Of a stretch of 34,689 nucleotides of DNA, positions 1 to 34,689 are shown one piece after another; position 1 is the stretch's first letter, and each line of letters opens with the position of its first letter. Source of the DNA: a virus; the IMG/VR virus record IMGVR_UViG_3300031566_000201, positions 1 to 34,689 of that record; one strand, written 5' to 3'. Made by a program: the position numbers and the translations under genes. The notes beneath the pieces are model-generated. The model saw nothing but the letters and a program-made list of their open reading frames with translations, ran no database searches and had not been told where the DNA came from.

Positions 1-89
1 CCTGTTCGTGGGCATGATTGCCCGCTGACTGTGTAACGCAGACCGTACCCCGTTGGTTTCGTCTTGTCCAAGTTATTTTCGAAAAATCT
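1..89. other. Window edge without a supported gene
   Basis: No gene is supported here. On the minus strand an ATG at 15-13 could open a further leftward gene, but only five codons remain in the window and no clear ribosome-binding site precedes it. A TTGACA at 100-95 lies 17 nt from AATAAC at 77-72, which could be a weak sigma70 promoter, but its spacer lacks the T-rich and GTGnGC blocks of the other promoters in this window. A small hairpin (5 bp stem, TGAT loop, 10-23) has no T-run. This is probably the leader of the next leftward gene. Confidence 0.3.
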
Positions 90-293
90 TTACGTGTCAA
101 GACCGTCTTGTTCAGCCAGCCAAGCTGGAATGACAAAGGTGTACTCTTCACCCTTTACCAGATCAGGCTCTTCCGCGCCGCCGAAGTCCGTCTGCGAAAG
201 CGGAATCCAGTGCTCTTCGCCGTCTATGTTCCAGAGCGCTGCCTTCTCTGTGAAGGCTACGAGCGTGCCTTCAAGTTCGACCTCTTCACTCAT
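90..293 (-). CDS. Small acidic protein, unknown function
   Basis: This 67-residue acidic protein starts MSEEVELEG. I chose the ATG at 293 because it overlaps the stop of the upstream gene by 8 nt (ATGAGTGA), the same junction geometry as other genes in this operon; an open reading frame extends further upstream but lies within the upstream gene. The sequence is rich in Glu, Trp and hydrophobic beta-prone stretches (WNIDGEEHWIPLSQ, YTFVIPAWLAEQ), which suggests a small beta-fold. I recognise no family. It is the last gene of the operon that begins at the PPDK-like gene and is probably translated by coupling. Confidence 0.6.
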   Translation of the reverse strand: MSEEVELEGTLVAFTEKAALWNIDGEEHWIPLSQTDFGGAEEPDLVKGEEYTFVIPAWLAEQDGLDT

Positions 294-792
294 CGTCTGG
301 TTCCTCTTGCTTGACCAAGATGCGTTTGTTCCGCCCTGACTTACCAGTGCGCTCATCGTGGTCATCCATCGCAGCAGAGAACTCGTCTGCTACCGCAGTC
401 GTGATGTCATCCTTCACAACCTGACCGGCGTAGTCGCGAAGAAGGGCGTTATCTGCCTCGTTACGCGGGCGAACAGCAACGCGACTGTTGCGAAACCTGA
501 AGTGGTTGTCATCGTTGATGTCAGTCGGGAACGGGCATTCTTCCTGAGAGATTTTGTTCAGCGCAGCTTCCGCACTTGGCCTCTGTAGGTCAATGAGTCG
601 CCCGCGCAACGCGACGATGTAGAACCGTTTCGTAGCGACATAGGGAGAGCCGTCGAAGTCAACGTCACCTTCCTCGACCATCATCGTCAGTGGCCTGTCC
701 TGCGAGAACTCACGAAGTTGGCTCTGGTGCTTACCACCAACCTTCGCCTTCTTCCGCCTCTTGTGAGGCTTTATCTGTTTGAACTTGCTCAT
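286..792 (-). CDS. Unknown protein with basic N-terminus
   Basis: This is a 168-residue protein. The first 24 residues are strongly basic (KPHKRRKKAKVGGKHQ), which suggests nucleic-acid binding or a disordered tail; the middle has FYIVALRGRLIDLQRP and the end is acidic (KQEEPDDE). No family is recognised. The start is an ATG at 792, only 15 nt after the stop of the 756-residue protein gene, and those 15 nt are almost entirely a hairpin (ACGAAA stem, GCGA loop, TTTCGT). There is therefore no normal Shine-Dalgarno sequence, and translation may depend on the hairpin or on coupling. It belongs to the PPDK-like operon and overlaps the next gene by 8 nt. Confidence 0.65.
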   Translation of the reverse strand: MSKFKQIKPHKRRKKAKVGGKHQSQLREFSQDRPLTMMVEEGDVDFDGSPYVATKRFYIVALRGRLIDLQRPSAEAALNKISQEECPFPTDINDDNHFRFRNSRVAVRPRNEADNALLRDYAGQVVKDDITTAVADEFSAAMDDHDERTGKSGRNKRILVKQEEPDDE

Positions 793-808
793 ACGAAATC
801 GCTTTCGT
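793..808 (-). promoter_or_regulatory. Intergenic hairpin, copy 1 of the CGAAAKCGMTTTCG palindrome
   Basis: The gap between two minus-strand genes reads ACGAAAGCGATTTCGT: a 6 bp stem closed by a GCGA (GNRA-type) tetraloop. The last base of the upstream stop codon and the start ATG of the next gene abut it directly, so it sits where a Shine-Dalgarno sequence would normally be. The same 16-mer recurs at 22014-22029 and the 14-bp core recurs at four more places. It could be a translational control hairpin, an RNA processing site, or a protein-binding DNA site; the sequence alone does not decide. Confidence 0.6.
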
Positions 809-3078
809 CATTTGGCTATGCTGTCGATCTTACTGACCAACCAAGCGCCAACTTTCAAGCCACCGACAGATACCACCGTAGCACCTTCGTCAGTTTGGCC
901 AAACAACACACACGCGCACCCCGACAACCGGTGAATGATTTTCTTCGCAAGTGCCTTCATGGCAGCAACCGAGATGTCAGTTGCCCAGCCATCATTATCT
1001 GTGTCCTCAACAGTCACGTAGGGGTTGTGCGGCTCGTGATAGACCAGAGAGAGATGCTTGTGCCCCAGCTTTTGGGGGGAATGCAGAAGGCACTGGAAAT
1101 CAATGCACAGCGCATCCCACTCAACCATCTGATCCATTGAAGTCTTCGCATCCGGCGTTGGTGCGTGCAGGGTAAAGCCATCCAGATTGTTGAAGGCGTG
1201 AGTCCAGCAGAACGACTCCAGTGGATGGTGCGACAACTGACCCGGATGGTCGTCTTCATCCAGCGCAGCGGTGAACTTCGTGCCCTGAACAACCGCATCC
1301 TTCACGTCGTAGTTGACCAGCGTGACGTAAACCCAATCGTGGTGGGAAAGCTTTCCGAAAAGAACCAGCAGGTCGCTGGTAGTCACGTAGTCCTTGGCGT
1401 GCGCAATAAGATAGTCACCAATCTTGGACAGCAGCAAACCATCCACTTCGCCCCAAGTGATAGCCTTGTTGTTCTGGTTGACCAGAAACCCCGTCTTGCT
1501 CGTCAGGCTGGTGGTCCCCATCTTCTTTACAAGGATGGGTGGCTTATTCGACACCAACAGACCGTCATCCGACGAGCCGATCACTTGAGAGAACAAAGCG
1601 CAGACTGGATTGGCTTCCAAGTCAGCAATCGCTGAAAGAGAAACGCTCCCGGCACCGTCACTGTCAAAAAGTTCCAGCTTGCCTGTCGGGTCGTATATCC
1701 CCATCAGGATCAAGTGGTGCGGGAGTTCCGCAGAATCAGAAACGAAGATGGTTGGCTTGTAGGACTCTTCTGGTTCTTCGTGGTATGGCTCTTCCGGTTC
1801 TTCTTCCTGCTCAGGTTGCGCAAGCTCGTACTTCTTCTTGGTGTAGAGCGCACCCAACATTGGGTAGCCGTCAACCTCTTTGGCTGTCTTGATCGTCACA
1901 TCAGTTGCCTTTTGAAAGAAGTCGAAAATGACAATCCAGATGCCGCCGAACTGATCGACCGCTTCCCACTCACCAGACATCGAAGCTGGCGACAGGATCA
2001 ACTTGATCTTGTCGCTGCCAGCAAGGTACTGAACCCGGAATGGTGGCTTCTCTTCCGGTTGCGCTCCATCCAGACTTTCAACCTGTTCGGCGTGCTCTTG
2101 GTTCAGCTTCAAAAAATCCGGCTTCGCATCCGCATCCTTGGCAGCGTAGTCATTCAACAGACCGGCAGGCTTCATGGGCTTTCCAGTTCCCATGTCGAAG
2201 ACTGGTGACTTTCCAGCGCCAGCACCATGCTTCCCTGACATCTGACCGAAAAGAAAAGGCTTAGCCTTGTCACTATTCAGTTGAACCGAGAACTCTGGAA
2301 GTTCATCTGGCGTCCCACCAATCTTGGATACCTGAAACATTTCCTCCGCTGTCTTCCAGATTGGTTTTCCGTCCAGAACCTCATCCAACGTCCCGCCGAC
2401 CTTGAGTAGCTGGAACATTTCATCAAACTGTTTCTGGCTTGGTGGATGGAGTCCGCCTGTTACAGCCTGCGCCTTCGCCTCAACCGAATTCTTGTGAATC
2501 TGCTCAAGTTGCTCAATCTGTAAGGCATCCAGAGTCGCGTAGTCTTTCAGAAAGAGCGGGTCAAGCTTGTGCTTCAGCGTTGCGTTCTTCACCGCAAGCA
2601 TCGTCACAATCTGCTTCTTGGTTACGGCAGCAACGTCACTCAGGAGTGCCTTCGGAATGCCAAGCCCCTCAGCCATCTTCTTCTTCCAGTACGCCTCGTT
2701 CTCAGGCGAGGCCAGCGTGCTCTCTGGATGCTCCCAAGGTTTGAAACCAACCGTGAGCGCAGCCTGTAGGTTCTGATTGAACATGATCCCCCAACCAAGG
2801 ATCATCGTGGACAGCGCAGGGTCTTCGACAACTTCGTGAATCGAAACCTTGTCCGCGAGAATGGGGACAGGCTGAAAGCCTTCGTCCTGTGCCTTCAGGA
2901 ACCACTCAGACTTCTCCCCGCAACTGCGCACCCACCACAGGTTCCCGTGTTGGTCCACCCACGGACAGTTCGCCGCCGCATCTATGTCTTCGGCAAGCTC
3001 AAGGTCCATGAGCAGAAACCAATGGTTGCCACTGGATGTCAGACTGACTGACGGAAATGGTGGGTTCCACTCAGGCAT
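808..3078 (-). CDS. Large unknown protein (756 residues)
   Basis: This is a long soluble protein without a recognised domain, signal peptide or membrane segment. Around residues 216-260 there is an imperfect internal repeat, EMFQLLKVGGTLDE followed by EMFQVSKIGGTPDE. A low-complexity Glu/Pro linker (AQPEQEEEPEEPYHEEPEES) near residue 430 separates the N-terminal and C-terminal halves. The C-terminal part has several Trp, His and Cys residues (ESFCWTHAFNNLDGF, CIDFQCLLHS, SGCACVLFGQ). The start ATG overlaps the stop of the ParB-like gene by 8 nt (ATGCCTGA). The size and position could fit an internal virion protein or a partner of the PPDK-like and ParB-like proteins; both ideas are inference from context. 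Confidence 0.7.
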   Translation of the reverse strand: MPEWNPPFPSVSLTSSGNHWFLLMDLELAEDIDAAANCPWVDQHGNLWWVRSCGEKSEWFLKAQDEGFQPVPILADKVSIHEVVEDPALSTMILGWGIMFNQNLQAALTVGFKPWEHPESTLASPENEAYWKKKMAEGLGIPKALLSDVAAVTKKQIVTMLAVKNATLKHKLDPLFLKDYATLDALQIEQLEQIHKNSVEAKAQAVTGGLHPPSQKQFDEMFQLLKVGGTLDEVLDGKPIWKTAEEMFQVSKIGGTPDELPEFSVQLNSDKAKPFLFGQMSGKHGAGAGKSPVFDMGTGKPMKPAGLLNDYAAKDADAKPDFLKLNQEHAEQVESLDGAQPEEKPPFRVQYLAGSDKIKLILSPASMSGEWEAVDQFGGIWIVIFDFFQKATDVTIKTAKEVDGYPMLGALYTKKKYELAQPEQEEEPEEPYHEEPEESYKPTIFVSDSAELPHHLILMGIYDPTGKLELFDSDGAGSVSLSAIADLEANPVCALFSQVIGSSDDGLLVSNKPPILVKKMGTTSLTSKTGFLVNQNNKAITWGEVDGLLLSKIGDYLIAHAKDYVTTSDLLVLFGKLSHHDWVYVTLVNYDVKDAVVQGTKFTAALDEDDHPGQLSHHPLESFCWTHAFNNLDGFTLHAPTPDAKTSMDQMVEWDALCIDFQCLLHSPQKLGHKHLSLVYHEPHNPYVTVEDTDNDGWATDISVAAMKALAKKIIHRLSGCACVLFGQTDEGATVVSVGGLKVGAWLVSKIDSIAK

Positions 3079-3769
3079 TCTCTGCGTACCCCCCGGCTTT
3101 ATTGCAGACCGATTCGATCTTCTTGAGGATGCCCTGCCCCTTCTCTTCCCAATCTTCTTCGGAGAAGTGCAGGGTCACCGTTGCCTGTTTCGGATGAACG
3201 TCGGGAGTGCCGCCGCCCTTGGGTTTACTTCCTGTCGCTGGTGGAAGACCCGCCATGAAATCGTCGTCGCCAGCAGATGAGGCAGATGAGTCCGGGTCGA
3301 AGTCGATGTCCACCATCGCGTCTTCAGCTTCTTTGGATTCCTTCTCCAGCTTGGTAATGAGCGCATCAGGTACAGGCAGGTCCGACATTTCATCTTCGGA
3401 CAACTCGATACCCAACTCATCAAGCAGGGATTCGAACATCCCCTTCTGCTTGCTCCCGCGAACCTCGCGCAGCATCAGCGTCAGCTTCTTGGCTTCCGCA
3501 TCCTTAATGGTGCCAAGGTTGTCAACGCGAAGGTGCGTAGCACCGTCCTGCTTCATCGCACGGAAGCGATGCGCGCCGTCAATGATCTGGTAGAACTTCT
3601 GACCAGCGTCTTCGATCTCACGGACGATGGTGACACCAAGAAACCCATGCCGCTTGATGCTGGCACGCTGCTTCTCAAACATCTCTTCCGTCTGGCGATT
3701 ATAGTTCCACGGATTTTCGACTACTCGCCCGATTGGAACCTGCTGAATCTTGCCGCGAATCTTCGTCAT
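3071..3769 (-). CDS. ParB/sulfiredoxin-fold protein
   Basis: This 232-residue protein has a ParB/Srx-like domain at about residues 5-110. It opens with the family's beta-strand (IQQVPIGRVVENPWNYNRQ), continues with a helix and 'RHGFLGVTIVRE', and carries the signature IIDGAHRFRAM, equivalent to the ParB box I/II 'DGxxRxxA' pattern. The rest is acidic and disordered (SSASSAGDDD) and ends in a helical segment. In phages this fold serves in DNA binding, CTP or ATP hydrolysis, nicking or nucleotide modification; there is no ParA here, so plasmid-type partition is not indicated. The start ATG at 3769 overlaps the previous stop (ATGA); an upstream TTG is less likely. Confidence 0.75.
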   Translation of the reverse strand: MTKIRGKIQQVPIGRVVENPWNYNRQTEEMFEKQRASIKRHGFLGVTIVREIEDAGQKFYQIIDGAHRFRAMKQDGATHLRVDNLGTIKDAEAKKLTLMLREVRGSKQKGMFESLLDELGIELSEDEMSDLPVPDALITKLEKESKEAEDAMVDIDFDPDSSASSAGDDDFMAGLPPATGSKPKGGGTPDVHPKQATVTLHFSEEDWEEKGQGILKKIESVCNKAGGYAENA

Positions 3770-3981
3770 AGTATCCAGTTCCAAGCCATCGCAGCGACCT
3801 TGTAGGTGACCGCAACGAATGCCGTGAGCAGTACAACTGCCCCGAACAACGCCGCCGCCAAACCGATTCCGATAACGGTAGCCGCCAAGAAAGCAGCTAC
3901 CGCTGATCTTTCTTCTTCCTTCTTCCCGGTGCGTTGCGCTTCAACTTCCCGGCGCAACGCTGCCGCTGGTTCTTCAGCCAT
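3766..3981 (-). CDS. Small membrane protein
   Basis: This 71-residue protein has a charged N-terminus (MAEEPAAALRREVEAQRTGKKEEERS) followed by about 35 hydrophobic residues (SAVAAFLAATVIGIGLAAAL, then FGAVVLLTAFVAV), enough for one long or two short transmembrane helices. It ends with an aromatic KVAAMAWNWIL. The charged N-terminus predicts a cytoplasmic N-end. The start at 3981 gives an 8-nt overlap with the PPDK-like stop (ATGGCTGA); two upstream in-frame ATGs would lie deeper in that gene. Being coupled between a phosphotransfer enzyme and a ParB-like protein is unusual. It could anchor one of these at the membrane, but this is a guess; a holin-like role is not excluded, although no endolysin is near. 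Confidence 0.65.
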   Translation of the reverse strand: MAEEPAAALRREVEAQRTGKKEEERSAVAAFLAATVIGIGLAAALFGAVVLLTAFVAVTYKVAAMAWNWIL

Positions 3982-6082
3982 TGGTTCCCTCTTCATCAGC
4001 AATCACAGTTTGAGCGCTCGCCAGCAGCGCGATTTTGATGCGGCTGGGAGAGCAAGAAACGTAGTTGATTCCCAAGCGTAGAGCGGCAGTGATGCTACGT
4101 GGTTCGCCGCCATGCTCACCGCAGATTCCGAACGAGACGTTAGGGAACTTTGCGCGGACTGAATCCATTGCCATCTTCAGCAAGCGCGCCACGCCACGGT
4201 CATCCAGCACTGAGAAGGGGTCGGCGTTGAAGTAGCCACGCTCGACGTACCGACCCATGAAGCCCGCTGTATCGTCGCGGCTGAACCCGAAAGTCATTTG
4301 CGTCAGGTCGTTTGTTCCGAAACTGAAGAACTCAGCACCGGCTTCCGCGATTTCCTGAGCGATCAGGCAGGCACGAGGCGTTTCCAGCATCGCACCGATC
4401 TTGAAGCGAACCACTTCGTTCCCTTCAGGATAGCCAGCGTCAGTAAGAACCTTGTTGGTCACTTCGCGCACCATTGTGGCGACAGAAGCGTACTCACTTT
4501 CATCGGACACAAGCGGAACCATAACAGCGAAGGTCACCTTCATGCTGGTTTTCTTCGCGACCGCAACAGCGGCTTCAGCAATGGCGCTTGCTTGCATTGC
4601 GTAGAGTTCAGGGTTTGTGATCCCAAGTCGAACGCCACGGTGTCCCAACATCGGGTTGTGTTCGTGAAGCTTCTCAACCTTTTCACGGAGAGACTTTTGA
4701 GTGACGTTCAATTCCGTCGCCAGTGTAGCCAGTGCAGCGGTATCGCTGTCGGCGGGAAGGAACTCGTGAACAGGCGGATCAAAGAGGCGCACGGTGACGA
4801 CGGCAGGCTTCGCCTTGTCGGCAGTCACCTTGAAGATTTCAATGAAGTCAGCGACCTGAACCGCTTTCAACTCCGAAAGCGCTTTCGCCTTTGCACCCTT
4901 CTTCTCTGCCAGTGCCCAGCGACGGAAAGCGGAAGTCGCAGCGGGAGTGAACAGCATGTGTTCAGTCCGAACCAGACCGACGCCTGTCGCGCCTGCTTCC
5001 AGCGAGGTTTTGATTTGTGCCGCAGTGTCAGCGTTAGCGAAGACCTTGATGGACGACGCTTCCTCTTTCGCCCACTCAAGCATTGTGTCGATCTTGCTGG
5101 CGACGGTGCTTTCGGTCTTGGGCAGAACACCCTGATAGACGATGCCTGTTGCCCCGTCGATGCTGACCTTGGTGCCTTCCGCAATCGTTGCCCCGGTAGC
5201 GGAGACGATGCAAGGAATGCCATGCCCGCGAGCGATAACCGCAGCGTGACTCGTGAGCCCGCCAGTCGTGGTGACGATGGCTTTGCACTTTGTCATTTTC
5301 GCAACGTCTTCGGGAGTCGTCATGGCGACGATCAGGATAGCGTCAGCGTATTTATCGACGCTGCTTGCCGACACTACGACGGTGCCGCTAACGGCCCCCG
5401 CGCAAGCGGGAAGACCACGCATCAGATCAGTCGCATTGGATACATCGAACTGTGGCTGAAGCAGACCGGGAACGTCCACGGCACTCAGCTTCATCAGCGC
5501 ACTCCGACCAGCGATCAGACCTTCCATCGCCATATCGTAAGAGAAGTTGGCGTTGGCGAGAGTCGTCCGCGCACGGTCGAAGACTCCGGTGATGATGAGC
5601 CCCTTGCCTTCGAACTCCATCACTTCGATTTCGAATACGTCTTCCAGAAGATACTCAACATCACGAGCGATGTCGGTCAGAGCCTTGATGGTGTCGAGGG
5701 CAAGCTGACTGAGCGAGACCTTTTCCTCACCGTTCATCTTGAACCCGAACAGGATGTTCTGCCCCGTGTAGGGGTGACGACTGGAATAGATGTAGCGAAC
5801 GCCAGTCGGCTTAGCCGCTGGTATTTTCTGAGCCCAAAAGCCCGACTTGTCTTCTTTCTTCAACGCCTTGATCGAGTCCACCACGTCCTGTTCACTTTCA
5901 TAAACGCGGACACGAGTGCGACCGTTAGCGCTTGTCAGCATGTAGTTCCCGCCAGCCAGACGCGCAGAAACACCCTTCGCGCCGGATTCAAAGAAGCGCG
6001 CCGGGAGAGTAATGGCGAAGTCACCTTCGTTAGCCTTAGCGGCTTCGCGGTACTCGACAATGCGTTTCAGGTAGTTGGTCAT
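3974..6082 (-). CDS. PPDK-like PEP-utilising enzyme lacking the ATP-binding half
   Basis: The C-terminal three quarters match pyruvate phosphate dikinase. A swivelling phosphohistidine domain carries GGLTSHAAVIARGHGIPC (His about residue 279). The PEP/pyruvate TIM barrel has GLVRTEHMLF (Arg 372), RLFDPPVHEFLP (Arg 432), GAMLETPR, FFSFGTNDLTQMTFGFSRDD and FGICGEHGGEP (catalytic Cys 654). The His-to-Cys distance (375) matches the real enzyme. The N-terminal ATP-grasp domain is cut: the protein has 702 residues against about 870, about 170 residues are missing, and the remnant ATP site reads EIE and then T and V where the enzyme has DIE...QTR. ATP-driven pyruvate dikinase activity is therefore unlikely, but PEP/pyruvate phosphotransfer on His may remain. 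The ATG at 6082 follows GAGGAAGG; a strong promoter lies just upstream. Confidence 0.88.
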   Translation of the reverse strand: MTNYLKRIVEYREAAKANEGDFAITLPARFFESGAKGVSARLAGGNYMLTSANGRTRVRVYESEQDVVDSIKALKKEDKSGFWAQKIPAAKPTGVRYIYSSRHPYTGQNILFGFKMNGEEKVSLSQLALDTIKALTDIARDVEYLLEDVFEIEVMEFEGKGLIITGVFDRARTTLANANFSYDMAMEGLIAGRSALMKLSAVDVPGLLQPQFDVSNATDLMRGLPACAGAVSGTVVVSASSVDKYADAILIVAMTTPEDVAKMTKCKAIVTTTGGLTSHAAVIARGHGIPCIVSATGATIAEGTKVSIDGATGIVYQGVLPKTESTVASKIDTMLEWAKEEASSIKVFANADTAAQIKTSLEAGATGVGLVRTEHMLFTPAATSAFRRWALAEKKGAKAKALSELKAVQVADFIEIFKVTADKAKPAVVTVRLFDPPVHEFLPADSDTAALATLATELNVTQKSLREKVEKLHEHNPMLGHRGVRLGITNPELYAMQASAIAEAAVAVAKKTSMKVTFAVMVPLVSDESEYASVATMVREVTNKVLTDAGYPEGNEVVRFKIGAMLETPRACLIAQEIAEAGAEFFSFGTNDLTQMTFGFSRDDTAGFMGRYVERGYFNADPFSVLDDRGVARLLKMAMDSVRAKFPNVSFGICGEHGGEPRSITAALRLGINYVSCSPSRIKIALLASAQTVIADEEGTNG
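4874..4887. repeat. Palindrome motif copy 2 in PPDK-like gene
   Basis: The sequence CGAAAGCGCTTTCG is a perfect 14-bp palindrome, the same core as the 22-bp copy at 14253. It encodes AKALSE between the Arg motifs of the PEP-binding domain. Confidence 0.55.
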
Positions 6083-6106
6083 ATCACACCTTCCTCTCAC
6101 GCTGAT

Positions 6107-6134
6107 ATTGTAGCCCACGAGAAAGGAAAGTCAA
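6107..6134 (-). promoter_or_regulatory. Promoter P1 (sigma70-like) for the PPDK-like operon
   Basis: On the minus strand TTGACT (6134-6129) and TACAAT (6112-6107) are separated by 16 nt. The spacer has a CCTTTC block and ends in GTGGGC directly before the -10, features shared with four other promoters here. The expected start near 6100 gives a leader of about 18 nt that contains the GAGGAAGG ribosome-binding site of the PPDK-like gene. Confidence 0.72.
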
Positions 6135-6148
6135 CTCCTAAATCTGGT

Positions 6149-6649
6149 TTACTCACCGATCAGGCAGAAGACCTTTGTTGGCAGCACGGCAGCCTTCAAG
6201 CTGACGCTACCGGAAAACTCCTTCACGTCCGCACGGGCTATCGGACTGACGTAGAGTACCTTGTCATGCACCCAAGACAGCCACACGCCATCCTCGTGCG
6301 TCAGAAGGTACTTGGTATCACCACCGATGGTGAACCACATGCCAGCACCAAGCTCTGGTGCAGGAATCTCGGCAGGGCCACGAACAGTTTCGTCAATATG
6401 CTCTTTGGTCGCACCCTCAGCCTTTAGTTCGGCAATCTTTGCCTCACGCCCATTGTTGTAGGCCGCGATTGCAGTCAGGTCGCCATCGAAGTTGGTCGGT
6501 GTGCGAACCCCGTTGAAGAACTCACCGGAGAACCTGACCAGACGAAGCGCTCTGTGGTCAAGAACGTGAATTACTGTCTTTCTGTCCTGCGGAGCGAACG
6601 TGTTCAACAGGTCCGCGAACCGCAGACGATCAATCAGTACCAATGACAT
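6149..6649 (-). CDS. Unknown protein (166 residues)
   Basis: This soluble protein has an N-terminal helix-rich part (MSLVLIDRLRFADLLNTF), a central Ala/Glu/Lys-rich helix (AAYNNGREAKIAELKAEGAT) and a C-terminal beta-rich part with several Trp (MWFTIGGDTKYLLTHEDGVW). No family is recognised. The ATG at 6649 follows GGGATTGGGAT, an acceptable ribosome-binding site. It is the last gene before promoter P1, whose -35 begins 15 nt past its stop, and is probably the end of the unit that starts at the RuvC-like gene. Confidence 0.65.
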   Translation of the reverse strand: MSLVLIDRLRFADLLNTFAPQDRKTVIHVLDHRALRLVRFSGEFFNGVRTPTNFDGDLTAIAAYNNGREAKIAELKAEGATKEHIDETVRGPAEIPAPELGAGMWFTIGGDTKYLLTHEDGVWLSWVHDKVLYVSPIARADVKEFSGSVSLKAAVLPTKVFCLIGE

Positions 6650-6666
6650 ATCCCAATCCCTTTTCT

Positions 6667-6689
6667 AGCGGACCTTCTAGGCGTCCGCT
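6667..6689 (-). repeat. Inverted repeat between two genes
   Basis: A perfect 7 bp inverted repeat (AGCGGAC, 9 nt loop, GTCCGCT) spans the stop codon of the 193-residue protein gene and ends about 20 nt before the next start. On the minus strand it is followed by AGAAAAGG, not by a T-run, so it is not a standard intrinsic terminator. It may stabilise an mRNA end or be a pause site. Confidence 0.35.
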
Positions 6690-7258
6690 TCTTCCTCTTC
6701 CAGCAGTTCCTTCACCACCGGATCATCCGCTCCCTCAGTCAGCGCAGCGAGCATCGCGTCAACAGCCTCCTGTGCTTCCTGTGCGCTCTTTTCGATGGCA
6801 GCCTTGGCGTACACCAAGTCATCAGACTTGCGCGCCTTGCTAATCGTCGTGGACTCGGAAGCAGTGACCTTCACGCACTCATTGAGAAGTTTGAGTTTCG
6901 CCTTGTCCTTCTCATACAGCTTGGTCAGAGCATCGAAAGTCTTCGCGTCCAGCTTCACCAGTTCAAGCAACTGGCGCACGCTGACCAGACTCGCCAGCTT
7001 GGTGCGGTCAGCAAATGACAGGTCGCGCTTACACACCGGCTTCACGTTGCCAACTACATCGCCCTGAAACACGATGTCGAACGCCTTCACGTCTTCGTCC
7101 TGCATCAGTAGGTCGATCTCGTGGCGAACTTCCGTCTGTTCTGATGCAAGACGGGAAATGCACGCCTTGAGAACAAGGAACCGGAGAGATTTTTCCTGAA
7201 GGTCGCTGCTGACTTCCGCACGCTCAACTATCGCTCTTGCCGCTGCTCGTTTTGCCAT
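6677..7258 (-). CDS. Helical, charged protein, unknown function
   Basis: This 193-residue, almost fully helical protein is rich in Ala, Glu, Lys and Leu. It contains long coiled-coil-like stretches (ARAIVERAEVSSDLQEKSLR, FDALTKLYEKDKAKLKLLNE) and ends in an acidic tail (VVKELLEEEEADA). I recognise no family. The ATG at 7258 (MAKRAAAR) is preceded by CCAAGGAG at good distance and is preferred over an ATG seven codons upstream. It starts 35 nt inside the end of the previous gene. A scaffold-like or small-terminase-like role would fit its composition, but nothing specific supports this. Confidence 0.65.
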   Translation of the reverse strand: MAKRAAARAIVERAEVSSDLQEKSLRFLVLKACISRLASEQTEVRHEIDLLMQDEDVKAFDIVFQGDVVGNVKPVCKRDLSFADRTKLASLVSVRQLLELVKLDAKTFDALTKLYEKDKAKLKLLNECVKVTASESTTISKARKSDDLVYAKAAIEKSAQEAQEAVDAMLAALTEGADDPVVKELLEEEEADA

Positions 7259-7559
7259 CGCTAAAACTCCTTGGGTCAAGGACGCTGGACGCTAACTCAA
7301 GCGCCTGCTCCCTTGACACGCCTTCGCCTGATTCGATCAAGCTTGCATAAGCGTTCGCCAGTACACGCGCAGTGACCTGTGGCGTCCGCATTTTCAAAAT
7401 CCGCTTTGCTGCCTTGTGGGGGGTCGAAGACGAATCAAACACGCGCTCGACCATCCGCTCCCATTCCTTATTCACTGCCTGCATCACCGTACTGGCAGGG
7501 AAGTACAGGTGTCCGCCTGCTGCATTGGGGACCGCAATGTACTCAACATCAGGACTCAT
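7224..7559 (-). CDS. Unknown protein (111 residues)
   Basis: The protein begins MSPDVEYIAVPNAAGGHLYF. I chose the ATG at 7559 because it overlaps the RuvC-like stop by 11 nt; the longer open frame upstream only shadows that gene. The middle is helical and basic (HKAAKRILKMRTPQVTARVL) and the end is Ser/Lys-rich and probably disordered (GKTSSGKSDS). No family is recognised. Its 3' end overlaps the next gene by 35 nt, a longer overlap than elsewhere in the window. Confidence 0.6.
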   Translation of the reverse strand: MSPDVEYIAVPNAAGGHLYFPASTVMQAVNKEWERMVERVFDSSSTPHKAAKRILKMRTPQVTARVLANAYASLIESGEGVSREQALELASSVLDPRSFSDGKTSSGKSDS

Positions 7560-8094
7560 ACTTCCGCCCGTATTCAGCCATCCAATAAGCGTCGGTGATG
7601 CCGTCGTGGGGGTTCTTTGACTTTGCCGACTTGCGCCAGTCCACATTGGGATGGCGCTTCTTTGCTTTGCTGATGGACTTCTGTTTGGTAGTACCGCTGA
7701 CACCCTGAAGCATTCGGTGCTGCCACTGCTTGGCGGGTACGACAACATGAGGAACATTGAAGGCGCACAGGAAGGCGAGCCACAAACCGTAGCAATAGCC
7801 GCACGAGAAGTTGGCAGCCGCACTGGTCATCTTGGGCGGAAAGGGTTGCCCCTTTTCCAGAACCACCAAGACGTTTTCCCCGTCAGGCTCACCGCGCCTG
7901 TTCTTGCCGTGGATGCGCCCGAACTCAATCACCAGAGCGCGCATTCCATCAAGATCGAAGTCAGTTCTGTTGGTCTTACCCTTCTTGACCTTGATAGTCG
8001 GTGTGACTTGCTTGGACACGATCTTGCCGGAACCGCCGATCACCACGATCCCGCCATCAACGCCATTGTCGATACCTATAAACAGGTTAGTCAT
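7549..8094 (-). CDS. RuvC-like Holliday junction resolvase
   Basis: This 181-residue protein has the RNase H-fold of RuvC-type resolvases. The first strand carries FIGIDNGVDGGIVV (Asp 9), the second acidic residue is in VLVVLEKGQ (Glu 80), and the C-terminal pair is in NPHDGITDAYWMAEY (Asp 154 and 158), matching the RuvC 'HDxxDAxxxA' pattern. A basic helix (TTKQKSISKAKKRHP) can contact DNA. It would resolve branched replication or recombination intermediates before packaging, which fits its place right after the packaging genes. The start must be near 8094, because catalytic Asp 9 is close to the N-terminus. Promoter P2 predicts a transcript starting at about 8095, so the mRNA may be leaderless. 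Confidence 0.82.
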   Translation of the reverse strand: MTNLFIGIDNGVDGGIVVIGGSGKIVSKQVTPTIKVKKGKTNRTDFDLDGMRALVIEFGRIHGKNRRGEPDGENVLVVLEKGQPFPPKMTSAAANFSCGYCYGLWLAFLCAFNVPHVVVPAKQWQHRMLQGVSGTTKQKSISKAKKRHPNVDWRKSAKSKNPHDGITDAYWMAEYGRKYES

Positions 8095-8101
8095 GCCCCG
8101 C

Positions 8102-8129
8102 ACTGTAGCACACGGGAAAAGTTAGTCAA
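8102..8129 (-). promoter_or_regulatory. Promoter P2 (sigma70-like) for the RuvC-like gene
   Basis: TTGACT (8129-8124) and TACAGT (8107-8102) are separated by 16 nt, with a CTTTTCCC block and GTGTGC immediately before the -10. The predicted start is at about 8095, one base before the ATG at 8094. The -35 lies 8 nt past the stop of the MuF-like gene. Confidence 0.65.
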
Positions 8130-8136
8130 CAGAAAA

Positions 8137-9231
8137 CTAGAATGTTCCGCCGCGTGACGTGCGGATGGATTTGCGATGATATGGATTGAGCGCGACCTTA
8201 TTAGCCTGCCCCCTCGGCTTACGCAGACCCTTCTTGCTCACGAACTCATCCAGACGCTTCGCCATCGTCTCGCGTGAAGGGAGCGCTGCTTGCCGTCTCG
8301 CTATCTGAGCCGCTGTCGCCTTGCGAACAACGAGTTTATGGCGGCAGTTCTGAAGGCATGGCGTCGATCCCGCCCGTGGGACAGCCGGAAGATTGAACTT
8401 GGTGAATGGCGTTCTTTCCATGATGTAGGCGCACCCATTACAGATGGTTGGGTCGTCGCGTTTGGGTCCGATCCACTGAAACAGCAGATTGCTCGGCAAC
8501 GCGAAGGCACGCGCAGAGTCGTACATCGCCTCAAGCGACTTCACATACATCTCGACGCGCTGTTCCGGTGTAAACCGGGACATGATCTTCTTGCCTTTAA
8601 AGTGATCGCGCAACTCCAGTAAGAAGTTCTGCCAGTACCCAAGTTCCTCGCGCAGTGCGGTTCTGAACCAGCGGGTCTCTTCCGGCGTTGCGCTCGCATC
8701 GCCACTTGAGAACGCAACAGCACTTGCTTTTCGCCCAAGAGTCCAGATTTCCTCGTACAAGTTTCGAAACATGACAGACGAATCGACCTGTAGCTGTCGA
8801 AACGACAACTGCTCATCCACCCATAGGCCAATGATGTCGTTGAGGTAGTTCTTTGCCTTACCAGTCAATTCATTGAACTGCTTGCGGGCAACGGTGGACT
8901 GGCTCTTCAGGCGCTTTGAGAAGTTCGGTGCCAGAACAGCGTTAGTGTTCACTTCCACATCGCGGATTCGAACGCCCGTAGTATCGACTGCCTTGTTGGT
9001 GCCAAACGTCTTTCCCTCACCAAGCAGAATCAGCTTCGATTGATACAGGTGATCGCATGGCTCGTTGGAAGACAGCCGCTCAAACAACGCGGCTTCCTGA
9101 AACTGCTCAAACTCATCCATGAAGGGCTTCACGATTGCTTCGTCCAGCCCAGCAAATGGCTCGCACTCGTGCCCGTCCGGTAAACCGGGATCGTCTTCCA
9201 CAAAAACGAAGATGCCATCCTCGAAAATCAT
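8137..9231 (-). CDS. MuF-like minor head protein
   Basis: This 364-residue protein is largely helical. Near residues 253-300 it has the SPP1 gp7/Mu F-type motif: W followed by 'RDDPTICNGCAYIMERTPFT', 'LPAVPRAGSTPC' and 'NCRHKLVVR'. The cysteine and histidine spacing (C264, C267, C292, C296, H298) resembles the family's C..C....P..H..CRC pattern. In other phages such proteins sit next to the portal, enter the capsid in low copy and help head assembly or DNA ejection. Here the gene follows portal and HU-like genes and its ATG overlaps the HU-like stop (ATGA), which supports the call. The first 110 residues are not recognised. Confidence 0.7.
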   Translation of the reverse strand: MIFEDGIFVFVEDDPGLPDGHECEPFAGLDEAIVKPFMDEFEQFQEAALFERLSSNEPCDHLYQSKLILLGEGKTFGTNKAVDTTGVRIRDVEVNTNAVLAPNFSKRLKSQSTVARKQFNELTGKAKNYLNDIIGLWVDEQLSFRQLQVDSSVMFRNLYEEIWTLGRKASAVAFSSGDASATPEETRWFRTALREELGYWQNFLLELRDHFKGKKIMSRFTPEQRVEMYVKSLEAMYDSARAFALPSNLLFQWIGPKRDDPTICNGCAYIMERTPFTKFNLPAVPRAGSTPCLQNCRHKLVVRKATAAQIARRQAALPSRETMAKRLDEFVSKKGLRKPRGQANKVALNPYHRKSIRTSRGGTF

Positions 9232-9551
9232 TTGCCGCTCGCCTCTGACTGGTTCAGCGCTGCATTCAACTTCAGGCGTTTCTTCAAGGTAGTAGATGCT
9301 GCCACACGGACCTGCGGCACCAGAACCTTCATCAACTTTCCACCAACCAGACGCTTGGTTGTCTTGTGAACGGAAGCTGAAAGAACTCCCAGCCTGCGCA
9401 ACCTGACTGTGTACCCTTCGGCAAGAGCAATCCCGATTGCGTCACCGGTCTCCGAAAGGATTGCCTGCACATGCCTGATGGGAAGGCCAGTGCGCTTGGC
9501 TACTCTCTTTGCCAGTCCGCTGTGGGTCAGCACCTTTTCTTTACTTACCAT
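9228..9551 (-). CDS. HU/IHF-like DNA-binding protein
   Basis: This 107-residue basic protein follows the HU/IHF plan: an N-terminal helical pair (GLAKRVAKRTGLPIRHVQAI, then GDAIGIALAEGYTVRLRRLG), the beta-turn 'VRLRRLGVLSASVHKTTKR', a DNA-binding arm region, and a closing strand-helix (VRVAASTTLKKRLK). HU-like proteins bend and wrap DNA; phage versions act in transcription, packaging or nucleoid control. The ATG at 9551 overlaps the portal stop by 11 nt; an ATG two codons upstream is possible. Placement between portal and MuF-like genes suggests a role linked to head filling, but that is inference. Confidence 0.82.
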   Translation of the reverse strand: MVSKEKVLTHSGLAKRVAKRTGLPIRHVQAILSETGDAIGIALAEGYTVRLRRLGVLSASVHKTTKRLVGGKLMKVLVPQVRVAASTTLKKRLKLNAALNQSEASGK

Positions 9552-11352
9552 CGCCATCCAACGCTGTGTTTCCAGCCATTGTCTTCAACAATGACAGACG
9601 AGCCTTGGCGTCGTTTACCTGTTCCTGACGGTAGTTCTGTCTGTTGCTCTCAAAGAGTTTGTCGTCCTTTTGGAACGCCGCAGCACTGGTTTCCTTCTGG
9701 ATTGCGCTGTGCATCTTGGAGAATGTTGCCTTCTCTGCCTCCATGATGACTTTACCCATCTCCTTCGGCATGTAGCGGCGAAGCTCCGACTCAATCAACG
9801 GAGCGTGCTTGGTAAGGATGGTCTTCAGTTCCTCAAGAGCAACCTTGCGGTTGAACTTGTACTCCATGCCCTTGGACTTGATGAGGCTATCAAACTTGAA
9901 GCCGAACTCGTCAGCGGTCTTCACGTCCTCTTCGTCTCCAACCTCGTCCGTGGCCAGCATTCTCTCAACGAGAGCGATAGGCAACTTTCCGATCTCAGTC
10001 AGAATGAAGGGAACCCAGCGGCTCATGTTCATCGCTGCATCGTTGCCGAGACGCAAGTAACGGTCCAGAAGGTCCGCACGCATGTTCAGCAACTCAGAAC
10101 GCTCCAGTTCCATGAAGTAGCTGACCGGCGACATCTGCACTTTGAAGGCGTTCGCCTCGCGCATGGGGTCAATATTCAGGAACGACAGATGGATCATGCA
10201 CATGCGCTGGATACCCGACATGAAGGCGAACTGAAGACGTGAAGCGGTCTTCGCAAAGCGCGCATCCTGTCGGCTTAGGCTCTGGTTTGCTTCGATACGC
10301 TCACTGCCGACTCCAAGGTAACCAGCGGGAACTCCCAAGCCACTCAGGAAGCGATTCAGCCAATGCTCAAGGTCGCGCATCAGGTCGTTCTGGTTAGTCG
10401 CCGGGAAATTCTGGATGGTGGTCTGGTTGTTTTCACCAAGCGGGAGCACCACATCACGGTTCTCGACAAATACGCCACCACCAGACTCGAAATTCTGCTG
10501 GCTACGGTTGTACGAGAACTGGCGATACAGGCTTTTCTGCCAAGCCATGCAGACTTCCCATGACTCTTCCATCGACATACCGGTTGTGTCCAGAGAAACC
10601 AGAAGTCGATCAGGCGCACGCATCAGGCGTTGAATGAGAATCTGGTCCTCAACCATCTGAAGATTGCGCCATGTCTCCAGCGAGTTCGAAAGCAGGGAGT
10701 CCCCGTAAAGGGCCGAACGGTTACGCCCGTGAAGACGGAAGTGAATCACGCTGTAGTACGGTACGATGTTCTCTGGCGTTGTGGACTGAGGAACACCCTC
10801 GTCATTGGCTGGAGTAAACCCTGTCAGAGCGCCCTCAACGTCCTCAAGGCGGGAAACGTCATAAGGCAGGTAGGGTACCAGTCGGCGTATTCCGTTGCTC
10901 TTGACAGCCGGGACGCCTTCGAAGTGGTCTCCATACTTGGCGAGCGAACGGAGAATACCGAAGGATGCCTCATCGGCCTCAATATGGTCGATGAAGTCAT
11001 TCAGTATTTTCTGGACGGTCGCATTCGGAGACTCAATCCAGACAATCTTGCCGTTGTCGGGGTTTCGCTGACTGCTTTCTTCAGCGAAGGCATCCAGAAC
11101 ACTGGTCACCATCGGATCGCAGTCCATTTCCTCGTAAGCGCGGTAATGGCTACTACGGTGAACAACGGCATTCGGGTCAAAGCGGCGATAAACCGCATCC
11201 AACGCTGCCATCTGCTCACGCTGAACACGACGAAGGTCAAGTGGACTGAGCGGGCGACGTGGGTCACCAGCGCTCGCATCCTTGCCGTAGACCCTCTGCA
11301 ACATCGCAAAGGGATGTAGTACAGCTTCGATGAGGCTGGAACGACTTGCCAC
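9541..11352 (-). CDS. Portal protein (T4 gp20-like)
   Basis: This 603-residue protein matches large-phage portal proteins. The key stretch 'YGDSLLSNSLETWRNLQMVE' leads into 'QILIQRLMRAPDRLLVSLDT', the T4 gp20-type 'R(L/I)xRAPxRxxFxxD' motif; then come 'LSGLGVPAGYLGVGSERIEA' and a region ending in long helices. The portal forms a dodecameric ring at one capsid vertex, docks the terminase and passes DNA. The start is a GTG at 11352 preceded by AGGGGG at 7 nt. It lies 11 nt after terL. No protease, scaffold or major capsid gene follows, unlike the T4 order. Confidence 0.88.
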   Translation of the reverse strand: MASRSSLIEAVLHPFAMLQRVYGKDASAGDPRRPLSPLDLRRVQREQMAALDAVYRRFDPNAVVHRSSHYRAYEEMDCDPMVTSVLDAFAEESSQRNPDNGKIVWIESPNATVQKILNDFIDHIEADEASFGILRSLAKYGDHFEGVPAVKSNGIRRLVPYLPYDVSRLEDVEGALTGFTPANDEGVPQSTTPENIVPYYSVIHFRLHGRNRSALYGDSLLSNSLETWRNLQMVEDQILIQRLMRAPDRLLVSLDTTGMSMEESWEVCMAWQKSLYRQFSYNRSQQNFESGGGVFVENRDVVLPLGENNQTTIQNFPATNQNDLMRDLEHWLNRFLSGLGVPAGYLGVGSERIEANQSLSRQDARFAKTASRLQFAFMSGIQRMCMIHLSFLNIDPMREANAFKVQMSPVSYFMELERSELLNMRADLLDRYLRLGNDAAMNMSRWVPFILTEIGKLPIALVERMLATDEVGDEEDVKTADEFGFKFDSLIKSKGMEYKFNRKVALEELKTILTKHAPLIESELRRYMPKEMGKVIMEAEKATFSKMHSAIQKETSAAAFQKDDKLFESNRQNYRQEQVNDAKARLSLLKTMAGNTALDGDGK

Positions 11353-11363
11353 GATAGTACCCC

Positions 11364-13373
11364 CTAATCATTTGCTCTTGACTTTGAAATCTTCGCAAGC
11401 TTGTTCGCCATCCTATCAAACTTCCTTTTCGTTTTCCGCAGCGGCTCGACCTCACTCGGGGGTCTTCCCTGAGAGATGTCATCGGTCAAACACACGAATA
11501 CGGCACCGCACATAGCATCAGCGATGTCCTTGCTCCCGTCTGAGGGATGGTCGATTTTACGGGTGGTTACGTCATACTCAAGTTGGTAAAGCTCCGTCTG
11601 CAAAACCTCATTCATTGGGCTCTGGATGCGTTCTTCCGTCGCAGCCTGCCTCAAGGTCAGATAGGGCTTGTCCGTCTTGTCCACAGACAGGATTCCAGCC
11701 TCGATTGTGTTCTCCTTGAGCCGCTGGATGCTGTCCGCTGAGTTATAGCTGTCGAAGCTGACGTACTTGATCCAGTAGCCGACTGAGCGCAGCCAGAACA
11801 CGAAGTCCCTAATCTCCCGAAAGTCAATTTCCTGATCGTCCGGGCCGGATGCAACGCCAATCGCAAAATCAATCTCGACGTTCTTCACAAGGCTGTACGA
11901 CACAATGCCGTCTTCGGCAGTTTCTACGGGCTCACGGTAGTGTGACGACGGATGGACCATCACAATACCAGCCCTGTCGCCGGTCAACGCCAAGTCGATG
12001 TGGATGTAGCGGGGCGCGGTTGGGTGTCTGGCTGGACGGTAGGTGCTCATCTGCACCGTCGAAACGCTCTTCAGATCGAACCGCGACTTGATGGGGGTAC
12101 CCAACCCCATGAAGCCCGGAACCACGTCACTCTTGAACGGGCTTTTCAGACGGTTCATAAAGATACTGCGCACTACGCTTCGCTGTGTGAACAGTGGGTT
12201 GATGGCATCCGTGGAAACGCCTGCGATGTCGCGCAGGGAGCCCATCAGGTCTTCCATGAACGACTTGTAATAGATGATAGGCACGTTGATGACCGTCTTG
12301 TTGTCGGTCGGAATGTCGCTGATCGAGCGGACCTCTTTGAAGCGCCCCTCTTCGTCATATACCACTTCATCCATAATCATCGCATCCGCGCCGCCTTCCT
12401 GAAGTACCACTCTGAAGGTGTCGCTGCCGACTTCCTTCGGGCGGAACTTCCAGATCGGACCATCTACGATGTAAACTCCCGGCATTCCCTTCACCTTCTT
12501 AATGCGCTTCTCAATGAAGTCACCGGTTGCGCGCTTCGATGAAATGAAAACGCAAACACCGGGCATGTCCCCTGAATCCTGAAGGAAGCGGGATTCAAGA
12601 CGACGGGTAACCGACTGAGCCAACGCCATCGGCTTACCTGCTGCATCCTTGCCGCCACGAAAAAAGTTCATTTCGTCAACAGACAGGCTAAACAGGTTCT
12701 TACCGATGGAGTGCAGAATGCCGCTGCCCGTGATGACCTCGACTGACTTGGGGAACTTCAGGATGTTCTGCGGGCTTGGTATCCGCTGGAACCGCTCGCG
12801 GAAATACGGACTCTCATCAATCAACTGGTCCCGCAGGGTGTAGAACCCAGTGCTCTCCGCGTGCTCCAGCGTGATGGAATAGAGGCCAAACACGATCTTG
12901 GACCGGCGTGACAACCCGAAGTATTGCGCCGGATCGCGCAGTGCCGAAATCCGGTACAGCTTGTAGGTCAGGATGAGCATGGCGATAAACGTCTTACCCA
13001 AACCTACGCCACCAGTAAGGATGATCTCGTAATACTTGTTCGACGGGTCACACATGCGCAGCAAGTGCTGCCACCAGACAGGGAAGATTTCCGCCGCCTT
13101 GTGCCCCATGTAATCCATGTCGGTGAAGTAGGTCTTAGCGTCTACTGGTGGGTAGTCGTAGTCGTCCTGATAGAGCGCCATGCGAAGGTTTGCATCGCCG
13201 GATGACTTATCAAAACCAGCACGCTGTCTGAAGTACCGACGAAGCTCGGCTCGCTGACCCGGACTCACGCGGCGAAACAGGTCCACGGAGCCTTCGACAA
13301 CGAGCCTTTGGAAATGCCGCTCCTTGTCCGCGTCCGTTAGAGGCTTCATCAAGTCGGTGTGCCACGGGTTCAC
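11364..13373 (-). CDS. terL: Terminase large subunit
   Basis: This 669-residue packaging motor has an N-terminal ATPase with Walker A 'LTGGVGLGKTF' (Lys 127), Walker B 'FSLSVDEMNFF' (Asp 233, Glu 234) and a coupling motif 'VCVFISSKR'. The C-terminal RNase H-like nuclease has acidic residues in 'HIDLALTGDRAG' (Asp 460), 'VSFDSYNSADS' (Asp 541) and 'DHPSDGSKDIADA' (Asp 612 or 616). It cuts and translocates DNA into the prohead through the portal. The start is a GTG at 13373, overlapping the previous stop (GTGA) and preceded by GAGG at 7 nt; an ATG eight codons downstream is the alternative. Confidence 0.93.
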   Translation of the reverse strand: MNPWHTDLMKPLTDADKERHFQRLVVEGSVDLFRRVSPGQRAELRRYFRQRAGFDKSSGDANLRMALYQDDYDYPPVDAKTYFTDMDYMGHKAAEIFPVWWQHLLRMCDPSNKYYEIILTGGVGLGKTFIAMLILTYKLYRISALRDPAQYFGLSRRSKIVFGLYSITLEHAESTGFYTLRDQLIDESPYFRERFQRIPSPQNILKFPKSVEVITGSGILHSIGKNLFSLSVDEMNFFRGGKDAAGKPMALAQSVTRRLESRFLQDSGDMPGVCVFISSKRATGDFIEKRIKKVKGMPGVYIVDGPIWKFRPKEVGSDTFRVVLQEGGADAMIMDEVVYDEEGRFKEVRSISDIPTDNKTVINVPIIYYKSFMEDLMGSLRDIAGVSTDAINPLFTQRSVVRSIFMNRLKSPFKSDVVPGFMGLGTPIKSRFDLKSVSTVQMSTYRPARHPTAPRYIHIDLALTGDRAGIVMVHPSSHYREPVETAEDGIVSYSLVKNVEIDFAIGVASGPDDQEIDFREIRDFVFWLRSVGYWIKYVSFDSYNSADSIQRLKENTIEAGILSVDKTDKPYLTLRQAATEERIQSPMNEVLQTELYQLEYDVTTRKIDHPSDGSKDIADAMCGAVFVCLTDDISQGRPPSEVEPLRKTKRKFDRMANKLAKISKSRAND

Positions 13374-14173
13374 TTCTTTACCTCAGCGGTCACGTCAACG
13401 ATCTTTCGGTTCTGATCGTACAGAGCGAGCATCTTATTGGTGGGTTTATCGCCGGTCTCATGCTCGTACTCTTCCGGCGTAATCACCGACGCCATCAGCA
13501 ACCCTCTGGCAACCTGATCGGGGTTCCCACTGGAAAGGTTCTCGTCAAGCAGTCTGGCCTGTTCGCGTTGCTGCTGGGTTAGCCCTGAGACGCCCTCGTG
13601 GCGTCCTGAGAAGGCGTTGCCGTGGATTCCGATGCCAAGTAGCAACTGCATCGGCGCTTTGCGCTCAGAGACAGCCTGCTGGAGCACTCGGGTGATAACA
13701 GATTCCGTAGATGACTGTTCCTGCCCCAACGTGGCGAGCATCGCAATCAGTTCCTTGGTTGGCGTTGGTGAACCGTCTTCGCCGCCCCTCGTAATGCGCC
13801 AGTCCTTGAACAGTTCGTGAACCACCTTCGCCTTCACTGCCATAAGCTCACTGAACTTGGTCATGCGTGCTTCCAGCACGACCGAAAGGGCTGCCAACAG
13901 GCGGGAACGTGTCCCCGGACCAAAAACGTGAGCCATCAAACCGTCAGCGAGTCCAGATCGTATCTCTGGATTCGCGAGCATCAGGTCGGCTACCTCGTCA
14001 GAGGTAACCGCCTTCTTGGCGAGTTCTTCCGCTACCCGAATTGGCTTCACAGCACCGTAAAGGCGCGTGTATTCGGCCAGAGTAAGCCCGTGGGATTTCG
14101 CGTGTGGCTTAGTGATAGCCAAAAAGCGTTGCCCACAGACTGCACACTGGATGCTTTTCGGCTTCGTGGTCAC
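13370..14173 (-). CDS. MucR/Ros-like zinc-finger protein, candidate small terminase
   Basis: Residues 10-41 form a MucR/Ros-type zinc finger: 'CAVCGQRF' (C10, C13), 'KPHAKSHGLTLAEYTRLYG' (H24, H28), with the family's typical HGLTxxEYxxxYG ending. The remaining 220 residues are helical and unfamiliar, with Gln-rich (GLTQQQREQARLLDE) and charged segments. It lies directly upstream of terL with a 4-nt overlap, which is the usual place of the small terminase, the DNA-recognising partner. A DNA-binding finger plus helical oligomer region would suit that role. It could instead be a transcription regulator. The zinc finger is well supported; the terminase role is inference. Confidence 0.65.
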   Translation of the reverse strand: MTTKPKSIQCAVCGQRFLAITKPHAKSHGLTLAEYTRLYGAVKPIRVAEELAKKAVTSDEVADLMLANPEIRSGLADGLMAHVFGPGTRSRLLAALSVVLEARMTKFSELMAVKAKVVHELFKDWRITRGGEDGSPTPTKELIAMLATLGQEQSSTESVITRVLQQAVSERKAPMQLLLGIGIHGNAFSGRHEGVSGLTQQQREQARLLDENLSSGNPDQVARGLLMASVITPEEYEHETGDKPTNKMLALYDQNRKIVDVTAEVKK

Positions 14174-14616
14174 GCCGCATCTGCCTCATCGCTAGTGTCG
14201 CCTTGCTGCTTAGACTGCTTCCCCTTCACCAGACTCTTGTGCATCCGGTTGTAAGACGAAAGCGCTTTCGTCTTCAAGGTGCGTGCAATCCAATCGTGAA
14301 GGCTACCATCCGGGTAGACCATCTGTAAATCAATGATACGCCTTGCCTTGTTCAAGAAAGCTTCGTCAACAGGATACCCCGCCAGTTCAACCCAGCGTTC
14401 GAAGTGGACGTTGTAGTGGCTCCAGAGCCAATCCCACTTCAGTTCTGCCGGGAAACCTTTGGGCGGCTTCGGTACGGTCTTGCTGTCCGCACGGTGGCAA
14501 AGCCTGCTCGACCAGACCAGACACAGCTTGACCTCAAAATCACCCAGCAAGTGAATGATCTCTGGATGCGCCTTGTGGGCATCCCGGTAGTCGTTGATGA
14601 TCTTTACCAGTGACAC
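14170..14616 (-). CDS. Unknown protein (148 residues)
   Basis: This soluble, aromatic-rich protein has 'AELKWDWLWSHYNVHFERW', 'YPVDEAFLNKARRIIDLQMV' and a polar tail (KGKQSKQQGDTSDEADAA). No family is recognised. The start ATG at 14616 begins 2 nt after the end of the previous gene; the end overlaps the zinc-finger gene by 4 nt (ATGA). Its coding sequence contains a perfect 22-bp palindrome (14253-14274), one of six copies of a recurring motif. Confidence 0.65.
   Translation of the reverse strand: MSLVKIINDYRDAHKAHPEIIHLLGDFEVKLCLVWSSRLCHRADSKTVPKPPKGFPAELKWDWLWSHYNVHFERWVELAGYPVDEAFLNKARRIIDLQMVYPDGSLHDWIARTLKTKALSSYNRMHKSLVKGKQSKQQGDTSDEADAA
14253..14274. repeat. 22-bp perfect palindrome, motif copy 3
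   Basis: The half-site AAGACGAAAGC is followed directly by its reverse complement GCTTTCGTCTT, giving a perfect 22-bp palindrome with the CGAAAGCGCTTTCG core. It lies inside the 148-residue protein gene and encodes TKALSS. This is the longest of the six copies and the likeliest high-affinity protein site if the motif is an operator. Confidence 0.65.
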
Positions 14617-14618
14617 AG

Positions 14619-15032
14619 CTACAACTCCAATCCAGCTTCCCTGAGAAACAGGCGGACTCGCTTCGCTCTGTCACGGTCGCTTGCCTTTGGCGGACGCGAA
14701 TGAGTAGGCATCGTGACCCTGCAATACGAGACGACATCCCGTTCCATCTCCACGCTCTCCCGTAACGTGGGCAGCGTGATAACGTCTGCCCCCACGGCAT
14801 CAAAAGCGGTTGTCCAGCTTTCTCCAAGCGCTCTCTTCATCACAGGACCAAGGCTCAGGTATCCGGGGTACATTGCTTCGGATTTCCTCAGCCGCATTCC
14901 TCCCAACTCCCTGACCAGTTCCGTCACTGCTTCCAAACCGAAGGCATTCACCAAAAGGTCCATCGTCTGAAACCGTGGATCGGAAAGAATGTAGGCGTCC
15001 CGAACAAGTTCTCTGGTGAACGAATCAGTCAT
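14619..15032 (-). CDS. Unknown protein (137 residues)
   Basis: This is a helical protein. The segment 'FGLEAVTELVRELGGMRLRK' recalls the N-terminal part of Mor/C-type phage activators (a helix ending in GG plus basic residues), but a clear helix-turn-helix is not seen after it, so I do not assign that family. The C-terminus is basic (KASDRDRAKRVRLFLREAGL). The ATG at 15032 overlaps the upstream stop (ATGA) and is preferred to an ATG five codons earlier. Confidence 0.6.
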   Translation of the reverse strand: MTDSFTRELVRDAYILSDPRFQTMDLLVNAFGLEAVTELVRELGGMRLRKSEAMYPGYLSLGPVMKRALGESWTTAFDAVGADVITLPTLRESVEMERDVVSYCRVTMPTHSRPPKASDRDRAKRVRLFLREAGLEL

Positions 15033-15304
15033 AACACCGGAAAACACACAACGTCGTCTAGCATCCGGGCCTTTATCATCCGCGTAGTGCGGCCTCGATA
15101 GCCATACCCGCGCAGAGCGCCAAACAGTTGCACAGCCCTTCTGGCATCCGCCGCAGCACGCTTCACGACCCTTTCAGCAGTTCCAAAGGGGAGTCCCGTT
15201 ACGCGAATCGCATGGTACGGGTCCAACGTGTACCCCTTCGCAAGTGTAAACCGGAGCGCCCAACGCCACAGGTCGGACTCAGGACCGCTACCGGGAAACG
15301 TCAT
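15029..15304 (-). CDS. Small basic protein (91 residues)
   Basis: The protein starts MTFPGSGPESDLWRWALRF and has a basic helical middle (GTAERVVKRAAADARRAVQL) and a glycine/arginine turn (GYGYRGRTTRMIKARM). The ATG at 15304 overlaps the upstream stop by 4 nt (ATGA); the open frame continues upstream only as a shadow of that gene. The pattern of one helix pair with basic residues suggests nucleic-acid binding. No family is recognised. Confidence 0.6.
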   Translation of the reverse strand: MTFPGSGPESDLWRWALRFTLAKGYTLDPYHAIRVTGLPFGTAERVVKRAAADARRAVQLFGALRGYGYRGRTTRMIKARMLDDVVCFPVL

Positions 15305-16212
15305 GCAGCAGTATTCTTCTTGCCCTTCTTCGGGGGCTTGCCCTTCTTCGGAACACTCGATTTCTCGGGCGACTTCTTCGACTTCTTCTTCGAAGGTGTC
15401 TCGTCTTCTTCGTCTTCCTCTTCGCGACGAATCGGAATCCATTCTTCGGTGTCCTTGTTGAAGATGGCGAGTTCCAGACTGTAGGTTTCCTTCAACGCCA
15501 GCAGGATGTCCTGCACGTCCATCACCGTACCACCCTCAATGTGCGTACTGGCGTGCGCCATGTAGTAGGTCGCGATGTGGTCTAGGCACTTGCTGTTCTT
15601 CTTGTCGCCTGTGACCTGCTCAGCAAGTTCCAGCGCCTTGTTGAAGTGCTCCCACTCATCAGAGTTCTGGAACTGGAAAGTGAACGGGATCGTGGGGACT
15701 TCCTTCCCATCTTCGTCGTAGTCAAGGTCTGGCTTCTGTTCTCCGGGCGGCAGGTTCGCCTGCGCTGCGCGAACGTCAGCCTTCAGGGTGCGCTCACCCT
15801 GATTGAGAGCCTTGATGTACCACTTCTTGAACTCGGTCTTGTTGTCCGCGACCTTCAGAATTTCATGCAGCTTCACCCAGCCAAGCTGAATCGCCTTGCG
15901 CATCCAATCGTCGTCAAGCTTGAGCGCAGCCAGCTTCTCATTGACTGTGATGTAGTATTGGGCTGAGCGGATGTTCTTGCCAATCACCTTGAACACCCAT
16001 TCCGCAAACGATGGGTATTCCTGCCCGTCCCACAGCTTCCACATCTGTTCATCGCGAACGCGCTTGAGCAGGATGCCAAGTTCGAAGGCAATCGTGTTGC
16101 CCACGTCCTTGATCTTGCCGATGCGCTTCATCACGTCTTCAGGCGTGAGGTTCAGAAGGACTTCATACTTGTCCTTCGGTGTCATTTCAGTCTTCGTCGC
16201 CATGCGACCCAT
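15301..16212 (-). CDS. Unknown protein with lysine-rich histone H1-like tail
   Basis: This 303-residue protein has three parts. Residues 1-150 are helical (GNTIAFELGILLKRVRDEQM, 'PSFAEWVFKVIGKNIRSAQY'), with a feel of a helix-turn-helix 'SAQYYITVNEKLAALK'. Residues 150-260 are a mixed domain including 'TFQFQNSDEWEHFNKALELA'. The tail from about residue 270 changes from acidic (REEEDEEDE) to strongly basic, with SPEK, PKKGK and PPKKGKK units like H1 tails. The start is uncertain: ATG at 16212 follows GAAAGGGAT, and an ATG at 16203 is the alternative. The function is not recognised; DNA or RNA binding is likely from composition. Confidence 0.65.
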   Translation of the reverse strand: MGRMATKTEMTPKDKYEVLLNLTPEDVMKRIGKIKDVGNTIAFELGILLKRVRDEQMWKLWDGQEYPSFAEWVFKVIGKNIRSAQYYITVNEKLAALKLDDDWMRKAIQLGWVKLHEILKVADNKTEFKKWYIKALNQGERTLKADVRAAQANLPPGEQKPDLDYDEDGKEVPTIPFTFQFQNSDEWEHFNKALELAEQVTGDKKNSKCLDHIATYYMAHASTHIEGGTVMDVQDILLALKETYSLELAIFNKDTEEWIPIRREEEDEEDETPSKKKSKKSPEKSSVPKKGKPPKKGKKNTAA

Positions 16213-16237
16213 ATCCCTTTCTTCCGAATGGTGATGC

Positions 16238-16477
16238 CTATGGCTTGAGCGGGCCAATGCCCTTCTCAATCAAGCAGGCATCGTGATACACCTTGAAGTC
16301 TTCCTCGCTGATCGCTAACTCAACTGCCATTGCCTTCATGCTTTTGCCGGTTCGTTGCAGCAGGAATGCTTCAAACTGAAGGTACCCAAGCGGCTTGAGT
16401 CGCTTTAGCATGTCACGTCTAGCCTTGGCTGTTGGCGTTCCATCCGCCTTCAACAATTCGTGATCTGTCATTGTCAT
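16238..16477 (-). CDS. Small helical protein, possible DNA-binding
   Basis: This 79-residue protein starts MTMTDHELLKADGTPTAK. It has a helix-turn-helix-like segment 'SMKAMAVELAISEEDFKVYH' near the C-terminus. I chose the ATG at 16477, 3 nt after AAGGGG; the ATG at 16471 has better spacing (9 nt) and is equally possible. The longer frame upstream only shadows the nuclease gene. No family is recognised with confidence. Confidence 0.6.
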   Translation of the reverse strand: MTMTDHELLKADGTPTAKARRDMLKRLKPLGYLQFEAFLLQRTGKSMKAMAVELAISEEDFKVYHDACLIEKGIGPLKP

Positions 16478-16484
16478 GTGCCCC

Positions 16485-17543
16485 TTATCCCAACAAGTTG
16501 ATCGGGCGCTTCTGCCCGAAACACTCTTCCGCGAACGGACATTTCTGCGCTCGCGAATGTTTGATTGAGTCACACGCTCTCCAAGCCCCCTCTGGCACGG
16601 TCTCCTTATCCACAGCCTGCATTGATGCCTTGATCTTTGCGAACGCTGGCGCGAGTACCTTCTTGAAGTCCGGCAAGAAGATGAACTCCTTTTCCGCCAT
16701 CGTGTTTTTGTTGACGTAGATGATGTTGATGAAATCTGCTCCCAGCGCCCAAGCGTAGCACGTCGTCTGAAAGACGTGTTCCGGCTGAGGAAGCTGCATG
16801 TACTTTCCCGTAAAGCCGTTGTCGTTGATCGTCTTGAACTCAACAATCCCCTTCAGGCCATTCACCATTCGGATGCCATCCGACCTACCATGCAGGTTGA
16901 ACTCTGGAATGAAGAACTCAGGCTCCACATAAATCCACGCCCAATCGTGCGTGTTGATGTTCTTCCCGCATTTCGGGCACGGCTCTGGCACCCTTGATGT
17001 CAGACCAAGCTCATCTTTATATAGCTTGGTCGGCATCTTGACTATCTTTTCTTCTGGTGTGTGGTATCCGCACTGCGGGCACTGCCACTGCCCAACCAAT
17101 TCGTTGATAAGCCCGCCATAGAACTGGAGCATCGCGTGCATCGCGGTTCCCTGACCCATCTTCGGGTAAGACTCCGGTTTGAAGGAACTCTTGGCGAACT
17201 TCACGAAGCCCTTCACCTTATTCTTTAGCTCTTGATCCTTCGTGCTCTTCGCCGCCTTCATTGCGTTGAAATACTTGACCATGAAGTAGTATTGGTGCGG
17301 GCACAGGTCAGCAATCTGGCTTGGGTGGAAGTTGAACTTCTTCTCCCACAAGAACGGTTGCGCGTGCAGCGCCACGCCAGCCTTCTTCACCAACTGAAGC
17401 TTCGGAATGGTGGCAACGTCGATGACCTTCGGCTCAGCAAACAGGTCTTCCATGTCCACAACAATGGACTGAGGATCAGCGGGCTCATGCTTCTCCGCTT
17501 CCTTCAGGAATTCGACAGCCGCTTCGGCAAACCAGTCACTCAC
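16485..17543 (-). CDS. Cas4/AddB-like Fe-S PD-(D/E)XK nuclease with inserted zinc ribbon
   Basis: This 352-residue protein shows the RecB/Cas4 nuclease motifs: His in 'GTAMHAML' (H136), Asp in 'LHGRSDGI' (D222), Glu-x-Lys in 'GIVEFKTIN' (E235, K237) and the Gln/Tyr motif 'HVFQTTCYAW' (Q259, Y263). An iron-sulfur staple is indicated by C81 (LCPHQYYF) plus three late cysteines C324, C335, C341 (WRACDSIKHS, KCPFAEECFG). Between the His and Asp motifs there is an extra zinc ribbon, CPQCGYH (155, 158) and CPKCGKN (189, 192). It would act as a DNA exonuclease next to RecA-like and Hjc-like genes. It is not linked to any CRISPR array here. Confidence 0.82.
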   Translation of the reverse strand: MSDWFAEAAVEFLKEAEKHEPADPQSIVVDMEDLFAEPKVIDVATIPKLQLVKKAGVALHAQPFLWEKKFNFHPSQIADLCPHQYYFMVKYFNAMKAAKSTKDQELKNKVKGFVKFAKSSFKPESYPKMGQGTAMHAMLQFYGGLINELVGQWQCPQCGYHTPEEKIVKMPTKLYKDELGLTSRVPEPCPKCGKNINTHDWAWIYVEPEFFIPEFNLHGRSDGIRMVNGLKGIVEFKTINDNGFTGKYMQLPQPEHVFQTTCYAWALGADFINIIYVNKNTMAEKEFIFLPDFKKVLAPAFAKIKASMQAVDKETVPEGAWRACDSIKHSRAQKCPFAEECFGQKRPINLLG

Positions 17544-17979
17544 TTTTGACTACCTGTTCTGCCCACTCTTGGGCTTCCTTGAGATTCCCCGCCAACGCGC
17601 ACTCTGCCGTCATCATCAGCGCTTCAAAATGGTGTTCCGCAATGAGAACGAAATCCGAATCGGTGTTAGGTACTCCCTTGTCAAACCCGACTGTCAGAAG
17701 TGGCACCTTGCCAACTGCCATCGCCTCAGAAGCAATCTTCGCCAGCACTGAACGCTTCACCGCAATGCTGTCCTTCTCTGTCGTCTTGGCTTCGTTCAGA
17801 AAACTGGCATTGAACACGTCGCCCTTCTGCCTGCCTGACCCGGAGCCTCGTGTGCGCTCCCCGCGCAGCATCTTCTTTGACTTCTCTTCCTGCTGCTGCC
17901 AGCCGGGAGTCTTGACACCGATCTGCTTGGGGCGGCGACCCTTGCCAGCCTGATCCGCTGCTTTGCTGAGTCTACTCAT
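17536..17979 (-). CDS. Hjc-like PD-(D/E)XK endonuclease
   Basis: This 147-residue protein has a basic N-terminus (GKGRRPKQIGVK) and then the core 'RTRGSGSGRQKGDVFNASFL' and 'NEAKTTEKDSIAVKR', which gives Asp 54, Glu 63 and Lys 65 of a PD-(D/E)XK site. The pattern (R-GSGS-x-KGD, then ExK, then S-helix and 'VPLLTVGFD') is typical of phage and archaeal Hjc/RecU-type junction resolvases and related nucleases. The ATG at 17979 overlaps the RecA-like stop by 8 nt (ATGAGTAG). A role in processing recombination junctions fits its place between the RecA-like and Cas4-like genes. Confidence 0.75.
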   Translation of the reverse strand: MSRLSKAADQAGKGRRPKQIGVKTPGWQQQEEKSKKMLRGERTRGSGSGRQKGDVFNASFLNEAKTTEKDSIAVKRSVLAKIASEAMAVGKVPLLTVGFDKGVPNTDSDFVLIAEHHFEALMMTAECALAGNLKEAQEWAEQVVKSE

Positions 17980-19612
17980 CGTCAAAGTCATCCAAGTCAT
18001 CCAGCTTCTTCGTCGGTGCGTCATCCTTCTTGTCGTCTTTCGAAGACAATCCGGTTGCTGTCAGGTCCGCGTCGTCAGAGTCCTGAGCCATGTCCACTTC
18101 AAGACCTTTGATCTTCATTGCCTGCGTTTTCACATAGGGCTTTTCTTTGTCGTAAACTTCTACGGTCCCCTTTTCCTTGGCGAACTCTGGCAGCTTCACA
18201 CCAGCCTTCTTGAACATCGCAGTCATAAGACGATTACGAAGGTCCATGTAGATCGTCTCGTTTTCCTTGAGGAAGGATTTGCAGTCTCCTACCTTGGAAA
18301 ACGAGTAGACCTGAACCTCATTGTCAAACTCAGTGGTGAAGACCAGCTTCTCTTTGCCTGTCTTACCCGCATAGATCAGGCCCAACTCACGGCACATGGT
18401 CATCACGGTTGTGGTGTCGTCACAGTCCCCCACGCTCTTGTCTTCCATCTCGACAAGCTGGAACCGGATCAATCCTGTTGCCTCTGGAGAACCGCCGACT
18501 TTGTTCTTCTTGATGGTGAACTCGAAATCACCGTAGTCAGCAATCGTCTCGTTGATCTTGTGGTACGACTTGGCTCTCATTCGAATGTCCACGCTGAGAG
18601 CGTGTTCCGAATTGGAGTCTGAACCTGAAGGTGCCATCCACGGTGGTATTGAGCCGCCAATGCCATGCACCGAAACCTGCGAAGTGCAAAGAACGGTGGG
18701 GGCGTAACGGGAAGATAGCCCTGTCATGTGACGGTAATGGTTCAGGCGCTTGAACAGTCTCTTGAGGAAGCTGGCAGTCGCCGCAATCTGTTCTTTGGCT
18801 TCCGGCGCGGTCTCCAAAAGCTTCTTGGGAGTCAAACCGGAAAGGGAGTCAATCACAATCAGGTCGATGCCACCTACTTCCATTACTTCCTGAAGGTAGT
18901 CCATCGTCTGCTCGCCCCACGCGGCACCCAGCACCATAACCAGCGACGGGTCCACACCGTTGGACTCAACCCATTCGATGTCTGCCGTGCGGTCGGTGTC
19001 AACGTACAGCGTGCGCATGGGCTCGCAGCGGTCCTCGACTTCGAAGTAGATTTTAGCCTTCGGACCATTCGCGGCATTACGAACTGCTTCCGTAGCCTTC
19101 TCCGGGCACTCACCAGTAACAAATGGTTTCTTTGACTTACCCTTTCCTTCCCACTTGGCCTTCTCAGGAAGCTTCCCGCGAATGATGGAAGCTGCGTCCT
19201 CTGGAGAAAGCCATGCGTAGAGTTCGGGCTTGCCAGACATGGCGTAGCGTGGATTCGGACAACCACACTTGATTTCAACCGCACCCTCTTCGCCCTTGAG
19301 CGCCACGAGAGGAAGCTTGCAATGGCGACACGTCTTCTGCGCTTGCCCAAGGATGCGCAAACACATCGTCGTCTTCAGCGTAGACTTCGGACCCCAAATA
19401 CGGGTGTAGTGGCTGATCGGGATTCCACCCTGCAACGCCTGATCTAGCGTGAAGATGCCGAACGGCAACTTCTTTCGATGAACGTAATCAGCACGGTCCA
19501 ACGGCATCATAAAGTCTGTGCCGTAGCGACGGTTCAAGCTGGATGAAATGGCTTCCAGCGCTTTTCTCCCAGCCATTGGATCGCCGGGGGGTGGAGTGAT
19601 TTGGGTTGCCAT
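17972..19612 (-). CDS. RecA/UvsX-like recombinase with cysteine-rich insert
   Basis: This 546-residue protein has a RecA core: Walker A 'IWGPKSTLKTT' (Lys 80; the residue before Lys is Leu, as T4 UvsX also departs from Gly), Walker B 'IDLIVIDSLSG' (Asp 255), 'APTVLCTSQVSV', and 'EHALSVDIRMRA'. Between the Walker A helix and the next core strand (TLYVDTDRTAD, catalytic Glu replaced by Asp) lies an extra segment of about 105 residues with C95, C98, C116, C118 and C169, probably zinc-binding. The C-terminus is acidic and ends DDLDDFDDE, like the SSB-like protein. It drives strand exchange. The ATG overlaps the upstream stop (TGATG) and follows AAGAAGG. Confidence 0.87.
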   Translation of the reverse strand: MATQITPPPGDPMAGRKALEAISSSLNRRYGTDFMMPLDRADYVHRKKLPFGIFTLDQALQGGIPISHYTRIWGPKSTLKTTMCLRILGQAQKTCRHCKLPLVALKGEEGAVEIKCGCPNPRYAMSGKPELYAWLSPEDAASIIRGKLPEKAKWEGKGKSKKPFVTGECPEKATEAVRNAANGPKAKIYFEVEDRCEPMRTLYVDTDRTADIEWVESNGVDPSLVMVLGAAWGEQTMDYLQEVMEVGGIDLIVIDSLSGLTPKKLLETAPEAKEQIAATASFLKRLFKRLNHYRHMTGLSSRYAPTVLCTSQVSVHGIGGSIPPWMAPSGSDSNSEHALSVDIRMRAKSYHKINETIADYGDFEFTIKKNKVGGSPEATGLIRFQLVEMEDKSVGDCDDTTTVMTMCRELGLIYAGKTGKEKLVFTTEFDNEVQVYSFSKVGDCKSFLKENETIYMDLRNRLMTAMFKKAGVKLPEFAKEKGTVEVYDKEKPYVKTQAMKIKGLEVDMAQDSDDADLTATGLSSKDDKKDDAPTKKLDDLDDFDDE

Positions 19613-19929
19613 CAGACCTTCTTCTTTGCCGTATCTATTGCTGCGTCCAGAAATTCGGTCACGCGCTTGAACAAGTGTTTCTGCATGTCCGCTATCGCCT
19701 CAGTTGAATCGAGGCAGTTGCGCGTAACTCGACAATCAACGCGGAGAGACTGGTAGTTGCCGACGTTGATCGTCGCTCCAACAGAAGCCTCAACTCTCGC
19801 GAGGGGAACATCCAAAGGGAACTTGAGTGCCTTGTACTCCTTCTTGTGTTCCTGAACGTCGCCATTCGGATTTACGACCGTCACCGTAACGATCTCTGTA
19901 CTCAACTGAGTGCCCTTGTCTTCAGCCAA
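19612..19929 (-). CDS. Unknown protein (105 residues) upstream of RecA-like gene
   Basis: This is an alpha-beta protein. After an N-terminal strand pair (EIVTVTVVNPNGDVQEHKKE), the segment 'ASVGATINVGNYQSLRVDC' and a C-terminal helix (MQKHLFKRVTEFLDAAID) follow. The 'GxTINxGNYxSxRVxxxV' pattern is seen in small phage proteins of unknown role that often accompany replication genes; I recall no assigned function. It is coupled to the RecA-like gene by a one-base overlap (TGATG), so a recombination accessory role is possible. Confidence 0.65.
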   Translation of the reverse strand: MAEDKGTQLSTEIVTVTVVNPNGDVQEHKKEYKALKFPLDVPLARVEASVGATINVGNYQSLRVDCRVTRNCLDSTEAIADMQKHLFKRVTEFLDAAIDTAKKKV

Positions 19930-19932
19930 AAC

Positions 19933-20577
19933 CTACCTCACCTTCTTTACCGGAACCTTTGCCGACTTGAACTTCGCTGAAATCAAACCCTTCAAAACTT
20001 CGGTGTCACCATGCCCACCCTTGCGTCGGCGCGGGAGCCGGTACATCTCTTCGACACAGGCTCGCATTACTTCGCAGTAGTTTTTGGTGAACCAGTAGTG
20101 CCCACTGTCATCGACGTAACTGACTCCGGGCATCACGCCAAGCGTCAGCCAGCGACGAATGGTTTCATTCGAACGTGCGATGTATCGAGCGAGCGCTGAA
20201 GTCGAGTAGCAGGCAGTCGGCATTCCGCCGATCTTCATAAGACGGGGGTTAGGAAGACCCTCTCCCTTGTGTCGCTTCTCGCTCAACTTGATGTCGCGTG
20301 CCATCTTCTTACCAGCGTCTTCTTCACGCTTTCGATGGCGGCTCTGTTGCGTTTGCTCAAGGTGGCGCTTTCGATACTTCGGATCGCTGTGATAGCGTTC
20401 CTTGCGCTTCGCGGAGATGGCTGCCTTGTTAGAGAGCCAGTAGTCACGGTGGTAATCAGAACGGTCACTCGGGTCCGTAGACTCGACGCCCTTCTGCTTG
20501 GCTGGCTTCTTCTCCTTTGCCTTGAGAGTATCCGCCACCTTAGATGGAGCCTTCTTTTTAGTTTTCGTCTCTGCCAT
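19933..20577 (-). CDS. MerR-like helix-turn-helix protein with basic N-terminus
   Basis: This 214-residue protein is very basic. The first 100 residues are Lys/Arg-rich and probably disordered or helical (AKEKKPAKQKG, 'KRKERYHSDPKYRKRHLEQT'). Residues about 125-180 form a MerR/excisionase-type winged helix: 'CYSTSALARYIARSNETIRR', 'WLTLGVMPGVSYVDDSGHYW', 'FTKNYCEVM'. The C-terminus is basic again. It probably binds DNA, as a regulator of phage transcription or as an architectural protein. The ATG at 20577 follows AGGTG at 5 nt; an upstream in-frame start is less likely. Confidence 0.75.
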   Translation of the reverse strand: MAETKTKKKAPSKVADTLKAKEKKPAKQKGVESTDPSDRSDYHRDYWLSNKAAISAKRKERYHSDPKYRKRHLEQTQQSRHRKREEDAGKKMARDIKLSEKRHKGEGLPNPRLMKIGGMPTACYSTSALARYIARSNETIRRWLTLGVMPGVSYVDDSGHYWFTKNYCEVMRACVEEMYRLPRRRKGGHGDTEVLKGLISAKFKSAKVPVKKVR

Positions 20578-20585
20578 AGTTTCAC

Positions 20586-21959
20586 CTACCACGAGTTCTT
20601 GATGTTCAAACCCTCTTTGTTGTAAATCGTCTGTCTCTCCAAAGCCTGTCGCTTCAGTGCGGGGTGGTCATCCACGAGGTCAAGGATGATCGGCTTGGCA
20701 CTTCCTACTCTTAGTGCCCTGCCTACTGGTTGCTCCACGTCCGCAACCGGGGTTGCGAACAAAAGCACGTCAATCTCTTTCACGTCCAAACCTTCCTGAG
20801 CCATTGCATAGGTGCCCAGCATGATCTGTTTGTTCTTCGCCACGTCGTCAAGCTCAGCCTGCTTCCTTCCACCAACGTAAAAACCAGCGTGCTTTCGAAC
20901 GTCAGATGGCAGCAGTTGGAATAGGATAGTCAAATGATCTCGACGTGCCGACAGCAAAAGAATCTTTCTGCCTTCCTTGCACGCATCGACCATGTACTTG
21001 ACCAGAATCTTGTTTCGAGGCGCATTGTTCATCAGCTTCTTGGACACCTTGTTCTTGTCCAGCTTGCCAGCGCGCAGGATTTCATTGTGAGGTCCAACCC
21101 AACGGACTGGCACGTAGTACACGTCAGCCTCAATCGGGTCTCGCTCCATCTCGTAGAGGACAGAACCAACGGTGTAGTCGAACACCGCTTCCAGCCCATC
21201 CTTGCGTCGAAGCGTTGCAGTCACGCCGATGATGTAGCGGGAGTAGAAGCGGCTGATCGCATCGAACCACGTCGCAGCAGCGATGTGATGAACCTCGTCC
21301 ACCAGAATCGTTCCGAATGAACGGTACAGGTCTTCCGGGTAGTCACGAGCAGCAAGCGTCTGAACCATCGCAATCACGAACGGAAACTCAGGTCCGTAGT
21401 CACAGTGGTCTTGCTGAATCTTGCCGACCTTCGGTTTCGTACCGTCAATGCTTACGAAGGTTTCGAAGGCTTCCTTCCACTGCTTATACAGGAACTCTTT
21501 TCCGACGATGACCAGCGTCGAGGAACCAAGACCGCAGGCTGCCGCCGACCCCATGACCGTCTTGCCACTACCGCACGGAGCGATGCCGAAGCCGCCAAAC
21601 TTGTTAGTGATTGTGGAATTGACTACTGCTTCCACGAACTGTGGCTGATCGCTGGGGTAGGGCTTCTTACCCAATTCCACCAGCACCTTCGGGTTTATGA
21701 GCGGGTGTCCCTTGGAGCGCTTGTCTACCAGCGTATGGGACTTGCGAAGAAGACGACGGGCAAACATGCGAGGAAGCCAAACCCATTCATCGTTGTCTTT
21801 GAACAGGCTGATCTTCTCAAAGCCACCGCGATACTTGCGCTGCTTCAGCACCAGATTCTCGCCAATGGCAGCAATCTGCCCGTCAGTCAGGGTAGACTTT
21901 CGAACAGCAACCATGCTTCCAAGGGTGGCGCGGGGCTTTGTCGCCGTTTCAGTCTTCAT
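20586..21959 (-). CDS. SF2 DNA helicase (XPB/UvsW-like)
   Basis: This 457-residue helicase has the full SF2 set: Walker A 'GIAPCGSGKTVMG' (Lys 133), DEVH box 'ILVDEVHHI' (Asp 221), motif III 'IIGVTATLRRKDG', motif V-like 'MAQEGLDVKEIDVLLFATP' and motif VI 'EQPVGRALRVG' (Arg 414, 417). The order and 'RKDG' after motif III are typical of the XPB/UvsW/RAD25 group. It probably remodels R-loops or branched DNA in replication restart, next to the polymerase gene. The first ATG (21959) coincides with the predicted +1 of promoter P3; an ATG at 21914 after GGAAGC is an alternative start with a leader. Confidence 0.88.
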   Translation of the reverse strand: MKTETATKPRATLGSMVAVRKSTLTDGQIAAIGENLVLKQRKYRGGFEKISLFKDNDEWVWLPRMFARRLLRKSHTLVDKRSKGHPLINPKVLVELGKKPYPSDQPQFVEAVVNSTITNKFGGFGIAPCGSGKTVMGSAAACGLGSSTLVIVGKEFLYKQWKEAFETFVSIDGTKPKVGKIQQDHCDYGPEFPFVIAMVQTLAARDYPEDLYRSFGTILVDEVHHIAAATWFDAISRFYSRYIIGVTATLRRKDGLEAVFDYTVGSVLYEMERDPIEADVYYVPVRWVGPHNEILRAGKLDKNKVSKKLMNNAPRNKILVKYMVDACKEGRKILLLSARRDHLTILFQLLPSDVRKHAGFYVGGRKQAELDDVAKNKQIMLGTYAMAQEGLDVKEIDVLLFATPVADVEQPVGRALRVGSAKPIILDLVDDHPALKRQALERQTIYNKEGLNIKNSW

Positions 21960-21965
21960 TCAGTC

Positions 21966-21994
21966 AGTGTAGCCGCACAAAAAAGGATTGTCAA
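21966..21994 (-). promoter_or_regulatory. Promoter P3 (sigma70-like) for the helicase gene
   Basis: TTGACA (21994-21989, perfect) and TACACT (21971-21966) are 17 nt apart, with TCCTTTTTT in the spacer and GTGCGGC before the -10. Seven bases after the -10 lies the A of the helicase ATG, so the transcript would be leaderless if the first ATG is used. The promoter sits just past the hairpin and T-run that follow the polymerase gene. Confidence 0.72.
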
Positions 21995-22004
21995 CGGCTT
22001 TCCT

Positions 22005-22029
22005 GCTAAAAAGACGAAATCGCTTTCGT
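22005..22029 (-). terminator. Probable intrinsic terminator after polymerase gene (motif copy 4)
   Basis: Downstream of the polymerase stop, the minus strand reads ACGAAA-GCGA-TTTCGT (22029-22014), a 6 bp stem with GNRA-type loop, followed by CTTTTT. This is a short but plausible rho-independent terminator. It uses the same 16-mer as the hairpin at 793-808, which has no T-run, so the motif itself may have another role as well. Promoter P3 follows at once. Confidence 0.5.
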
Positions 22030-22042
22030 GGTTGGTGGTGTC

Positions 22043-24385
22043 TTAGTGGGCTAACTCCCACGACTCCGCGCCGACACTGCCTTCAGACAGGATGGGAACC
22101 CTGATCTGGCAGCAGTTCTCAAGGTGGAACTTGAGACGGTCACCAACCTGATGGGACACGTCCTTCGGTGCTTCCAGCATCGTCTCGTCGTGAACCTGAA
22201 GCAGATAGCGGGCCTTGCCGATGGTCTCTGGCTTCTCCTGCATCTCTGTGTAGAGGTCACGCATCCCAAGCTTCATAATGTCACCGGCAGAGCCCTGAAT
22301 GATGCAGTTGTAGGCACTGCGGATCACGGACTCAAACTGGTACTGGTTGATCTTCCCGGCGCGGAAGGCATTCACATCCTTGAAGAACCTGCGACGACGC
22401 CCGGACAGCATTTCAAACCAACCGACCTTCTTGATGCGTTGCTCAACCCACTCGTGGTACTGCTTCACGCCCGGATAGGCGTTGAAATACCCGTCGTAGA
22501 TGACCTTGCCTTCTGCCTCGCTGATGCCCAATTCCTGCGCGAGAGACTTGTGGTGCTTGCCGTACAGCAGACCGAAGTTCACCGGCTTTGCGAGGTCACG
22601 CCCGCGCTCCATGCCATACGTCTTGAACAGCGGGGTCAGCACACAGGTCAGAGCATGGATGTCCATGCCAAGGCAGAACCCACTGATAGCTGGCTGTTCA
22701 GGATTCAGCTTGTCGCGCTTTCCGGGTGGCGCACCGCACTTCGGGCACGCATGGATCGCGACTTTGGTCTGGCCACTCTCTCCGCACTCAGCGCAGTCCC
22801 ACTGGCGATACGCTTTCAGCAGTGCCTTGTCCCGGCTGAAGTGCGCCATCAGGCGCAACTCGATCTGTGAAAGGTCGTAGGAAATTAGGTCGTAGCCCTC
22901 AGTCGGTATGAACACCTTCCTGAAGGACTCTGTTCGCCACTTGAACCGCCCGCTCGCCTTATCCGCTCCAGAGAAGACATAGCCTTCCGGCAAGTTGGTG
23001 GGATTCTTTTCCGGCTCCGGTCCCCAACCTTCTGTCGCCCAACGCTGCGGCAGCACATGGGGTTTAGGAATGGTCTGCATACTGATCTTCTTGGTTGTGC
23101 CCTTGCCGCCACCAGAAGTCCAGCGTCCAGTGTCAGCACCAATCGGATTGAAGGACGTGAAGATTCTACCGTTGCGTTCCTGTTTCAGAATCGCTTCCGC
23201 GTAGGTGCCAAGCATCTTGCACACGTTGCGGTAGCGCTTCAGTGCCTTCGCCTGCGTAATACCCTTCTTGTCGGCAAGCCATTCCAGCACAGCACCGGGG
23301 CAACCGTACTCTCCAGTCTTATCGCTGGGTTTGAGCCACTTCGGTGGTTTCAGTCCAAGAGTCTTCCAGAACAGGTCTCTTACCTGTTCCGATGAGTTCG
23401 GATTGAAGTCCGGGCCGAACCAGTTGACGAACTGCTTCTCCAGCTTCTTCTTCATGCTGACCAGCACAACCTTGATGCGCTTGGTAACCTCAAGGTCAAC
23501 ACGAATTCCGTGGTGCTGCATCTCCGTAACAATGAACATCATCGGCAGTTCAAGACCGTCATGGATTGCCTGCAAATCGCACTTCTCAGCGACTTTGAAC
23601 TCTGTGAACAACTTGTCGTATAAGTGGTGAAGAAGTAATGTGTAAACCGCATCGTCCGTCGCGTACTCAGCGAACCGCTCGTCCTTCTTTCGGTTGTAGA
23701 ACGCAATGATCCGCTGCTCGAAACGCTCGCGGACATAGCTGATAACAGCGTTCTTCTTCATCTTCGGCTTGAGCCGGTGAGTCACACGCTTCCAGCTAGG
23801 CCAATCATCCATGATCTCGGAGTCATGGGGGAAATCCTCGTCGCTGGTCCTGCGGTTGTCCCTGTACCACGTCCATGCCGCCACCAACATCTTCTTGATG
23901 ATCTGCACGCCCTTCTTGTCGTACTGCTCCAGTTCCTTCTGCGTCTGCTTGTAGGTCAGAGCGCCCTTGGCACCCAACCTAAGCTTCGCCTGTTCCTTGA
24001 GCCCCTTCAGTTCGTTCTCGTCCCACAGGAAGCTCTTTATCATCGTGTCGCTGAGAGTCTTCGGGTACGCAATCTTGCGCGTCTTCAGTACGCCCAATTC
24101 AGCACAGGCGTTGTGAACAACGATGATCTTGGATTCGTCGTGAAGGATTGGTTTGAGGATGTCGTTGCGTGCGCGCTTAGGGTCGGTGAGATTGTGCCCC
24201 CGGAATGACCAGTAGTGCGCAATCACCTGTTCGGGGTTGTCTGGATCAAGACACGCCATTGAGAAACCGTGCCAAGCTGCCACTGCTGGTGGCAACGATC
24301 CGTCGTACTCAGTGTCGAAGGAAACTACCGGTGCGGCCTTCAACGCTTCGATAACCTTTTCTTCGGAAAGCTTCTTGATCTTCAT
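22043..24385 (-). CDS. polA: Family A DNA polymerase with zinc-ribbon insert
   Basis: This 780-residue polymerase has an N-terminal DEDD 3'-5' exonuclease (FDTEYDG with D24 and E26; 'VVHNACAELGVL'; 'YATDDAVYTLL' with D245). In exo motif II the usual Asp is Glu 96. The polymerase part has motif A 'SYDLSQIELRLMAHF' (D504), motif B 'RDLAKPVNFGLLYG' (K600, F604, Y608) and motif C 'LQVHDETMLEA' (D733). A zinc ribbon (C531, C534, C547, C550; CAECGES and CPKCGAP) is inserted between motifs A and B, in the fingers. It replicates the phage genome. I chose ATG 24385, 6 nt after GAGGGG; ATG 24391 touches that site. Confidence 0.93.
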   Translation of the reverse strand: MKIKKLSEEKVIEALKAAPVVSFDTEYDGSLPPAVAAWHGFSMACLDPDNPEQVIAHYWSFRGHNLTDPKRARNDILKPILHDESKIIVVHNACAELGVLKTRKIAYPKTLSDTMIKSFLWDENELKGLKEQAKLRLGAKGALTYKQTQKELEQYDKKGVQIIKKMLVAAWTWYRDNRRTSDEDFPHDSEIMDDWPSWKRVTHRLKPKMKKNAVISYVRERFEQRIIAFYNRKKDERFAEYATDDAVYTLLLHHLYDKLFTEFKVAEKCDLQAIHDGLELPMMFIVTEMQHHGIRVDLEVTKRIKVVLVSMKKKLEKQFVNWFGPDFNPNSSEQVRDLFWKTLGLKPPKWLKPSDKTGEYGCPGAVLEWLADKKGITQAKALKRYRNVCKMLGTYAEAILKQERNGRIFTSFNPIGADTGRWTSGGGKGTTKKISMQTIPKPHVLPQRWATEGWGPEPEKNPTNLPEGYVFSGADKASGRFKWRTESFRKVFIPTEGYDLISYDLSQIELRLMAHFSRDKALLKAYRQWDCAECGESGQTKVAIHACPKCGAPPGKRDKLNPEQPAISGFCLGMDIHALTCVLTPLFKTYGMERGRDLAKPVNFGLLYGKHHKSLAQELGISEAEGKVIYDGYFNAYPGVKQYHEWVEQRIKKVGWFEMLSGRRRRFFKDVNAFRAGKINQYQFESVIRSAYNCIIQGSAGDIMKLGMRDLYTEMQEKPETIGKARYLLQVHDETMLEAPKDVSHQVGDRLKFHLENCCQIRVPILSEGSVGAESWELAH

Positions 24386-24401
24386 GCCCATCCCCTCAGA
24401 C

Positions 24402-24432
24402 AAAAAACCGGGGCAGGCTCAACCTGCCCCGG
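24402..24432 (-). terminator. Strong intrinsic terminator after SSB-like gene
   Basis: A perfect 10 bp GC-rich stem (CCGGGGCAGG / CCTGCCCCGG) with a 5 nt loop is followed on the minus strand by TTTTTT. It lies 16 nt past the stop of the SSB-like gene and its T-run ends about 16 nt before the polymerase start. It ends the SSB-like transcript, and the polymerase would then depend on read-through or antitermination because no promoter is seen between them. Confidence 0.88.
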
Positions 24433-24448
24433 CAAACTTCACTGAGGT

Positions 24449-25504
24449 TTATGGCTCGTCAAAGTCGTCAAGTTCGTCTTCGAAGTCGTCAGCCTTCGGA
24501 GCGGTCTTCTTGGCTCCCTTCTTTACCTTCTTGGGGCTGGATGTTGCCTCAGCCTTCTTCGTCTTCTTCTTCGGCTGTTCCGGTTCTTCATCAGCCGCGT
24601 CGTCCGAATCATCTTCCAGACCGTCGTCGGAATCATCCACGTCGGCATCGGTCTCAACTTCAACGTCGTCGTCAGCTTCGTCCACCACGTCGTCAACGTC
24701 GTCGTCATCCTCAAGACTGAAGTCAACTTCCGGTGCCTTCGTCGCCTTCTTCTTGGTGGTCGTCGGCTTGTTGCCCATCATCTCGTCCGGGTCGTGACCA
24801 CGATAGGTCAAGAAGTGAACGAGGCGTTCCTTCGTGGGCTCAAACATTTTCTCGTAGTCGGAAGGGCTGATGAACTGCTCAACAGCTTCTTCCCACGTAA
24901 TCGTCTCGCCAGCCTTCTGCTTGCCTTCAAACAGGAACTTCACGCCGGGGCTCTTGTTGAACGCCTTGGCGAGATTGTTGAACTTCTTCATGGGCTGCCA
25001 GTGGTCACCATTGCTGGATGCTTTGGTCTGGCTGCGCGAGACTTCGACCTGAAGACCACGAATGCTGCCGTCGTAGTGCTTCGCCATCTTCATAATCTTC
25101 TTGGTCTCAGCGTGCGACAACAACAGCACACGGCGAAGGTGCTTGCGGTGGTTACCATCGTTGTCGGTGTAGCCGGTCAGGTCGATTGCCGTGATGACGG
25201 AACCGAAGCGGCGACCGATTGCGTTGTCATGCAGAGCAGCGTTGCAGATGGGGCACTTGAGCGGGTTGGCATCCGGGTTGGAGCCATCCTTGCAAGCAAC
25301 CTTCATCTTGATCGCTTGCGTGTCGCCCTTCACGAAGAGCGAGTGGTAGTAGAACATCATCTTGGGGTCGTCCAGCAGGATGAGTTTCACATCCTGATCT
25401 GGCTTCACCCAAAAGAGGTTCGGGTACTTTGGCGTTGTTTGAGAACTTGCGGGCATTGCGTCAACTTCGTCACTCGACGCGCCCTCACTGAACCATCCAC
25501 TCAT
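24449..25504 (-). CDS. Single-stranded DNA-binding protein (phage SSB/gp32-like), acidic tail
   Basis: This 351-residue protein has a core of about 240 residues and a long acidic linker. The core contains a zinc-type cluster (VACKDG, LKCPICN) and a beta-rich region with 'GSVITAIDLTGYTDNDGNHR' and 'GLQVEVSRSQTK'. From about residue 255 come Asp/Glu runs, then a Lys-rich part, and the last residues are DDFEDELDDFDEP. This order resembles phage gp32-type SSBs, whose acidic tail recruits partners. Fold identity is inferred, not proven. The start ATG at 25504 follows AGGAAG at 7 nt. It is the only gene between promoter P4 and a strong terminator, which fits high-level production. Confidence 0.7.
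   Translation of the reverse strand: MSGWFSEGASSDEVDAMPASSQTTPKYPNLFWVKPDQDVKLILLDDPKMMFYYHSLFVKGDTQAIKMKVACKDGSNPDANPLKCPICNAALHDNAIGRRFGSVITAIDLTGYTDNDGNHRKHLRRVLLLSHAETKKIMKMAKHYDGSIRGLQVEVSRSQTKASSNGDHWQPMKKFNNLAKAFNKSPGVKFLFEGKQKAGETITWEEAVEQFISPSDYEKMFEPTKERLVHFLTYRGHDPDEMMGNKPTTTKKKATKAPEVDFSLEDDDDVDDVVDEADDDVEVETDADVDDSDDGLEDDSDDAADEEPEQPKKKTKKAEATSSPKKVKKGAKKTAPKADDFEDELDDFDEP
24580..24725 (-). repeat. Low-complexity (GAY)n acidic coding repeat
   Basis: The linker of the SSB-like protein is coded by repeated GAC/GAT/GAA codons (long GTCGTC-type runs on the plus strand). This produces open frames on the opposite strand, rich in Ser, that are not genes. Such runs are prone to slippage, so linker length may vary between relatives. 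Confidence 0.6.
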
Positions 25505-25582
25505 GGTGGCACTTCCTTTCTGTTCAACCGTAGTGTCAAGCCTTCTTGTCAAACCGTTAGTAGCACTAATGTGCTGGTGGAG
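25505..25582 (-). promoter_or_regulatory. Structured leader of the SSB-like mRNA
   Basis: The transcript from promoter P4 would have a leader of roughly 70 nt. It starts with a hairpin (AGCAC-TTAT/ATTA loop-GTGCT, 25562-25575), then three similar short units, GGTTTGACAAGAA, GGCTTGACACTAC and GGTTGAACAGAAA, then the AGGAAG ribosome-binding site. T4 gene 32 has a leader of this kind (a structured 5' element plus unstructured repeats to which its SSB binds to stop translation). The resemblance is in layout only. The TTGACA units are not spaced from any convincing -10. Confidence 0.45.
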
Positions 25583-25610
25583 AATGTACCCCACATAAAA
25601 CGAGCGTCAA
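25583..25610 (-). promoter_or_regulatory. Promoter P4 (sigma70-like) for the SSB-like gene
   Basis: TTGACG (25610-25605) and TACATT (25588-25583) are 16 nt apart, with a TCGTTTT block and GTGGGG before the -10. The -35 begins 7 nt past the stop of the primase gene. The expected start is near 25576, directly at the foot of the leader hairpin. Confidence 0.65.
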
Positions 25611-25616
25611 GAAAAA

Positions 25617-26594
25617 TCAGAAGAAAAACAAAAGTCTTTCAGCAACCGCTTTCTTCAGTTCCAACTCGGAACATTCAGCGGGGTCTTTACCGCTAGGAAG
25701 CCGCGTGATGTGTACGTTCGGAACCACAGACGAAATCGCTTTCGCTATCTTCTTGGCTGCCACCATCCCTGCCGCATCACTGTCAAGCATCAGCACCACG
25801 GACGTGCGCCATGCCTTCAACTTCTTCAGACGAGCCTTAGTCACGTTGGTGCCAAGGCAGGCAAGCACGTTGCGGAAGTAGCGGCTCAACACCACAGCAT
25901 CCAGCGGACCTTCGACAAGGATGATCGGTTCATCCAGCGTGAGGTCCAAGAACTGCTCGCCATAGAAATACTGGTCGATGGCTGCGCTGATCTTGTCGTA
26001 CAACAGGTACTTCACACCGAAGCCATCCAGCTTCCTGCCATACACAGCAACCAGCTTCCCGCCCTGACTGAACACCGGAAACGTGACGCGCTTGGTAACC
26101 TTGTCGTAGCCCAAATGCCAGTGCGCCAGTTCGTCTTCCTGCAACCCGCGTTCTTCAGTCAGGTAGGAATGCGGTGTAAGTTCACAACGCCTGACGAACG
26201 TGGAAAGCTCTACCTCAGCCGCAGTCTTCTTCCCGATGTGCTTCTTGGCTGCCTGCTTCTTGTCTAACTGGTCAAGCATCACTCCGGGGTCGGCGTCCTC
26301 TTTGTCTTTGACAAACTCAACAGCGTCATCGAACTCGCCTTCCGCCATCCGGTTGAGGCGCATCATCGTGAACAGCAGCGAGCCGCCCTGCTTGCATGTG
26401 AAGCAGTGACACACGCTCTGGCCAAATTCTTCCGCCTTCACCTTGAAGCCGGGAGTCATATCCAGATCGTGGGCGTGCGCAGGATCGTATGGCGCGAACG
26501 GACACCGAAGCATCACGCCCTCGCCAAGCATCTTGTACTTGTTGTCTTTGCCGAACAGGGCTTCGCCTAGTTCAATAATGCTTGCGGTATCCAT
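25617..26594 (-). CDS. DnaG-like DNA primase
   Basis: This 325-residue protein has an N-terminal CHC2-like zinc domain (C31, H40/H42, 'SVCHCFTCKQGGSL' with C64 and C67) and a central TOPRIM domain: 'EPIILVEGPLDAVVLSRYF' (Glu 228) and 'VVLMLDSDAAGMVAAKK' (Asp 271, 273). It is short compared with bacterial DnaG (about 580) and lacks the helicase-binding C-terminal domain, as in many phages. It makes RNA primers for the lagging strand. ATG 26594 (MDTASIIEL) overlaps the RNase H end by 28 nt; a GTG at 26621 is possible. The C-terminus ends in FFF. A palindrome copy at 25731-25744 lies in the gene. Confidence 0.88.
   Translation of the reverse strand: MDTASIIELGEALFGKDNKYKMLGEGVMLRCPFAPYDPAHAHDLDMTPGFKVKAEEFGQSVCHCFTCKQGGSLLFTMMRLNRMAEGEFDDAVEFVKDKEDADPGVMLDQLDKKQAAKKHIGKKTAAEVELSTFVRRCELTPHSYLTEERGLQEDELAHWHLGYDKVTKRVTFPVFSQGGKLVAVYGRKLDGFGVKYLLYDKISAAIDQYFYGEQFLDLTLDEPIILVEGPLDAVVLSRYFRNVLACLGTNVTKARLKKLKAWRTSVVLMLDSDAAGMVAAKKIAKAISSVVPNVHITRLPSGKDPAECSELELKKAVAERLLFFF
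25731..25744. repeat. Palindrome motif copy 5 in primase gene
   Basis: The minus strand reads CGAAAGCGATTTCG, identical to the core of the copies at 793-808 and 22014-22029. It encodes AKAIS in the TOPRIM-proximal region of the primase. Confidence 0.5.
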
Positions 26595-27118
26595 GCGTTC
26601 AGTTTCTTCTTTCCAATGCACTTCCGCTTTGCGTCCGGGCCATGCTGCTTCTTCGCCTTCTGAGCAAGGTAGTCAGCAAGGTGGTTCCACTCGTTGCCCG
26701 AATGCCCCTTGACCCAACACAGGTCAACCAGAACACGCTCGTACACGTCTCGATTGTTCTCGATCAACTTGATGTTCACCGTCGCATCGTCCAAGTCGCG
26801 CTTCCAAGTTGAGTCGGTCATCCGAATCGCGTACACGCTGTCGGAGATGACCGTGGCGTGCTTGACCTTTTCCTTCCGTGCGGAAAGCCAGCGCAGAGCC
26901 CAATTCATTGCAGACAACTCAGCAGTCTGGTTCGACTGCTTCTCCGCGCCCACCCACTCAGGATGCTCCGGGCTGACCACCACGCTGCCGAAGTAACCGG
27001 CAAGCGGGCTGCGCACCGTGTTAACCACCAGCACCGTGACGAACGCCCACGTCGCCGTCTTGTACTTGTGGCTGAAGCCACCATCGCAATAGAGTTCAAC
27101 CTTGATGTCGTCGCTCAT
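26567..27118 (-). CDS. rnhA: Ribonuclease HI
   Basis: This 183-residue protein has all RNase HI carboxylates: 'VELYCDGGFSHK' (Asp 12), 'SNQTAELSAMNWAL' (Glu 67), 'VISDSVYAIRM' (Asp 93) and 'WVKGHSGNEWNHLADYLA' (His 139, Asp 149). It removes the RNA of RNA-DNA hybrids, here most likely Okazaki primers and R-loops. The ATG at 27118 overlaps the initiator stop (ATGA); a longer frame reaches into that gene and is not used. Two stretches longer than in the E. coli enzyme (residues 30-60 and 155-183) are seen. It lies between initiator and primase genes. Confidence 0.9.
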   Translation of the reverse strand: MSDDIKVELYCDGGFSHKYKTATWAFVTVLVVNTVRSPLAGYFGSVVVSPEHPEWVGAEKQSNQTAELSAMNWALRWLSARKEKVKHATVISDSVYAIRMTDSTWKRDLDDATVNIKLIENNRDVYERVLVDLCWVKGHSGNEWNHLADYLAQKAKKQHGPDAKRKCIGKKKLNAWIPQALLN

Positions 27119-28128
27119 GCAGCGGACTCCAACGCCGGGATGCCGTGTTCCTTTCCCTTGGACTTCGCCCATGCGTGCAACTGCTCTGGTGTCTGCCACA
27201 GCCAGCGGCGCTCTGAGAACCACGTCTCTGAGCCAATTACATAGACCCACGCGGACGGGCAGAAAAGCAGAGGCTTCACGCTACGGGCATACGACTCCGT
27301 GACCATGTGGGCGTAGATGCGGTCACCGGCATTGGCGTTCTTCAGGAACTCCAGCAGAGCCGCCTTTGTCTTTTCAGGGTGGATCATCTTCGGGTAGATG
27401 CTCAAGAACAGGTCCAGATGCTCTTGCGGCTTGTCGTCACATAGCAGCGTCAGGATTTCGGCGCGGAATGCTTTTTCCTCGTCCGCTTCGGCATTTCCCA
27501 ACCCCGGTTCATCGCAGTTCTGTTCAGGAAGTGGGAAGTGACTTTTTGCGCACGCGGAGCGTGCGCCAAACACACACTCCTTTTCCTCTTTCTCTTGAAC
27601 CTCTTTATCTAACCCTCTTAGTAGGACATTTTTGACACCGGGTAGGGTCATTCCTGTCACCGGGGTAGGGACATTTTTGACACCGGGTAGGGACACAACT
27701 GACCCTACCCCCGTGTCATCCATGTCACCGGGGTCATCAGGCTTGAGGAACATGGTGAACGCTTTTCCACCAAGTTCCTTGGTGTAGCGGACGATCAGCT
27801 TCTTCTCGATCAGTTCACTGAGCGCACGGGCAATCGTGCGCACCGTGCAGTTCAGTTCCTTGGCCATGCGGACACGACCAACGAAGCAGCGACCGTTCTG
27901 ACCGGCGTACTTGCGCAGCAGGCCATAGACCAGTTGCGCTCGGCTGGAAATACCGCGCTCGGCAAGGTCCACCGGCACAAGAAAGTTGTGCGAAACCTGT
28001 CGGTAAGGGTTGAACGAAGTAAACCCGCTGGGTACTTTATCAGGGTATTCATTGTAGCCCTGATTTACCGGTTGGATTTGGTGGGTAGCGGAGCCGACAC
28101 CGCTACCCACTGTCTTTTCTGCCTGCAT
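27115..28128 (-). CDS. Replication initiator (lambda O-like, winged helix)
   Basis: This 337-residue protein has a winged-helix domain at about residues 45-130 ('RAQLVYGLLRKYAGQNGRCF', 'RMAKELNCTVRTIARALSEL', 'KKLIVRYTKE'). A linker holds two copies of LPGVKNV 15 residues apart. The C-terminal half has 'HLDLFLSIYPKM' and several Trp. Phage O-like initiators bind iterons within their own gene and recruit helicase through the C-terminal part; here the repeated DNA coding the linker, and the downstream DnaB and DnaC-like partners in the same cluster, fit that scheme. ATG 28128 has a strong AGGAG at 6 nt. Specific similarity to lambda O was not tested. Confidence 0.78.
   Translation of the reverse strand: MQAEKTVGSGVGSATHQIQPVNQGYNEYPDKVPSGFTSFNPYRQVSHNFLVPVDLAERGISSRAQLVYGLLRKYAGQNGRCFVGRVRMAKELNCTVRTIARALSELIEKKLIVRYTKELGGKAFTMFLKPDDPGDMDDTGVGSVVSLPGVKNVPTPVTGMTLPGVKNVLLRGLDKEVQEKEEKECVFGARSACAKSHFPLPEQNCDEPGLGNAEADEEKAFRAEILTLLCDDKPQEHLDLFLSIYPKMIHPEKTKAALLEFLKNANAGDRIYAHMVTESYARSVKPLLFCPSAWVYVIGSETWFSERRWLWQTPEQLHAWAKSKGKEHGIPALESAA
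27548..27738. other. Candidate phage replication origin inside the initiator gene
   Basis: Three blocks lie side by side. First, iteron-like repeats at 27624-27738: a 24-bp sequence is repeated exactly at 27624-27647 and 27669-27692 (45 bp apart). The core G(A/T)CACSGGGTAGGG also appears at 27656-27670, in inverse orientation at 27701-27717, and as a partial copy at 27724-27738. Second, 27577-27619 is purine-rich on the minus strand, a likely melting region. Third, a GC-rich hairpin (GCGCACG, 5 nt loop, CGTGCGC) is at 27548-27566. Lambda has iterons, an AT/purine-biased region and a dyad inside gene O in the same manner. Confidence 0.6.
27624..27692. repeat. Exact 24-bp direct repeat, iteron-like
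   Basis: Copies at 27624-27647 and 27669-27692 begin GGACATTTTTGACACC and end GGGTAGGG. Between them lies a related GTCACCGGGGTAGGG. The period of 45 bp is 15 codons and yields LPGVKNV twice in the protein. Confidence 0.85.
28039..28064. repeat. Inverted repeat in initiator N-terminal codons
   Basis: ATCAGGG (28039-28045) and CCCTGAT (28058-28064) form a 7 bp inverted repeat with 12 bp between. On the minus strand the central part holds TACAAT after GGGC, similar to a -10, but there is no -35 at the right distance. It could be a binding site for a self-regulating protein, or chance. Confidence 0.3.
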
Positions 28129-28142
28129 TCTATTCTCCTAAA

Positions 28143-29435
28143 TCATCCCTTGTTCTTTGATGAGAACTTCATTTTGAAGTCTTCTTCTTCGTCTGTGTCG
28201 TCGTCCCCCATCGGCCCCATAGAAGCCTTCTGGTGGAACTCCATCGTGTTCAAGTCCCAATTTATGGTCATGTCTTCAAGTGCCATACCACTACGCACCT
28301 TCAGGCTCGACATCATCATCTCGTGCGCGCCCTTCATCTCTGTGGTCTGAAATAAACCCAACACCACGTCAGCATCCTGAATGACAGCAGCCGAACCTGC
28401 CGCTGCGTTCTGGTCAGCCTTCAGGTCTTCGCCTCCAACCAGTCTGTTGAACTGCCCTGTACCAATGATCGGAACCATCTTCGCCTCAGCAAGCTGCTTG
28501 GTGCCTTGCACAAGCTTCGCCTGCTCATCCCACTTCTTGTCAGCGACCAGATAGAAGGAATCCCAAATCACGAGTTCCGGTGCGTAGGTGTCGATGGCAA
28601 TTTCAAGGTCAAGCACTGAGCGCACGTCCCTCTGACCAAGGATGTGGTACGCTCCCCACCCGTTGTCCTTTTTCTTGAAAGTTTGGAAGTACGACTTGAA
28701 GCGCTCGTACTCTTCGGTCATCAGTTCTCCCTTCAGAAACCGGAGCGCACTGACGCGGGCACCAACAGAGTCGGCACGGATAGAGACGCTTTTAGGTGGC
28801 ATCTCCTGCGACACGAACAGCACGTTCTTGCCGCATACCTTCTGCGCGTAGTCAGCAAGAATCAACGCAATCCACGTCTTGCCAACGCTGGACTTTGCCA
28901 GAATATAAATCAGGTCTCCGGGGCACCAACCCAACGTGGCTTCATTGAGGCTGGCCCACGGAGTACCAATGCCAAGGATTCCTTCCATTGCCTTGCGCTG
29001 CTTATACATCTCCCAACGCTGGCTCAACGTCAACTGAAGATTCATCGCAGACGCATTTGACGCTGGAGTGAAAGACTGTGTGAGGTCCGCTGCCAAAATC
29101 TTCATGGACTTCAGCGCATCATCAGGGCTCTCTGTTTCCAGAGCCTTGATGGTCTTCGTTTTCAAACCTTCTTTGATAGCGTTGTTCAGACCACGCTTGC
29201 GAAGCTCATCCGCATAGAAGCTGATGGGCTCGTAGGTCTTGGGAAGCTTCTCATCGAACTCGACTTCGAAGGTCTCACGCTTCGGGAGTTCCCCGTGCTT
29301 GCGGTAGAACTCAATCGTCCAGTCGTAGCGTTCCTTCCACTCGTCCTCAACGAAGAAGTCGCGCCTGACTTCAGACAAGTCTTCCGGCTTCTGATCTTGG
29401 ATCAGCTTGGAAAAGTATGAGGCATCAATGTCCAT
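28143..29435 (-). CDS. dnaB: DnaB-like replicative helicase
   Basis: This 430-residue protein has a helical N-terminal part (residues 1-125) and a RecA-type helicase core. The core shows Walker A 'YILAKSSVGKTW' (Lys 186), 'VLFVSQEMPPKS' and Walker B 'ELVIWDSFYL' (Asp 292), then 'GTGQFNRLVGG' and 'QDADVVLGL'. It unwinds DNA at the fork and partners the primase. The tail is acidic then basic (DDDTDEEEDFKMKFSSKNKG). The start ATG at 29435 overlaps the loader stop by 11 nt, so helicase and loader are co-translated. The ribosome-binding site is poor (AAGAAG), consistent with coupling. Confidence 0.87.
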   Translation of the reverse strand: MDIDASYFSKLIQDQKPEDLSEVRRDFFVEDEWKERYDWTIEFYRKHGELPKRETFEVEFDEKLPKTYEPISFYADELRKRGLNNAIKEGLKTKTIKALETESPDDALKSMKILAADLTQSFTPASNASAMNLQLTLSQRWEMYKQRKAMEGILGIGTPWASLNEATLGWCPGDLIYILAKSSVGKTWIALILADYAQKVCGKNVLFVSQEMPPKSVSIRADSVGARVSALRFLKGELMTEEYERFKSYFQTFKKKDNGWGAYHILGQRDVRSVLDLEIAIDTYAPELVIWDSFYLVADKKWDEQAKLVQGTKQLAEAKMVPIIGTGQFNRLVGGEDLKADQNAAAGSAAVIQDADVVLGLFQTTEMKGAHEMMMSSLKVRSGMALEDMTINWDLNTMEFHQKASMGPMGDDDTDEEEDFKMKFSSKNKG

Positions 29436-30030
29436 GCTTCTTGCCCCATTGGTTGTTCTCTACGCCATAATCACTCAACATCCGCTGGATCAGCGAAAAG
29501 AGGCTTGGAGTGTAGTCTTCCTTGATTTCCTCAACCGACTTGTTGCTGGTCACAATCAGGGAAGCCTTGTTGTTGTAAAGCTGGCGAACCAGAGACTCCA
29601 GCATGGCAGTGCCCGCACCCATTTTCTTGAAAGCTTCAGTGCCAAGGTCGTCCAAGATCACCAGATGAGAACGGTCAATTCGCTGCATCAGGGTTTCGTC
29701 TTCGCCCTTCATGCGCACGTTGTTGATTACGATGTCCATGAACTTATCGACAGGGATAAACGTGACGACACCACCACGCCGAATCACTTCCTTGGCGAAC
29801 ACGACACTCAATGCTGTCTTGCCACCAGACAGTGGTCCGCACAGCAACAGTCCACGCCCCTCGTTCACCATCTCGTGAACGCTGGCGAGCATCGGTTCGA
29901 ACACTTCCCTGACTTCCTGATCTTTGATTAGTTTGAACTTGGCGTCCCAAAACCTGAGCGGAACATTAGCCGCCCGCAGAAGCGACCGGCTAACTTTGCT
30001 CAATTTTTCCTCTGTAAGCCAACGCCGCAT
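29425..30030 (-). CDS. DnaC/IstB-like helicase loader (AAA+ ATPase)
   Basis: This 201-residue protein has Walker A 'LCGPLSGGKTALS' (Lys 71) and Walker B 'HLVILDDLGTEAF' (Asp 127, 128), as in the DnaC/IstB group, plus a sensor-like 'ASLIVTSNKSVEEI'. The N-terminal helical part (residues 1-55) would bind the helicase. Its job is loading the DnaB-like helicase at the origin. The real start is the ATG at 30030 (TGATG with the preceding stop). IstB is also a transposase helper, but no transposase or insertion-sequence ends are near. Confidence 0.85.
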   Translation of the reverse strand: MRRWLTEEKLSKVSRSLLRAANVPLRFWDAKFKLIKDQEVREVFEPMLASVHEMVNEGRGLLLCGPLSGGKTALSVVFAKEVIRRGGVVTFIPVDKFMDIVINNVRMKGEDETLMQRIDRSHLVILDDLGTEAFKKMGAGTAMLESLVRQLYNNKASLIVTSNKSVEEIKEDYTPSLFSLIQRMLSDYGVENNQWGKKHGH

Positions 30031-30488
30031 CAAAGCTGTCCGCTCTTGTAGTCCTTCGCCGTCTTATTGCCGATGCGGTCCTGCTTGCCAAACTTGTTGA
30101 TGCCGTTGTTAGCGCAGTGCGCTATCGCATCGAAGAAGGCAGCGAACTGAAAAGGGTTCGCGCCGGTCTTCCAGTCCAGATGCCTGTAGAGACGCTTGAA
30201 GTTGCGTGCGTAGAACTCACCAACTTCCTTGGCACGCTTCATCCCCACGCGCTCCAGCACTGCACCCAACCGTGATGTCGCCTTGTTTCCGTTACGCGGA
30301 AGCGGAGCCGTGTCGGTCTCAGGAAAGCTGAGGATGAAATCCCACAGGTCAAACATCGTCCACTTCTCAACCGGAATAACCTCGTAGCTGTCGGGTTCGC
30401 TGAAACTGCTTGAAAGATCAGCCGAGACTGTTTTCCCGGCTGATCGTTTCTGAAAATGTTCATCACCACGCTTGATCCTGCTACTCAT
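30030..30488 (-). CDS. Unknown protein (152 residues) in the replication cluster
   Basis: The N-terminus is basic and Ser-rich (MSSRIKRGDEHFQKRSAGKT). Then a helical domain follows with 'KWTMFDLWDFILSFPETDT' and 'KEVGEFYARNFKRLYRHLD', and a C-terminal basic region (KQDRIGNKTAKDYKSG). No family is recognised. The ATG at 30488 overlaps the phosphatase stop by 8 nt (ATGAGTAG), the same junction as RecA/Hjc. The position before the loader suggests a replication accessory. Confidence 0.62.
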   Translation of the reverse strand: MSSRIKRGDEHFQKRSAGKTVSADLSSSFSEPDSYEVIPVEKWTMFDLWDFILSFPETDTAPLPRNGNKATSRLGAVLERVGMKRAKEVGEFYARNFKRLYRHLDWKTGANPFQFAAFFDAIAHCANNGINKFGKQDRIGNKTAKDYKSGQL

Positions 30489-31359
30489 CTTCGTCCTCAA
30501 AGTCGTCGTCAAAAATGGCGAAGTCATCGTCCTTGTTCTTCTTGCTGGTGATCTGCTCGATCATCAGACGCTTCTTGTACGGGTCAATCTCCGGGTCAAC
30601 CTTGATGCTCGTCTTGGTGTAGCCGCCCAGCTTCGGGTAGCGGGCAGAAAGATAATCACCGTCGCCAAGCATCTGACTCTTGCGCCAGTCCGTCGAGAAG
30701 ATGGTGTCTTTCGAAGAAGGACGACGACGAGACTTCATGTAGTTCCAGCCGCCCGCGATGTCCCGCTCAGCCTGCGCAGTGAACAGACCCTCTTTGTTGA
30801 GATGCTTCCAGAACACTGAAAGGAAATCACCCTGCTTGGTGGACTCACCGTAGTAGCCACCTTCGCACCACGCCTTGCCCATATACATGGCGAGGCATTC
30901 ACCGACGAGACCCGTGCGACCCATGCCAGCAGAGCAATGCACGACGACGCCTTCGCACTTCCACGACTTGGAATTGGCGCGACCGCTGAGGCACGAATGA
31001 ATCTGCTTCACGCACCGCGCCATCATCTGCGGAGTAGGCGTACTGAAGTCAATGATCGGGAAACGGAAGACGCGCAGCCCGCGCTTCGTGTAAAGCGCAG
31101 CGAGGTCCGCGTCGTAATACTTCCACGACTCGCCATCCGTAAGCAGCAGGATGACGGTGTTGATGTTGCGTTCCTTGTACGACTGAACAGCAGCGTCAAC
31201 GTCATGGACGGGCACCAGCGAAGTTTTACCCTTCGGGTAGCCCGGACGTTCGCTTCGGAACAGCCGCTTTGAGCCCTTTTCATAGAGCCGCTTGATTCGG
31301 TTTGGGGACAAGTCCGTGTTGCCGACACTGGACTTGCCTTTGTTGCCCTTGGTTGTCAT
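30481..31359 (-). CDS. Protein tyrosine/dual-specificity phosphatase with acidic tail
   Basis: This 292-residue protein has the PTP signature loop 'VVVHCSAGMGRTGLVGE': Cys 142 as nucleophile, Arg 148 as phosphate binder, and a likely general acid Asp 104 in 'FPIIDFSTP'. The N-terminal strand 'NINTVILLLTDGESWKYYDA' fits the dual-specificity fold. The substrate is unknown: phosphoprotein, phosphonucleotide or RNA 5'-phosphate would all be possible. The C-terminus is acidic (DDDFAIFDDDFEDEDE), resembling the tails of the SSB-like and RecA-like proteins, so it may dock to the replisome. ATG 31359 follows GAGGGG closely. Confidence 0.85.
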   Translation of the reverse strand: MTTKGNKGKSSVGNTDLSPNRIKRLYEKGSKRLFRSERPGYPKGKTSLVPVHDVDAAVQSYKERNINTVILLLTDGESWKYYDADLAALYTKRGLRVFRFPIIDFSTPTPQMMARCVKQIHSCLSGRANSKSWKCEGVVVHCSAGMGRTGLVGECLAMYMGKAWCEGGYYGESTKQGDFLSVFWKHLNKEGLFTAQAERDIAGGWNYMKSRRRPSSKDTIFSTDWRKSQMLGDGDYLSARYPKLGGYTKTSIKVDPEIDPYKKRLMIEQITSKKNKDDDFAIFDDDFEDEDE

Positions 31360-31365
31360 ATCCCC

Positions 31366-31785
31366 TCACAGTTCTAGGTCATCTAAGCCGCTGATCTCCT
31401 TTGAAATCGGTTGACCTAAGTTCATCGACAGTTCGTTCACAACCGCCTTTACGTCAGGCGATACTTTCGTGGTGTTATCCTTCATCAGCTTATTCAGGGC
31501 AGCAACCGCCACTTGGTCCCCATCACCAGCTTTCAAAATCAGGGCGTTCAGTGTGGCAACTCCACCGTCGAAATCCAGCTTGATGACAACTGGTTCGATG
31601 GTCTCCGACAGAAACTCTTCAAGGTCGGAATCCCAACCGTCATCGGGAAGCTGGACCGGAGAAGACTTACAGGCGATGGGACGGCAACGAAGCGGCACGC
31701 TGGCGCGCTTTCGGCTGACCTTATCAACTGTTGAAATTTTCCAGAACAGAGCCGGGAAGCGATTCTTGAGGTCTTCCCTAACCAT
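31366..31785 (-). CDS. Unknown protein (139 residues), first gene after promoter P5
   Basis: The protein starts MVREDLKNRFPALFWKISTV. It has a basic, Cys-containing stretch (RASVPLRCRPIACKSS), a beta-rich middle and 'GDGDQVAVAALNKLMKDNTT', and ends acidic (ISGLDDLEL). No family is recognised. The ATG at 31785 follows AGGGATGGC; a GTG ten codons upstream lies inside the promoter and is not used. It is probably the leading gene of the replication operon. Confidence 0.62.
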   Translation of the reverse strand: MVREDLKNRFPALFWKISTVDKVSRKRASVPLRCRPIACKSSPVQLPDDGWDSDLEEFLSETIEPVVIKLDFDGGVATLNALILKAGDGDQVAVAALNKLMKDNTTKVSPDVKAVVNELSMNLGQPISKEISGLDDLEL

Positions 31786-31805
31786 GCCATCCCTATGACG
31801 TGCGT

Positions 31806-31834
31806 AGTGTAGCACGCACTAAAGGATAGGTCAA
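31806..31834 (-). promoter_or_regulatory. Promoter P5 (sigma70-like) for the replication cluster
   Basis: TTGACC (31834-31829) and TACACT (31811-31806) are 17 nt apart, with ATCCTTT in the spacer and GTGCGTGC before the -10. The expected start near 31799 leaves about 14 nt before the ATG at 31785. The unit it begins includes the phosphatase, loader and helicase genes. Confidence 0.68.
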
Positions 31835-31841
31835 CAAGAAT

Positions 31842-33218
31842 CTAAACAAGCGACAGCAGACGCTTTGCTTCGGCGCGTGCGCTTGGTCGATCCTCTGTTG
31901 AACCCTTCTCGACAAAGTAACCCACCATCACTTTGCCTGAGTCCTCTTGCACGAGGGACAGGATGTGACCGGGGACGTTCGATTCGAAATACCACGCGCC
32001 GTTGACCGGAGCGCCAAGGCGTCCAGCCGCAAGCTTCTGGCTCACTGTCTTGCTGCCAACCAAGCGGGCGTAGGCAAAGTTGCTTGCCTCAACCTTGCTC
32101 AGACGAGCGTACTCACCGTTCGCCTTATGCGTCTTCTTGACGTTCTCAGTCGTGAAGTCCACTGTCTTGTGTACCAGCGTGTCCGCCACTGACACATCGC
32201 GAAGAAGGCTTTCAATGAAGCTGACGCGCTTCTGGATGTCTTCCGACGTGTTGGCGGGCAGGCGGCTGTAAGCCGGGAAGCCAATGCGCATTCCCATCTC
32301 GCCTTCCAGCACTTCGAAGTTCACTCCTACCGCACTAGCTTGGCAGGCTGCCTCGATCCTCTCAGCCAGTTCACCGTCGATCTTGTCCTTGGTGCGGAAC
32401 TCTACAACGTGGATGCAGTTGTGCTGGGAGTCCGCGTTGAATGTCGGGTAGGTCTGCTCGCTCAGCAGCTTGACGGCATCCGGGGAGACCTGAACTGCGT
32501 ACTCCAGAACCGGCAGTCCGTCTTCCGGCGTCACGGTGCATCGGATCAGGTTGTCACCGAAGCGCTCTATCAGGGCTTCCTGTGCGACCTTCTGAAGCTT
32601 CTCCGATGTACCAGACTCCAAAGCCATGCGTGAAACCACGAACGGCAACGGGTAACCAATGGCGTCCTTGCCGTGAAGCATGTTGTGGATGTCGAACGAA
32701 AGCGATTTCGCACCCTCGCAAGTCAAGCGAAGGCTCATCATCACAGCCTCGTCCTGAGCCTTCAGACCACGCTGTATCGTCTCGGAGATGGGTTTTGGGT
32801 TGGAGACAGGCACATCCAGCCCCATCGCGCTCTCAGGCGAAGCCTCAACCATTGAGAGGGTGTCCAGCTTGCCGCCGAAGCCCGCGCCAGCCAGAAACTC
32901 TTTCAGGCGGGTCATGCTCGCCGGGGTGCGCATGGCAGGGCGGAAAACAGAGACCTTGACGAAGGACGCTTCGCGCAGATGTGTACGCCCCGCAGCTTCA
33001 CCAATGTCCTTCAAACCGGATTCGATGATGCGGTTCGACTCTTCATTTGAGCCATAGTGGCTGACCGCCAGAACGTGGTGCCCGGATTCCATGACTGCTG
33101 GAACCACAGTAGTGTAACCGTAGCCGCCATCGCGAATGATAAGACTCTTCAAACCGGGTAGAACGTAAAGTTCCTTCCCGTCAAGAGACGCACCAAACGA
33201 TGCCAAATTATGATCCAT
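31842..33218 (-). CDS. Unknown protein (458 residues)
   Basis: This soluble alpha-beta protein has no signal peptide or membrane segment. Recognisable pieces are 'GDGGYGYTT'-like turns at the start (SLIIRDGGYGYTTVVPAVME), a helical middle, and 'FEVLEGEMGMRIGFPAYSRL' near residue 320. I recognise no family. The ATG at 33218 follows GAGGGGG at 7 nt; a GTG at 33233 is possible. It stands between the surface-protein genes and the replication cluster and may be virion-related or early; it is not overlapped by neighbours. A palindrome copy lies at 32697-32710. Confidence 0.65.
   Translation of the reverse strand: MDHNLASFGASLDGKELYVLPGLKSLIIRDGGYGYTTVVPAVMESGHHVLAVSHYGSNEESNRIIESGLKDIGEAAGRTHLREASFVKVSVFRPAMRTPASMTRLKEFLAGAGFGGKLDTLSMVEASPESAMGLDVPVSNPKPISETIQRGLKAQDEAVMMSLRLTCEGAKSLSFDIHNMLHGKDAIGYPLPFVVSRMALESGTSEKLQKVAQEALIERFGDNLIRCTVTPEDGLPVLEYAVQVSPDAVKLLSEQTYPTFNADSQHNCIHVVEFRTKDKIDGELAERIEAACQASAVGVNFEVLEGEMGMRIGFPAYSRLPANTSEDIQKRVSFIESLLRDVSVADTLVHKTVDFTTENVKKTHKANGEYARLSKVEASNFAYARLVGSKTVSQKLAAGRLGAPVNGAWYFESNVPGHILSLVQEDSGKVMVGYFVEKGSTEDRPSARAEAKRLLSLV
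32697..32710. repeat. Palindrome motif copy 6
   Basis: The plus strand reads CGAAAGCGATTTCG, opposite orientation to the copies at 793, 22014 and 25731. It encodes AKSLS in the 458-residue protein. Confidence 0.5.
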
Positions 33219-33330
33219 CACAAACCCCCTCACGATCTGGCGAGTTTAGCTGGTAAGAGCTTAGTATGAAAGCTGTTCCTGCAAAAGTAGCGAGTGAAAA
33301 GGTTTGGGTGATACCTGTGAATCTGACCAG
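33219..33330 (-). other. Intergenic region without clear signal
   Basis: This 112 bp gap holds the GAGGGGG ribosome-binding site of the next gene. A possible TAAACT -10 has no acceptable -35 at 16-18 nt, and no stem with T-run follows the Calx-beta gene. I see nothing else in it. Confidence 0.4.
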
Positions 33331-34092
33331 TTAGGCACCACCGGGCTGGATGTCCAGAACAGCAGTATTCTGGCCACCTTCTGTACCCCCAACCGGATTT
33401 TGTAGGTCAACATTAACTGCGACCGTTGGACCGTTCGCACCGGAAAGGTTTACCGTTGCGTTCTTTACCGTCATGTCCGCCTCTGCGGCTGACCAGTTGA
33501 GAGTCTGAGGCGTCGTCATTGTGTAGTCGCCGGGAGTAGCGGCTGAGCCAGTCAGCAAGTCGTGGACTTCAACACTGGCTGGAATCGCAAGTGCATTGCC
33601 ATCGCTGGTCACGACACGGACACCAATGTTCTCCGACTTCGGGAAGTCGTTGAGCATAAAGTAGCTTGCCAGAATGAACTCAAAGGTCACGGTCTGCGCC
33701 GGAACAGCATTGTTGATCGTGACCTCGTGGGCGGTCTCTGTGCCAAGCGCAGATAGCGTTGGGTTCTGCAAACCAAGGTCTACAGTCTCGTTCCCGGTAT
33801 CTGAGCCAGCCGGTATGTTGATCGTTACCGTGTGGATGGAACCGCTCTTGGAACCCTTGGCTATATTCAGCACCTTCGGGTTTGGAGAGAAGGTGTAGTC
33901 GTCACCAGCAGGCTGGGCAGAGCCAGTAAGCAGGTCAATAACCTCAACAGTTACAGCGTACTGTGTTCGCTGCTCATCGTCCGTCGTCACCACGACTTCG
34001 ATCAGTTGGTCACCAGTGCTGCGGTCAAAGTTCGACGTAGCTGCATTGAACTCAACAGTGATGCCCTGTGCGACGTAAGTGAAGTTAACCAT
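33331..34092 (-). CDS. Two-repeat Calx-beta domain protein
   Basis: This 253-residue all-beta protein has two tandem repeats of about 120 residues. Each carries the Calx-beta pattern: 'VTVEVIDLLTGSAQPAGDDY' in the first and 'ASVEVHDLLTGSAATPGDYT' in the second, followed by 'VDLGLQNPTLSAL' and 'VNVDLQNPVGG'. Calx-beta domains bind calcium in exchangers and are common in adhesins and phage surface decorations. The start ATG at 34092 overlaps the stop of the IPT/TIG gene (TAATG); the longer frame upstream is a shadow. There is no signal peptide, as expected for a virion part. It probably forms a fibre or capsid decoration. Confidence 0.8.
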   Translation of the reverse strand: MVNFTYVAQGITVEFNAATSNFDRSTGDQLIEVVVTTDDEQRTQYAVTVEVIDLLTGSAQPAGDDYTFSPNPKVLNIAKGSKSGSIHTVTINIPAGSDTGNETVDLGLQNPTLSALGTETAHEVTINNAVPAQTVTFEFILASYFMLNDFPKSENIGVRVVTSDGNALAIPASVEVHDLLTGSAATPGDYTMTTPQTLNWSAAEADMTVKNATVNLSGANGPTVAVNVDLQNPVGGTEGGQNTAVLDIQPGGA

Positions 34093-34685
34093 TAGCTGGA
34101 TGTCCCGTTGTCGTTTTGGATGGTGACCAAGACAGTTCCGGGGTTTCCGGGCGGCGTGTCGCAAGTGATGGTTGTGTCGTTCACTACCACCACGTTCGTA
34201 GCCTCATTGGCATCGAAGTACACCTTGGTGGTCCCGGCGTTAGGCGTGTCGAAGTTCAAGCCCGTGATGGTCACCGCTGTTCCGCCCAAGTACAGGCCGG
34301 ACGTTGGAGAGATGGAAACAATCTCTGGTGGTGGCGGCTCGTTGCGCTCGCGCTGTACGTTCTCTGCGCGCAGGGCTGAGAAGTCGATGATAACAGGATG
34401 CTCAAGCTGCCCCGGAAGCCACGCCCCGGATACGATCAAAACCCCGATACCGCAACAGAAGTCGGTGCCGTCGTCTGCTTGGGTCAGGCTGATCTCTTTG
34501 ATGGTCTCGTAGCGGTCGGGTCCGGTTTTCTTTAGCAGACCGTCAGCGAGCATCTGAGGAATCGGAAGAATAAGGTGACTGCTTCCAACCAACGGAGAGA
34601 ACCCACGGGATTGGCCATGCCGCACCATCGGGCCACCCGGCGCGTTGTATAATCCCTCGTAGGGTTTGGTTGGCAGGTCAGTCAT
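34092..34685 (-). CDS. IPT/TIG domain protein, virion surface candidate
   Basis: This 197-residue protein has an N-terminal part without recognised family (residues 1-115; 'GPMVRHGQSRGFSPLVGSSH', 'DFCCGIGVLIVSGAWLPGQL') and a C-terminal IPT/TIG immunoglobulin-like domain from residue 121: 'PEIVSISPTSGLYLGGTAVT', 'ITGLNFDTPNAGTTKVYFD', ending 'VLVTIQNDNGTSS'. Such domains decorate phage tails and capsids and help host adhesion. The ATG lies 4 nt inside the window edge, so the start cannot be checked against an upstream ribosome-binding site, and the gene may be longer. Confidence 0.72.
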   Translation of the reverse strand: MTDLPTKPYEGLYNAPGGPMVRHGQSRGFSPLVGSSHLILPIPQMLADGLLKKTGPDRYETIKEISLTQADDGTDFCCGIGVLIVSGAWLPGQLEHPVIIDFSALRAENVQRERNEPPPPEIVSISPTSGLYLGGTAVTITGLNFDTPNAGTTKVYFDANEATNVVVVNDTTITCDTPPGNPGTVLVTIQNDNGTSS

Positions 34686-34689
34686 GCCG

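Follow-up and report, generated by a model that had tools for sequence, protein, structure and literature searches.

How does one of biology's most conserved ATPase cores come to hold an apparently folded, cysteine-rich domain, and what might such a domain do there? The question is raised by a gene in a virus record from IMG/VR, 34,689 bases long (IMGVR_UViG_3300031566_000201), the whole of which is the window analysed here. A first-pass annotation, made from the letters of the window, had read the open reading frame at 17972..19612 on the minus strand as a RecA/UvsX-like protein with a cysteine-rich insert of about 105 residues.

Identity of the recombinase

The gene begins with ATG and encodes 546 amino acids; all features of the window described below lie on the same, minus strand. 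Its assignment was borne out by a Pfam match to RecA (PF00154, E 2e-19, 70.5 bits against a curated cut-off of 27) and by a match to the UvsX-like recombinase family phrog_97 (E 5.9e-30). AlphaFold2, run with a 67-row alignment, returned a model with a mean pLDDT of 80 and a pTM of 0.79; it has the RecA fold (VIA Z 30.2 to 3cmx_A and 3cmw_C, 293–328 residues aligned). The score with the bacterial RecA orthologue profile TIGR02012 was 69 bits, below the equivalog cut-off of 325 bits. RadA/Sms is likewise a RecA paralogue with a zinc motif, but its finger lies outside the ATPase core, at the N terminus (PMC5928155), as the annotation had stated. No such N-terminal finger was found in the virus protein, where the cysteine cluster occupies residues 95–118, behind Walker A.

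Most of the working parts of E. coli RecA have counterparts in the virus protein. A helix at residues 12–30 (19523..19579), placed by the model and by alignment of residues 16–98 to RecA, is the equivalent of the N-terminal oligomerisation helix. Walker B is LIVIDS (residues 251–256; 18845..18862), with D255 invariant and S256 nearly so across the alignment; the P-loop residues K80 and T81 are invariant as well. Gln312 (18677..18679), in another invariant column, corresponds to Gln194 of RecA, where DNA-binding loop L2 starts. The motif KNK (18500..18508), with K369 and K371 both invariant, supplies the equivalent of the trans-acting ATPase lysines, the [K/R]x[K/R] motif at the subunit interface whose role is set out in PMC12890299. 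The E. coli protein differs in having 24 residues from K72 to E96, no zinc, the catalytic Glu96, and GKT in Walker A. The GG motif of L2 is degenerate or missing in the virus RecA and in the subgroup formed with its nearest relatives (L151–L153 of our locus set), and strand exchange therefore cannot be assumed. The tail, residues 471–546 (17975..18202), is acidic at its end (...KKLDDLDDFDDE) and presumably disordered, with pLDDT under 50. Judged by sequence and predicted fold together, the protein is a member of the RecA/UvsX family and fails only the catalytic-glutamate feature. A second IMG/VR contig (L001, IMGVR_UViG_3300031539_000459) is 100% identical over RecA residues 284–546 and probably represents the same virus.

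Position and composition of the insert

From the Walker A lysine, Lys80, to the residue at the position of the catalytic acid, Asp207, the virus RecA counts 127 residues, where cellular RecA has 24 and many phage RecAs have 26. This leaves an insert of about 103 residues, close to the figure first proposed. When the protein was compared with PDB chains by phmmer, residues 16–98 and 202–287 aligned to stretches that in RecA follow directly upon each other, and the core could be aligned with RecA only when the roughly 103 residues were excluded. The insert (residues about 93–199; 19016..19336) follows the Walker A helix, precedes the catalytic strand, and is folded in the AlphaFold2 models. Prediction and comparison place its site at the turn from the end of the P-loop helix (about Q84 in E. 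coli RecA) to the strand bearing the catalytic acid (E96).

The insert contains cysteines 95, 98, 116, and 118 (CxxC-x17-CxC) and also cysteines 169 and 196; the annotation had the CxxC...CxC right but counted a single additional cysteine. Only the first four are conserved in the three nearest relatives. They define a zinc-ribbon-like part, CRHC-x17-CGC (19259..19330), assigned from cysteine conservation and from the model, with hairpin strands at 103–106 and 112–115. The distal alpha/beta part (residues 119–197; 19022..19258) was, by alignment and models, common only to L151, L152, and L153. The motifs CR[HY]CK-x-P...CxCPxPR[FY] and, distally, FE...R..P are common to all four proteins.

Predicted structure of the insert

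The compact insert anticipated by the annotation is present in the predicted structure: pLDDT ranged from 79 to 92 in ten-residue blocks over residues 93–200, and much the same elements appeared (pLDDT 75) when the insert was modelled alone from four sequences. Besides the hairpin, which is flanked by Cys 95/98 and Cys 116/118, the model contains strands at 122–125, 153–155, 162–168, and 185–193 and helices at 129–134, 137–144, and 175–180. Cysteine conservation and this predicted fold suggest that the insert probably binds zinc.

No known domain matched the insert in a Pfam search; the zinc finger of Mu Com, which the ribbon might have resembled, was set aside on this result. Fold searches of the PDB with the insert alone returned no significant match (nothing above Z 2.6 with VIA) and no convincing match for its distal half. 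Foldseek ranked the zinc ribbons of yeast Pol III C11 (7z31_I, 8bws_I) highest in probability among the low-rmsd matches; these were weak (probability about 0.2, rmsd 2.1 Å over 27–28 columns), and the resemblance is only suggestive. In a BFVD search with the whole model, two proteins of uncultured Caudovirales phages scored far above all others and may be further members of the insert family.

Distribution among viruses and cells

The annotation had proposed looking for this insert among further phage RecAs; when this was done, the insert turned up widely in uncultured viruses. A DNA pattern for Walker A followed by CxxC (G...KT...AQxxCxxC) was scanned over IMG/VR. Correctly spaced, it matched 109 stretches, nearly all encoding RecA-like proteins; a control pattern mis-spaced by one base gave 15 matches, none encoding RecA. 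A second cysteine pair in the insert (CxC or CxxC), which the pattern does not require, was present in 78 of 80 distinct scoreable RecA-like proteins, as compared to a mean of 15 and a maximum of 25 when the inserts were shuffled; it was missing in two close proteins, L133 and L142. All four cysteine columns held cysteine in 66 of the 67 alignment rows. Insert length ran from 15 to 163 residues, the smallest inserts making the protein just 15–18 residues longer than RecA. Net charge was not conserved (median +0.5, with long inserts acidic); inserts of the virus RecA's own subgroup were basic (+4 to +8). A second pattern, for insert-free viral RecAs with 26 residues from lysine to glutamate, was run over uncultured viruses; among the matches listed, 96 of 118 open reading frames were RecA-like and none had CxxC in the loop. 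Set against these, insert-bearing RecAs are, as far as such pattern matches can tell, not rare among uncultured viruses. Searches of IMG/VR with a single protein (the virus RecA's insert, or its DNA polymerase) found no relatives.

The insert was absent from 78 cellular RecAs. The spacing from the Walker lysine to the catalytic glutamate was exactly 24 residues in 76 cellular RecA loci, the few others flagged being regex mis-hits or non-cellular, and a scan of genome contigs returned mostly cellular RecAs without the insert. Nor was the insert found in the isolated phages examined by tblastn with four insert-bearing proteins or segments; among the matches listed, isolated-phage spans that crossed the insert site were shorter than the query by about the length of the insert. 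The RecA-like proteins of Pseudomonas phage SM1 (Samunavirus), Rhizobium phage L338C, and Stenotrophomonas phage Summit share the core and the gene neighbourhood at 24–25% identity, but have 26–27 residues from lysine to glutamate and no insert. T4 UvsX, a phage RecA homologue of recombination-dependent replication, resembles the virus protein in having a residue other than Gly before the Walker A lysine (Phe, in GPSKSFKS), but it has 26 residues from lysine to glutamate, no cysteine insert, and the catalytic Glu. Streptococcus phage Dp-1 encodes a UvsX-like protein (L007, 2249–3409) that also carries an insert here, about 41 residues long and without cysteines, which suggests that this turn has tolerated inserts more than once. 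The earlier statement that RecA, RadA, and UvsX lack anything at this position thus stands where T4 UvsX and the tested cellular RecAs are concerned, and fails for Dp-1 and for many uncultured viruses. UvsXt and UvsXp, metagenomic recombinases that likewise come from uncultured phages and whose structures are solved, differ in having a standard Walker A (GxxxxGK[T/S]), and neither zinc nor cysteine is mentioned in their description (PMC12890299). A search of open-access journal papers turned up no account of a zinc ribbon inside RecA or UvsX.

One contig assigned to a Candidatus Sulfotelmatobacter bin (L155, JASHPH010000372.1) encodes a protein related to the insert family at 54% identity and ends before the insert; it is a possible hint of a host among the Acidobacteriota.

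Relatives and selection

The nearest relatives of the virus RecA, L151, L153, and L152, are 34–39% identical to it and have the extended insert in common. In a tree built from the core with the insert removed, the virus RecA joined these three (SH-aLRT 100), and the insert-bearing rows required 3 changes, as compared to 53 with shuffled labels. These sequence results are consistent with one or a few origins of insert-bearing RecAs; one origin followed by later losses is possible. In nine pairs of close relatives, dN/dS of the insert, where computable, was 0.04–0.24, much like the core, and by this measure the insert is under purifying selection. Alignment and models further indicate that the subgroup of the virus RecA has enlarged the ribbon with an alpha/beta part.

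Active site

Two residues of the ATP site had been singled out as unusual. Walker A reads GPKSTLKT (residues 74–81; 19370..19393), with Leu79 in place of Gly before Lys80. The leucine is real, but it is less of an oddity than had been supposed: KSTLKT recurs in L151 and L153, L152 and L141 have Phe at this position, as does T4 UvsX, and the residue before the lysine is other than Gly (Ser, Cys, Ala, Leu, or Phe) in 35 of 93 insert-bearing relatives. Leu79 as the mark of a dead ATPase was rejected given the phenylalanine of UvsX. A residue other than Gly was commoner with the insert than without it (35/93 versus 7/96; Fisher p 4e-7, with few independent pairs and the contribution of shared descent not separable).

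The replacement of the catalytic Glu by Asp was upheld. Asp207 (18992..18994) stands at the position of E. coli Glu96, where 65 of the 67 aligned rows have Glu; the remaining row, L088, is apparently misaligned there. Across these rows and 81 scored proteins Asp was seen in this virus RecA only, L151–L153 having Glu, and it appears from these alignments to be private to the protein. E. coli RecA E96D shows altered ATP hydrolysis, favours saturated filaments, and fails in recombination in vivo (PMC5240526); by analogy with that mutant, ATP turnover by the virus RecA is probably slow.

Gene neighbourhood

The recombinase gene lies in an apparent recombination module with the order family A DNA polymerase (PolA; 22043..24403), ResIII/SF2 helicase (20586..21959), HTH protein, small protein, RecA, Holliday junction resolvase-like protein (phrog_2002; 17536..18024, overlapping the 3′ end of the RecA open reading frame), and Cas4/PD-(D/E)XK exonuclease (16485..17543). 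Inspection of open reading frames showed that the whole order from PolA to exonuclease is common to L151–L153. The part from helicase to exonuclease is largely common to the isolated phages SM1, Summit, and L338C, whose RecAs are without the insert.

PolA has a cysteine-rich insert of its own. It comprises about 44 residues with CxxC...CxxC (residues 536–579; 22667–22798) between motif A (DLSQIELR) and the DIH motif, which are separated by 60–63 residues instead of 19. It is common to this virus and L151, L152, and L153, and was absent from the three other PolAs in our loci and from 20 isolated-phage matches listed. The exonuclease carries a ribbon motif, CPQCG...CPKCG (residues 155–193; 16965–17081), similar to ones in L151, L153, and L141. 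RecA, PolA, and the exonuclease of this module thus all have Cys4 motifs.

Role of the insert

On balance we favour, with some confidence, the reading that this is the virus's own filament-forming RecA/UvsX recombinase, with a zinc ribbon in its ATPase core as a docking or structural module. The core keeps the oligomerisation helix, the P-loop Lys-Thr, Walker B, the L2 glutamine, and both of the lysines with which one subunit completes the ATP site of the next. Such a protein would form ATP-bound filaments on single-stranded DNA and drive strand exchange for recombination-dependent replication. The four cysteines would bind one zinc ion, giving a ribbon that clamps the turn; by RecA topology, the ribbon would form a surface platform on the filament, where it could dock a phage replication partner or, in the basic subgroup of the virus RecA, DNA.

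The ribbon may instead be a mere structural staple that makes a long loop tolerable near the active site, with no partner and no regulation. The smallest inserts, at 15–18 residues beyond RecA, and the wide variation of charge and length would fit such a staple, and we keep it as a tentative possibility; however, purifying selection acts on the insert much as it does on the core, and a neutral loop should often be lost, yet the tree needs only 3 changes. An added DNA-binding surface, capturing duplex DNA during the homology search, seems unlikely. Zinc ribbons are frequent nucleic-acid binders and the subgroup's inserts are basic, but family-wide the insert is neutral or acidic, and because its charge is not conserved the sequences lend no support to a DNA-binding role throughout the family. 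A redox-sensitive disulphide site in place of a zinc site, to which the cysteine pairs alone would be equally suited, is very improbable: CxxC...CxC on a beta hairpin is the typical layout of a zinc-ribbon knuckle, and the bacterial cytosol is reducing.

A different proposal concerns the enzyme itself, which could be a RecA paralogue with impaired catalysis, performing no strand exchange of its own and serving to regulate another recombinase. Leu79, the apparently private Asp207, the loss of the L2 GG motif in the subgroup, and the failure of E96D RecA in vivo would all suit such a protein. Against it, T4 UvsX is an active recombinase with Phe at the leucine position, L151–L153 keep the glutamate, the P-loop lysine and trans lysines are kept, and no second RecA occurred among the virus proteins scanned (the record is a fragment); we consider it improbable. 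The favoured recombinase could also be taken much further, though here we are quite doubtful: insert-bearing RecAs would be a large undescribed viral clade with its own mediator. The ribbon would then contact the next subunit, the polymerase, or SSB, linking ATP turnover directly to the binding of DNA or of a partner, and would stand in for a separate loader of the UvsY/RecFOR type. In this virus's lineage the PolA and exonuclease ribbons would join one docking network.

The RecA/UvsX family itself is well known; the insert recurs in dozens of uncultured viruses. These viruses keep what is predicted to be a folded four-cysteine domain at the turn where the ATP site's two halves meet. Should the insert bind a partner or govern ATP turnover, it would offer a natural handle on the loading and switching of a recombinase. 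It also marks a sizeable viral clade, unrepresented among the cultured phages examined, that might yield recombinases for use in isothermal amplification.

Several insert-bearing RecAs themselves appear to be interrupted by inteins (L116:4951-7188, L099:326-2638, L093:3209-5632, and L126:1697-3397). LAGLIDADG domains were detected in three of these, lying beyond the point where the core arrives at loop L2 in L116 and L099 and ahead of the catalytic strand in L093; L126 has a similar break with no Pfam intein match.
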